DNA of 64,000 bases from Tilletiopsis washingtonensis. Lineage: Eukaryota; Basidiomycota; Exobasidiomycetes; Entylomatales. The notes beneath the pieces were generated by a model. That model was not told the origin of the DNA. It made no database searches and was given only the letters and a program-made list of their open reading frames with translations. The position numbers and the translations under genes are program-made. Of the stretch, positions 1 to 64,000 are shown in pieces; the stretch's first letter is position 1; each line of letters starts with the position of its first letter. The stretch lies in contig NW_020312003.1 in NCBI RefSeq assembly GCF_003144115.1, positions 62,001-126,000 on the forward strand. Direction: 5' to 3'.

Positions 1-593
1 AGCTCGGCGCGGCTGGCGGCCGTGCTGCCGCCGCGCACGCCCTTGCCCGTCTTGCTGATGATCTTGACGTCGACGCGAGCGCCGATGCCCTTGCGGTGCA
101 GGTGCTGGCGCGCCTGCTGCAGGCGGTGCTGCACGTCGTGCGGCGTGGCGCTCCAGGTGAGCACGAGCTCCTTGATGGCGCCGGCGCCCTTGGCTGTGGG
201 CGCAGCATCACCAGCGGCCCCGCCGGCGGCGGCCAGCTTCTTCTCTGCGCGGCGGGCCTTCTCCTTGTCGAACTCGGCCTTCTTGTCGACGAGGCGGCAG
301 ATGGGCAGCGTCTCGTCGTCGCCGGCGCTGACCTGCTGCAGCCAGTAGCGCGTGGGGTCGATGGAGCGCAGGATCGACGCCGGCGACTGCGGCTGCTCGT
401 GCAGCGAGCCCGTGTCGGGGTCGACGAGGCGCACAAGGCGCGCCCGGATGGCGTGGTCGCGGATCGGCGGCGCGGCCAGGCGCACTGCTGAAGCGTGCAG
501 CGGCCGCACGGCCAGCGGCTGGCGCGAGCTCGAGGCGAGGAGCGAGCGGCGGCCGAGCGCGGCGCTGAGCCGCAGCGGGGCGAGTGCGGCCAT
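1..593 (-). CDS. Mitochondrial translation initiation factor IF-3 (3' end outside window)
   Basis: Uninterrupted reading frame from the ATG at 593 down to the window edge, about 197 residues, with the C-terminus lost off the window. The first 40 residues are Arg/Ala/Ser-rich with almost no acidic residues, as in a mitochondrial presequence. Then comes an IF-3 N-domain pattern (IRARLVRLVDPDTG, then LPICRLVDKKAEFDKEKARR) and, after an Ala/Gly linker, the start of the IF-3 C-domain (IKELVLTWSATPHDVQHRL, RQHLHRKGIGARVDVKII). Family knowledge: IF-3 binds the small mitoribosomal subunit and controls start-codon selection and subunit dissociation. The gene is divergent from SPT3, with 182 bp between the two start codons, so they probably share a promoter region. 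The order of motifs makes the identification fairly firm even though fungal mtIF-3 proteins are poorly conserved. Confidence 0.78.
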   Translation of the reverse strand, partial: MAALAPLRLSAALGRRSLLASSSRQPLAVRPLHASAVRLAAPPIRDHAIRARLVRLVDPDTGSLHEQPQSPASILRSIDPTRYWLQQVSAGDDETLPICRLVDKKAEFDKEKARRAEKKLAAAGGAAGDAAPTAKGAGAIKELVLTWSATPHDVQHRLQQARQHLHRKGIGARVDVKIISKTGKGVRGGSTAASRAE

Positions 594-775
594 GGTGTGG
601 TGATGGGAAGAAGGAGCAGCGCGGCACGAAGGAGAGCAGCGCGCACGCGACTCGATCGCCTCGACTCACCTCGCCGCTGCTCCACACGCCGCGCGCCTCG
701 CTTCCGACCACCACCTCCGCCGCGCTCAACGCACACCCAGGCCAGCGCACGCTCGCCTCTGCGCCCGCGGCCAGC

Positions 776-2186
776 ATGTCCGTCGCGCCCGAGGAGGCCG
801 CCGTGCCCGTCGCGGATGCGCCGCAGTACCGCTACCTGCAGGAGATCTCGCAGATGGTGCGTCGCGCCGCTGCCGGTGCGGCGAGGGCTGCCTGACGCGC
901 GGCGTGCAGATCTTTGTGTTTGCAGGCATCACCGATCCGCACACAGACGTCGTCAAGCTCGGTGCGTCACACGTGCTTCTGCAACGCCGCATGGGCTGAC
1001 GCAGCCCCGCAGTGGAGGACATTGTGCGCTGCCAGGTGCTCGAGCTCGTGCGTCACAGGTGTGCGGCTCGCATGTGCTCTCAACTCACGCCTCTCGTCGC
1101 CAGATCATCCAGTCGCGCCGCCTCTCGCAGCGCCGCGCCTCGCGCACCGTCGCGCCCGAGGACCTCATCTTCCTCATCCGCACCGACCGCGCAAAGGTGA
1201 ACCGCCTCAAGACGTACCTCAGCTGGAAGGACGTGCGCAAGAACGCAAAGGACAGCGAGGGCGGCGAGGCGGGCGAGGAGGATGCGGGTGAGTGGGCACA
1301 GGCGCAGTGCATCGTCTCAGCCCGCATGTCTGCATAGAGGGCATGCATGGCTGACGCTGCATGGCAGAGGCGCTGCCCCGTTCGAAAGCCAAGAAGATCC
1401 GCCTGCCGTGGGAGCTGAGCACCATGTTCTCCGAGCATCTCACGAGCGGCGCCTCGGCCTCGGCGGCCGCGGGCATCATGGAGCAGGAGGAGGAGGACGA
1501 CGAGGACGACGTCGAGGCGCTCGAGGACAGCCTGCAGCGCCTGCGCGACGCCGACGAGGCGACGCGGCGCATGACGCGCGAGGAGTACGTGCACTACTCG
1601 GAGTGCCGCCAGGCGTCCTTCACCTTCCGCAAGAGTGGGTGTGGAGCGTCTTTGAGCGCCACAGCATGCAGCTGATGCCCTCTTCCTGTCGGCAGGCAAG
1701 AAGTTCCGCGACTTCATCAACTTTGCCGCGTACAGCGACGTCAAGCCCAACGACGACATCATCGACATCCTCGGCTTTCTGGCGTTCGAGGTGGTGCGCG
1801 AGCTGTGCGTCGGCGCCATGGCCATCAAGGCCGAGCTCGAGGGCTCGTCTGCCGCCGGGCCGTCACGCACTGTCGCACCCGCTGCCTCGTCGTCGTCGCT
1901 CGACGGCGAGACGCGCGAAGACGGCGCGGCAGGCAGTAGCAGCACGGGCGGCAAGCGGCGCCTCGACTCGCCCGAGGAGAGCCGTGCGGGCGCAAAGCGG
2001 CGGCGCAGCAACTCGCCCGACGAGGCATGCACGCTCTTCACCATGCCGCCCGTCAAGGAGAGCAGCCTGATGCCGGCGCACATCCAGGAGGCGTTTGCGC
2101 GTCTGCAGCGCAAGGCGCCTGCGCTCGGCACGGGCTGGGGCGGGCGGCCGGGAGGGCTGCGTCGCACCCGTGTGCGTGTCATCTGA
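776..2186 (+). CDS. SPT3: SPT3, SAGA complex histone-fold subunit
   Basis: Spliced gene with about six exons. Exon 1 (ATG at 776) ends ...LQEISQM. A small exon then encodes IFVFAGITDPHTD, followed by EDIVRCQVLEL and, after another intron, IIQSRRLSQRRASR and APEDLIFLIRTDRAKVNRL. This is the paired histone-fold layout of Spt3. The middle part holds KIRLPWEL and a strongly acidic stretch. A further intron near 1634-1695 leads into KKFRDFINF and DDIIDILGFLAFEVVREL, the second histone fold. The C-terminal 100 residues are Ser/Arg-rich. Known role: Spt3 in SAGA helps deliver TBP to TATA-type promoters. The MTREEYVHYSECRQASFTFRK segment just before the second fold is also typical of the family. Introns are about 50 nt with GTGCGT or GTGAGT donors. 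Confidence 0.9.
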
Positions 2187-2550
2187 AGCGTCTCGCCTCT
2201 GTCTCAGCCGTCTGCGCCCACCTGTATTCTACCATTTCGCAACCGCATCGTCACCGTGCTCACGCTGCGTCGCATGCATCTGTGTATTAGCGTGCCGCCG
2301 AGGGCTGCCGCCCGTCTCTGGGTGGGCACGGCTCTCTGCGCGCGGTGTGTAGTGCAGCGACAAGGTCGCGAGTGCTGGGCGTGATAGAAGTACGGGGTCT
2401 GGAGGGAGGAGTGGCGGACTGAGGCGGCCAGGATGCATGTCGAGTCCGGCACTGCAAGCAGCGGACAGTCTAGAGGTCGAACAGGTGCGTCTGCACGCAA
2501 ATAAAGAGGGACTGCGAGGAGGAGAGTGCACACCCAGCGAGAGGCTGCTC
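2187..2550. other. Convergent intergenic region SPT3 / mitochondrial carrier
   Basis: About 360 bp between two stop codons facing each other. It should hold both 3' UTRs and polyadenylation sites. I see no conserved coding frame or repeat in it. Confidence 0.6.
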
Positions 2551-4286
2551 TCACTGGCGCGTCTTTGCAAACGGCTGGAAGCCCTGCGGCGGCGTCGGAG
2601 AGCCGAAGTCCTCGTGCATCTCGAGCAGCAGGCGCATGGCGTTGCGTGCATGCCCACGCGACGGGTCCTCCCACGGCCGGCTCGACGACTGGCTCGTCTC
2701 GGACGACTGCACGGTGTCGAAGGGATACGGCAGCATAGTCTGCGGCAGCGGGGCTTGTCAGTGCGTGCTCATCCGATCCCCTCCTCGCACCCAGCTCACC
2801 TTCAGCGTCTCGTACATCACGAGCGTAGCGCCGAATTGCGGACTTGACCGCAGCACGCGCGCCGCCGAGCCCTTGAAGAGCGCCTTGGGGCCCTCGTCGC
2901 GCATGATCTTGCGGAAGCAGTCGGCAATGCCGTTGTACGTCGCCTGGCCCTTGCGCGCCTCGACCTGCAGGCGCGTCTTGATGACGTCGGCCGGCGTCGT
3001 GAAGAAGGCGGCGGGCATGCCGGCAATGCTCGCCGACGCCAGCAGCTCGCCGAAGCTGAGCTTCTTGCCGCCCTTGCCCTCGTTGAACACGTCGCCCTTG
3101 AGGTGCGCGTAGGCGGTAAAGTACACAGCGCTGAAGGGAATGTCGCGCATCAGGCACGCCGAGGCGCCGCGGTACAGGCCGACGAGGCCGAGCGAGCGGA
3201 CGATGTGCATCGCGCCGCGCGCCACGCGGTCCGCACCCTCGGACTTGGCCAGCTCGCCCGCCACCTGCAGGCGAATCTTGACGATCTCGAGCGGGTTCGT
3301 GAAGATCTACAAGCGCGCGCGTCAGCTCTGCCAATGCGCGCGCGGAATGCGGCGCCGACGCACCACCTGGCAACCACCGGCCGCACCGCCCGCAAACAGC
3401 TCCCAGGGCAATGTGATGGCGCCCGTGTTGGGGTCCTTGGCGTGCGCGCGGACAAGGTCGTTGACTGTGAGCTTGATGGCCTTTTCTGGCGCCACGCCCT
3501 GGATTGGAGCGCGTGAGCTCTCCCGTGCATCGGCCTACGCGCACGCAGCGACGCACCAGCAATTGCGGGCCCAGGCCGGAGTAGAAGCCGCGGAAGCCCT
3601 CGTTGCGGAACACCTTGCGCACGCAGTCCATGCTGTTCTTGTACATTTGCGGCTCACCGACAACCGACGACCTGCGCGCAGCGGGTGTGAGTGCCAGAGG
3701 GCAACTTCTGCTCCTCTGCGGCACGCGTAACGCGCACGAGCGCGCATCGCTCGTCCCTGCGCGCGCACTGCACCCGGCACATCGCAGCGCGCCGATTGCG
3801 CGCAACTGCTCGCCTCCAGCCGCACTCACCGCTGGTTCTGCATGCGCGTCTTGACGAGGTCGATGGGGTACACGAGCGTGGCGCCCGTGGCGCCGGCAAT
3901 GCCGCCGAGGCCGAAGTTGTATGCCGAGTGTGCCGCCTCGGCCAGCACGCTGACGGCGACCTTCTCCGCCTCCTCTACCGTGCTCTCCGCCTTCTCCTGC
4001 GACTGCTTCGCCTTCGGCGGGCCACGCACGCGCGGCGGCGGCAGCGGGTGCGGGTCCAGGTCGTCGGAGATCATCAGCTCGTGGCAAATGAGCGTCTCTT
4101 CTGGCGACGAGCCGGCCACCGTCGAGGCCTTGTACGAGAGCATGCCTGGCGACGACGCTGCCACCTCGCGCTGGAAGGCATCGAGGTGCTTTTGAAACGC
4201 CGGCGTGGCGCGTGTCGGCGCATACACCTGGGAGAAGAGATGAGCTTTCGTTTCGAGGTGTGCAGACCTCGTAGGTGTGGCGCCTG

Positions 4287-4325
<39 letters not shown>

Positions 4326-4875
4326 GCAGCAGCTGCGGCCAGATCTTCGCGCGCATGCAACGCGCGAAGATCGCCGGCCGCCTGCACTTTCGAGCCACAG
4401 GCCAGGCGTGGACCTTCACAAGGCACGCCAGCGCCTGGCGGACTACCAGAGCTGTGCTAGCTCATGCTCCGCAGCTCGGCTCTGCAAGGATCGCTCGAGC
4501 TGGGCGAGCCCGATGCATCGGGCGCAGGGAGCCGCCCGTCCGGCAATCTCGCGCAGAGGAGCTCAGCCCTCTGAGGCACCAGCTACTGCACAGCTCAGAG
4601 CTCATCGCAGCTCGCAAACGCCCAGCACAGCTTGTCGCCCAGCGCGGCGCATCCCAATCCTCCTGCTGCTGTGCTCTCGCACACCTCGCATCTCGCGGCA
4701 CACGCACCTTTGCCGTCAGCGTGAAGCGGCCCTCGCCGGGCAGATGCGGCACGACGACCTGGTGCGCATGCTGGTAGCGCTCCACGTCGTCCTCCTCTGC
4801 GTCGGATGCCGGCGACTGCGGCGCCGGCGCGTCGCAGTGCAGCGGCTGGAAGAAGCCGGAGAGGAAGCGCGACAT
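2551..4875 (-). CDS. AGC1: Mitochondrial aspartate/glutamate-type carrier (Agc1/Aralar-like)
   Basis: The carrier domain is close to Aralar/citrin. It has [20 protein letters not shown] then [69 protein letters not shown] and [20 protein letters not shown]. These cover the three PxD/E-x-x-K/R signatures of a six-helix carrier. The chosen start is the ATG at 4875 ([14 protein letters not shown]); exon 1 runs to about 4708 and joins in phase to [15 protein letters not shown] across a 480-nt intron (4228-4707) that carries a triplet repeat. The N-terminal part, roughly 150 residues, has no recognisable EF-hand, unlike the about 300-residue eight-EF-hand domain of Aralar; yeast Agc1 also lacks recognised EF-hands. 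Expected role: exchange of aspartate for glutamate across the inner membrane, supporting the malate-aspartate shuttle. The C-terminal tail after the sixth helix is Ser-rich. Function is firm, exon 1 less so. Confidence 0.85.
4288..4323. repeat. (CAG)12 microsatellite in carrier-gene intron
   Basis: Twelve uninterrupted CAG triplets on the + strand, so CTG on the sense strand of the carrier gene, followed by CGG CAG CAG. It lies inside the predicted 480-nt first intron. It does not encode a polyglutamine tract in any gene I support. Confidence 0.95.
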
Positions 4876-5666
4876 GGCGGGCAGGCGGCGGCCTGAGACG
4901 GGCACGGATCTCCGAACGAGGATGGACGAGAAGAGGCGGACGCGAGAGGCGGTGCCGCACAGAGAAGGCGCCGGGCCGGGTGCGTTGAGGAGGTGAGGGT
5001 CAGAGAGAAGTGGAGTGCTGCTGCGATCGTGCTGGGCGAGTCAGACGCCGGCTCGAGCTCGGCAGCGCTCGAGGCGCGCGGCGGTGTTGCTGCCGCTGCT
5101 CCAGCGCCCGCAGGCCGCAGCCGCGAGAGGCGCGCGCCGCACATCCCCGGCCGGCCGCCGTGCTCGGCGCGCATGCGGCGACGCCCGCCGCCCTCGCCCT
5201 CGGCGCAGCGGGCGAGATTTGCGTGCCGCTGTCACTCCCGCCCCGGCGCGCAACATGGTCACAGCGAGCGCCTTCAGAGCACGCTGAGGGTACTCAGAGG
5301 ATCACCTTCGATCCTTCTGCTCAGGCGGGCCCGCCCACCGCTGCTTGCAAGCTCCACGCTGGCGGCGAGACGATCTTCTCGCTGATCGCTGGCCCGCCTG
5401 GGCTGAAACGTCCGACCGGCGCGAGGCGCTGCCGTGCCGCGGCGTCTCTCTCGTGCTGGCGCGTGGAAGGTGCGGCGCGTTGATGCTGACATAAGCAGCG
5501 CTCCCAGCCGCCGGCCTCTGGGCGCATCTCGCACGCCGCGCTCGCAGCGCTGCGTCTGCTGGCTCCGAGCTCCTCCCCCGCCTCGCCTGGCCCGTCCGCA
5601 CCGAGCAGGCAACGCCGAGTGCCGTGCCTCATACCCCGCCAGCCTTGCGGCTGCGCACAGCCTAGC
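4876..5666. other. Divergent promoter region carrier / bromodomain gene
   Basis: About 790 bp between two start codons pointing away from each other, so it presumably holds two promoters and 5' UTRs. Open frames cross it on both strands, but their composition is the Arg/Ala/Pro-rich kind expected by chance in GC-rich DNA. I see no recognisable element. Confidence 0.5.
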
Positions 5667-8600
5667 ATGGCGCCACCATCCTCCAGCTCGTCGTCGCAAC
5701 AGCACGATGAGGCGCCATCCGCCGCGCCGCCGCCGCGCCGCAAGATCACGCTGCACATCGGCGCCGCTCGTCTCGCAGCCGCCCGCGCTGCTGCCGCATC
5801 AGGGACAGGCACGCCGCAGGCCTCGCCGCGCACCGAAGTAGCTGCACCCTCGCTGGCTGGCACAGGGGCTGCGTCGAGCTCGGGCAAGGGCAAGGCGCGC
5901 AGCAGCGGCGATGGCAGTGCGCCGTCGACGCCGCGCGCCGCCGCCGCGCCGGCACAGGCGCCATCAGCCAAGCGCCGCACCCTCTCCAGCGCTGCGCCGC
6001 CTGCTGCCGATGCCATGCTGCCACCAAGCAGCAGCTCGGCCCTCACGTCGCCGCCACAGTCGTCGCTGGCCGGGTCGTCGAGCAGCAGCATGCCGGCGCC
6101 GGCCGTGCCGCGGCGGCGCTCGCGCAGCGGCTCGGCCTCGTCGGCCTCGTCCAGCAGCAGCAGCTCCTCGTCTCGCGGCTCGGCGCCGCCGCCGCCGTCG
6201 GCGCCAGGTGCAGCTCCACCGGCCAAGCGCGTTCGCCCACCGCGCGTGCTGAAGCGCAAGCCGCTGCGCGTGGCGCTCGAGCGCGTGCTCACCCAGCTGC
6301 AGCGCCGCGACACGTACGGCTTCTTCCTCGAGCCCGTCAATCCAGACGAGGTGCCGGGCTACACGGACGTCATCAAGGAGCCCATGGACTTTGCGAAGAT
6401 GGAGAAACGGCTGCACAGCGGCGCATACAGGCGGCAGGACGAGTTCCAGGTGCGTGCTCTGCGCTTGGCTGTCCGGCGCACCGGTCTGCGCTGCTGATGC
6501 GCACCCTGCCACACAGCGCGATCTCCTGCTCGTCACCGGCAACGCACAGACGTTCAACCAGCCGGGCAGCATCTACTCCAACGAGGCAGCACGCCTCGAG
6601 CGCTGGGGCGTACGCGCCATCGCACGCGAGAGCGGCGCGGCGATTCTGCCAGAAGAGGAAGAGGCAGCGGCAGCGGCCGCCCTCGCCAGTGCCGGCGGGC
6701 CCTCGCGCATGAGCGCGGCGCGGGCGCGGGCGCGCACCTCCGCAACACCGCGCCTTCCCGGCACGCCCGGCGTCAAGCAGGAGGAAGGCGAGGATGAGGG
6801 AGACGGCGACGAAGGCGACGGCATGGATTGGGAGGGCTCAGACGGCGACAGCTCGACGGCCGACCGCCGCGACCGCAGCGTCACGGCGACCGATCGCTTC
6901 CGCATGCCCAGCAACGTCTCGCGCATCGCCAGCCCCGAGACACTGCGCCGGCGCATGCAGCTGGGCGCCGCACGCGGCAAGAAGTCGAAGAACAAGGGCG
7001 CACCGCCGGGCTTCTTCAGCAGCTCGGGCCCAGGCACGCCAGGCGTCGCTCCCGCGCCGCCGCCGCTCGCTGCCGTCACGACGACGAGCAACTTTGCGTT
7101 TGAGAATGACGGCTCCATCGACCTGGACTCCTTCACGGCCGAGGAGAAGCGCAGCCTGCTGCAGCCGCTCGGCCTCGACAGCGTCGGCGTGGCGACGACC
7201 AGCCTGCTGCTGCCGCGCGTCGAGGGCATCGTGCCTCTACACCCTACGCTGCAGCCGCGCGCCGGCGAGATCGCTCGCCAGCGCGCCGACATTCTGCATC
7301 CGCTGCAGGTGGCCATCTCGACTGAGCCGCAGCAGCCCACTGCGTCTTACTCGCACGACGTGGCAGGCGTTCCTGACGACCAGAAGGCCAGTCCATTCAC
7401 CGTGCCGACGGGCTGGGGCTACGGCCCCGTCGGCGCAGACCCGCACGCGCCGCCCAAGGTGCCGCTTGCGTGGCCGCGGCCGCACGACCCGTCGATGGAC
7501 GCGTACGCAGACAAGGAGACGGGGCGCTTCAAGATTGGCCGCGAACGGGCGCGCGAGCGCGAGGCGCTCGGCATCACGAACCTCGACGACTGGACGTATC
7601 CGCGCGCCTTTCTCTCGCGTCTGCTGCATCCGCTCGACCTCGGTCTCTTCCCCGGCCTCATCCCGAGCACGTGGCAGGCCCACATTCGCTCATCTGCCGG
7701 CGGCGCGGCTGGCACGCGGCTGCCGCCCTTCGAGCTGACCGAGGGCGCTACGATTGAGAACGCTCTGCGCGAAGATGTGGCCTCGAGCGCCGCGCGCGCT
7801 CTCTTCGGCTCGACGGCCCAAGCGATGAACGCCTCTGCGCGTTGCCCGCCGGGCATCGACAGCAACCCCGACGTGGTCGGCGCCATCGTGATGGGCTCCG
7901 CGACTGGGCAATTCGTGCGCACGCGCGAGCAAGTGCTCGTCGCCGGCCTGCACGCCGCCGACAAGGTGCGAGAGCGCGTCTGGGGCGGGCCCAACGGCGA
8001 GGCGTACATGCGCAGTCTCGACGAGTTCGTCAACGGCGCCGCTCTTCTGGCGCAAGAGCGCAACGGCGAGCGCGACGCCGAGGACGCAGAGGAGGACCTG
8101 CTCGAGGAGCTGGAGCGCGCCGAAGAGGACCGTCTGCGCGCGCAGGAGGAGGCGGCCGAGGAGCGGCGGCGCGAGCGCGAGCAGGAGTACAGCGAGGGCG
8201 GCATCGCGCAGCTCCTGGAGCAGACGCAAGCCGGAGGCATGACCGAGTCTCCGGCGCGGGCCGAGACACAGCCGCCAGGAATGGACGAGGACGCGCAGGA
8301 GGAGATGCACGAGTCGGCCGAGCCGCCTGCCATCAGCTACGGCAGCGGTCTGCAAGACGCCACGATGCGAGGCACGGTGCTGGATCGGCCACTGGTCGAC
8401 TGGGTGCGCGATGAGGTGGCCGATCCGATTACGGGCGGCCTGCTTCAGGTTCTTGTGCGGGCCGGCGAGCTGGTGCAGGACGCGATGCAACGTGCACGCG
8501 AGCGCACAGCGTCGAAACATGACGAGGCGCCACGCAAGAAGGCCAAGCTGGAAGCTGGCGCGCCGGCGCCAAAGGACGCCGAGCACCTGCTTGCCCTCGT

Positions 8601-9228
8601 CGAGGATCTCGAGGCCGGCCGCGGCGTCAAGAGTGAGGATGGCTGTAGCAGCGAGGATGCGCAGCTGCTGCGCGAGCTAGTCGATGTTCTGCCGCCGGCC
8701 ACCAAGCTGCCTGCGGCATCTCAAGCGGACGCAATCCGCAAGGGCCACATCCTTTCGCTGCTCGACCAGCAGGCCGCGCATGCCCGCTCGCTGGGGCAGG
8801 AGCTCAAGCATGCCAGCTCGCGCGCCATCGAGGTCAACTCGCTGCTGCGCAATCCGCAGCTCGACTTTGCCCAGCAGGCCTCGCAGAACGAGGACTCGAC
8901 GCTGCAAGGCACCGCCTCTTCGGCACCTGCACGTCCGCTGCGCGTGCCCGACGCAGCGCTGGATTCTGCGCAAGTCACGCGCCTGCTGGCGCAGTACGCA
9001 CGCCTGCTGCCCGGCCTCAGCGAGCGCGCCAGCGGGCGGCGCGAGCGCAGCACGGCGCCGCTGTATGTGCAGTCGAAAGAGGCCGAGGCCGACAAGCGCG
9101 AGCAGGAGCGCGACGCCATGCTCTGGGACGAGCTGCGCCTCGCGTACGTGGCGCTGGCGCGCAATGCGCCGCCCGGTGAGGTGTGGCGCCCACAGGCGCA
9201 GCCGGTGATGCCGCCAAGGGTGCCTTGA
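5667..9228 (+). CDS. BRD7/BRD9-like bromodomain protein
   Basis: Two exons joined across a 67-nt intron (6450-6516). After about 190 residues of Ser/Ala/Pro-rich sequence comes a bromodomain: LKRKPLRVALERVLTQLQRR, DTYGFFLEPVNPDEVPGYTD, VIKEPMDFAKMEKRLHSG, then after the intron RDLLLVTGNAQTFNQPGSIY. The acetyl-lysine-binding Asn is present in QTFN. The rest, about 900 residues, includes a conserved-looking block (PTGWGYGPVGADPHAPP, LGITNLDDWTYPRAFLSRLL, LDLGLFPGLIP) and a Glu/Arg-rich helical stretch near 8040-8210. A single bromodomain followed by such a region resembles BRD7/BRD9 and their fungal relatives, which sit in SWI/SNF-type remodelling complexes. Two consensus sumoylation-like sites (VKQE, VKSE) occur. 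Bromodomain is certain; complex membership is inferred. Confidence 0.85.
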
Positions 9229-9272
9229 GCTGCTGCTTCCTCCCGAACTCTCCGCATCTAATGTCACACCTG

Positions 9273-10426
9273 TCACTTGCTCGCATTGCGTGATGACCGG
9301 CGCAAGCCGCTGGACGTGGCTGTCTCGTTTGCGGCAGGCTTGCCAGGCGCCTTTGATCTCGGCGCAGCGGGCTCCCGCTTGACGATGGCAGGCTTCTGCT
9401 CGCTCTCGGCGGCCTTGCGCCGCTTTGGCGCCGGGGCGCTCTCGCCCTCGTCCTCCTCCGCCTTGACGCTCTTGGTGGCCTTGCCCTTGCCCTTGCCGGC
9501 GTTCCACTTGCCCACCCACTGCGTCCAGCCGCCGCGCGTGCCCAGCAGCTCGACGGCGTCGTAGGCCGTCTGCTCCACGGGTTGCTGAGCACAGCCCGTC
9601 AGCATCGCTGAGCGCGCAGCTCCACTGACATCCAACTCACCACACTCAGCCGGCCGCGCGTCAGCAGCTGCATCGTCTTGAGGGCCTCGAGGTGGGCGTC
9701 GGAGAGGTAGTCTATGTCGTTACGCCGGGCGTCTTTCGCCGGAAGCGCGGCGATGTCTTGCAGCAGAGCAAGCGGCACAAAGTGCGGCAGCTCCGAGACG
9801 AACTGCACATCGACCTGCGGAGAAGCGGTGAGCAGCGACGAGACTATCACTGAGGCGGTGGAATGCACCATGAACCAGCGCGGAGCGTCGGCCGAGGACT
9901 TGGCGTCGTAGTAGGGATGCTTCTGCAGCCGGACAAGCATGGTGAGCAGGGACGTGCGCATACGCTGGCATGATGCCTCACCGGATCCCAGGCCGAGTGG
10001 TCTGGATAGCCCTCCTTGACGATCTGGCGCAGCGCATGAGCAAAGCGAACGGAGTGCTGAGGACGCGTGAACGGACCTTGGCAAGCGCAGAGACGCTGCA
10101 GGGCCGACGAATGAGCCAGTGCGGACACGGACGGGCGCCACGGCATGCCTCACCCGGGCACCTTTGTGTTGGAGGCGTAGAAGAGCACGCGGTCGCCGAG
10201 CTTCATGCGCTCACGCATGTGCTTGCCCGCCTCTGTGGCGCACCGTCAGCAGGAGATTCCAGTGGCGGCGTCTGCACGCTGGCTGACCGGCATTGCGCAC
10301 GCCCTCCCAGCTCGTCGTCTGGTCCTTCGACGCGCGAAAGTCGTCGAGGCCGAACTTGACGTCGACGCCGGTGCGCGGGTCGATGCGCGAGTCGGGCTCG
10401 GCCTTCATCAGCCAGCACGGCGGCAT
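9273..10426 (-). CDS. EVE-domain protein (thymocyte nuclear protein 1-like)
   Basis: Multi-exon gene. The assembled order matches the EVE family: PPCWLMKAEPDSRIDPRTG, VKFGLDDFRASKDQTTSWEG, then LGDRVLFYASNTKVPG, VSALAK (on a 19-nt exon), IVKEGYPDHSAWDP, HPYYDAK, PRWFMVH, VDVQFVSELPHFVPL and LTRGRLS. The C-terminal tail is Lys/Glu-rich with a basic patch (PAPKRRKAAE) and ends RRSSRNASK, suggesting nuclear location. EVE domains are related to PUA and YTH folds and are thought to bind modified nucleobases. The start at 10426 gives the usual EVE N-terminus; an upstream coding exon cannot be excluded. It converges on the bromodomain gene with only 44 bp between stop codons. Confidence 0.82.
10077..10095 (-). 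other. 19-nt internal exon of the EVE-domain gene
   Basis: Bounded on the minus strand by a CTGCAG acceptor and a GTCCGT donor. It encodes VSALAK in phase between VPG and IVKEGYPD, which is where EVE proteins have a short hydrophobic strand. Confidence 0.7.
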
Positions 10427-10752
10427 GCTAGCGGCGAGGCGGCTGGCCGTGCGCAGGCAGGTCCTCGGCGAGGACACGACGCCTCGCAGCAGCGGCGCTC
10501 GCAAGAGTGTGAAGGAAGCACTCGTCGTACTGCAGACAGCTGGGTGCTGCCGAGTGCCGCTGCTTGGATGTCTTGAGTGGATGTGGTTGATGGAAAGCAC
10601 GAGGCCAAGGCAAGCCGGAGCCCCGAGGCGCGGCTTCCCCACGCGGCGCAACCTGCTGCGGGCGGGCCGCGGCAAGGGCATGCTCGAGCGCGCCTCTGGC
10701 CGCCTGCAGCTTGCTTCCCGCTCTCACCCACCTCGCCTCACACGCACGCAGC
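10427..10752. other. Divergent intergenic region EVE / MED25-like
   Basis: About 325 bp between the two start codons. Just ahead of the MED25-like start is a pyrimidine-rich run (CCCGCTCTCACCCACCTCGC), a common fungal promoter and initiator context. Nothing else recognised. Confidence 0.5.
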
Positions 10753-13700
10753 ATGGCGCTCGACCCGGCCGCGCCGCTGGTGCAGCTCGTGCTGCTGCGC
10801 CCCGTCGCTGCCGCCGCTGCCGACGACGCCGGCGCCGCCGTGCCCGAGCTGGCGCCGCTGTGCGCGCGCCTGCGCTCGCTGCACCCCGGCGCGCGCCTGC
10901 GCATCGCCCACGTCGCATACACCGACGGCCTCCTGGCCCTCGGCTCCACGGGCGCATGGCGCGACGAGGCGGCCGCGGCGCTCAAGTATGACGAGCCGCT
11001 GGAGGACATGTGCATGCACCTCGACGGCGCACAGGGCAGTGCCGTGGCCAAGGCGCACGTGCTCACCGGCCTCGGCGCTGCGATCGAGGTGAGTGCGCAG
11101 AGCGAGGCGAAGCCAGAGCTCTCGGACACATCGGAGTGGGCGTAGCGGGCGTCAGCGAAGCGCAAGGCGGACCGAGAGCCTTCGGACCCACCGGAGTGTG
11201 TCGAAAGAATCTTGAGCTCACCCATACGGCTGCCAGAAACTCGCCCCCGCGCCCGAGGCCTACTCGCCGCTGCTGCCGGCGCCGCCGAGCGTCGTGGCGC
11301 GCCTGATCCTGCATCTCGCCGCGCCGCTCGCGCTCTCCTTTGAGCCCGTGCCGCGCGCCGGCTTCTCGTCGTCGCACCCGTGGGACATCGCCTCCGTCGC
11401 CGCGGCGCTCAAGGAGCACGGCATCCACTTCTCCACGCTGCTCCGCCCCGCCGCGGGCGACGGCAGCTTCGACGATGCGCGCAAGCTGCACACGTCCGTC
11501 TCGACCGCCGAGGACATGCCTGCGGCAGATGTCTCGGCGCTGCTCTCTTCATCAGCTAGCGGGACTGCGCTGCTGCGCGGTTTTGCGCCCTCTCGAAGCG
11601 GGGTGCCGCCAGCTGCCGCACCCGCGCCAGCTGCGCCCGCGCCGCAGCCCGGTGCAGCACCCAACAAGATCACACTGCCGCCGTCCATCGTGCAGGATCC
11701 GCAGGCACGCATTGCGCTGCAGAAGCTCATGTTCGTGCAGACGCACTTCCAGGGCATCGCCAAGAATGCCAATGCGGCGCTCGAGGCGATGAGCGCCGCG
11801 GGCAATCCAGATCCGGCGCGGCGCAAGGGGCTGGAGAAGATCAAGTCGGACGGTGAGTTGGTCTGGGACTGCCGGCAGCCCGTAGCGGTGACTCACGCGC
11901 CGCTGTCCAGTGCGCACCGCTCTTGAGCAGGTGCATGCGCAGGCCAAGATTGTCACCACCGGCGCGCCCATTCCCGACAGCAACATGTTCTTCGGCCTGC
12001 TCTCCGTGCTGCACCGCGACGCCGAGCTCTGCAGCATCGCGTCGGGCGTGTCGGAGGCGGTGCTCAAGATTGCGCGCCAGGCGGCAGAGTCGGCGAAGCT
12101 GCAGATGCAGCAAGCTGCCGCCAACGCTGGAGCGAAGCCGGCTGCTGGCTCGGCGCCAGGAGCTGTGCCTGGTGCGCCGCAAGCTGCGACTGCTCCACAG
12201 CAGGCTCCAGGCGCGAGCGGTCCCCCCTCTGTGTGGTCGGGCAGCATCTGCTGGACCATCACCGACGCGACTGGGACGAAGCGCGAAGTCTCGACGGTGA
12301 GTGCGATGCGGGCTGCGGTGCTCGACTGCGTCTGAAGCTCCGCATCTAGATGGTCTCGGCCAATGTCAGCGCCAAAACGCCCAAGGATTCGCTGTGAGTC
12401 GCCTGACTATCTCTCTGCGGGCGTCCACTGATCCTCGAGCGCTTCTCAGCGTGCTGCCCTGGCCTGCGCGCCTGACCATTGCGCAAGTGTCCAGTCTCGA
12501 TCTTGCGTCTCTGCACAGCTACGTGGCGGCGCATCAAGTGCCCGCCATTCTCTTCGCGACGAAGCAGGCCGTGCCCGGCGAGCCGCCGCTGCCGCTGGCG
12601 AACGAGCGCATCTACACGACGCTGGCCAACATGCTGCGCGAGCGCAAGTCGTGCGCGTTCATTCCACATGGCGCGCCCGGCGCCGGCATCGTGCTCGTCG
12701 CCACGCCCGTCAGCGCACCGGGCACGCCATCGCCGCCTCGGCTGCTGGGCCTGGTCTTCAAGGACCAAGTGCCATTGGCGCAGATGGCGCAGGTCGCCCA
12801 GCAGCGGGCGCAAGCCGCACAGCAGGCGCAGGCGGCAGCCGGCGGCCCGCCGATTACCACATCTGTCGCTCCGCCAGCGCCGCCGTCCGCTGCGCCGCTT
12901 TCCGTCTCCATACCGCCAGCCACGCAGCCCACCTCCGCACTGGGCAGCGCGCCGGGCAGTGCCGCTCCGCCACAAGCGCTGTTTCAGGCGCAGGCCACAC
13001 CTCCAGCGCCGACGCAGCCCGTCTCGCTCCAGGCCGCGCAGCAGCTTGCCATGCAGCGGCAGCTGGCCGCGAACCTCATGCGCCAGCGGGCCGCCGGCGC
13101 CGGCCCAGCAGGTGCAGCTCCTGCCCTGGCCAGCCCGACGGCGGCCAACAATCCGCTGCAGCAGGCGCAGGCGCTGGCGCAGACGCAGTTCATGCACCAG
13201 CAGGCGCAGCAGGCCGCCCAGGCAGTGGCACGCCAGATGCAGGCGCAGCAGATGCGTCCTGGACAGCCACAGGTCCCTCTCGGACAGCCGCCGCCGCAGC
13301 AAGCGCCGCAGCCGCCGCAGCAACAGCAGCAGCAGCTCTGGGGCAATCTCGGTGGCTTCGACATGTCGCAGGCCAGCGCGCCGCAGCCGCCCATGCTCAA
13401 CACTGCGTTCCTCAACGCGTTCAACTTCGACCCCAACGCCGGGCAGCCGCAGATGCAGATGCAGGGCGGCATGGGCCAGCCGAACATGGGCCAGCCGCAG
13501 TCCGGCGGACAGGGCTGGAACATCCCGGGCTCGGCCGGCATGTCGAACATGGGCGGCGCGCCAGGTGCATGCGCCATCAGCGCGGCCGATGCTGCTGCTC
13601 TAGCTGCTTCCCTGGGCCTCAGCGTTGATGGCCTCAAACAGCCGCCGCAGCCGCAGGGCCAATTTCAGGGCGGCATGGGCGGCATGCCGCAGATGATGCA

Positions 13701-13848
13701 GCCGGGGCAGCCCGGCGGCATACCCATGGCGCAGCCGCAGGGCTGGGGTGCGCCCAACGCATTCGGCAGCAACCAGAACCTCGGCGATCCGGGCAGTGAC
13801 TTTGCTCTGCTGCAGCAGATGCTTAACAACGGCGGACAGCCGCGATAG
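10753..13848 (+). CDS. MED25: Mediator subunit 25-like protein (vWA plus PTOV-like domain)
   Basis: Spliced gene. The N-terminus (VQLVLLRPVAAAA, LRIAHVAYTDGLLALGS, AVAKAHVLTGLGAAIE, then LILHLAAPLALSFEP after a 148-nt intron at 11089-11236) has the length and spacing of the degenerate von Willebrand A fold of MED25, including the ...EGL-x-x-AL-like helix. A linker with QKLMFVQTHFQGIAKNANAA and VRTALEQVHAQAKIV follows. The middle domain starts PSVWSGSICWTITDATGTK and continues VLPWPARLTIAQVSSL, QVPAILFATKQ, CAFIPHGAPGAGIVLVA, LLGLVFKDQVPL, the layout of the MED25 PTOV/activator-binding domain (W-S-G start, closing ...GLI/GLV strand). The last 350 residues are Gln/Ala/Pro/Met-rich, with many QAQ and QPQ runs, as expected for a Mediator tail subunit. 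Known role: bridging activators to Mediator. Identification rests on fold order rather than high identity. Confidence 0.68.
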
Positions 13849-13925
13849 CTCCCCTTGCGGCGATGTCGCTCGCGTGTGCGGTAATACCAGAGTGACATTA
13901 GCGAGCCGCGTGCGTGAGAAAGTCG

Positions 13926-15852
13926 TCATCGGGCCCAGAGGAAGCTTGCGCCGCTGCCGAGCGCCAGGCCGACGGTGAGCCAGAAGGAGATGATCGTCGC
14001 AGCAAGACTGGCGAGGAGAGCGTGTCAGTGTATGTCGCGCCTGCAAAGATGACAGCTGCTACTCACGGACGCTCGTCCTCCTTGACGCCGGGCCGCTTGG
14101 GGCCGGAGATGAAGATGCTCGTGCTCAGCACGCCGTTGGAGAGGCCGAGGAGCACCATGAGCGCAAAGAAGGTGGCGTCGCCAAAGCGCGCCGCCCGTCC
14201 CGCCGTCGCCGCGACAGCGACGGCCGCCACGACTGCGCGACGACCCGGCGTGTCCGCGGCGGCGTGCGAGACGTTGCAGAGCGGCAGGAGGCCGAGGAAG
14301 CCCTCGCGCATGCCGCTCCAGAAGATGATGGCGCGGCGCGCCTCGAGGAGGAAGAGGCGCGGCAGCAGCGTGGGCAGCATGCGTCCGACGAGGTCGCCGG
14401 CGTTGAAGAGCACATAGTGCAGCGCCACGAAGACGAGCGGGTCGCGCCACCTCGGCTCGTCCTCGGGCGGCGTCGCCGTGGGCCACGGCCGCACGCGGCT
14501 GCTGAGCGACGGAAAGACGGCGATCGTGACGATGAAGCACCAGGCAATGCACACGCTCATCGCAATCACCTGCGACTGCACACTGCGGATGCGAGCGGCG
14601 CCGTCGCGCATCGAGTGCGGGATGTAGCGTCCGAAGCCCTTGCCTTCCTCCCAGCCCGCCGTGCGCGGGTCGCTGCCGACGCTCAGCGGCGCGCCGGCCG
14701 GCGAGACCAGCTCTCGCGCCCGAGCCTGCCGCGCCGAGACGGCACGGTAGAGTGCCGAGCGCGAGAGGAGCACGATGACGACGAGACTGAGCAGCATGAA
14801 GACGGCGCTCCAGGTGAAGAAGACGACGGCCGAGTCGCGCGCCTCGAGGCGTGCGTCGGGCACCTTGTGGCCCAGCGCTACGGCGGAGCGGGCCTCAGCC
14901 TGGGCCGCCAGCGTTGCGAAGAGCTGGATGAGAGAGACGACTACTCCCTGCGCGCATCTTGTCAGAGAGGTGCCAGCACAGGCGCTGAGCTGCGACACTC
15001 ACCACCACGCCCTGGCCGGCGAGCATCAGGCCCATCGGCCGCGCGCCGAACGTAGAGCTGAGTGCCACGACGGCACTCTGCAGGTACGCCGTGGCGGCAG
15101 CCATGACGGCCGCGACTGCCAGCAGCGCCGGGAATACAGCCTGTCCGTCGGCGCGCGGCGTCTTGGGTGCCGCGTCGCCGGCGTGCACGCTGGGGCCCAG
15201 CTGGTGCAGGAAGACGTAGGCGGCCAGCAGGACGAGAGCGGCGAGCACGGTGATGCCGGAGCGCAGCATGCGCCGCAGCGGCGTCGTGCTCTCGAGCGTG
15301 GCGGTGGCGTGGGCGCCAAAGATGATCGTGCCGGCGTTATACGTGAGCACGCTGCGGTGGAGACATCAGCGCGAGGCCCAGAGGAGCGGCATGCCCGGCA
15401 CACGCGACTCACATCCAGCTCATGAAGCTGGCCTCGTACGCCGAGCCGGCGAGCAGGGCGCGGTAGTACTCCGACGGCGTGATGAGCGTGTTGCTGCTCG
15501 GCACAGCGTCAGCGATGTGTGCCGCAGCGGCATCGCACTCAGCACCGGCCACTCACAAGGGCAGCAGCACGGCGGCGCCGAGCGTGCCGAACGCCGCATA
15601 CACGCACAACCGGCCGACGGTGCTGAGCTGGCGCCACTCATCGGTCGCCTCTGCGCCGTGCTGCATGGCGCCCTCGCGCTCTGCCACCGCCGCGCCATGC
15701 TCCGCCGCCGCGCTGTGGTCCTCGTCGCCGCCGTCGCCGTCGCGCGGCAGGGCGGCATAGCCGTTGTGCGGCTGGCGCGACCAGACGTTGGGCAGGTGGA
15801 AGGTGAAGCCGGCGAAGCGCGACGCCGACGGCCGGCGCTCGTCGTGTGCCAT
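13926..15852 (-). CDS. Equilibrative nucleoside transporter (ENT/SLC29, Fun26-like)
   Basis: Starts at the ATG at 15852 (MAHDERRPSASRFAG). An N-terminal soluble part with an Asp/His-rich patch is followed by about eleven hydrophobic segments. Recognisable ENT stretches are VYAAFGTLGAAVLLPL, FMLLSLVVIVLLSRSALY, MSVCIAWCFIVTIAVFPSLS, FVALHYVLFNAGDLVGRMLP, and, near the end, LMVLLGLSNGVLSTSIFI. FNAGDLVGR corresponds to the conserved FN-x-x-D-x-x-GR signature of ENTs. The last exon, read from about 13998 to 13926, gives LAATIISFWLTVGLALGSG and ends FLWAR. Known role: facilitated movement of nucleosides across membranes; the yeast homologue Fun26 is vacuolar. It is divergent from URM1 with 231 bp between starts. 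Confidence 0.88.
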
Positions 15853-16083
15853 GCTGGCGGGCGGGGCAGCAAGAGTGCCGGGTGTATGTGCGGTGCGGTG
15901 GAGCGTGTGGAGCAGAGGCAAGAGGCGCGAGCGCGAGCCGCCGGCTGACAGCTTGGCGCGGGGCGGCGTCGGGCCAGCGCGCACAGCCGCTGCACCCTTG
16001 GCCACGCTCGATGACGCGCTCTCTGCGTCTTGCTTCCCACGTCCACACCGCAGCAAGTCGAGCAGCAAGAGAAGCAGGCAGGC

Positions 16084-16656
16084 ATGGAGACGCTGCGCAT
16101 CAACATCGAGTTCGGGTGAGGCGCACTCGCAAGCACTCGCATTGCAGCAGCGTCCGCTGACCGGCCTCGCCCCCAGCGGCGGCACCGAGCTGCTCACCGC
16201 GACGCCCAAGCAGAAGACGCACGCGCTCACCGTGCCCGCCTGGGTCGACGACGCGGCCCTCGACGGCGTGCCCGTCACGGCACCCGCGCGCAGCGACGGC
16301 GACGCCACAGCAGCAGCGACAGAGGCCAAGCGGCGGCGCGCAGACATGCGCTTCCTGCTGCAGTACGTCGCGCACAACGTGCTCGTCGAGCGGCCCGAGA
16401 TGCTCGTCGAGGGCGACGGCGTGTGAGCAGAGCGCAAAGGATGCCACTTGCAGTGGACATGCTGACTGAACCGCTTCTTCTCGCAGCCGCGCAGGCGTGC
16501 TGGTGCTCATCAACGACTCGGACTGGGAGCTCGAGGGCGAGGGCGCCTACGTGCTGCAGGACGGCGACAGCGTCGCCTTCATCAGCACGCTGCACGGTGA
16601 GCGGCGCTTGTGCCGGCCTAGACCACCAGGCGCTGACGCTGCTCTCAGGCGGGTGA
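16084..16656 (+). CDS. URM1: URM1, ubiquitin-related modifier 1
   Basis: Four exons. Exon 1 is only 32 nt ([11 protein letters not shown]). The next exon reads [20 protein letters not shown] and, further on, [19 protein letters not shown]; after an intron comes [20 protein letters not shown] and [18 protein letters not shown]-stop. The last exon is just a few bases, completing the C-terminal Gly-Gly that is required for thiocarboxylation. Length, the [14 protein letters not shown] block and the exact GG end are diagnostic. Known role: sulphur carrier for 2-thiolation of wobble uridine in cytosolic tRNAs, activated by Uba4, and also a protein modifier (urmylation). An Ala/Asp-rich insertion of about 20 residues sits between strands 2 and the central helix. 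Confidence 0.95.
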
Positions 16657-17023
16657 GAATGCTCATGACATATGACACAAGCGCAGCGCGTGCGTAGCGC
16701 CGGGCTTCGCTGGACGAGCTTCATACTGTGGCCGGATGCTCTCGTCGGGACGCCGACATGCTGCTTGCAGAGCGAAGCAGCGCCGTCGCTCCGATGAGCG
16801 AGTCTCCGCCTAGCGCGCATCAGCGCAGGCAGCGACGGCGAGGTATGGCGTTCATTTCTTGGGTCCAGCGCGGCTCACGATGCGTTGCGCATCAATGCCT
16901 GCAGCTGCTCTATATAGGGTGTGCGGGAAGAGTTGGGCAGGGCGATGCCGCCACAGGAGGAGGAGATGGAGCAAAGAGCAGCAAGCTCAGTTGTGGCGCG
17001 GCGTGTGCAATACGCCGCATCAG
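16657..17023. other. Convergent intergenic region URM1 / CHO2
   Basis: About 370 bp between facing stop codons. It contains a TATATAG string at 16911-16917, but in a convergent region this is unlikely to be a promoter. No coding feature seen. Confidence 0.5.
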
Positions 17024-20000
17024 CTATTGCTGCGGCGCCAGGTTGGGGTGGAAGTGCGGATCGAGCAGGCGGCGCGCCTCGACGATGTCCTGCGCCAGGC
17101 GCCGCACGTTGGCCACGGCGACGACGACGTCGGGCGCATACTCGACGTCGAACGCCTGCTGGATGCCCGCGGCGATGCGCTTGGCCTGCGCGCGCTCCCA
17201 GATTGTAAAGTCGTCGGCGTCCTCGTCCGACTGCCGCCCGGCCGGCAGCTCTGTTGTGCCGGGCGCCGCCTGTGGACGCCCGGTCTGGGAGCGAGGCGCG
17301 TGCGTTGCGTCGCCCTCGAGAGCGTTCGTGACGATGCGACCGAGCGCGCGATATGTGTCGTCGAACGAGAGCACGTCTGACGGCTTGTCGACTGCGCAAC
17401 GGCCTCAGCTTTGTGCACCTCTGGCGGCACCCGCATCAGCGACTCACCGTACAGCTCGAGCTGCGCACTGCGCGCCAGCACGTTGTGCTTTGCATCGTGG
17501 TGGTAGCGGAACTCGTAGATGCCGGTCTGCCAGGGCAGGCGTGCGCCCTCGAAGAGCGCCGCGCCGTTCGCGCTGCTCGGCGACGGCAGCGGCTTGGAGC
17601 CGTCGTCGCCGGCAGCGGCGGGCGTGGCGGGCAGGGCGCCCGTGTGCACGTCGCCGTCCCACTCGTCGGCCATGACGCCGATCCACTTGCCGTGCGACGA
17701 GATCTTCGTCACGAGGCGGTGCTCGTCGTCGGCACCGCGTGGGCCGCCGAGCCGGCTCACGAGGTACACGCCGATCCAGTCGCGGCGCGAGTGCGACGAC
17801 GGCGCGCGCCACTTGACGTTGATGGCCTCGCCGAGGTGGAAGCGCATGTTGCCGCTCGCCGACGGCTGCACCTCGAGACGGTACTGGGACCGCTCGATCG
17901 TCGAGATGTCGTTGCCGACGCGGCTACGTACGGCGAGGTCAGCACAGATTCAGCAGGTGCTCGCGGTCTGACTTACACGATGAGCAGGCGGTCCTTGCTC
18001 TGCTGCAGCAGCGTGCGCGTATCTTGCAGCATGCCGTCGAACTTCGAGCCAAAGTCTTCGAGGCGCGTGCCCGCCTCGCGCTGGACGCGCTCGAGCTCGG
18101 CGCGCATCTCCTTGACGCGCGGGTGGTCCTGGGCAGCCTTGAAGAGGCCGGCGTTGCGCGTCGCCACGCCCTTGAGCTGCTTCGTGACGCCGCCCTCGCG
18201 CGACACGGCGGCCTGGCCGTAGAGCTTGCGCATGTGCGGGTTCTCGACGGCCGAGAGGAAGGCCCAGTGCGCCGCATGGCTGATGATGGCCATGCTCAGC
18301 GGCAGCTTGGAGCCGGAGATCAGGCTCAGGCCGAAGAACGCCGCCTGCCCCACGCTGCGCTCGGGCGAGTTGAGGAAGCGGAAGATGCCGACGGAGTGCA
18401 GCTGGTGCGGGAACTCGTCGATGAAGAAGTCGCCGTAGAGCCAGCCGAACGGGCCGAGCACGTTGTACGAGTCGTTGGCGGCCCACATGTGCACGGCGAT
18501 GAGCAGCAGGCCGACGACGTGGCGCAGCAGGTCCGTGCCGACGGTCCACTCGCGGCCCAGCGGCACGTAGCACTTCCAGCACAGCACACAGTACGACGTG
18601 TACGTCATGACGAGCGAGGTGTTGTAGATGACCTGGTGGCGGATAATCAGCGCCGCGATCGGCATTCCCTCTCGCCTCGACTCACCTTCCACGAGTCGAA
18701 AGCCTCGTACACCGCATCGCTGCTCTGGGCGTACGAGTAGTTCTTGAGGAAGTGGCGCACCATCCACTTGCTGTTGCTCTGCGCGTTGAGGATGGCGCCC
18801 AGGCCGCCCGAGTGGAAGGCGCGCCATGCAAGTGCGTTGAAGTAGGCGAGTGCAATGGCCCAGTTGCTGCCCATGTTGCTCGGCAGCAGCAGCGGGAAGA
18901 GCGCGTAGAAGGCGCCGACGAGCAGGAGGAAGTCGGTGCTGCGCAGCGGGTCGAGGTTCTTGAACACGACGACATCGCGGCGGAAGATGCGGTGGTGCAG
19001 GTCGTGCAGGTTCGTGGCCCGCGTGCGGCTCTCGCGCTCGGCCTGCATGCGCATCCGGATTGCCTCGTCCGAGCTGGCCGCAGGCGTCGGGCGCGGTGCG
19101 GCGCGGATCTCCTCGTCGTCTTCGGAGTCGGATGTCGGGGCTGAGGTGCCGTGCGTCGCTGACGGGGTCGGTGCCTCCGAGACGGCGCCGGAGCTCAGTG
19201 CGGGATGCGGCGAGGGCACCTCCGAGTCGGCACGCGGCCGTCTTGCCTCGCCCTGGCCCTTGGCAGCGTCCGCCGATGCGGCATTGTACGGAGCAGCGTG
19301 CAGCGGCACACGCGCAGCAAGTGGCTGAGTACGGCGAGTCAGCTGCTGAAACGGTGAGATGGCAAGGCGCACGCACCTTCTTCTCGCCATAGACGCGCTC
19401 GATGTGCGGGTTCTCGAACCATAGCAGGAAGGCGAACTGGCTGGCGTGTGCCGCGAGCGAGAGGAAGAGCACGGCGTACGAGCCCGACACGAGCGAGAGG
19501 CCGTAGTAGCCGGCGTAGCCGATCGAGTACATCACATGCGGCGCCTGCAGCGACGGGTGAGTAGGGTATCGTCGAAGCGTTCGCAGAGCAGACTCACCAG
19601 CTCATACACGCCGTCAAAGACGAGCGACTGGAGGCAAAGGAAGAAGCAGTCGCCCCAGTACCTGCACTCTCGCGTCAGCCTCGCCGGACTGAGCTCTAGC
19701 GACGGGTGCTCACCAGGCGTAGTCCTTGACGACACGATGAGCGTCCATCTTGACCCAGAGGTTGAAGAAGATGAGCGCCCAGCCAGCGGCCCAGCGCAAG
19801 ACGTGCATCATGACGCTGTGCCCCTCGGGCAGGCGCGTGCAGGAGAAGGCGAAGAGCGAGTAGGCCACGAACTGCGCCGAGCGTCAGACGAGGCTGCATG
19901 CAGGCCAATCGCGGCTGCTCACATCATTGAGCAGGATCACATCCACCATCGAGCGGAAGAGCAGCCAGATGTTGTACTCGACGGGCAGTTTCTGCAGCGC

Positions 20001-20687
20001 GTCAGAATAGCAGGACAGAGTATGGCCCAGCGATGCGGCTCACCTCGAACTCATAGCCGGCGCCCATCTTTGTCTCGAGGTGCTTGCGGATGGCGCCGTA
20101 CACCTTGGGCGCACGCTTGCTGTCCATCCAGCCCTCGCGCTTCACGACGCGGATGATCCAGCGGCGCTCGGACTGCTGCTTGAGCACCCAGCCGAGGCCG
20201 GCATTGTACGCCGCGCGCCAGAAGGCAAAGTAGAGCGCAAAGAAGACCTGAGCGCCGCGCCGCGGCAGCATGAAGAAGAGCACGATCTGCAGCGAGAGCG
20301 TCGCGATCGTCAGGATGTCGAGCGGCGTCTTGGGCGCCCAGGGCGAAAAGATCGAGGTGAGCATGTCCGGCGTCGTGGGCACCGGGAAGACTGCGAAGCG
20401 GACGTCAGAGAGGCTCTGCAGCACTTCTGCTAGCTAGGCGCAAGGGAAACTTGAGAGTACATCCTCAAACGCCTTAGCGAGCCACAGTGTCTCCAGCATG
20501 CCTCGTCCAGGCTGCACTCACCCGTGCCATCCGGCGTGCGGCCCAGCACATGCGGCTCCTTCTCCTCTGCGGCATCCTGCTTCCTCTGCGGGCTGACAGG
20601 ACGCTCCTGCCGCGCTGCGCCGTTGGCAGCAGCAGCGGCGCCGGTGCGCTGCCGCAGTCCGGCCGTGCCGCTGGCCGACGTGGCCAT
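17024..20687 (-). CDS. CHO2: Phosphatidylethanolamine N-methyltransferase CHO2
   Basis: Long multi-exon gene starting at the ATG at 20687 ([16 protein letters not shown]). Membrane segments in order include [80 protein letters not shown] and [20 protein letters not shown]. The protein holds two tandem methyltransferase-like membrane repeats, each ending in a similar cytosolic stretch ([20 protein letters not shown] and [20 protein letters not shown]), the known Cho2 arrangement. A long soluble tail follows, with [27 protein letters not shown] and [20 protein letters not shown] near the end, also typical of Cho2. Reaction: first AdoMet-dependent methylation of phosphatidylethanolamine in the ER on the way to phosphatidylcholine. 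Two of the repeat-linked loops carry Glu/Ser-rich insertions. The shape, length and repeats make this secure; a few exon borders are approximate. Confidence 0.92.
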
Positions 20688-21784
20688 GGCGCCGAGGCGG
20701 GAAGACAGGCGGAAGCGGATGCGAGAGAGCTCGCGGCCGGGAGTCACGCCGCTGCACAGAACTAGATGAGGTGGAGGTGAGGAGAGGTGTCGTCGATGCG
20801 CTAGACTAGTGGGTGAGATGCGGCAGAGGTGGTGGAGAGGTGAAAGGAGAGAAGCGAACAGAGCCGGAGCGTCGCGAGTCGTGCCGGCACGGCAGCGGAA
20901 CACGACAGCCGCACGCACCGAAGCGAGGGCACGAGCTTCTTCGCCTCGCACGCCGCCGGCCTCCTCCGCCTCGCCGACGGAGCAGACGCCCATCCCGTGC
21001 GGATTGCCCTCGTTCAGAGTACTAGGCATCCAATCACTTGCTAGCCACATCGTCCAGCAGCCAGGTACAAGGGACGCCAGCCGCCAGGGCAGCAGACATC
21101 GGAGCGAAGTGCGCAAGTGTGCAAGGCGGAGCTCGCTGTCCGGCATCCGGACCGCGCCGCAGCAGCTCTATCAACTTTGCGAGCCAGCGGCGCCGCCTCA
21201 CACCGAACGAGCTCTGATGTCTCTTTTGCACCCGACCCAACAAGCCTCGCCGCCGAGCAAGCGCGGCGTCGCTGCCGCACAAAAGAGCGCCTCGGCAAGC
21301 GAGAGCGGCGCGCGGCGCGGCGGCTGCTCTCTCACACCGCAACGCACCGCCGATCCGCACGCTCGTTTCTGGGGAAATAGCCCGCGGCACGCGCCCGGAG
21401 TCGCACGCGCAGCTGTCAACGCGGCGCTCGGACCGCACGCCAGCCAGTATATCCGGAGAGCGCCTGGGAACGCTTGCTGAGGGCCTAGGGCTGCCGCCAG
21501 AGGCCGCAAGTGACCGCAGGAGGGGCTGGATGAGGGAGGACACAAGCTGAGTGAGGGGGAAGGGGAGGGAGGAGGCAGACAGTGGCTTGGAGCGTCTCGA
21601 CTGCACGTGATGCCTGCGATGGCGGTCGGCTGTCTTCGGCGGCCCGGCCCGACGCAAGGTGCACGTGCCGCGCTGGCCATGCCTGAGTCCGAGAGCTGCC
21701 TCCACTCCTCCGCCCTCTCGCTGCCATCTTCTCACTTCGACCTCAGTTGCGCCCCTCGCTTCGCACTCGGGGCACGCGCCCAGC
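20688..21784. other. Divergent promoter region CHO2 / EAF-like
   Basis: About 1.1 kb between two start codons. Open frames cross it on both strands but show no conserved motif. A Ser/Cys-rich, CT-rich tract (21,700-21,760) lies just upstream of the EAF-like start. I did not identify inositol/choline-response sites. Confidence 0.5.
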
Positions 21785-23238
21785 ATGACGACATATCCCG
21801 CCTTTCTCCACCCCGATGCAGGCGCACATCTCTCCGTGCGGCGTGCGTGAGCCTCTCGCCTCGCCGCCTGGGCCTCACTGACGCTTCTGCGCCGCACAGT
21901 CAACTTTGCGCCGCCCGCCGCACCGCAGCCCAGCGCTGGCGGCGTGCTGCACGTGCCCGTGCCGAGCGCCAGTGCGCCGTGGGTGCTGGAGCGTCCTGCG
22001 GCCTCCTCGGCCGAGGGCGCAGCGCAGCAGGGCGCAGCTTGGCGCGGCGAGCGTGCGCCGGCAAAGGAGACGGACTGGGTCGCGACGTGGGATGAGGAGC
22101 GGCAGGTGAGTGCAGAAGCGTGCTGGACAAGGCAACGAGCAGTGCCCTCTGGTCACAGGGTCGCGATACCTGGTCATTGGCAGCTGCATCGCTCTGCTCG
22201 CCCTCGGGCTGACGCTCTGTGTCCGCTTCACAGGCCTATCTGCTGGCGCCGCTGCAGGCCACCTACACGCTGCGGCATGACCGTACGCACTCTACGCTCT
22301 CCTCACAGGCGCGCGAGGTGCTCGCCGATCCTCCTGCACCGTCGCCGTCCACCTCTACCCCGGCAGCAGGCAGCTCGCGGCCGCGCCGCGCAGCCGCAGG
22401 CCGCAACAGCGCTGGCGGCAGCGGCAGCGGCACGCCGCTGACGGCGGACAACAGCGGCAAGACGAAACAGCCAGCACCAGCAGAGCCGGAGAGAAGGTCA
22501 TCGCACGAGCGACGCGCTTCGGCTACTACGACGCGCAAGCGGGCGCTGGCGACGCTTGACGCTGAGGCGGCGGACAAGGAGGCTCCGACTGCACCACCGC
22601 CGCGCGAGGCACTGCGCCGCAGCTCTCGAGCAAGCGGCGCGGCAGCGAGTGCGGGGCCTGCGTCGGTGGAGAAGACGACGCCCTCTCGCTCTGGCGCCGC
22701 TTCGCCGCCGAATGCGCTCGTAGCGGAGACGCGCACGTTGCGCCCGCGGGCCACTGGCGAGGCAAGCTCGACCGCTGCACCGATTGCGGCGCCTGAGCCA
22801 GCCGAGGCCGGGGCCATGTCCGACAGCGACGGCGCCGAGGAGTCAGACGACTCGCTGGCGCGCCAGCTGACGGCTGCGCTGGAGCATGCGCACTCGGACG
22901 AGGACGAGGAGGAGGGCGCAGCCCTGTCATCACGCGGCGTGTCGCCTAAGGCATCTGCCGGGGGTCGCAACGCCGCGCTGGAGCTGACGGCGCCTGACAC
23001 ACCTGGCCGACCATCCGCCTCGCTGCCAAGTCACAGCCAGAGCCAAGCAGCCGCATGGGTGCCGCCGCCCACGCGCCGCACTGTGCCGGCGTACGCCGAC
23101 GAGGAGGACTCCGGCTCGGAGAGCGAGGAGTGGGGGTCGGGCGAAGAGGAGGAAGAGGAGGACGACGATGATGACGAGGACCTCGTGGCGTTTGCCAAGA
23201 AGCTCGAGGAGGAGACACGGGCGCGCGAGCGCGGCTGA
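21785..23238 (+). CDS. Probable EAF-domain transcription elongation factor
   Basis: Three or so exons. Exon 1 (MTTYPAFLHPDAGAHLSVR) joins in phase to LNFAPPAAPQPSAGG across a short intron whose donor overlaps the CGGC|GTGCGT site; the next part gives VLHVPVPS and ETDWVATWDEERQ, and after a second intron AYLLAPLQATYTLRHDR. This order (short basic start, an R-x-NF-x-P strand, a hydrophobic V-x-V-P strand, then a D/E-rich turn into Y-x-L-x-x-L-x-x-T-x-x-LR) matches the EAF N-terminal domain of ELL-associated factors. The remaining 300 residues are Ser/Ala-rich and end in a highly acidic stretch (GSGEEEEEEDDDDDEDL, then AFAKKLEEETR). Known role: EAF binds ELL and stimulates Pol II elongation. The match is weak in identity, so this is a probable call. 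Confidence 0.55.
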
Positions 23239-23370
23239 TAGCTGCGCTCAGTCTGATGCGGAAACACACTACATACCCTACACATGACCCTCACGACGAA
23301 TCCATCACCTGCTCTGCCTGACACGCGCGGACTGAGCCCTGGGATATATCGTGTCTATTGCCGCGGCTGA

Positions 23371-24350
23371 TCAGCTGAGCACCTCGACGGCTGCCACGTC
23401 CTTGCTCGAGCCCTGCAGCATGGAGAGGAAGATCGTCCAGCCGACGCCGCAGCACGAGACGAAGGGCACGCGGTAGCGCAGCGGCATGAAGCTGCGCGGC
23501 ACCGAGGTCAGAAGATGTCTCGGTGTGTGTGCGGCAACAGACGCACCGAAAGTTGATCGTCTGGATGAGCGGCCAGACCTTCCAGTTGGCCAGCAGCGCC
23601 GGCCAGTAGACCTGCGGAAAGGAAGTCAGAAGCGAGCATGCGAGACAAGCTCTGAGCGCCGCACAGCCTGGGCGACGGCGAGGCCCGTCCGCTGCAGGTA
23701 CGCCGGACATTGTGCTGGTCGCTGCTCTGTGTGCAGAGTAGCAGCGCGCATAGTTCACCACGCCTGCACTCCTGCGAGGCCGCCCGCACCACACTCATGC
23801 TGCGCCTACGCACCTCGCTGAACTTCTCGCCCAAGCCGCCCGGCCCTTGCAGTGCCCGCCCCTCGGTGACGCCCATGAAGCTCACGAAGAGCGCCAGGCC
23901 GAACGGCGCGCTGCCCGAGAGTCAGCGCAGGCGCTGCAGCGGCAGCATCACGGCCACTCACAAGGCGCCCTGGTCCACGACGACACGCTTTGCCAGGGCA
24001 CGCAGGCTGACTCTGCCCTGCGCCGCCACCTCCTTGGCCACGCCCTCACCAACGCCGCGCAGCTCGACGTGCGACGGCAGTGCCGGCGCCGCGCTGCGCA
24101 GCGGGAAGCGCAGCTCGATGAAGCGGTTCCACTCGGCCAGCAGCGGCGCCATGGCGGCGCCAAAGGCGAGGAAGCGCATGCCGCGCAGCGCATCGTAGCC
24201 GGGCGCCACGCCGGATGCCGGTGCGCCGGAGGAGAGCCCCTGTGCGAGCGAATCGGCGACGAGGGAGAGACCGCCGTTGGTGACGCCGAGGGTGACCCAG
24301 GGATGCTGTGCGAAGGAGCGCGCATAGAAGGCGCTGAGTGACGAGGTCAT
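23371..24350 (-). CDS. Mpv17/PMP22-family membrane protein (Sym1-like)
   Basis: Starts at the ATG at 24350. Exon 1 reads LSAFYARSFAQHPWVTLGVT, then NGGLSLVADSLAQGL; later come YDALRGMRFLAFGAAMAP and LLAEWNRFIELRFPL. Following short exons give VVDQGAL, FVSFMGVTEG, VYWPALLANWKVWPLIQTIN and FRFVPLRYRVPFVS; the end is GVGWTIFLSMLQG. The W-x-x-WP-x-x-Q-x-x-NF-x-x-VP-x-x-R pattern near the C-terminus is the family signature. Four hydrophobic segments are visible. Family members sit in the inner mitochondrial or peroxisomal membrane, and yeast Sym1 is needed for growth on ethanol at high temperature; the true transport or pore function is debated. It converges on the EAF-like gene. Confidence 0.87.
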
Positions 24351-24857
24351 GCTGGCGAGAGCGGAAGCGGCCGGAAGTGGAGGGCGGGGTGCGGCGCTTG
24401 CCGGAGAGCAAGGCGTGTGATGCGCAGAACAGCAGCGCGCTCGTTGGTCCGCGTGTGTGAGTGCTACAGCGACGCAAGCTGCCCGGTGGTGGTGGTGAAG
24501 AGGCAAGCTGTCCGCCTCGCTGCCCGAGATTCGAGATCTTGCTCCGCTCGCCCGCCGGCGTCTTGCGTCGCGCGTGGCACGGGCCAGCGCGCGCTGTTCA
24601 CACGACGTGCCGTTGTGCCACACCCCGCAAAGCGTGGGAACGCGTTGCTAGGCGACGGCGTGTCACCCCCTATCCCAATCGGGGCACGCTGCGCAGCCTC
24701 AAAGGGAAAGCGCGCCAGCTCGTCTGTCTCGCCTGCAGGCGCTGGGCCAAGCTTCAAGAGGAGCGGCGAACGTGCCACAGCGCCAGTCTCTGCACCACCA
24801 TCACCGCCTGCCCCTCCTCCTCGCTCTTCCACGCTCGCCCCGCCCTCCACCGCCAGC
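24351..24857. other. Divergent intergenic region Mpv17 / family member 1
   Basis: About 500 bp between start codons. The stretch just before 24858 is pyrimidine-rich (CCCCTCCTCCTCGCTCTTCC). No other feature recognised. Confidence 0.5.
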
Positions 24858-25565
24858 ATGGCCACCGCCTTCCACTCGCACCACGCCGAGCAGCGCTGGC
24901 TGCGTGCGCCGTACACCGTTGCGCGCAAGTACACCGACAAGACGGTGCATCGCTCCGTCGACGCGCGCGTGCGTCTGTCCCCCCGTCCCTGACGCTCCAC
25001 CTCGCGCCAGGGCGCCCGCTTCTCGGTGCGCGACTATGGCCCCGACGCGCCGAACCAGCAGTCGTGGCACTGCACCTAGTGAGTGGGCATCAACGAGGAT
25101 GCAGAGTGCGCAGCGACTCACTCGTCATGTCTCACAGCCCCGACGGCACGGTGCGCCGTCTACTCGCGCACACACACCGCCTCGCAACTGACCGGATCTG
25201 CGCAGTACGCCTACTCGAACCCCTCGGGCTCCAAGTACCACGACTTCGGCCACGGCAACTCAATCTTCGTCGCCGCCGACGGCGACGTGACGCACAAGTT
25301 CAACTGGGTCGAGCAGCCCAGCAGCTTCGCGCAGAAGGCCAGCGCCAAGGCCAAGGCACTGCGTGCGGAGGACGAGAAGGCGATGCGTGAGGCGCAGGAG
25401 CGCGAGAGCCACGCGCAGGCGGTATGCAAGAAGGAGCTGGGCGTGGAGTCGGAGGGCGAGCCTCAAGGCGCCGTGGAGCACAAGTCTGCGGGAGAAGTGA
25501 AGTGTGAGGCTTCGGCAGTCGACGCAGACTCGATCGCGAGCCGCGTCAAGAAGGAGGAGCGCTGA
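24858..25565 (+). CDS. Tandem family member 1: unknown protein with NPSGS-type hairpin module
   Basis: I do not recognise this family. Four exons by splice motifs and phase: MATAFHSHHAEQRWLRAPYT and following, then ARFSVRDYGPDAPNQQSWHC, then a 13-nt exon (25138-25150) giving the YPDGT turn, then YAYSNPSGSKYHDFGHG, NSIFVAADGDVTHKF and a long helical, Glu/Lys/Ala-rich tail (AKAKALRAEDEKAMREAQER) ending SRVKKEER. About 180 residues in total. The core looks like successive beta-hairpins with DG, SG or GHG turns. There is no signal peptide and no membrane segment, so an intracellular role is likely. The tail carries two sumoylation-like sites (VKCE, VKKE). It is the first of three same-strand paralogues and the shortest. 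Base composition is nearer to its GC-rich neighbours than the other two copies. Confidence 0.72.
25138..25150 (+). other. 13-nt exon of tandem family member 1
   Basis: Preceded by a CACAG acceptor and followed by a GTGCGC donor; the following intron is 55 nt (25151-25205). Including it joins ...WHCT to YPDGTYAYSNP in frame. Skipping it puts the downstream conserved block out of frame. Confidence 0.7.
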
Positions 25566-26174
25566 GCGTTGATGAGGTGAGTGTTGCGTGCAAGTCATCT
25601 ACTCGACGTCCCTTACCCGTTTCTCTCCAAGCAGATTGGCCCGCTGGCACATCAAGGGGTCCACAGCATCGGCTCTTCAGACGGCCGCGGCCACCACTCT
25701 CTACTGTTCGCGCTCTCGCTGCCGCCCCTGTCACCGGCCCGCTTTTGTCCTGTCATCCTGCATACGAGCCGTGAGCAACCATCTGTTCGCCTGCCGACTC
25801 GATGTTGCATTCTGATGGTGTTGAGGTGAACGATCGCGTGTTGCTCCGTCTTGACGCTTCCGGATGCCGGCTCGACCCCCTTGCCTCGCCTTGCTATGCG
25901 ACACAGTGCGCGTCGCCGCACGTTGGAGCTGCGTGTTGCTCAGCGCTCCGTGCAGTTGCGTCTTCGCAGTCTTCTCTGAATGCTGCCCCTGAGCTCGCCG
26001 CGTGCGGGCGGTCTAAGCTCTGCGTCGCTCTACTCTGCATGCTTAAAGAACGTGCTCTGCGCCTCTCTTCCCCCAACGCCAGCTACCTGTCACCGCCCAC
26101 ACCTGGTGTCCATTCTGCGCCATCCCGCCACGCCCCATAGCGAACCCTCCAGTCTTGATCGCACTCACGGCACC
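25566..26174. other. Spacer between family members 1 and 2
   Basis: About 610 bp, presumably 3' UTR of the first copy and promoter of the second. More AT-rich than the rest of the window. I see no extra copy or partial copy of the hairpin module in it. Confidence 0.5.
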
Positions 26175-27260
26175 ATGTCCTCCCTGACGTCGAGAGTGAC
26201 AGACAGGTTGTTCTTTTTGAAGGCGCCTGCAGTCAAGATGCAGTTGAAGGACGACGTCGTACGTCTTCATAGCCCCGTGCAACCGCACATGTCGCGGCTC
26301 TCTGACCCTGCATGCGGTGGCTGGTCTAGAGCACCATCGAGATCTTCACCTGCGCGCCTGAAGAGCCTAATCAAAGCCCGTGGCGCAGGCAGTAGTGAGT
26401 ACAGCTGGCTGCCGAGCGCTAAGTACCACGGGAGACTGATGATGTCGACTCCCGCAGCCGCGACGGATCAGTGAGACGAGATCTTCAGCGCCGGTACTTT
26501 TCAAATCGCTGACAAAGCACGTCAGTACGCCATCTGTACGCCCAGCAACGCATACTTCTTCCACGATGGACATGGTAATCAGGTGCTCATCTTGCCGGAC
26601 GGCGTACTCGAGCGCACGGAAAGCTTCAGTCCCTGGCCGCGCTACAAGACCTTCAGCAAACTGAGCAATAAGGAGGCTTTCCTGGCTGCCAAACACGCCT
26701 GCAATCATGTGCGCGAGCTCCGCAAGAAGGAGGAAGAGCGCCTCACGATTGAGACTGTGACGCAGAAAGTGACGCAGCAAGTTCTGAGAGAAATGCCGAG
26801 GGTGCTCAAAGACTTTGAGGATCACAGACGTCTCGAGCCCCAGAAAGACGGCAGTGTAGCCGAGAAGCCGTCGCGACCAGTTCAAGTCAAGATGCAGGAG
26901 CTGGCAGCCAAGGTCGCGGTCCCGAAAAGGGCGCACCCCCTGGATCGAGGCAGCAAGGTCCAGGCCCCCGTCAAGGAGAAGAAACTCGACGCAAGCGCAT
27001 CGACCGTTCAGAGCGCCAACATGGCAGGCAAAATGGCAAGCAAGGAGGGCAGTCCACAGGTCTCTCCGGTCCAGAACGCGATCATTGGCGACAACAGTGC
27101 TCAAGCTTTCGATGCCAACAAGGAAGTCAAAGCTCTTCGCGAGGAGATGAGCGCTCTGAGCAAGCGAGTGGCGCAAGCAGAGGCGATGCACAAGCCTCGG
27201 GTCTTTCAGATCGAAGGCTTGACGATGAAGCTTCCGCCGCTGTGCTCAAGCGCGCAGTGA
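26175..27260 (+). CDS. Tandem family member 2: unknown protein, diverged copy
   Basis: Same family and same exon plan as the copies on either side. Exon 1 is MSSLTSRVTDRLFFLKAPAV to ...KDDV, with a GTACGT donor. Exon 2 gives STIEIFTCAPEEPNQSPWRR. A 13-nt exon (26458-26470) gives YRDGS. The last exon begins YAICTPSNAYFFHDGHGN, then QVLILPDGVLERTESF. The tail is longer than in copy 1 and helical (HVRELRKKEEERLTIETVTQ, then VKALREEMSALSKRVAQAEA), so probably coiled coil. Compared with copy 1, the YAYSNPSGSKY core has become YAICTPSNAYF, while W-x-x-x-Y, DG and GHGN are kept. No signal peptide. About 310 residues. Function unknown; conservation of splice phases argues that it is still expressed as protein. 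Confidence 0.7.
26458..26470 (+). other. 13-nt exon of tandem family member 2
   Basis: Lies between a CCCGCAG acceptor and a GTGAGA donor; the following intron is again 55 nt (26471-26525). It encodes the RDGS turn, aligned with PDGT of copy 1. Confidence 0.7.
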
Positions 27261-27845
27261 GCAGACCGCTCGTCCTGCCGTTGAAGACAGCCTCTCTCGC
27301 AACATGCACCGAAAGCTTGTTCCCCGTCCGGAATTCTCGCTTTGGAATCAAATCTGAGCTCGTCTCGCCTCCCACGCATTGACTCGCGTGCACAAGATCG
27401 CCGTCTGAGGTCCCAAAGCACTTGCGCTCGGCCACGAGCAAGTACGTGAGACTTCGAGAGGAGATAGCCTGCAGCTCGCTCCTTGGTCGCGCGCGTCGCT
27501 CGCTTGTCGCGCCGCGCACGGGGCGCGTCGGCACAGAACGTGCCCTATGCAGGCCGACGCCAGCCGGTTGGCCCATGCGAAGTATGCACGAGCAGCTGAA
27601 GAGTGATGTAACATTGCAGAAAGATGGAAGGTGGCTCGATGCTGAAACGAGGATGCGACAGTGACATGCGATGAGGCTGCGAGCGCGGGAGGAGAAGAGG
27701 TGTCGACACGCCGTGCCTTGGTGGCGCGCTCGGGCCGCCTCCAACAGGTACAAAAGCAGCTCTGCGTCGCGCCTAACCCCTATACGCAGTCTCACTCTTC
27801 TCTCTCTCCCCCACACTCCCATCTGCACTGCCGCACAATACGAGC
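27261..27845. other. Spacer between family members 2 and 3
   Basis: About 585 bp. Shortly before the third start codon there is a long pyrimidine run (CTCACTCTTCTCTCTCCCCC), a likely promoter or initiator. No coding signal seen. Confidence 0.5.
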
Positions 27846-28871
27846 ATGAGCACGATCTATTACGGCAACACAGAGGATGAGGACTGGGTTGATAAGCCGT
27901 ACACAATACTCATGATTCTCAAGATCGCCGAGGTGAGCATTGCGATGTCTTCGTAGGCCTCATTCGCTCAGATGCTGACGATTTGCGAAACCAGGGGGTC
28001 ATCACCGTTCGTGACTCCGGAGAGCTGGCGCCGACTCGCCCTTCTTGGCGCATAAGCTAGTGAGTTCGATCGGGCAAAAGGAGGGCGAAGGACGGAAGCA
28101 GAACTGATGCACTAGACTCTTCAGCCATAAAAAAGGATCGGTGAGCTGATGTTCGCGGCGGTCGTAGCAGCAAGCGGACTCACTGAGTTCCCTCAGTACG
28201 CCTACTTGAACCCTTCCGGGTCTCAGTACTTCAACGACGGCGAGGGCTACAGAACGTACATTTCTTCGAGGACGGACATCCACCCGGAAGGCTACGTCGA
28301 GTATCGAATTTCACGTCCGAGAGATCCAAGACGGGCCACAAGCTTCATCCGCAACGCGGCAGCTCAACGCGCTGCCAAGGTGACAGCAGCAATTGAACTC
28401 GAACTTGAGCGCCTGAGTCGTGGACGCGAGCCTGCCTCGCCCGAACATCGACAGGCAGCAGACGACCAGTCAAGCGCTTCGCGTGAGCGGATTGCGGAGC
28501 TCGAGCTCGGAGGCAACACCGGCAGCGTTCCTGTGTCTTGCGTAGGAAGTATCAGGCCGAGCAGCGAGGATGACGACAGCGCCAGCGAGGAGCGCTTCGA
28601 GCTTCTCGACGGCGCCGATGCCGCCACTTCCAGCGGCGCGACAGAGACCGAAAGCGAGGTCGTCCGACAAGTGACGGGCATTGATGACGACATCGGTCTC
28701 GTGCTGCCTCTTGCTCAAGCTGCGGAAGCTCAAGACGGCAGCGCCAACGCCAATGCCAACAACGCCGGAGCGGATGCGCGAGTGCGCGAGCTCGAGTCCG
28801 AAGTCGACGTGCTGCGTAGACGTCTGGAGGAAGTTGAGCTGCAGCTCGCGAGGGCCACGTCTCCACGGTGA
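27846..28871 (+). CDS. Tandem family member 3: unknown protein with hairpin module and coiled coil
   Basis: Third copy. Exon 1 reads MSTIYYGNTEDEDWVDKPYT and ends ILKIAE; exon 2 gives GVITVRDSGELAPTRPSWRI; a 16-nt exon (28125-28140) gives YHKKGS; the last exon begins YAYLNPSGSQYFNDGEGY. The V-R-D-x-G-x-x-A-P-x-x-x-SW block and YAY-x-NPSGS-x-Y line up well with copy 1. The middle is Ser/Glu/Asp-rich, and the last 35 residues (VRELESEVDVLRRRLEEVEL) have a leucine heptad pattern, so probably a coiled coil and possibly a dimer. About 285 residues, no signal peptide or membrane span. Function unknown. It closes the tandem array; the next gene is on the other strand. Confidence 0.72.
28125..28140 (+). 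other. 16-nt exon of tandem family member 3
   Basis: Lies between a CTTCAG acceptor and a GTGAGC donor; the following intron is 56 nt (28141-28196). One codon longer than in copies 1 and 2, so the frame is unchanged. Confidence 0.7.
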
Positions 28872-29169
28872 GTCGTACCACAACAGCAGAAGCACGCAAG
28901 ACGTGTGTCTGATCTCCGAACGAGCAGTCCACCTGCCCATCTCTAGTGCGCGCTCTCGCTGCCGCCACCTCTGTCGCGGCGCCATGACAGCAGGCTCCTT
29001 CCTTTCCGTTCTTGCTCTTCGCTCGCTCTATGGCTGCGCCCGTCTCCGACCGTACCCTTTGAGCCCATTCTGCGCCTCACGTCCTGTTCTCGAGCTAGCT
29101 GAAGAATCAAACCACCTCTCATTACTGTCGCGTCTCTATATCTTAGCCGCTGGAAGCTCGTCTCGCGCT

Positions 29170-30773
29170 CTAGTGACCGTTCTGCTTGCGCGCCGCCAGC
29201 TCCTTCTGCGAGCGTTCAGAAGCACGGCGGATCTGCCACGTCAGGTTGTACGTCTGGCGGGCGTCGACGTAGCTGCTGAGGATGGGCGAGGCCTTCTTGA
29301 TGCCGTTGCCGTTGGCGTGGCCGTTCGTAGCGCCAGCACCGTCGATGGCGGAGATTATCGCTTCGAACTCGTGCTCGAAGGGGTCGTCCTGCGGAAAGAG
29401 ATGAGCTAGGGCCAGGCAGGGACATGGAGGTCACGCACGTTGGGGAACTCGAAGATCTCTGCGGGTGCCGCGTCAGCAAGTGACCACTGACGGGCCGAAA
29501 GCTCCACTCACCGTCCTCTGACGAGCCCGGCTTGCGCACGGCCAACTTCGGCACGGGATCGTACGCGCCCTGCAGCGCGAAGCGCCAGCCGTCGGCGATG
29601 ACCTCAAGCTGTCGTCAAAAGCGTCAGCGCACATTAAAAAACCTTCGAGCGGTGCCGCACTGACCTCGGCATGATAAGGCGGGGCATGCAGTCCAACAAC
29701 ATGAATCAGGCTCGCGACCGTGCCGTCCGCGTGCTTCCAGACGGCATTGGTGACGCGCGGGATGCGGCGGTGCGGCTCGACGATGGCCTTCTCGTCGAAG
29801 CTCAGCTTCGAAACCTGGCCCGCCGGCTCGTCGTGCGTGACCGTGTGCGCAAGGATAGTCTCGGGCAGCGCGGGATTGGAGGCGCCGGCGAGGTAGCGCA
29901 GCAAGTCGACAAAGCTGGAATGCGCTTGTCAGTGTTGGGGTGAAGCAGGGAGCGGAGAGGACGTACTGCGTGCCCTGCTCGACGATCGGACCGCCGCTGA
30001 TCTCGACGTCCCACCATGCCGTCTTGACGGCCTGCTCGTATGCCATAAAGTAGCGGGCGTTGATGCACATGGGACGAAGCTGATGCTCATTCATGAGCTG
30101 CCTGTGATGATGAGTGAGCAAGCGCATGGAGCGTAAATATGCGTGGTGACACACCTCATAAGCTGGATCGGGCGGAGGTATCTGCAATGCGCTTCGTCAA
30201 TCACTGCTGAGGATGAGCAAGACAAGTGGCTCACCGGAGCATGTAGCCCACACCAACAACCTTGCCGCCCGTAGCCCAGTGCTCCAGGCGCGCCTGCACC
30301 TCGGCCGCTTCCGGCTCCGTCGTGAGCGGGTCAGCCGCAGCGACGGGCTTCTCGAGGAAGATGGCCTTTGCATGTCCGAGCGCCTTCAGCACCCGCACTT
30401 CGAGGTCGCGGCCGGGCGCCAGTGCGCCTCGGACGTGCGGCGGCGCGCCGATGAGGACGAGGTGGACCTCTTCCTTGCCGTCCTTGCGCAGCTGTTCGGC
30501 CGCCTCCTCGGGCGAGGCAGCGCAGAGCGTGTCCTGCCACGCCTGGCGCACATGCTTGTCGTCATGAGCGTGCTTGGTCGCCACGCGCGAGCGAGAGCGA
30601 GGCACGTCGGGGTCGATGAGCGCCAGCACGCGCAGGCGGGCACCGAGCAGCGTCTCGAGGCGCAGCGAGTGGTTCCAGGAGCCCTCGAGCGTGCCGAAGT
30701 GGATCTCGCCGGCGCCGAGGAAGACGACGTTGAAGGTTGCGGAGGGCTCTGCGGCGGCGGCAGTGGGCGACAT
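29170..30773 (-). CDS. Gfo/Idh/MocA-family oxidoreductase
   Basis: Starts at the ATG at 30773 (MSPTAAAAEPS). The Rossmann start NVVFLGAGEIHFGTLEG carries the nucleotide-binding turn, and AKAIFLEKPVAAADP contains the EKP motif characteristic of this family. Later exons give MCINARYFMAYEQAVKTAWW, DVEISGGPIVEQGTHFVDLL and RYLAGASNP, then IPRVTNAVWKHADGTVASLI, GWRFALQGAYDPVPKL, DDPFEHEFEAIISAIDG and a polar tail ending ARKQNGH. The order, N-terminal NAD(P) domain then a C-terminal alpha/beta domain with GGP-x-x-EQGTH-x-x-DLLRYL, is standard. Substrate unknown; relatives act on sugars, inositols or dihydrodiols. Five or six short introns are needed. No pathway partner is adjacent. Confidence 0.87.
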
Positions 30774-32441
30774 GGCGACTTGAGTGCTTGAGGTAGTGGT
30801 GGTGAGAGGCAAAGCTACGTCGATAGGACCGCTGCTCTTGTACCCGTGCGCTAGGCGTCATGCCAGCGCAGCACGGGACGTGCACGGCGGATTGACCCCT
30901 GGCAAGTGCTGCGCATCTCACGCCTTCGGACCGACATCCCGTCGTCGCCATCGGCATCGCCAGCATTCCATGCCGCTTCCGCAGCACCGGCGGATGCCAT
31001 CAGAACGGTCGGATCTGCGCTTCCGCACAAACGAGATCACATGTCGCCCCAACGTCGGCTGCGACTCGGTGCTGCTTCTCCGATGCCATCGGCCGTGCTT
31101 CGACGATGGCAACACGACCTCGTTGCCGCCCAGCGAGAGCATCGCGATCTGCGTTCCCCGCACTGTCCCCTGTGTCGTCAGGAGCGAGCCGGAGCGAGAA
31201 GTGATCGAGATACGTGCGGCCGCGCACGTATTGGAGGTCTCTCGCTGCGAAGCTTCAGCCGCGGAGGTGCTTTGTCTGGATAGGCCTCGCTGGGAGCGAT
31301 CTGGAGCGACGGACGTCGGACCGCTCGCACCCCTGAGAAGCCAGCGAGAGTGGCACCTCGCCGCGGCAAAGTGCTTCCATGGCACTCTGTGTGCCTGGGC
31401 CGAGATCTCGGCACGCTGCTCCGCTGCTCCGGCAGCACCGACGGCTCTTCGAGCTTGCGAGGGACGGAGATAGCATGATGCACTGCCTGTTCCCAGGGCA
31501 TGTCACGTGCCTAGCCGACGAGGACGTGCTCGGCGAGGGGCCTCGGAGCGGCGGGACGAGAAGGTCTCACCCGCCGCGCTTAGGACGGGCGCGCGAGGCA
31601 CGGCGGCGGGCGCGAGTTGAAAGCGAGCTCGGGCGTGGGGAAGCGTCAGGCACCGGCCAGACACTAGACTGCTCTCGTGCCGCGCCCGCGGGCAGCGTGC
31701 CATGCGAGCGGGCGTCACGCCGGCGTTTGCGGTGCGCTGCCTCGCCCCGCTGATCTGCGCACCGGCGGGCGGTCTCAGCGCTGCAAGCGTGCATGAAGCG
31801 GCCGTGCGCTCTCGAGCGCAAGCAGCGAAGCGCACGCTCGTGTACCCCGCGCTTGGAAGACTGGCCGAGTGCCGGGCAGGCGCGAAGCCGGCGCCGCGGC
31901 GTGAGAAGCTTCGTGCGGGTGACGTCGAGCGGCGAGGCGAGACGTGAGACGCTCCGCCGAGCTGCGCACCTGCAAGCCCTCTCATGTTGAGGCGAGAGGC
32001 AAATGGCAGGTGCTTGTTGTGAGCAAGCAATCGAAGACTGCGGTGCTCGAGAGACAGGTCGATTTGCGGTGCGGTGCTGGGCAGGCGTTCAGCTGGCAGC
32101 CGCGCGCCGGCGGCGACGCTGTTCGAGCTGCAGCGGGCGGCGGCGGAGCGGGCGCGCCGTGATCGCGCCGCGCGCGGCGCCGAGCTGCTTGTGCTCCGCT
32201 CGCTTCCCCTTCCCCGCTTCAGCAGCAGCAGCAGCCGCGGCCGCCAGTTGTCGCCTTCGCACCCCTCCTCTCTCCTCCTCCTCCTCTCCCGGCGCCGTCG
32301 TCCTCTCCCGCAGCCGGACCTGCCGCACCTCCAGTCCTCACTCCTTCATCCTCTGCGCTCTTCGCCGGCGCTGCCTCTCTCCCTGCACGCACCCGCCCCT
32401 CCACCTTCTGCGTCCGGCTCGCGCACTCCCGGACGTCGAGC
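30774..32441. other. Long divergent intergenic region oxidoreductase / YPP1
   Basis: About 1.7 kb between start codons. Open frames here on both strands lack conserved motifs and look like chance frames in GC-rich DNA. The last 250 bp before YPP1 hold (AGC)5 at about 32,220 and a CT-rich tract (TCCTCCTCCTCCTCTCCC near 32,272-32,290), a plausible promoter and 5' UTR. No gene supported. Confidence 0.45.
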
Positions 32442-35400
32442 ATGGCGTCCAAAGGCGTGCGTGCCGAGTGTACACTCCCGCCGCCGCGCCGCTTACCCTT
32501 CTTCGCAGGGCAAAGACGCACTCTATGCGCAGCAGCTCGATGCGGCGCGCCTGCGCGGCGACTGGGAGTCGCCCGTGCCCGTCGCGGCGGCCGCGGGCGG
32601 CAAGGCGCCCATCTCGTGGCAGGAGCTCATCCGCAAGTACATGAAGCACAACCCGAACAGCACTGGTGTGTAGTTGGCCAAGACGTGCGCATTGCAGCAC
32701 AGCACACTGATGCGGTGGTGCGCAGTGACGCCGACCGTCGCGCAGGTGGAGCAGCAGATGCGCGCTGCGCTCGCCGCGTACCAGCGCGACCTGGGCCACT
32801 ACTCGGACGCCTCGCACGACAAGGACCTGGCGCTGCCCGACGGCTCGGGCCGTACGGCCTTCCCCACGCCCATGCCTCACGACCAGTTCGGCAACGGCTG
32901 GCGCGGGCCCGACGTCGTGCAGGCGGCCACGCGCCTCGAGGAGCTCGCAGCAAATGCGCGCTCGAGCCGTGCAGACCCCATCGCGATGCAGGGCATTGCT
33001 GCGCTGCGTGCGTACGCGGCCTTTAGCCTGGGCAACGATGAGGCGGCCATTGGGCTGCTGCACCAGGCGCGCTTCTTTGAGGACGTCGAGGTGGAGAAGA
33101 TCAAGGCGGCGCACGCCCAGGACTACTCTGTCGCGCTGCTGCTGCTTGGCTTCTGCGTGTACGGCATGGCCAACGAGCGCCTCTACGCCGCCAAGAAGGA
33201 CGATGCCTTCAAGCCCTTTGTGCTGGCCGGCTACGCGCGCGCCATCGACCTGCACGAGGGCGTGCGCGGCGGCAAGCGCGCAGAGGGCCTGCGTGGCATG
33301 ACGCCCGATGAGATCGAATGCTGGGGCGAGACGGCGCTGTACCGCAACGCGCTGTTCAGCGTGCGCACCGGGTGAGTTCACAAGCGAGGGCAGCGTACTG
33401 GAGAAGCCGCGTGCGCATCTTCTGACTCTGGCCCTGCAGCAACATCGCGCTTGGCCTGGACTCGCTGCGCGCATACCAGGTGCACGTGGGCCGCTGGCCA
33501 ACGTCCTTCCGCGGCCCGCAGCGCAACGTCATCTACCGCACCTACCTTGCCGTGCTGACACGCGCCGTCGAGGCCGGCGGCTTTACGGACCCGCCGCGCT
33601 CGGCGGGCGTGCGCGCCGACGAGGACTGGCGCTCTGCCGCTTACCAGCGCAGCGTGATTGACTGTGTCGCCTCGCGCGTGCGCATCCGCGACTTCGAGGC
33701 GGAGCGGGCGCCGCGCCATGGACAGGCCCGCCGCATGCTGGGTGCTGCCGCGACCGAGATCACGTCGCGCACGACGAGCAAGCGCCGTCCAGCTGCACAC
33801 CGCGCGCTGCGCCCCGCCAGCGCCAACTGGAGCAACGAGATGCTCACTGTGCAGAATGCCGCGGCGTCGGCAATCCTGCGCAGCGAGCAGTTCCCGCGCG
33901 CAGGGCACGTCAACATTGCTGCCATCCAGCTCGCCGACGACCTCGTGCGCGCGTGGCAGCTCAACGGCGAGCTGGGCGGCGCGCACGCTGACGATGTCGT
34001 GGAGGTGAGCACAGCGCGCGTCCGTGTGTCCCGGCCCAACTGACGTTTCTGTCCGCGCGCAGATCCTCTACAACCTCGCCAAGATCACGTTCCACTCGCA
34101 GCGCATCAGCCGGCATCTCTTTACGCTCCTCGTGGCCGCCGAGGCTTACGACGAGGCACGCATGGCGCTCGAGCTGTACGCGCAGATCTTCGAGAAGGCC
34201 AAGGAGGGCGACGCGGCCGACTCTGCGGCGCTCGTCGAGGAGGGTCGCCGCCGCAAGGAGGCTGACGCAGCGGCCGAGGCGAACGATGCCGAGGCGCCCG
34301 AGCACGAGGGCATCTCGGACGAGGCCAAGCGCGTCTCGCAGGAAGCCACGACGGACCAGGACAGCGACGCCGTGTACGTCTCGACGCTCCTGCACGGCGC
34401 GCACGTGTACGGCCGCTTCTTGCACGACATCAAGGGCGCCGATGCGCTTGCGCGCAAGGCGTACGACGCGCACACTGCCAACCCCAAGCTCTCCACCGAC
34501 CGGTCGCTCTCGGCACGCGCCAAGCGCATTGCTGGCTCTGCGCGCGCTGCACTGGCAGCCCGCGAGTCGGACGCCACGAAGCGCGCAGCCCTGCAAGACG
34601 AGGCACTGAGCCTGCTCAAGCAGAGTGCCACGCTCGACGACCAGAGCTCCGAGACGTTCTACCAGCTGGCCTACCTGCAGGCGGAGATGCGCGACTCGAC
34701 GACGGCGGTGCGCTCGGCGCGTCTGGCGCTTGAGCTCGAGCCGGCCGACGTGCAGTGCTGGCACCTGTTGGCGCTTCTGCGCTCGGCGCAGAAGGACTTC
34801 AAGGGCGCGCTGCGCATCGCCGAGGAGGGCCTCGCCGAGGCCGAGGAGGACGACGAGGCAGACCTGAAGGCGGTGCAGCGCGCCAGCAGCGCCAATGGCG
34901 TCAACGGCACGTCCAAGACGAGCGTGGCGCGCACGGTGCTGCTCAGCGTCGACTACCCGCCGACGTACGGCGAGCGGGCCGAGGCGCTGCTGCGCCTGCA
35001 CATGACGCACTCGGCGCTGGAGGAGGTCGTGTCGGGCACCGAGGCCGCCATCGCCTCGCAGCGCGACGTGTTCTCCTTCTTCCACAAGCGCGTCGCCACG
35101 ACGGCCGTGCTGCCGCTGGGTGCCGGCGGCGCTGCCGGCTCTGCTGCGCCGCCGACGAAGCACGGCAAGCTCTCGACGCTGCTGGGCGGCAGTGCCGCCG
35201 TGCCGACGCGCTTTGGCTCGCTCAGCGGCATGGGCCTCAGCGGCGCCACACACCACCACTCGGAGGAGGCCCACCGCGGCGCCTCGCTGCTGCCGCACCT
35301 GCACCGGAGGCGCGCGTCGCAGAAGGTCGAGGAGGCGCCGATGCCCGCCGGTGCCGCCGGCGCCACCTCCAACGACTCTGCGCAGGACGCACAGGACGAC

Positions 35401-36072
35401 GGCGAGGCGTCGACTGCCATGGTGCAGCGCGAGGCGCGGCGTGCCAAGCACGAGGCGCACCTGCTCGCCTCGCTCTGGCTGCAGTCTGCCGCCTCATTCC
35501 GCCGTGCGCACCAGCTCTCGCAGGCGCGCGCCGCCGTGCAGGAGGCCGAGCGGCTCGACTCTGCGCGCGCCGAGGTGTGGGTGCAGCTGGCGCTGTACTT
35601 TGAGGCGCAGCAGCAGTGGGAGCTGGCCGTGCAGAGCCTCTACAAGGCGCTGGCGTGCGAGAGCGAGTGCGTGCCGGCCGTGGTGAACCTGGCGCGCATC
35701 TTCCTGCAACATCCGGACCTCTCGCCCGCCGCCTCGGCGCTGCCGACGAGCGAGACAATCAAGGACCGCAAGTTACCGGCCGCTGTCACCGACGCCCTGG
35801 CCGTGCCATCGCCGTTCGGCAACGACGGCGCCGCCGCCAGCACGACGCTGGCCAAGCCGACGGAGCTGGGCGCCATTGCGCTGGCCGAGGGCCTGCTGCG
35901 CGCCAGCACGGCCAGTGCGGCGTGGGACTGTGCCGCCGCCTGGCTCTTCCTGGCGCAGACGGCGCGGCGCACGGGGCGCCTGGCGCAGAGCCGCACGTTC
36001 CTCGAGTACGCCCTCGAGCTGGAGAAGACGGAGACGGTGCGCCCGCTCGGCGCCGCCCTCTTCCGCTCGTGA
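32442..36072 (+). CDS. YPP1: YPP1/TTC7-type TPR protein
   Basis: Starts MASKG on a 16-nt coding exon, then KDALYAQQLDAARLRGDWES and WQELIRKYMKHNPNS. A short intron leads to TVAQVEQQMRAALAAYQRDL. The central part has helical repeats (DPIAMQGIAALRAYAAFSLG, YSVALLLLGFCVYGMANERL, WGETALYRNALFSV). After two more introns comes ILYNLAKITFHSQRISRHLF and a long exon with TPR pairs, for example SSETFYQLAYLQAEMRDSTT, HLLALLRSAQKDFKGALRIA and EVWVQLALYFEAQQQWELAV; the last helices are CAAAWLFLAQTARRTGRLAQ and TFLEYALELEKTE. This is the Ypp1 / TTC7 architecture. Known role: with Efr3 it anchors the PI 4-kinase Stt4 at the plasma membrane. A His/Ser/Ala-rich loop interrupts the C-terminal TPRs near 35,140-35,420. 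Confidence 0.85.
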
Positions 36073-36631
36073 TGCGTTCGCGGCCCTTGCCGCCTCTCTT
36101 GCCCTCCAAGGACCACCCGTGCTGGATATCATACCACCTTGCCCCCCTCGCCACCCTCCTTTCTATGCCATGCCCCGAAAGCAGCGCCGCCCTAGTCTTC
36201 TGGCGCCTCCTTCCTGCCCTTGCGGCGCGCAGCCCGTACTTCGGACTGCGCGCCCGCTGCTGTTCCCCTAGTCTTGCCTATGCTGCGAAACGCGGAATTG
36301 AAATTGAGTGCTCTCGAGGCAGCCAGAGTGTGCGCCAAGCCGCAGCGAGAGGAGCGACTTTTGCTCTCTTCGCTGGTGGGACGGAACGTTGGCTGTGCGC
36401 TCCCACGCCTCGTGCTCCGGCTTCGGCGATGCGCGCCGCGCCGAGCCGGCTGCTGGCCGTGCGGTGCTCGACTCTGGCCGGGTGCCTGCGGCTGCCCTAC
36501 TCGGTTCCCCGCACAACGCAGCGCAGCCGCCGCCGGCGCAGCGCACAGGCGCGAGGCACGCCTCATCAGCCGCTGCTCTTTCCTTCCTGCCCACACCCTG
36601 CCCCCTCTCGCATCCCTCAAGACACGCAGCC
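36073..36631. other. Intergenic region YPP1 / SDR
   Basis: About 560 bp between same-strand genes: 3' UTR of YPP1 and promoter of the SDR. Just before the SDR start there is a CT-rich stretch (CTCTTTCCTTCCTGCCCACA). Nothing else recognised. Confidence 0.5.
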
Positions 36632-38099
36632 ATGCCCAAGGATGTCGCACCCGATGTCATGCCCGAGCTCGCCTCGTCGCACCTCTTCTCCGTGCGCGGC
36701 AAGGTCGCCCTCGTCACCGGCGGCGCCAGCGGCCTCGGCAAGAGTGAGCGGCAGCAGCAGTGCGACGGCGTGTCTGCGGCGCGGCGCTGACTTGGTGCGG
36801 CCACAGTGATGGCGGCAACGCTGGTGCGCAACGGCGCAAAGGGTGTGTCTGCTGTGCTGCGCCGTGGCTGCCCCATCGGCTGACGCCTGTGGCAGTGTAC
36901 ATCGCCTCGCGCAAGATGGACGAGCTGGAGAAGCAGGCCAAGCTCATGGCGCCGCTCTCGCCCTCGGGCGCCGTGTGTGCGTGCTGCTTGGCTCGTCTCT
37001 CATTCCTGGCCGCTCATCACCTGCTCGCGCCACAGCCGGCCCCGCGTGCATCCCCATCCAGGCCAACGTCGACAGCAAGGCCGGCTGCGACGCCCTGGCG
37101 GCCGCCGTGGCCGAGAAGGAGAAGCGCCTCGACATTCTCATCAACAACTCGGGCCTCACGTGGGGCGCGCAGATGACCGACTTTCCGGAGCAGAAGGGCT
37201 GGGACAAGGTGTTTGCGCTCAACGTCAAGAGCCAGTTCTACCTCACCGTCGCGTGAGTGCGCGCGTGGCCTGTGTGGTGGAGCAGATGTGCTGACAGTGC
37301 CGCAGCCTGCTGCCGCTGCTGGAGGTGGGCAAGTCGAACATTGGTGAGCGTCCGCTGCGCGCATATGCAGGAGGCCGCAGCTGACTCTCGCATCGCAGAG
37401 CACGCCAGCGTCATCAACATCGCCTCGGTCGCTGCCATCATGCCCATGGCCGAGGGCGGTCTGTCCGAGGAGGGCTCCGGCACTTGGTCCTGTGAGTCGT
37501 CTCTAAGCACTCCTCTTCCCTCCTGCTCACACGCCCCTAGACCAACCAAGCAAGGCCGCCTCGGTGCACCTCTCGCGCACCATGGCCAACTCGCTCGCCG
37601 AGCGCCACGTGCTCGTCAACGCCATCTGCCCGGGCGTGTTCCCGAGCCGCATGACGAGCTTTGGCCTGACGGAGAACAAGGAGATCCTCGAGGCCATTCA
37701 GCCCACTGGTGCGTCTCGCGCGTGTGCTGCGGCAGTGGGGGTGGGGTGGGATGGTGCTGATGAGTGTCTGCCACTGCAGGTCGCGTCGGCACGCCCGAGG
37801 ACATCGGTGGCCTCGTGCTTATGCTCACGAGCCGTGCTGGCTCGCACATGACCGGACTGGCGGTGAGTCTTGGCGCACGAGTCAGCGATCGAAATCAGCG
37901 GCGTCACGAAGCGACAGGGACAGCTGCCGACGCTCTGGCGCATCACCGGTCATCAGCAAGAGAGCTGCTTCCCTGCCTCGCGGGACTGGCCAGGTGGCCG
38001 CTCTCGTCAATCGCTCTCCCGCTGCAGTCTGCTGACCTGCGTCGCCTGCAGATCCCGATCGATGGCGGACAGTCGCTGCAGTACCAGGCGCGCCTCTGA
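36632..38099 (+). CDS. Short-chain dehydrogenase/reductase (multi-exon)
   Basis: Start MPKDVAPDVMPELASSHLFS. The glycine-rich NAD(P) motif VALVTGGASGLGK is followed by small exons (MAATLVRNGAK, VYIASRKMDELEKQAKLM), then CIPIQANVDSKAGCDAL and LDILINNSGLTWGAQM (the NNxG motif, here NNSG). Later come VINIASVAAIMPMAEGG with the catalytic Ser, then YQPSKAASVHLSRTMANSLA (the YxxxK motif) and VNAICPGVFPSRMTSFGLTE; the last exon reads IPIDGGQSLQYQARL. Classical SDR. Similar fungal proteins are annotated as RhlG-like or 3-oxoacyl-reductase-like, but the substrate cannot be read from sequence. About nine exons, several under 50 nt. It converges on the FHA gene with 86 bp between stops. Confidence 0.87.
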
Positions 38100-38185
38100 G
38101 CGGCTTCTGCGCCCTGAGCGGTTCTGCATATTCCCCGAAACCTGCTGCACCTGTCTACCTGTCTCCGAGCCCCGTGAATGGCATC

Positions 38186-39183
38186 TCATTCTTCTCTTAG
38201 CAACACATAGTCGCGCTCGCTCGTGCCAAAGCGCACCGTGTCGCCGGTGATGAGCTCGATGTATCGTCGTCCCTCCACCTCCTTGCCGTTGAGCAGCGTG
38301 CCGTTTGCCGAGTCCAGATCCAACAAGAAGGGCCTGTGCAGCGCCATCAGCATCTCCATCGTGAACAAGCGGCTGGGCGAGCAACGCACTTGATCTCATG
38401 CTTCTCCTCGCCGTACTCGTTGACCTTGCTGATGCGCCGGAACTGGAAGACGGCATGCTGCTTGCTGCAGCTGGGATGCGTGATGGGCACATCCGCTACG
38501 GCTACGTCGCGCCCGAACAGCAGACACGAGGCGCGCAGGTGCAGCATGTCTGGAGGCGTGGTGGGTGAGCGGACGTGAGAGCGGTCAGGGCGGATTGAGT
38601 GGCTTGAGATAGGATACCGTCGGACCTCTATCCAAACCAAGCCAGCAGCATCACCGTGCATCGCCGCCATGGCCGTCTACTGAGCTGGCCCTCTATCTGA
38701 CACAGCCCCAGGTCGCTCGCCTGCCATCTTTGGCTCCCGCTTCTGCCTCGCATCTCAACGCTTCCACGCTCGCTGCTCGTCGTCTGCGCCTTCCACTAGC
38801 TCCACCACGCTGCCACACCTCATGCCGCACGCACCCAGCTCCTCCTTGCCCTTGTACACGTAGCAGCGCCACTTGCGCTTCGGCGCGCGTGCCTCGGGCG
38901 GCTCGTGGTACTTGAGTGCCGTGCCGTTCTTCGAGTTGCTCGCCGCGGCCAGCAGGCCCGAGGGCGCAAAGTCGGGCTCCACGCGTGCTGCCTCTGCCGG
39001 CGGTGCGTCTGCGTCGTCGCCCGGCGGTGGGGGTGCGCGAGAAGAGGAGGCGCGCGAGGTGGAGGCGTCAAAGGCGGCGCGTGAGCGTTGGCGCTCGGCG
39101 GTGAAGTCGGGCGAGCGAGAGCGCCGCCGTGAGGAGGTGTAGCGCGGCGGCGGCGAGCGGGAGCGGGAGCGTGGGCGCGGCAT
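38186..39183 (-). CDS. PML1: FHA-domain protein, SNIP1/Pml1-like
   Basis: Starts at the ATG at 39183. The first 100 residues are rich in RS dipeptides (RPRSRSRSPPPRY, SRRRSRSPD), as in splicing proteins. Then RKWRCYVYKGKEELG leads into the FHA domain after an intron: MLHLRASCLLFGRDVAVADV, PITHPSCSKQHAVFQFR, and after another intron FLLDLDSANGTLLNGKEVE, DTVRFGTSERDYVLLREE-stop. The GRD, HPSCSKQHA and NGT-x-LNG motifs form the phosphopeptide-binding site. Order and spacing match human SNIP1 and yeast Pml1, the latter a subunit of the RES complex that retains unspliced pre-mRNA. It is divergent from REX2, with 102 bp between starts. Confidence 0.88.
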
Positions 39184-39285
39184 GGCCGATGGTGGTGGAG
39201 TGGAGGCAAGCAGGACGCGCGCGAAAGCAAGTGACACGCCGAGTGCTCTGCGTCGTGCTCCTTGCTTCCTGCACTCCTCCTCCGC

Positions 39286-40540
39286 ATGCTGCGCCGTCTG
39301 CTGCCTGCGTCGCCGCTGCGTCTGCCTCTGCTTCAGCCAGTGTCTCGCCTCGCCGCTCCGCCGCTGCAGCTGCATACCCGCAGCTACGCTCGCACGCAGC
39401 GCCCGCCGCCGCCGGCACGCATCATGGCCTCCTCCTCGGCGGCGGCCGTGCCGCAGCCCACCTACTCGTCCATCCCGCCGCCGCCGCCCACGCGCGTGCT
39501 GGCGCCGCAGGATGGCGCGCTCGTGTGGATCGACTGCGAGTGCGTCGTCGTCGCCGGCTCTAGCTCTGCCGCAGCTGGACGCTTGCGCTGACGGTCCTTT
39601 CCGTGCCAGAATGACGGGCCTCTTCCCCGCCACGGACCGCATCCTCGAGGTGGCATGCATCATCACCGACGGCGCACTCAACGAGCTCGACGAGGGCGTC
39701 GTGTGGGTCATCAAGACGGACAAGGCGGTGCTTGATGCCATGGGCGACTGGTGAGTCGGACAGCGCTGGCGGCCAGACAAGCGCTGTGCGGGGACGCGCG
39801 GGAGGTGCAGGGACGCCGAGAGGTCATGGGCGACGGATCGAAGGCACGAGACGCTTGGCTCTCGCTCTCACCAGCTGGTCGTTAGAGGGCTTGTGGGCAG
39901 CGGCGCTGCATGTATGCTGTCGTCTGGACTCGCGCTGACATCCTTCGCCTCGCAGGTGTGTGCGTCGCTCAGCTCCACGGCGCCCCTCCACATGATGCTG
40001 ACGCCTCCTCACAGACGAAGCAGCACGGCGCCTCTCAGCTTACAGCGGCCTGCATGTCGCCCGCAGCTCGCGAGCATGCCGATGTGCGTGCCGCGCTGCT
40101 CGCCTATGTGCGCGCACGAGTGCCGCATGCTCGCAGTGCCTGTCTGGCGGGCAACACGGTGCATGCCGACGCTGCATTTCTCAAGGGCGAGATGCCAGAG
40201 GTGAGTGGCGCGGGCGACGGAGAGTGAGCGGACGTGCTGACAACAGGTGCAGTTGATCGATCATCTGCACTACCGCATCGTCGACGTGAGTTGCGCTGCC
40301 AGGCTTGCGACATGCTTGTGCCTGACGCTGCAGCAGGTCTCGACGATCAAGGAGCTCGTGACGCGCTGGTATCCCGCTCCAGCGAAGCGGTGGCAGGGCG
40401 GCAAGGGCGCGCATCGGGCATTGGAGGACATTCGCGGCTCAATCGAGGGTGTGTCTAGCTCCTCGCCCGCTCTCACTTCTGCGCTGACGCCTTGCGCAGA
40501 GCTGCGGCATTACAGAGAACATGCGTTTGTCAAGCCATGA
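39286..40540 (+). CDS. REX2: Oligoribonuclease REX2 (DEDDh 3'-5' exonuclease)
   Basis: The start at 39286 gives a basic presequence ([20 protein letters not shown], ending HTRSYARTQ), so a mitochondrial form is likely; an internal Met (RIMASSS) could start a cytosolic or nuclear form. The catalytic core is assembled from exons: LVWIDCE, then [31 protein letters not shown], then [59 protein letters not shown] and [13 protein letters not shown]. Acidic residues in WIDCEMTGL, GNTVHAD and HYRIVD and the His of the last block give the DEDDh set. Joining MGDW to CTKQHG needs a 4-nt exon (39956-39959). Known role: degrades 2-5 nt RNA oligomers left by other nucleases. Confidence 0.92.
39956..39959 (+). 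other. Predicted 4-nt exon (GTGT) of REX2
   Basis: The upstream exon ends GACTG with a GTGAGT donor at 39751; the downstream exon starts at 40015 with ACGAAGCAG at a codon boundary. Direct joining breaks the frame. GTGT, between a CTCGCAG acceptor and a GTGCGT donor, restores W-C-T-K-Q-H-G, as in oligoribonucleases; the following intron is then 55 nt. Confidence 0.6.
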
Positions 40541-40590
40541 GGCGCAATGGCACATCTGCAGAAGAGATGCTCAATGAGCAGCAGGGGTAT

Positions 40591-43500
40591 CTATTGCACG
40601 CGCTTGCAGTCGACTGCTCGGTCAGAGTAGACATCCAGCACAAAGGTGCCCTCCACGTCGCGCTCCCACGTGCTGCACACGACGTCGTAGCTGCCGCGTT
40701 CCAGCCGTGCCTCGGCGATCGACACGCCGCACACGCCCTCGGCGTACGGGCCCGACGAGATGATCTCGCGACCGAGCGCCCGGTTCGCGGACGTGCTCGC
40801 AAAGATGGCGACGTTGAGCGCCGGGCGTGCCGCGTTTGCGCCCTCGAGCTCCGGCAGCGAGAGACGCAGCGCAAAGCGGGCCATGGGGGCCGAGACGGTG
40901 AGGCGGAAGCGCGGGTTGGCGCCGTAGCTGCCGTGTCCGGGCGCACCCGCAGCCGTGTCCTCGCTCCTCCGCCATGCGCCGCGCAGCACGCGCGAGTACA
41001 TGCCCGCGCCTTCTACGGGTAGAGTCTCGATGCGGGCGCTTGGGGTCGAAGCTTGGAGTGTGAGGACGAAGGCGCCCTGCTGTGCCGGCGCATACGTGCA
41101 CACCACGACGGTGTAAGCGCCGCCATGCGCTGGCAACGTCGCTTCGAGCACCGCTAGGCCATAGCGGAAGGCACCGCTGGATGCCAGCACCTCGTTGGCC
41201 TGCACTGAGGCACAGCGTGCGCCATTGCCGTGCACCAGCAGCACGCACACTGCCACGTCGCGAGGTGCCTCGAGTAGCAGCAGCAGCGAGGTGGCAGTCG
41301 ACCGCGCGCCGCTTGTGGCAGCTGATGCGGGCACGACGAGGCGGTATTGCGGATTGTGCACGAATGTCGCGTGCGTCGAGTTGCCTCCGGCGCTGCGGCC
41401 TCTCCACGCGCCTTCGACCTGTAACATCGAGGTCAGACGTGTCTTAGCTCCTCCTCTGCGCTGCTACTGACTCTCGTCTCGTGCGGATACGCCCGCGGCA
41501 GCTCGTGCAGCTGCAGCGGCGCATGGCCGTGCGCGGTGAGGGTGAAGGCAGCGTCGCAGGCAGGGCCGTGGCGCGAGACGACAAGCGTGTAGTTGCGCTT
41601 CTGCCGCCCGGCCCGCAGGCGCAGAAGATGGTGTGCGCTGTCTGTGTACGTGCCCTTGTCTCGCAGCGTGAGCCCACGCATGAAGGACGGCAGAGCCACG
41701 CAGACTCACCTGCTTGCCATCCACGCGCCCCTCGTACACACGCCGCTCACCCGCATTCTCGTACACGTGCAGCGCGACGTACTCTGTCTCTTCGTCGTCT
41801 CGTTTTGGCTGTGCGTCGAGATGACGCGCGAGGTGCACCCACACCTCTTCGTGGTCTCCGTCTTCACGGCCCTCGACAGTGAGGCAGTACTGCGGGTTCT
41901 GTCCGACGCTCCTCTGCACGTCGTTCGCAGACGCAGGCGTGCCGTTCTCAGCGCGCGTCGAGTGCGCCGCTCTCAGGCGAATGTGCGCTGCGAGGCTGTG
42001 CGAGAAGAGCGAGGGCTGCCAGTTGAGATAGAGCGCATCGAGCCGGTTGCACGCTTCCGTCCACGAGAGCTCGATGAGCTCCGGCTCTGACTCGAGCTCC
42101 AGCGCTGGCTCCTCGAATGAAGAGTCGAGCGCCAGTCGTGCCAGTGAGGCTTGCATGTCGGCTTGCACCGAGGTGTCGCCGTTTTGCGAAGCAGCAGCGT
42201 CGGCAGTATCGGACGTAGCCGCGTCCATTTCCTCGCGCCTTGCCGCACCTCTCCGGCTCCAGGGGTTGAGAAGCACCAGCGACCGTTCCCCTCGCTCCTC
42301 CTTCATCTCCAGAACCGCGTAGTCGTGGCTCCGGACGAGAGGCTGCACTCCGTCGCCGCGCGACTCCTTGCCGGTGCCGGCAGTGATGATGACCTCGCCT
42401 CGCTGCCAGGCGTTCCAGACGCGCGCCCACGTCTTTTCGCGCTGGAATCCGGCGTGCGAGAGCCCGATGTGCTCCGGCAGCCAGCCGGAGAGCGCGTACA
42501 GATCTGCAGCGCTGTTGGAGCCGCGGAAGTCGTAGCCCGATGCCTGGAGACGCAGGTAGGCCTTCTCGAGCAAGGAGGGCCAGAGCTGCAAGCCGCGCTC
42601 TGACACCGCTCGGGCGCACATCGGCAGTCCGGTGGGATACAGAGGCAGGGCATCATCGATGCTGATGCCGCGCGCGGCGCCGTTGATGTACATTCGCACG
42701 CGGTGCTGTCCGTCTTCAGGCGTGAGCGGCGTGCCGCTTGCGTCTTGCGGGAAGAGCGCCGAGTAGGCGATCTGCGCATGCAGATTGAGCATGGTCGCAA
42801 GCACCGCAGGGAAGGCGGCAGCTCACCTGCGTTCCCCAGCGTGCATCGTGCTCCGCCGCGGCCTCGAGCGCAGCAACGACACTGCAATCCGTCACGACAT
42901 CTTGGCGAATCTCTCTGCCCTTCAGCTTCTGCTGCGCATCTGCGACGATGACGGTCGCCGGCGCACGCACGCGCGGCTTGCCGAATGAGGCACCCAGAGC
43001 ACGCTGTGCGGCCGACAAGCTCGGCGGCGGAAGGCTGGCACTGGCGGCGGGCCAGAGAGGATAGCGATGCCCATTGATGAGCGTCGAGGCAGCTAGCACG
43101 CGCGTCTGCTCCGCTGCATGAGCGTCTTGTCAGTCGAGCACACAGAAGCGTCGCGAGCGGGCGCCACTGCGTCGCTGCCTGTATCATCGAGATCGAGCTG
43201 TCGCAGCGAGTGTGCGGCACGCTCCATGCCGAAGCATCGCATGTCCCGTGCCTCCATCACACGCGCCGCACAGAGTCGACCTGCAAGACTAGGCTCGTCC
43301 CCACCGCGCATGCGTCAGACCGACTGCTTGTGCTCCATTGATACGTTTGCACACCCCCAGCTAATGCGCAAGTCTTCGGCGCTGCTCAGGCTCTCCCGGT
43401 GCCAATCGACCTCGTGCATCTCCGCGCCGTCTGACCTCCACTCTGTCGGCCCCCGACATCTCTCCGCTCGTCCGCGCCGGCACCTCTGCAGCTCTGGCAC

Positions 43501-43779
43501 ACATCTCTCGCACTCACCCTCCTCGAGCGCGCCGCGCTCGCCGCTGCGCTTCTTGCACTCCAGCGCACGCTCCAGTGCCCGCTTGGCGCCACGCTTGGCC
43601 TCCTCTCGCGCCGCTACCGAGGCGGCAGGCGCGCGTGCGGCGTCGAGGAAGCGCTGTGCCGCTGCGGCGTAGGCGTCGCGGGCATCGGCGAATGCCTGCG
43701 CGCGCTCGTGGGCGACGCCCTGCGTGAAGAGTGCGCTGGCCGACTGCGGGTGCGAGGAGCTGCCCGCATGGCCTGACAT
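40591..43779 (-). CDS. RIM13: Calpain-like protease PalB/Rim13 with MIT domain
   Basis: Starts at the ATG at 43779. Residues 10-90 form a helical MIT-type domain (FTQGVAHERAQAFADARDAY, RFLDAARAP, RALERALECKKRS). The protease core spans later exons: the catalytic Cys in IRQDVVTDCSVVAALEAAAE, then SLLEKAYLRLQASGYDFRG, GWLPEHIGL, the catalytic His in RSHDYAVLEMKEERGERSLV and Asn in LLNPWSRRG. After the protease come two or three C2-like beta domains with NPQYCLTV, NPQYRLVVPASAATSG and NPRFRLTVSAPMARFALRL; the last strands are GSYDVVCSTWERDVEGTFVL. This is the calpain-7/PalB arrangement. Known role: ESCRT-III-recruited protease that processes PacC/Rim101 in alkaline pH signalling. It converges on REX2 with 50 bp between stops. 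Confidence 0.9.
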
Positions 43780-44305
43780 GGGCTGAGCAGGCGCCGCTGC
43801 GGCCGCGGTGCCGCGCGTGCTGCGGCGTGTCTGGACGCGGCACGGACGACAGCAAGGTACGCCGGGCGCTACCGGCCTGGGTGCAGATGGCGCAGCCGGA
43901 AGAGAGAGGAGCGGCCAGCGCCGGCTAGGGGTGCGAGTGGAGAGGAGCAAGGAGTGGCAGCAGCGAGGCCAGATGCACAGCCAACGGGCGCGCGCGGCGC
44001 CGCGCGGCGTCGGGCGCCGCAGCACCGCAAGCACCGCCGCCGCCGCGCGCTGCCCTCGCGGGCCGCAAGCGGAGCGCGCCCATGTCGTCCGCTATAGGCG
44101 ATCCGGCCCCCTTACGGCGCCTCTGGGCAGCCTCAGGTGCGACGTGAGGTGCCATGTTGCTCCGCATTAGACGGTACACACGTTCGTTTGGCGGTCAGCG
44201 TCTCCTCTGTGAGGCTTAAGATGCTCGCATCGAGCCGCCGTGGCCCCGTCATGTACATCCTCCATCGCCCGCACCTCGCTCACACCTTCCTAGACTCGCT
44301 CCAGG
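43780..44305. other. Divergent intergenic region PalB / F-box gene
   Basis: About 525 bp between start codons. The half next to PalB is GC-rich and the half next to the F-box gene is AT-richer. No other feature recognised. Confidence 0.5.
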
Positions 44306-45623
44306 ATGCCGCTTTTCCTCGACCTTCCGCTTGAGGTCCAGCTCGAGATATTCTACTGGTGCGACTATAGGGTGCTGAGGCGGATCAGGGTACGTGGCGC
44401 TGCGGCCATTGCACCTGCAGCTGCGATTGGGACACTGACGTGGGCTGACCGCGGTGCCACACAGCGTACTTGCAAGCACTTCAAGCACCTAATAGACGAC
44501 AGCGCAGCCCTCTGGCGTAGTCGCACCGTGAACTACGAGCAGCTTCGACAGATCAAACGCAGCAACGACGCCGACGTGGCGGCATGGGAGGCGCAATGGG
44601 ATAAAGAGGTCAGTCAAGTCTGGCATACAAGTCTTGCTGCGAAGCTGCTGACACACTGTTCGCGTGCGCCACACAAGGACTCAAGATCTCGCTGGGACAA
44701 GACAGATCTTGTAGGCGACTGGATAGGCGTGAGCAGATGGCGGGGGAGGACTCCGATCGAGCTGCACTCTCTCCTAGCGTATACCGATTACTCCATCGGA
44801 CGGTACTTCGGGATGCCGTACGAGCGACTCCACGTCACATGGACTGAACGAGACTTGAGGAACGCCGACGTCGCATCGGGAGGGGAGGAAGATGACCCCT
44901 GTTGGGAGCCTGAACGTGTGCGTGTTCTCATTCACCAGCTGCCGGAAGCACAGGAGAATGCCACAAAGCCTCCGTAAGTCTCGCGGCCCCGCTCAATGCC
45001 TCCTATCTGACCTCACTTCCCGTGCCCAGAGTGTCGACGCTCGTCCTGAAGCAAGGTGTAGGTACCTGAGCTGTCAAGCCTTCTCCCAGCGCTCGAGCTG
45101 ACCACCATCAGTTCGGAGGCGTCCACACAGAGAACATGCGTGTCGTGTCTGGCTCGCAATACGTTGCGTCGCCCGATCATCCCAACGGCATGGCACCTGA
45201 AGCATACAATGAACCAGCCTCTTGCACCATCAGGAACGAAGACGGACGACCAGTCACGGTGGAGCAAGTACTGTGAGGCAGAGGCCAGATACTTCCGCGG
45301 CGAAGAGAAGGGCAATGACGCCGTCGCATGCACTGATTTTGCCGTTGGCTGACTTTCGATCAGCCGCAACTGGTGCTTCGGAGCAAACAAGATCATGGTC
45401 GGTGCCTGCAGGGGCTTTGACGCTGTGTGGAGGCTGCGGCGCTGACCCATATATCTGTGCCCATATCGCAGGGCGACGATAACGTGAGTTCACTCGCTAC
45501 ACCACTACTTGCACCGGGCCAGGGCTGACCGCGTCTCAGTGGGACGGACACTTGCATGGCTTTCGCGACTTCGAGCTTCTCTATGACGGCACGCTCGTCT
45601 TTGACAGCCCGCGGTACAAATAG
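44306..45623 (+). CDS. F-box protein with unrecognised C-terminal domain
   Basis: The N-terminus reads MPLFLDLPLEVQLEIFYWCD, then YRVLRRIR joined across an intron to RTCKHFKHLIDDSAALWRS: an F-box, the Skp1-binding module of SCF ubiquitin ligases. The rest does not match a repeat I know. Following splice motifs and phase, the chain continues DWIGVSRWRGRTPIELHSLL, YFGMPYERLHVTWTERDLR, VSTLVLKQ, then FGGVHTENMRVVSGSQYVAS, ASCTIRNEDGRPVTVEQVL, RNWCFGANKIMVGACRGFDA, GDDN (12-nt exon) and WDGHLHGFRDFELLYDGTLV, ending FDSPRYK. Every junction keeps frame, which argues against a pseudogene. The C-terminal half may bind a substrate. Codon use is more AT-rich than in neighbours. The exon joins after 44,960 are less certain than the F-box. 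Confidence 0.62.
45472..45483 (+). other. Predicted 12-nt exon of the F-box gene
   Basis: Lies between a TATCGCAG acceptor and a GTGAGT donor. Encodes GDDN, joining ...ACRGFDA to WDGHLHGF. Without it and its upstream intron the frame would stop within a few codons. Confidence 0.5.
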
Positions 45624-47487
45624 TCGACCGGCAACACCTCGCAGTCGGTCCTTGCGCTGGCAGTTCGTTCGTACAACCGCATTACGAGAGAGGGGACGGC
45701 AAGGCTAGCAGAAGCGCCTCTGCTTCTGGACAAGCGCTATCGCGCCGCTGTTGTATCTTCCGCGCCGAAACAGACCGCTGCGCATCTTTTTGAATGTATC
45801 TCGCACTTGTTCTGGGGACTGCCAAGGACGGACGGCGCGGGCACAGGCTCGGCCTGCTGCGAAGCCCCGAGCCAGCAGACCCGCAGAGGTTCACACACCA
45901 GCGAGGCTCTCGGCGTGCTCAGAGAAATGCCCCGAGACTCCTCAGCGATGCGCCAGAGCGCGGACGCAAGCGAAAGTCTGCGCAGGAGTCCGAGTCGAGT
46001 GCAGAGAGCGTCGAGCCCAGAGCAAGGTGCAGCGCAGACATGCGCCCGTCGATCCGCGCAGGCTGCCGCTGCGGCGTGTGGCGCTTTTCGCGCAGGCGCC
46101 GTGTCTGGGGACGCGCCGTGGCGCTTCCCGCGGACTCAGAGAGGTGGCTTGGCCGTCTCTTCTGAGGCAGACAAGACAGAACTCGGCCTCACTTGATCCT
46201 TCGCCGCTGCCGTACGACAGAGCTTGCCTTGCTGAGCGCCGGCTGTGCTGCTGCTCCTTCCCGTCGTCGCGGTTCTTGCACGGCCGTGGCTTCTGCAGAG
46301 AAGCTGCCGCGGCGGGCTGAGGCGGCGCGCGGCGGCGGCTCCCGCCCGATGTGCGCCCATGTGCCGCCGCTTCCCGCGCCGCCGCGTGTCGCGGATGATC
46401 TGCACCTCGCGGCGTGGCGCCTCGCGCTGCTCCTGCGCGGTAGACTTTGCACCCACGGGCGGAGCTGCTGTCCTCCCATCTTTCCCTCATGCGCCCAGGC
46501 AAGCAGCACACGAGCAGCACACGAAGTGATACCCGGATCCTGTCGCTCGCCACACCGGGCGCAGAGAGGGATGCCTCTGCATTGAGCACTGGCGCAGCGC
46601 CTGCGCGGGCACTGCCTGCACGCACAGGCAGGCTGGAGCTGCGGCCGCCCCGTCGATCCCGCTCAATGATCGCCCTGCCCGCTGTGTCAAAAGGGCGGAG
46701 TGCTTTGCCTGCAGCGCTCCGCCGAGCTCTCTGCCACTTGTGGGCTGGACTCAGCTGCTCGCCGGAGCAAGGCGAGGCTGGGCCGCCGAGGCTGTCGCTG
46801 ATGAGACACCGCACGCAGAGGGTGGGAGCGGCGCCGCATGCATCGCTGCTGCACACCCATCTCGCTGCCCTGCGCCCGGCCCGCCGCGCAAGCGATGCGG
46901 CCCGGTGCTGCAGCCTGGGCCTGTCTTTGCCACAGATGCCATGCTGCACAGAGGTACCGCTGTAGAGCGAGCCCGGACCGGACGGCGCGACGGCGCGCGG
47001 CTGCGGCAGCCTCAGCACGGGAGGCCGGACCCTGAGCTAGCCGACGGCCGCGTGGCAGGAGGCGCAGCGCCGCTCTTGTGCGCGTGGCCGGCGGGGAGCG
47101 CGCGTCGCGGCGGCGGAGGCGCGCTCTCGCGCTGTGGGAGCAGCTGCCTCCTCGCGGCGCGGCGGCGGGTGAGAGAGCCTCTCGCCGCACCGCTGCCGGC
47201 CGCTCGCGCTCCTCTCTCCCATCCCTTTCAGCGCCCTGCATACCCTCGCCCTTCCCTTCCACTAATTCCTCGCCTTCTCTCTGCTCCTCACGCTCTGCGC
47301 ACGTCGCATCGCCTGCCTGCCGGCGCTCAGTCTGCGCATCACCCTTGGCGTTGCTGTGCCACGGCGGCCGCTGCTGCTCCTCGGCGCCTTTCACCCGCGT
47401 CCGCCTGCCTTCCACTCTTCCCAGCACGGCCCATCGCACCTGCCCATGCCTTGCTAGTCCATCCTCGTCCCAGGACGCGCCTCCGCC
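45624..47487. other. Gene-poor interval, 1.9 kb
   Basis: Long open frames exist on both strands (for example minus strand 45,942-47,018), but they are Arg/Ala/Ser/Cys-rich, lack motifs and overlap each other, as chance frames do in GC-rich DNA. The last 280 bp are CT-rich (CCCTCGCCCTTCCCTTCCAC near 47,245) and probably hold the promoter of the coiled-coil gene. I see no mobile element or RNA gene. Confidence 0.45.
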
Positions 47488-50400
47488 ATGTCGCTCTCGC
47501 CCGCGCTCCCCGCGTCGCCCGCCTTCTACGCGCCGCACGCCGGCATTGCGCTGGCGAGCAGCAGCAGCGCCGCCGCCGTCGCCGTGTCGCCGCTGGTGCG
47601 CACCTACTCGGGCCGCCGCCCGCTGCGCCCGCCGCCCGCTGCGCCCGCCGCCCGTCAATGCTGCCGTGTACCGCTCGCCAGCGTCTGCCTCGGGCGGCGG
47701 CAGCGCCGGCTCCAGCCGCGCGGCTGCAGCCTACGCGGCGGCAGCCGGCGAGAAGGCCAGCGCAGCCGGCGGCAGCTCGTACTACGCCGCCAGCAGCACA
47801 TCCGGCCGCTATCCGGCCTCGCCGCGCGGCGGCAGCAGCTCCACCGAGCGTGCGGCACCGCTCTCGCCGCCGCCATCCTTTCCCATCGCATCGAGCTCGA
47901 CGCCGCCGCCCGTGCGCTACGGCACCGTCGGCACACAGACACCGCCGCCTTCGGCGCGGCGGCGTACCGGCAGTGCATCCGCCTCCAACTCGGGGCACAG
48001 TGCGCGCCGCGGCTCCGAGGCAGAGGCTGAGACATCTGCCTCCATCTCTGGGCGCAGCTCGCCCGACACGAGCGCCGAGGTGGTGCGTCTGACACGTGTC
48101 GGCGCAGGCGGGCATTCCGGCGGCGCGCGAGGCGTCGCCGGCGTGGATCCCAACAGCTTCCCATCGCCGCGCATCAACGGCGGCAGCAGCAGCGGCACCG
48201 GCTCGCACTCGCGCTCCTCGCGCGCCTCTCGCGCCGAGAGCGTGATGAGCACGGGCAGTGCGCATCTCAGCGCCGTCGTCTCGACGGCCGTGCGGCGCGT
48301 GGCCATCTCGCGGCCCGAGACGGGCGCTGCGCGGCGCGGCCCACGCGTTGGCGGCCCACCATCGCCGCAGCGGGCCGTGCCCGTGGAGCAGCGCGAGCGC
48401 TCATCACGCGGCGGCGACTGGCCCGAGGATGCGGCCGACGTGGACCGCAGACTGCTGACGCCGCGCGTCGAGAGCGGCTCGTGGGATGCCTCTGCGGCGG
48501 AGGACACGCCCGGCCGCAGTCGGCGTGAGGAGGAGAAGCAGCCGGCGCCGCGCGCAGCCGCTGCGGCAGAGAGCAGCGCGATGGCCGCTCGCAAGGCGGC
48601 ACGCGCACTGGCGCCTATTGATGTGGGCCGCTCCCTGGGGCGAGGTCCTGCGCCGAGCAGCGGCACGTCGCCCAAGCGACCATCACCGTCTGGCCGCAGC
48701 AAGTCGAACATCGAGGTGCTGCGATCCGAGGCCGAGATCAGCTCGAGCAGCCTGCTCTCGCCCGCATCGGCGCACGCGCAGCTCTCCGTCTCGCCGGCGC
48801 ACAGCAGCGCACGCCTGTCGCCCGGGCCAGCTCTCAGCACGCTCTCGCACTCGCCGCTCGGCAGTGGGCAGAGCCTGGCGGACAGTAGCTGGTCGTCGAA
48901 TGGCGGCGCCAGCATGGCCGGTGGTGGCATGCTCGGCCTCGAGTGGGGCACGTCCATCCATTCAGCGCCCGCTTCGCGCTCGCATACACGCGTTCCATCG
49001 CTCGGCACGTCGATCGGCGCACGCTCGATCCGCACGCGCACCTCAGCCGCGCCGTCCAAAATGGCGCTGCTAGACTCGCTCGACGCGTCCCTGGCGCTCG
49101 TCGATGCACAGGCATACGAGCAGCTGCCCAGCCTCGAGGCCGTCGAGGCGAGCAAGAAGGAGCTGGCCCGCCTCGAGCGCAGGATGCAGGACATGCGCCT
49201 CAAGCTCAAGGTCGAGACCCGCGTGCGTGAGGCGGCTGTCAAGCTGCGCCGCGCCGGCGCGCCGCGTCCGGGCCATAGCCGCACGCTGAGCTCTAGCTCA
49301 ACTGGACGCAAGTCGAACATGGGCTCGACCGACCTGCCGCCGACGCCGAGCACGCCCGCAGGCGTACTGCCGAGCCTCTCGTCAGACGCCGGCGCGGCAC
49401 ATCGCCAAGCCGATGAGGAAGTGGGCAGCGCAACACGCAAGGTCGACGCTGTCGCGCAAGAACTGCTCGTGCTCGTCGAGACTGCCGCGGCACGGCGGCG
49501 ACAGCTCATGGAGCACCAGGCCGGCGTGCTGGCTGCGCGCGTGCAGGAGCTCGAGTCGCTCGTGGCCGAGCGAGAGGACGGCGAAGCAGACGAGGATGCG
49601 CGACCTGACAGTCCGCGTGTGGCACTGCGCGAGGCGGCGAACGCCAACTCGCGGACTCGCGAGCTCGAGGACCAATTGTTGCAAGCCGAGACGGCGCTCA
49701 AGGAGCGGCAGGACACCGACGACGCAGCGCGCGAACGCGCAGACGAGCTGCAGCGGCGCCTGGACACGAGCGAGCGGGCGCTCGAGCTTGCGCGCGCACA
49801 GACAGAGGCACTCGGCAAGGCCAAGAGCCGCGAAGATGAGGCCGCTGTGGCGGAGCTGCAGCGCCGCCTCGATGCTGCTGATGCGCGGGCGCGCGACGCC
49901 GAAGCACGCGCTGATCGCTGGCAGACGGACGCAAAGGCGCTCTCTCAGCGCCTGGAGGAGCGCGACGCGGAGAGCACGCGCGCTCTGCGCGACCACGAGA
50001 CGCAGCTCGCCTCCGCTCGGCAAGACGCAGCAGCTGCGCAGCGTCTCGTGTCTACGCGCACGGAAGACGCCACGCGGCACGAGGCGGCGCAGAAGGCGAC
50101 TGCACTGAAGCTGCGCGACTTGGAGCTCGAGGTCGCGGCCGAGCGGCGCCTGATGCACGAGCGTGCTGAGCTCTTCGTCGCCTTTGAGCGGCGCCTCGAG
50201 AACGCCGAGCGCCGCCTGCGTGCCGAGGACGAGCGCTGCGCCCGCGTGCTAGGCAAGGACGAGGGACGCGAGGAGATGGACGACTTCTTGGCGCAGATCA
50301 AGGGCTACGGCGGGGTCAAGAAGGCCAAGACGGCAGGACAGGACATCGATGCGCTGCTCGACAGCCTGGCAGTCCACATCACTGACCTCGCAGACGAGAC

Positions 50401-52073
50401 AACGCGCCTGGCCTCGGCGCGCGGCGACGTCTCCTACGATAGCACGCAGCACGACGCAGCGGCGGCGACGCAAGTGCGCGAGCTCGAGGTGGAGCTGCAA
50501 GACACCGAGCGCGAGCTGGAGCGCTGGCGCAGCGAGGCCGAGAGTGCCAAGCGCCAGCTGGCCGCACAGCAGCGCGCCAGCGTCGCGGCCTCGTCGCGCG
50601 GAGGCGCGGAGCGCTTCTCGCGCATGCCCGAGGAGCGCGGCAACGCCCAGATGCTCGAGGAGATGGCTGTGCGGCTGGCGCTCGCCGAGAAGCGCAGCGT
50701 GGCGCTCGAGGCGGAGCTGCGCGACGCCAGCTCGCGTGTCGGCGATGCTGAGAAGGCAGCGTCAACGGACTCTGGATCCACCGGCGACAGCCCAGTCAAG
50801 GTAGCCGGCTCCGCCGATGCCGAGGCCACTGCACGTCGATTGCGCTACGCCGAGACGCAGCTCGCGCACTGTCGCGGCGCCATCACTGCGGTGCTCGAGC
50901 TCCTGCCGCCCGCGCCAGCACTGCGTGCCGCTCTGCTCGATGCGACGCGCAATGAGGAGGGCCTCGGCGCGCTGCAACGGGCCTTTGCTGCCACTGCGCG
51001 CGCGGCGCACTCGCCGCTGCTCGCCACGACGACGTCGTCGCAGCAGCTGCAGCAGCATCGCGGCTCGCTGCAGCACCGGCGCAGCATTGTGCCGCCGTAC
51101 GAGGACGCGCCGCTTGACGCCGAGGCGCTCACGGAGCGCGTCCGCGCCGTTCTTGCGGCTGGGCGCGGTGCTGCGGAACAAGCATGCGCGCTGCTCAGGG
51201 AGCGCGACGAGGCGCAACGAGAGGCACACGAGGCGCAGAACCGCGAACGAGAGCTCGGAGCTCAGCTCGAGCGCAAGAGGACCAGCCCACCGCGAAGCCC
51301 GATCGAGGCATCCCGCGGACGCGAGCGCAAGCTGTGAGTTGGACCGAGTCAGCCCTGACGATGCCACCTGACACTCTTCGGTCTTCAGCGAGGCCTCGGT
51401 TGCAGAGCTGCGCGCACAGCTGGAGTCCTACTCTCCGCGCGGCCACGCAGCCGCCAGCTCGAGCGCGGGCGAGTCGTACGTCTCGCGCGGCAGCAATAGC
51501 TCGACCGGCTCGCCGAGTGCCTCGCCGCACTCGACGTTCCTCTCGCTGCGCGATGCGCCGCCGTTGCCGTCGCACTCTGGCGGCCCCGCACACGGCACGC
51601 TGCAGATCGTCGCGTCGACGCTCTCGACGCGCACTGATCGACCCGGCGCCTCGGCCGGACGCTCATCTTCGCCTCCGGTCTCGAGCGGCTCGGTCCCGAC
51701 TACGCCGTCGACCTCCGGCTTCTCGTCGGGCCCACGCACGCTGACGCTCGGCATGGACACATCTGCGCTGGTGGCGCGGGTCCGCGATCTCGAGCGGCAG
51801 CTGGCGCGCCGCGATGTGCCGCACGCGGCCCGGCGTACAGCGGCGCGCCTCGTCGAGCTGGAGAAGACGGTGACGCAGCTGCGCGCCGAGCTGCTCGAGA
51901 CGCAGACGACGCTCGAGGAGCGCATGGACACCGACGGCCGGCAGCGCATTCAGATGCTCGAGGAGCTCAACTCGATGCAGGACGACCTGGCCAATGCGCG
52001 GGCCGCGCTGCGGGCTGAGCAGCGGCGCAAGGACAACGAGCGAGGTCTGCCGCCGGCGCTGCCAGCGAAGTAG
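47488..52073 (+). CDS. Large Ser-rich coiled-coil protein, frame apparently broken near the N-terminus
   Basis: I do not recognise the family. The best start is the ATG at 47488 (MSLSPALPASPAFYAPHAGI), in a good context. This frame stops being sensible at a perfect 16-bp tandem duplication (47616-47647), after which the main frame, about 1,200 residues, runs +1 (VNAAVYRSPASASGGGSAGS). Counting only one repeat unit would give a single continuous frame; otherwise the first usable Met would be near 48,246 (MSTGSAHLSAVV). The N-terminal third is Ser/Pro/Ala-rich and probably disordered. From about 49,050 to 51,330 there are long heptad runs (ARLERRMQDMRLKLKVETRV-like stretches, LQRRLDTSERALELARAQTE, DLELEVAAERRLMHERAELF). 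An intron near 51,337-51,388 leads to a last exon with RVRDLERQLARRD and ARLVELEKTVTQLRAELLET. Probably a cytoskeletal or polarity scaffold, by composition only. Confidence 0.66.
47616..47654. repeat. Perfect 16-bp tandem duplication
   Basis: Two identical 16-bp units (CCGCCCGCTGCGCCCG) at 47616-47631 and 47632-47647, then seven bases of a third. Sixteen is not a multiple of three, so the second unit shifts the reading frame of the coiled-coil gene. Confidence 0.9.
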
Positions 52074-52400
52074 CAGCACCGTTACCCCCACCTTGCTCTC
52101 CCTCTGCTCTCGCCACGCTTCCTGCCTCGCTGCTCTCCTGCGCTGTCCTTGCCCATACCCGGCTCGCGCTCGCCTGCCTCGCAGCGACGTGTCAGACGAA
52201 ACCCATACCCCTCCCTACATGACGCCCACGCAATCCTACATCATCGTCACGCTCCATGTCGCAAGAAAGTGGGAAGCGATTGGAATTCGACGTGCTGGTG
52301 TTGTACAATGGGGCTGCCTGGTTCGGCGCTGAGAGAAGGTGGGTGCGGGTATCGAGACAAGTACAGGAAGGAGGGCGCCGAGGAGAGGGAGAGCACGGCT
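52074..52400. other. Convergent intergenic region coiled-coil / membrane protein
   Basis: About 330 bp between facing stop codons, CT-rich at its start. It should contain both 3' UTRs. Nothing else seen. Confidence 0.5.
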
Positions 52401-54102
52401 TCATGCGAGCTTCTCGTTGATCTCCGTCATGACGCGCGAGGCCGCCCTCGGCGGATGAGCCTTCTTGCCGCCGTGTGCCGCAGCGCCGACGGTCAAGCCG
52501 CGCGGCACCATCGGGAAGCAGATGCTGGTCGGCGAGACGAGGCCGTCGTGCGAGCCGCGCGACGAGGTGGCACTGCTGCGCGGCGCCGAGCCGCTCGAAG
52601 AGGCACTGCTGCCACTGCTGCTGCTGCTCGAGCACGGCAGGTACTGATGGATGCGCGTGCGCAGCAACTGCGTGTAGAAGTGGTGGATCGTGAGGAAGCA
52701 GTAGAGCCTGCGGATGAGAGGTGAGCTTGTGCCAGAGCGACGGATCGAGCCGGCGAGCACGCACCTGACGGCTGTGTACAGCAGGCTGAAGACGAGAAGG
52801 AGCGGCACGACATCACGCGCAAACGCCTCGTCGCACTCCTCGCCCGCGAAGATCTCCTCGACGACGCGAGCAAGCCATCCCGGCTGCGTGGCCTCGTTGC
52901 CGACCACGCCGAGCTGCGTGCCGGCGGCGAGTGTGCCGCTCGAGAAGAGCTCGCAGAGATTGGAGCGGATCTCGGGATACGTGCAGAGCAGCAGGAGGGA
53001 GAAGAGCGAGAGCGTGAAGAGGAAAAGATCGAGGAAGGAGGAGAGGACGAAGATGCGCGTGGCAAGCAGAGAGGACTGTAACGGAGTGTCAGCGTGGTCA
53101 GATGGAGCTGGACAAGTCAAGGCAGCGACGGCGGAGCAGCGCTTGTGTACGCTTTCGGGCCAGTGCTCTCCGATGCGAGTGGCCACGACGACGAGCGCTT
53201 GCAGGGGTCGGAACGAGCTGCCACGAGGATGCAGCAGCCGCACATCCCACAGCTGTTGCTGCTGGTGTCGCAGCAAGCAGAGTTGATGCCTCCCGGGCGA
53301 CGGAACTCGCCTCCACCTCCGCGCACCGCGGGCGTATGCGCCAAGACGGCGTCTGCGCGGCGGCGGTACGGCGCCGATGCTGCACGTCTCCCGAGCGAGT
53401 GGATTTGGGCCGCCTTTGGCGCGCCGCCGCCACGCGCATCATCTCACACCGGCGGCAAATGCGGCCGTAAGGCGCCTGCCGCCTCTGCGCCTTTCTCGCG
53501 CCGCGAAAGATCTGCATCTCGCAGCTGCTGCGCGCTTGCGAGGGCGCCGCTGCAGGGTCTGCCTGGCCCTCTCCCGTCCGTCACATCACGGTCCCTTCCG
53601 GCATCGCGCACCATCGCTCGCTCGCGAGAGAGAGGGAGTCGTCCAGGGCAGAGCATATACTCACTGCAAGCACGCCCCACGCGCCCGCCGCCGCCGCAGC
53701 GGCACTCATGGCGGCGTATCCGCGCATCGTGCGCGTGACGAGCCGCGCCGCCTCCCATGTGCTGCGCTCCTGTGCTGCCGGAGCTGGTGCTGAGCTGTGC
53801 TGCGACGTCGATGGCGAGACGATGAGCGCTGCTGGCGTGCGTGATGAGGGCCGAGCTGGGAGGATGTTGTACCACGCTGCGGCAGCGGGGTGCGTCGAGT
53901 TGTCGAGGGCGCCACCGAGCGCAGAGAGCGGCGGCGGGGGCGGAGTGCTGCTCTTGAGCACACTGCTGCTCGAGTTGGGCACGTAGGGGAAGCTCTCCTG
54001 CAGCTCGCCGAGCACGACGTAGAGGCGCACGTGCGAGGCGATGCCGAGGAGCGCCAGCAGCAGCGTGAGGGTGCGCACGCAGGGCAGACGCGGCGCGAGC
54101 AT
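52401..54102 (-). CDS. Predicted multi-pass membrane protein of unknown function
   Basis: Starts at the ATG at 54102 with a hydrophobic segment that could be a signal anchor (RTLTLLLALLGIASHVRLYV). A Ser/Pro/Ala-rich lumenal or external region follows, then an Ala-rich helix (YAAMSAAAAAAGAWGVLA). After an intron of 589 nt (53076-53664), long for this genome, comes SSLLATRIFVLSSFLDLFLF, TLSLFSLLLLCTYPEIRSNL, then ARDVVPLLLVFSLLYTAV and, after a short intron, LYCFLTIHHFYTQLLRTRIH. The C-terminal tail is Ser-rich and basic, ending EINEKLA. Four or five membrane spans in about 350 residues. I do not recognise the family and the context gives no hint. Confidence 0.68.
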
Positions 54103-55394
54103 GGTGGGTGGGTGAGGGGGATGGAGGTGAGGAGCGAGGATGGGAGCAGCGAGGCGGATGAGATGTGCTCCACGACGGCCTGCTCCATCAGCTTGCCGCC
54201 TGCCTCTTGCGGCCGCAAGCCTGGCGCAGGGCCCAGCTCTGCGAGAGGGCTGGATGAGGAGCGGCCCATCTCACTCACGCTTCCGCCCCTGACGTGCGGC
54301 TGACGCTGTGAGAGCGCTTCGGTGCTGACACGCCGCCCGCCGGGCGTCGATCCCTTCTCTCCGACACGCGCGCTTCCTCTGCCCACGCGCCGAGGCTGCA
54401 TTCGGCAGCGCGCAGCCGGAGCGTTCCCGCATCTCGGGAGCGGCGTGCCGCGCCGCGCACAAACATCGCGCAGCCGCAGAAGCATCGGCCATCGGGAGCG
54501 CGCGCTCCACCTCTGAAGCGGCTGCCTCGCACGCACGCAGCGGCAGCGGCAGGGTCCCTGCCATGCTCCGGCGATGAAGCTCCTCATCAAAGCTCGCCGC
54601 TTGCACCCCTCGCGCTCAGCCTGGCCTCCCTACGCTGTCCTGCACGGCGCATCGTCTCTCTCCTCGGCCCCGCGCGCCCGAGCGCCCCGCCGTGGCATGA
54701 GAGCAAAGCAAGCGCGGGTGAGGGTGCGCGGGCCTTGGCAGGCATGGAGCAAGCGCTGCCTCGGGCCAGACGTGCCGCAGCACAGGCAGGCGTTGCACCT
54801 CTTCGCGCAGGCGGCGCGGTCCCTTTTGTCACCCCTCTCGCTGCTTCGATTCGGCAATTGCCTCGTGTGTGCCTGAGCTCGAGAGTAGAGTGCGCCGCGC
54901 TCGCGTGACCTGGGCTGGCCTTCGGCTTTGCGGAGCCGCCCTTATTCGGAGCCGGGACTCGCAGCTCCCGCGCTCGCACGAGGGGGCTCGAAGCGGAGCA
55001 CTTCGCTCCTGTCCCAGCTCAATGTAATAAGAATGAGGCGGCCGCTCCGACACCCGCCGCCGCGACCTCCCCCTCTTCTGTTCGTGCGCGTGCTGTTGCG
55101 CGGAAGGTCCCTCCGCGTGCCTGCATGAAGGACGTCGGCAACGCGCTTCCGTCTTGGCCTACGCTGCGGCAAGGCAACCCAAACAGGAGCAGGTGCTCGA
55201 CTCCTTTCCTAGCCATGCGCATCTGCTCTCGTGGCTGCCATTCGACGCAAGTCGTCAGCCGGAGGCCGGGCCGAGGCCGCCGATAAGCCACTTCTCCTCC
55301 TGTGGGCGAGAGACATCATAGGAGAATGCAAGAGAGTGCATTGAAAGGGTGACGGTGTACAACACGAGGGATAGCGAGTGGGCTCTCCCACCCA
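54103..55394. other. Intergenic region upstream of the membrane-protein gene
   Basis: About 1.3 kb between two minus-strand genes: promoter of the membrane protein and 3' UTR of the Zn2Cys6 factor. Chance open frames cross it on both strands. No conserved element, tRNA-like B box or repeat was found by eye. Confidence 0.45.
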
Positions 55395-58300
55395 TCATCT
55401 GAAGCTCGCCATCAGGCGCTCCCAGCCCGCGTCGCCGTCCGGCAGCGACGCCAGATCCAGCCAGCGGTCCATCGGCACGGCCGGCGGGCCTCTCGAGGCC
55501 GCACCCGTGCCGGCGCCACCGAGCTCCATGAGGCCGCTCAGCAGCACGTCGGCGCTCGCCTGCGGCGACGCAGCAGCTGGCGCCGCACTCGTGGTGGGCA
55601 TCGCAGGGCCGTTCTGCGCCGGCGTGCTGGCCAGCTCGGGGAAGAGCTCCTCGAAGCTGGGCATGCCGGCGCCGAACTGGAACGGTGGCGGCGGAGGAAA
55701 GGCCGTGGTGTTGCCGGCGGCTGGAGTGCCCTGCTGCGGCCATGGCGGCGCGGCGCTGTAGGCACTGCTGCTGCCGCCCGTGGTGCTGCCCGACGCCAGC
55801 GGCGAGGCCTGCTGCTCGGCGGCGAACGCGGCAAAGGCCATCATGGGCTGCTGGTGCTGCGGGAAGGGTGACTCCTGCGGCGCAGCCGCTGGCGCTGAAG
55901 GACGGAGGTGCTGGTCATAGTGCCGCTGCTGCTCCTGACGCTTCTGCTGCTCCGTCTCTCGTCGCCGTGCCTCGCAAGACGCGTGCGCACGCGTATCGTC
56001 CGGGCCGCTGCTGCCTGGGTCGCCGGAAGAAGGCGAGCCGTCTTCGAAGCGCGGCGACGTGGTGCTCGATGCAGGACTGACGTGTGCCGGGGCTTCGCTG
56101 CGCTTCTTGCGCTCAAGCAGCCGCTTCCACGTGGCGAGAATACTCGCCAGGCCTCGGACGCTGAGTCTCCGGTGTGAGCAGACGCCGCGAAGCACAAGTA
56201 AGCGGCCTACTCACAGAGCCGCGCCCATGGCGCCGAGGTTCGCCTCCTGCACCGTGTTGCCCTGCCCGCAGCCGACCTGCCAGAGCATGTCGAGCCGCCG
56301 CGCAGCCTCCGCAAGGATGATGAGGTGCACGTCCGTCCGGCTCGGAATGCCTGAAGCGAGGGTCAGCTGCTGCGCGCTTCGGACGATGCAATCGACGCAC
56401 TGTGCCAGCCTGTCACGCGCGCCGCGCTGTCGTCGAGGTGGTACTTGGCCAGCGCCACGATGTCCGAGACGAAGAGCATCGGCGAGAGGGAGCGCGCCAG
56501 CGGTCTCGAGGGATCGGTCAGGTGCACAAACTGTGGCATCGGTGAGCACATGCGAGCACCTGCGCGGCAAGAAGCTGCACTCACGCTGCTCAGTAGCTGC
56601 TCGGACGCATCCAGACGCGGCGTGACCGTCTCGTAGAGAAGGTCCTTCAGCGGCGACGGCTGCGGCGCCGAGAGATACTTGATCAGATCGTGCGAGAAGT
56701 CGGCCGGCTTCTCAAGCCTGATGTGGCTGGCGACGTTGGTGCCGCCCTGCTGGTGGTCTTCGCTGCGCGTACTCGCCGGCGTGGCCGGCGTCTCCTCGCC
56801 GTTCTCGGTCCAACGGCCCGAGACGAGCAGGTGGATGCCGATGAAGCGCACGCGGTTGTTGTGGTGCGCGCGCCAATTGGACAGCGCCTCGAGCATGAAT
56901 GTAGAAAGCGTCTCGGCCTGCTCGTTGCTGGCGTGCATCTTGTCCAGGTATGCTGCGGCGCAAGTCAGCAAGTGCGCACCACCACACCGCATCGGTCACG
57001 TACCCGCCATCTTCTCAGCATCGCGCACAGCAAGCTCCTCGTCATTGTCGATCTCGCGCAGGTGGAAGCCGCAGAGTGCAAAGGTCAGGCGCGGCGAGAG
57101 GAGATCGAGCGTGCGGGCGCGCCGCAGGGCCAGCCAGCGCGTGCGGAGGCCCAGCGATGCGCGCCCCTGCACTGAGGACACAAAGACCTCTCCGCGCGCC
57201 TCTGCCTCGGGCGAAGCAACGGACGTGAAGGGAGTCGCACTGAAGATCGAGGGCGAGTCGCTGTGCTTGCGTCCGAGCAAAATGTCGAGCGCATCCATCG
57301 GGAAGGCCGACGGCCCGCCGGTCGGCTCGATCGCCATGGCGAGCTCTGCCTCCTGCAGCACGATAGAGAGCCACTGCGTCGCATCGTACAGCATGTCCGC
57401 TAGCGCCTGCGCTCCGACATGTGCGCTCACGCTGCCAGACGTACGCAGTGCGACCGCCTCGCGCAAGCGGTCCAGCGACGAGTCCAACCCAAGGCCATGC
57501 GCGATTGTGCGCGCAGCGTTACCGAGCATCTCGATGCCGATGCCTCCGTCCGTGGTCACCGAGGTACGGCCGAGCGGTGGGAGCAGCGCGAAGGGCTGGT
57601 ACGACGCTAGCAGCTCGAGCGCGAGGATGGCGCGGCGGTTGCGCGGCAGGAACATGAGCACAGCGACGCCATGGTGGTGCGTAAGAGAGTCGAGGCCCTC
57701 GAGCATCGCGCGCGTCTTGGCTGGCTCAGCAGGCGGGGAGGAGCCGCCAGGCACGTCGGCGGCGCGCAGCGCCAGCGTGTAGAGCACGCTTAGGAGCAGC
57801 GTCGACGACTGCGTCGGCTCCTGCAGGTGCGAGCGGCGGCAGACATGCAGCGGCGGAATATGAGGAAAGAACAGGCGGTGTCCGTCGAGGCTGCAAAGCG
57901 TGTCAGGAGAACGCGCCTTCCTGTGTGCGATGTGGACTTACAATGAATCAAGCCGGCCGCTCAGGGTCTCGTCAACCAGATCCGTCGGGTCCGACAGCGG
58001 CGCGCTCAGTGTCCGCTTCAGTCCGATGTCCCGCCCGAAGGTGGACATGCGGTGGATGAGCTGCGACATGAGAATGTAGGGGTGCCACGCCGAGAGGATG
58101 ACTTCGCGGTCCTGCATCGGCCGCGCCTCGCCTCGCCGCACAAGCGAGCGCGACGTTCCCTTGCCCTTGCCGGCACGCCCGGCGCTGCTCGAGCCTTCGG
58201 CACGCTCACTGGCGTCATCTTCGATGGGACGCGGCAGGAAGAGAATGTTGCGCACAGTCTGCGCTACGCTCTGCTCGTCCATGCCCTGTGTCTGAGCGGG

Positions 58301-58801
58301 GCCGGGACTAGCTGTCGACGCGGCAGCAGGAGGTGCACGCGCAGCAGCAGTGGAGGAGCTCACCGCACTGGACGCTGCGAGTGCTGCAAGTGCTGCGTCA
58401 GTCGCAGGCCGCAGACCGGGCCGGCTCTCTGACCACTCACCCGAGGGCTCCGGCAGCTTCCTGATGCGCTTGCGGTCTCCATCCCACACAACGCACTCGA
58501 GCTGCAGCACGGAGCAGCGGTGGCAGCGCTTCTCTGCCGGCAGCGCCACGTCGCGGTTGCTCTCGACGTAGATGTCGGGCAGCTCGCAGCGCGTCTTCTT
58601 CTCGCGGCACGAGAGGCACGAGCGGCGCGCATACGTGCGGTGCGGGCGCTTGCCGGCGGCCGCCTTGGACGAGGAGGCGTCGTCGGGCGAGCCGGGCTGT
58701 GCGGCGGCAGCGCCGGAGAGACTCGAAGAGCTGGCGCTGCGGTCGATGCCGCCGGCGCCGCTGCTGCTGCCGTTCGTCTCGGCGGGAGCGTCTGCGGCCA
58801 T
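55395..58801 (-). CDS. Zn2Cys6 fungal transcription factor
   Basis: Starts at the ATG at 58801 (MAADAPAETNGSSSG). At about residues 50-100 is the binuclear zinc cluster: ARRSCLSCREKKTRCELP, then AEKRCHRCSVLQLECVVW. The six cysteines are spaced C-x2-C-x6-C-x20-C-x2-C-x6-C; the 20-residue loop is longer than the usual 5-16. A basic linker (DGDRKRIRKLPEP) follows. The middle region has ILSAWHPYILMSQLIHRMST, LLLSVLYTLALRAADVPGG, AVLMFLPRNRRAILALELLA and GNAARTIAHGLGLDSSLDRL, resembling the fungal-specific regulatory domain. The C-terminal 250 residues are Gln/Pro/Ala/Ser-rich (PFPQHQQPMMAFAAFAAEQQ) and may be an activation domain. Seven or so exons. Target genes cannot be inferred from neighbours. 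Confidence 0.88.
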
Positions 58802-59403
58802 GATGAAGCGAGGTGGGGGTCGTGGAGCGGAAGATAGGTAGCAGCGCTTCTCGCACGCGCGGCGTGCGGTGCTGCACGCCGCGCGCAGCACCCGAGGCGA
58901 AACGCGTGCCGCGCTGCGCTTTTGCCTGGCGTGTGCGCACCCCACCTCCGCGGCTTTCATCCTCTCCTGCGCTCCGAGATAGGCCAGGCCTCACATCCAC
59001 GTCTCACACTCCGACCTCTCAGCATCAAGACCACGTCCACAAGGGCACGTTGAGCGGCAGAACTGAGCTCTTTTTGCGCCTGCGATGTCCCACAACGGAG
59101 CGCCAGATGAGCGCGAGGGTCGGCGCGGCCCCTGTCACGCGCCTGATGAGCCGGCACAAGAGGCAGCGCGCGCAGATGGAGCGGCGCCTTCTCTGCTGTT
59201 CTCTGCTGGTGGTGTTACATCAGGACAGTGATGTAGTGCAGCCACCAGCTCGGCTGTGAGTCGCAGCACGGGCTGCCAGAGGCCACGGGCATCCACAGCC
59301 TGCAGACCGAGAGGCCGAGGTATTCGTCTGTGCATTGCGTGGCGAGCAGCTGGGCCTGAACGTTCCTTCAGTCGCGAGGCGGGGCCAGCTCGTCCGTCTG
59401 GTC
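58802..59403. other. Intergenic region Zn2Cys6 factor / DUF1993 gene
   Basis: About 600 bp between two minus-strand genes, holding the promoter of the Zn2Cys6 gene and the 3' UTR of the DUF1993 gene. No other feature recognised. Confidence 0.5.
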
Positions 59404-60000
59404 TCAGTCATGCATCTGTCCCTCGGGCAGGCGCCCGGACGGATCCGTCTCGAAGCATGCATAGTCCATCTTGCCGACCTGGACGCCCTGGGCGCGGAGG
59501 ATGTTGTACGTCGTGACGAGATGGAAGAAGAAGTTCGGGACGCCGTACTGGAGTGTGTACTCCTGCGCACTGAGCGTGAAGCTGGTGAGCGGCGTGCGCA
59601 CATGGATCGGACGCGCGTGGTCGCCGTCCATCCAGTCCTTCTTGACGGCCTCGAGGATGGCAATCGTCTTGTCGAGCCGTGCCAGCAGCTCCGCCATCGT
59701 CTTCTCGTTGTCCTCCTGGTACTCCGTCTCGACGCCGCCGACGCGCTTCGCCAGCAGCTTGGCAGAATTGGTGACCATCTGCACCTGAAAGACGAGCCTG
59801 AAAGAAGGGTCAGCCAGTCTCCACCTTTGCTCCACTGCTGCGGCTCACGGAAACATGGTGACGTGCAGCCGCGCCGCGAGCCACGAGTCCGGGCTGGTGC
59901 CGCGCTCCTGGCTGAACTCCTCGGCCTTGTGCAGGATCTCCTTGAGGCTGCCGATGTACGCGATCATCGTCGGAATGGAGGCATCGTACAGCGACAGCAT
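59404..60000 (-). CDS. DUF1993 family protein
   Basis: Two exons. The ATG at 60000 starts MLSLYDASIPTMIAYIGSLK, then EILHKAEEFSQERGTSPDSW and LAARLHVTMFP. After a short intron comes RLVFQVQMVTNSAKLLAKRV, ARLDKTIAILEAVKKDWMDG, LSAQEYTLQYGVPNFFFHLV, TTYNILRAQGVQVGKMDYAC and a short polar end. The Y-D-A-S-I-P start, the helical middle and the GVPNFFFH-x-x-T-x-Y-x-ILR-x-x-GV-x-x-GK-x-D-Y block are the DUF1993 signature. These proteins of about 170 residues are common in fungi and bacteria and look like DinB-type four-helix bundles; the function is not known. Confidence 0.9.
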
Positions 60001-60526
60001 GTTGGGCGGCGCTTGGTGGTGTGGTATGAGGCGGCCGATGTGGGGAAGATAGCAGGATAGGCGCGCGAGAGCGGCATGGCCGAGTGCCGAGCGTAGCGCG
60101 TGCGCTCGGACCCCGGCACGATCTCGGAGCCCGAGCGAGCCGGAGGTTACGTGACGGCCGCTCGCTGGCGCCGTTGCCGCTCCTTCGCCTGCCCGAGGTG
60201 CTTGAGCAAGACGCCGGCAGCTTGGCAGCAAGCAGAGGTGCAGCGAGCATGACGATCCGGCTTGCAGCGCTGCTAATCTCCGAGCTGCGGCCGCAGCGAT
60301 GCCATGCAGCCGGCGGGGCATGAGGGGCACCTTGCGTAAGCCCCTCCTCCGATGTACACCTTGCTCGCTTGCTTGCTCGCTCTTCCCGCATGCCTCAAGT
60401 ACCGTACCCTCTCGCGCCGAACTTCTGCTCACTCAGACCACATCTTCACACTTGAATCTTAAGGGAAGTGAGTTTGACGCCCTCTCTGGCACCAGGCTAC
60501 CAGGCTCATGACGCCGCACAGCCACC
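60001..60526. other. Divergent intergenic region DUF1993 / SDR
   Basis: About 525 bp between start codons. It becomes AT-richer towards the SDR start. No element recognised. Confidence 0.5.
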
Positions 60527-61351
60527 ATGTCCCTCGCCAAGGTCGACTACGCCAACTCGACGGCGCTCGTGACGGGAGCAACGAGCGGCATCGGGCGCGC
60601 CATTGCCCTCGAGCTCGTCTCGCGCGGACTCGCGCGGCTGGTGATCGTGGCGCGCAGCGAGGAGAAGCTCAACGCCGTCGCCGCCGAGCTTAAGCAGGCG
60701 TCGTCGGCGCTCGAGGTGCGAACCGTCGCGGCCGACCTCGAGAAGCAGGACGTCGGCGTCGAGATCCAGAAGCAAGTCGAGCAGGCGGGCTGGAACATCG
60801 ACATTCTCGTGCCCAACGCGGCGCGTGCGGCCAAGGAGGTCTTTGCCAGCGATCTCAAGACGGACACGGCGCTGGCGACCGTCGATCTCAACGTGCGGGC
60901 GGTGGTGGATCTCTCGCTGCGCTTCCTGCCCGGCATGGCGCAGCGCCGCAGTGGCGGCATCCTCAACATCGGCAGCACGGCGGGGCACCAGCCTGTGCCT
61001 TTCACGGCCACCTATGCAGCCAGCAAGGCCTTCCTCATCTCCTTCTCGCAGGCCATCCGCGAGGAGCAGCGCGACGCGGGCGTGCGTGTGGCGTGCATCG
61101 TGCCGGGCATCACGCAGACGAACCTCGGCGGGCCGGGCCAGGGCGAGCGCCGAGGCGCGCTTGACAAGGTCAGCATCCACCAGCCCGACGAGGTGGCCAA
61201 GGCCGCCGTCGACGCCTACGAGGCCAACGCGCCGACGCAGGTCGTCGGCTTCAACAACAAGGTTCTCCAGGCCGCCATCAACGTGCTGCCGGCCTCGACG
61301 ACGGCCGCCGTCATCTCCAAGGCGCGCGGCCACCCGGACCAGTACAGCTGA
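60527..61351 (+). CDS. Short-chain dehydrogenase/reductase (single exon)
   Basis: Single-exon gene of 274 residues, unusual here because most neighbours have several introns. The start context GCCACCATGT is favourable. NAD(P)-binding motif ALVTGATSGIGRAIALELVS, then VRTVAADLEKQDVG and DILVPNAARAAKEVF (the NNAG position reads PNAA). Catalytic residues appear as Ser in ILNIGSTAGHQPV and YAASK in TATYAASKAFLISFSQAIR, followed by VRVACIVPGITQTNLGG. About half of the C-terminal part is helical (VAKAAVDAYEANAP, ending KARGHPDQYS). A classical SDR of the KR/oxidoreductase type; the substrate cannot be read from the sequence. The missing introns could mean a retrocopy or a recent bacterial-like origin, but composition matches the genome. 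Confidence 0.9.
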   Translation: MSLAKVDYANSTALVTGATSGIGRAIALELVSRGLARLVIVARSEEKLNAVAAELKQASSALEVRTVAADLEKQDVGVEIQKQVEQAGWNIDILVPNAARAAKEVFASDLKTDTALATVDLNVRAVVDLSLRFLPGMAQRRSGGILNIGSTAGHQPVPFTATYAASKAFLISFSQAIREEQRDAGVRVACIVPGITQTNLGGPGQGERRGALDKVSIHQPDEVAKAAVDAYEANAPTQVVGFNNKVLQAAINVLPASTTAAVISKARGHPDQYS

Positions 61352-62642
61352 GCTCGCTGCACGCAGCTCGGCACCTCGTCTCGTTCAGGCTTCCGTCTAG
61401 CTATGCCCCCGTCACCTCGCTGTCTCTCTACGTGGAATTCATGACCGTCTCGCAGCCAGAGCCAGGACGTCGCAAGCTGCTGCACGTGCCACGCCCGAGC
61501 GCAGATGCAGGGTCCAGCGTGCGGAGCCTTCGCCTTGCCAGCTCTTGCAGGTGCAGCATGTGGCGCAGCCGGCGGAGAGAGCGGGAGGTTGCTCGGCCTT
61601 GGCGGCACGCTGCGGGCTGCTGCTGCCGCACGCTGCACCTCCGCCGGTCGGCCCGCGCCCGGAGCGGCTCGGCGTGCGGTCCGGTCCTGGCCGCGCCGCG
61701 CTGCATGCTGCTGCTCGTCGTCGTCGGCTTGTCCTCGGGCGCCCCAAGCAGGGCAGGCGGGTGAAGGTGTGCCCGCCCACGTGCCTGTAGTTTCGCACCC
61801 GTCCCCGTTTGAGGCGGATGGGGCTGCCCGTAATGCCGCATGGCCCGCTGACGCCGCTCCCAGGGCTTCTCCACACCGCGGTGCGAGGGTTGGAGCGCGC
61901 GATGCCCCGCCAAACGCGAACGACGGACGCGCTGCGGCCCTGGCTGCGGCGAGGTGTGCTCGCAGGGCGTTCTGCGGCACAGCGACGGCGCAGGCGAGCC
62001 TGGCTGTGCACGCTTGTTGCGTGCTGCTCAGCGTTGCGCGGCTGACGCGAAGCAGCGAGGGCGTCTGACGGCAGCGCAGGAGAGGTGGGGCTGAGGCAGT
62101 GCTCTCGGCCATCTCTCCACGTCGCGCGGCGCGGCTCGCCTCGCCTCGTGTGCATCGCTTGCGGGCTGCGGCTGGCGTGCCGGGCGTGGCGCCGTCTTAG
62201 CGCGTGCTCGACGGCGAGGACGCCGCCTGTGCCTGCGCATGCGGAAGCGGGCTCGGCAGCGGCGAGTGGGGGGGCGTTTGGCGCTGCCCGCGGCTTCCGG
62301 CGTGGGCGGACGTCGGGCAAAGGCGGCAGCGACGGCACCGCGTGCGGGTGCGGAGAGGCGCGAGCGAGCGAGACGGCGCTTTGCCCGCGCGTTGCGCTCG
62401 GCGCTCGGCGGCAGAGGAGGCTGCCGGGCGTGGCGCGCGAACGGCGGAGAGGCAGCGGCAGGTGCAGGCACGCCGCCTGCGTCGCTGTCCGCTCGGCGCG
62501 GCGACCGGCGAGCGCCGAGCCGCGAGCTGCGCTGCGACCTTCCTGCACCTGCGCCAGCCGAGGAGCGTCTCGCCGCGTCTGTCCTGCGCTTCCTCATAGC
62601 CCAACCCCACCCGCCCGCCTCTTGGCTCTCCTCCACCGCGCC
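61352..62642. other. Intergenic region SDR / isocitrate dehydrogenase
   Basis: About 1.3 kb between same-strand genes, very GC-rich. The end before the IDP1 start is CT-rich (CCCGCCTCTTGGCTCTCCTC). Arg/Ala-rich open frames on both strands show no conserved motif and are taken as chance. Confidence 0.45.
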
Positions 62643-64000
62643 ATGTCTGCTGCTGCTGCCCGTCGCTCCCTTCTCTCCGCATCCTCATCCGCACCCGCCA
62701 CCCGCACCGCCCTCCCTCGCTCCGCCCGCGCCGCCTCGACCCTCGCCCGCGCACCCGCCTCGCGCTCCTCCTCCTCGGCCACTGCCCGCAGCGCCTCGCT
62801 CGTCGCTGCTGCCCGTCCGCGCGCCGTCGCCGCCACCTCTGCACAGCTCGCTCGCAGCTTCTCCGTCACCATGGCGCCTCGTGAGTGGTGCTGCTGCGGC
62901 GATGCGTCGCTATCTCCGTGCTCATGCCGCGCGGCGCACAGGCAAGATCAAGGTCGACAACCCCGTCGTCGAGATGGACGGCGACGAGATGACGGTGCGT
63001 GTGTGGCGGGCGCAGTGCGGCTCGAGCGCTGCTGAAACGCAGCCTTGCACAGCGCATCATCTGGCACAAGATCCGTGAGGAGCTCATCCTGCCGTACGTC
63101 GACGTCGAGATCAAGTACTACGACCTGAGCATGGAGAACCGCGATGCCGTGAGTGGACGCTGCAGCGCTGCACCGCTCTGCCGCTGCTCACACTGCTGCA
63201 CAGACCGACGACAAGGTCACCGTCGAGGCGGCTGAGGCGGTGAAGAAGTACAGCGTCGGCATCAAGTGCGCCACGATTACGCCCGACGAGGCGCGCGTCG
63301 AGGAGTTCAAGCTCAAGAAGATGTGGCTCTCGCCCAACGGCACGATCCGCAACATCCTCGGCGGCACGGTCTTCCGCGAGCCGATTGTGCTGAGCAAGAT
63401 CCCGCGCCCCGTGCCCGGCTGGACGAAGCCGATCTGCATTGGCCGCCACGCGTTCGGCGACCAGTACCGCTGCCAGAACTTTGCCGTCGACAAGCCGGGC
63501 AAGTTCACGATGACGTTCCAGCCCGCCGACGGCAGCGCCGCGCAGGAGTGGGACATCTTCAACTTCCCCGAGCGCGGCGGCGTCGGCATGGCCATGTACA
63601 ACACGACGGACTCGATCGAGGGCTTTGCGCACGCCAGCTTCAAGATGGCCCTCGAGAAGAACATGCCGCTGTACATGAGCACCAAGAACACCATCCTCAA
63701 GGCCTACGACGGACGCTTCAAGGACATCTTCGAGGCGGTGTACCAGAAGGACTACCGGTCGCAGTTCGAGCAGAAGAAGCTGTGGTACGAGCACCGCCTC
63801 ATCGACGACATGGTCGCGCAGGCCATCAAGGGCGACGGCGGCTTCGTCTGGTGCGTGAGGCGTGTGGGGTGCGCGCGCGCAGATGCTGACGCGCACATGC
63901 AGGGCGTGCAAGAACTACGATGGTGACGTGCAGTCCGGTGAGCAGCGCGCGCGCATGATTCGAGATGTGCCCTGTACTGACGCTTCTTCTGCGCGCAGAC
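62643..64000 (+). CDS. IDP1: NADP-dependent isocitrate dehydrogenase (3' end outside window)
   Basis: The start at 62643 gives an 80-residue Ser/Ala/Arg presequence ending [11 protein letters not shown], then, after an intron, [49 protein letters not shown] and [20 protein letters not shown]. The substrate motif S-x-N-x-x-x-R is present in [20 protein letters not shown]. Further on are [40 protein letters not shown] and [20 protein letters not shown]. Another intron leads to [11 protein letters not shown], where the window ends within an intron-exon junction. This is the eukaryotic dimeric NADP-IDH, making 2-oxoglutarate and NADPH. Met in SVTMAP could start a cytosolic or peroxisomal form. 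Missing: the last third of the enzyme and any C-terminal peroxisomal signal. Confidence 0.96.

Follow-up and report, generated by a model that had tools for sequence, protein, structure and literature searches.

Three diverged paralogous genes in tandem share a four-exon plan with a turn-encoding microexon and have no match among described families in the libraries searched

Within the window, by which we mean the whole 64,000-nucleotide stretch of DNA that was analysed, three diverged paralogous genes lie in tandem on the plus strand; judged by their sequences, they make up an uncharacterised gene family, probably a fungal one, for which the library searches made here gave no described match. 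We favour, at a probability of roughly 0.4, a reading in which tandem triplication has produced intracellular, oligomeric adaptors, each built from a β-meander and helix, that would bind short peptides; their location, binding and oligomerisation are parts that we infer. The three genes appear to be real, and nothing extraordinary was shown for them.

The array runs from the ATG of copy 1 at 24858 to the TGA of copy 3 at 28871, exactly the limits given in the first-pass annotation, which had described three diverged, same-strand paralogues in tandem with their exon phases kept; both the alignment scores and the intron phases (0,2,0 in all three copies) bear this description out. Gene modelling, homology and branch points support copy 1 (183 aa) at 24858..25565, with exons 24858-24968, 25011-25078, 25138-25150 and 25206-25565; copy 2 (298 aa) at 26175..27260, with exons 26175-26258, 26330-26394, 26458-26470 and 26526-27260; and copy 3 (280 aa) at 27846..28871, with exons 27846-27932, 27995-28059, 28125-28140 and 28197-28871, all on the plus strand. 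The four coding exons of each gene follow a shared plan, again as previously described: an N-terminal exon (111, 84 and 87 nt in copies 1, 2 and 3), a second exon of 68, 65 and 65 nt that contains SW, PW and SW respectively, a microexon carrying a DG or KG turn, and a long last coding exon, whose first residues are YAY, YAI and YAY. A codon score, trained on frames of ~1 kb or longer elsewhere in the window, ranks the annotated frame above the other five in every joined coding sequence, and those other frames contain between 1 and 13 stops. We regard the gene structure and homology of the three copies as close to certain, with the exon joins themselves standing as predictions from the sequence. 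The GC content of the window lies between 0.585 and 0.725 in 2-kb bins. Short introns and a Uds1 septation-domain gene suggest that the source is a fungus, perhaps a basidiomycete.

The microexons measure 13 nt in copy 1 (25138..25150, encoding a PDGT turn) and copy 2 (26458..26470, RDGS), and 16 nt in copy 3 (28125..28140, HKKGS), and skipping of the microexon would break the reading frame in all three plus-strand models. Every proposed intron (11 of 11) carries a CTNAY branch point at a distance of 17-28 nt from its 3' end, compared to a mean of 1.22 and a maximum of 5 of 11 when intron interiors were shuffled, and to 70 of 398 plus-strand GT...AG spans of 42-71 nt. Nine of these introns separate coding exons and were set by frame and alignment prior to any inspection for branch points; the other two, at 3' ends, were positioned only after viewing the sequence. 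The latter comprise a probable 3'UTR intron of copy 1 (25577..25634, plus strand; GTGAGT...CAG, with a branch-like CTTAC) and a possible fourth intron of copy 3 (28868..28927, plus strand), the GTGAGT donor of which overlaps the TGA; a possible alternative last exon of copy 3, at 28928-28946, would end in SPRPPAHL, with a TAG stop at 28944-28946. A donor-like sequence also lies at the stop of copy 2, but we judged no acceptor there to be convincing.

A 21-nt sequence 3' of copy 1 (25706..25726) is 95% identical to a partner 3' of copy 3 (28946..28966), both on the plus strand. Its 18-nt core, allowing up to two mismatches, occurs at these two sites only within the window, a count equalled in 1 of 100 shuffles for a pattern that was chosen post hoc. 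The duplicated unit may extend past the stop codon.

Local alignment scores for the proteins are 118 (copies 1 and 2), 157 (copies 1 and 3) and 89 (copies 2 and 3), against maxima of 63, 59 and 73 from 2000 shuffles per pair, such that every pair exceeds 2000 of 2000 shuffles, both as whole proteins and as modules. Searched against the six-frame translation of the window, taken as 1241 unspliced stretches, the spliced copy 1 protein by itself recovered the fourth exon of copy 3 at E 6.9e-5 and that of copy 2 at E 0.007. Where this exon begins, copies 1 and 3 share 75% identity over 57 nt. The combination of significant homology and common intron phases marks the three as a tandem paralogue family, in which copy 2 is the most drifted in the core, just as had been stated from the sequence at the outset. 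A profile of the three copies, run with filters off against the 1241 six-frame stretches, gave no sign that the window contains a fourth copy: beyond the array, no stretch scored better than E 0.75. Its matches to its own copies are there by construction, since the profile was built from them.

The earlier view that the copies belong to no named family also held, in that Pfam-A at E<=10 returned only matches under the curated cut-offs. For whole proteins no Pfam-A family rose above its cut-off, and the coiled-coil and other families that appeared (best E 0.023) were taken as chance. Among isolated modules, copy 2 matched Tcp10_C (E 0.19), copy 3 matched Chitin_bind_4 (E 0.016) and the consensus matched aRib (E 0.13), with nothing listed for the copy 1 module. 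Chitin_bind_4, an insect cuticle family, was rejected at 15.9 bits, seen with the copy 3 module only, for a cut-off of 25 bits. Also taken as chance were the aRib match, profile matches (E 0.029 to 1.8) to PDCD10, ribosomal protein eL43 and antibody chains, two PHROG families of unknown function (one of three members matched; E 0.013 and 0.14) and matches in phages, all of which had E-values of at least 0.2. Viral and prokaryotic genome contigs contained pattern-matching candidates, but tblastn at E<=1e-3 confirmed none of them; viral contigs scanned for coded motifs gave no match, and phage records no relative at the thresholds used. As these collections are viral and prokaryotic, such null searches bear little on the distribution of the family among fungi. 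Fungal hypothetical proteins with similar YxNPDGSxY motifs probably exist. None of the titles listed in literature searches concerns this gene family, and a search with peptide strings, one of them from copy 1, found no paper.

The first-pass annotation had also described a YAY-type block that leads into a helical or coiled-coil tail. AlphaFold2 models of exon 4 from copies 1 and 3, made without exons 1-3 and from a three-row alignment, agree with a β-rich block ahead of such a tail for copy 1, and with the helices for copy 3; the strands of copy 3 are predicted at low confidence only. In exon 4 of copy 1 (25206..25562, plus strand), strands are predicted at residues 66-68, 74-79, 82-86 and 92-95, ahead of a helix at 105-147 (2-4, 10-15, 18-22, 28-31 and 41-83 in exon numbering), with pLDDT block means of 90, 89 and 91 across the first 30 residues and 64 across the next 10, in a model whose mean pLDDT is 70.5 and whose pTM is low, at 0.29. 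The model for exon 4 of copy 3 (mean pLDDT 56.9; pTM likewise low, at 0.21) has three strands with low-confidence block means of 49, 51 and 42, then two helices (44-74 and 82-105) and, at the C-terminus, a third (181-221) with block means of 55, 87, 95 and 91, the last three of which cover exon residues 191-220. A simple ad hoc score finds good heptad windows at residues 245-272 of copy 2 and 248-275 of copy 3, and a weak one in copy 1; the C-terminal ends of copies 2 and 3 resemble coiled coils. By hydropathy, which was the sole measure used here, copies 1 and 2 have no hydrophobic N-terminus, and the hydrophobic stretch of copy 3 is internal, starting from residue 20. A Foldseek search with the copy 1 model returned nothing at E<=0.001 in either the PDB (best E 0.34, PLK4 PB3) or BFVD (best E 0.26), and a Pandoravirus MORN-repeat model in the latter (E 0.31, probability 0.99) was taken as chance.

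We consider an intracellular, oligomeric, peptide-binding adaptor to be the most likely identity of these proteins because hydropathy gives no evident N-terminal signal, the small sheet is rich in aromatics, and the tails are helical or coiled-coil. We suggest that an N-terminal antiparallel β-meander, with strands linked by PDG, NPSG, GxG and DG turns and bearing aromatics such as W..Y and YAY, would be followed by an α-helical segment, to which copies 2 and 3 would add a long linker and C-terminal coiled coil. The aromatic face of the small sheet might then bind a short peptide from a partner, with the helices or coiled coil serving to oligomerise the protein or to dock it. The scheme further infers that strands precede exon 4 and that the copies, once duplicated, drifted under relaxed constraint.

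A less likely reading treats copies 2 and 3 as duplicates that have little function and whose constraint is relaxed, and copy 1 alone as well used. Codon bias is indeed weaker in copies 2 and 3, with GC3 falling from 0.90 in copy 1 to 0.72 and 0.65, and the lowest-GC 2-kb bin (0.585) spans copy 2 as well as the beginning of copy 3; against this, both copies still have long open frames, and their splice sites, branch points and C-terminal coiled-coil-like helices are retained. We give somewhat less credence still to a bolder version of the adaptor proposal, namely that the copies define an undescribed fungal peptide-binding β-meander domain with coiled coils, in which an obligatory microexon of 13-16 nt supplies the first conserved turn, and that they have diverged toward different partner peptides.

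Diversifying selection on partner-facing proteins, as suggested in the first-pass annotation, seems improbable. The tandem copies are strongly diverged with their exon phases kept, which is what recommended the idea; set against it, NG86 estimates for a 35-codon core (one copy 3 codon, the microexon insertion, being excluded from the count) place dN/dS below 1 in all three pairs, at 0.55 for copies 1 and 2 (dN 0.621, dS 1.136), 0.80 for copies 1 and 3 (0.565, 0.702) and 0.65 for copies 2 and 3 (0.769, 1.178), with dS values of 0.70-1.18 that are near saturation. The weaker codon bias of copies 2 and 3 is in line with relaxed constraint, and relaxed constraint after duplication is the simpler reading, explaining the divergence equally well.

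A different kind of proposal would make the three copies a diverged relative of the TCP domain (Tcp10_C, or G-box) of CPAP/SAS-4, a single-layer β-meander that binds a proline-rich motif; we think this improbable. In TCP domains, a meander of one layer, with PDG turns, binds a short motif in STIL (PMC3776556). Five of the six matches of copy 1 are to CPAP/SAS-4 chains (E 0.019 or weaker), as are five of eight matches at E<=10 for a hand-made consensus of the three copies (E 9e-6, also on repetition), and the weak Tcp10_C match of copy 2 points the same way. Glycine pairs nine residues apart number three in copy 1 (reached in 0.001 of shuffles), two in copy 3 (0.03) and one in copy 2 (0.19), these fractions being uncorrected for the 13 spacings examined. 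CPAP chains are absent from the 18 matches of a strand-shuffled control and the 3 of a reversed copy 1 module, and it is because these controls gave no CPAP that we take the strand residues to matter for the match. However, that strand-shuffled control, a single query with its turns preserved, itself reached designed and natural β-repeat proteins at E down to 4.4e-11; E-values of such size arise from short turn matches summed over repeats, and are thus no evidence of descent. Single stretches on CPAP contribute 7.5 bits at most, no CPAP chain is listed at E<=10 for copy 2, copy 3 or the profile built from all three copies (A1), and in Pfam neither copies 1 and 3 nor the consensus match Tcp10_C (PF07202), for which the best score, from copy 2 only, is 11.8 bits for a cut-off of 36. 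Nor is a freestanding meander of ~20 strands predicted, as exon 4 of copy 1 is predicted to form four strands then a helix, and the 64 residues ahead of it are too few for the remaining 16. With its E-values beaten by a shuffled query on other β-repeat proteins, TCP homology was set aside as an unproven lead.

Equally improbable is a polo-box-like fold, in which several antiparallel strands closed by a helix bind peptide: the meander-then-helix architecture is similar, polo-box chains of PLK4 and PLK1 appear repeatedly in the best 50 of 445 Foldseek rows and PLK4 PB3 heads them (probability 0.89), but those polo-box rows have E-values of 0.34 or worse and rmsd of at least 12 Å, Tudor, propeller and MORN-type sheets match about equally well, the query model was made without exons 1-3, and Pfam lists no polo-box match.

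What we have at present, then, is a well-supported yet ordinary tandem array of uncharacterised genes. Should the domain prove both real and general, fungal proteomes would gain a small interaction module, and the microexon, obligatory and set within a folded domain, would make a tractable case for study; more widely, E-values obtained against β-repeat proteins call for a turn-preserving control.

With regard to known systems, the run of W, turn, YxY-x-N, turn and aromatic strand recalls the WW domain (PF00397), but the copies continue with further strands and a helix, and the WW profile gave no match up to E 10 in Pfam, a search in which HMMER filters drop most weak matches. The TCP domain of CPAP/SAS-4 differs in having ~20 strands where four are predicted in exon 4 of copy 1. 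It is alike in being a turn-rich antiparallel meander with PDG turns, and it recognises a proline-containing target motif (PMC3776556). Finally, the bicycle genes of aphids (PMC9168663) are an insect family implicated in galls, and nothing here suggests a common origin with them; like the three copies, they are highly diverged, with relatives that can be traced via gene structure.

On one side of the tandem array of three + strand paralogues of an uncharacterised family, an exon at window positions 23964-24347 (-), in divergent orientation to copy 1, encodes a sequence that, judged by motif, resembles the N-terminus of Mpv17/PMP22-type proteins; a Pfam search of this piece gave no match at E<=0.01. 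At the other end, copy 3 lies tail-to-tail with the exons of a GFO/IDH/MocA-type oxidoreductase (29476-30788, -; Pfam PF01408 and PF08635). GC content reaches its minimum among the window's 2-kb bins (0.585) at 26001-28000, which spans copy 2 and the beginning of copy 3.

Further along, domain matches place a Uds1 (septation) domain in an uninterrupted frame of 1241 codons (47612-51334, +), and calpain-type protease and Calpain_III domains at 40594-43839 (-), with a sub-threshold MIT match upstream of the latter pair; this combination of calpain, Calpain_III and weak MIT is like that of Rim13/PalB.
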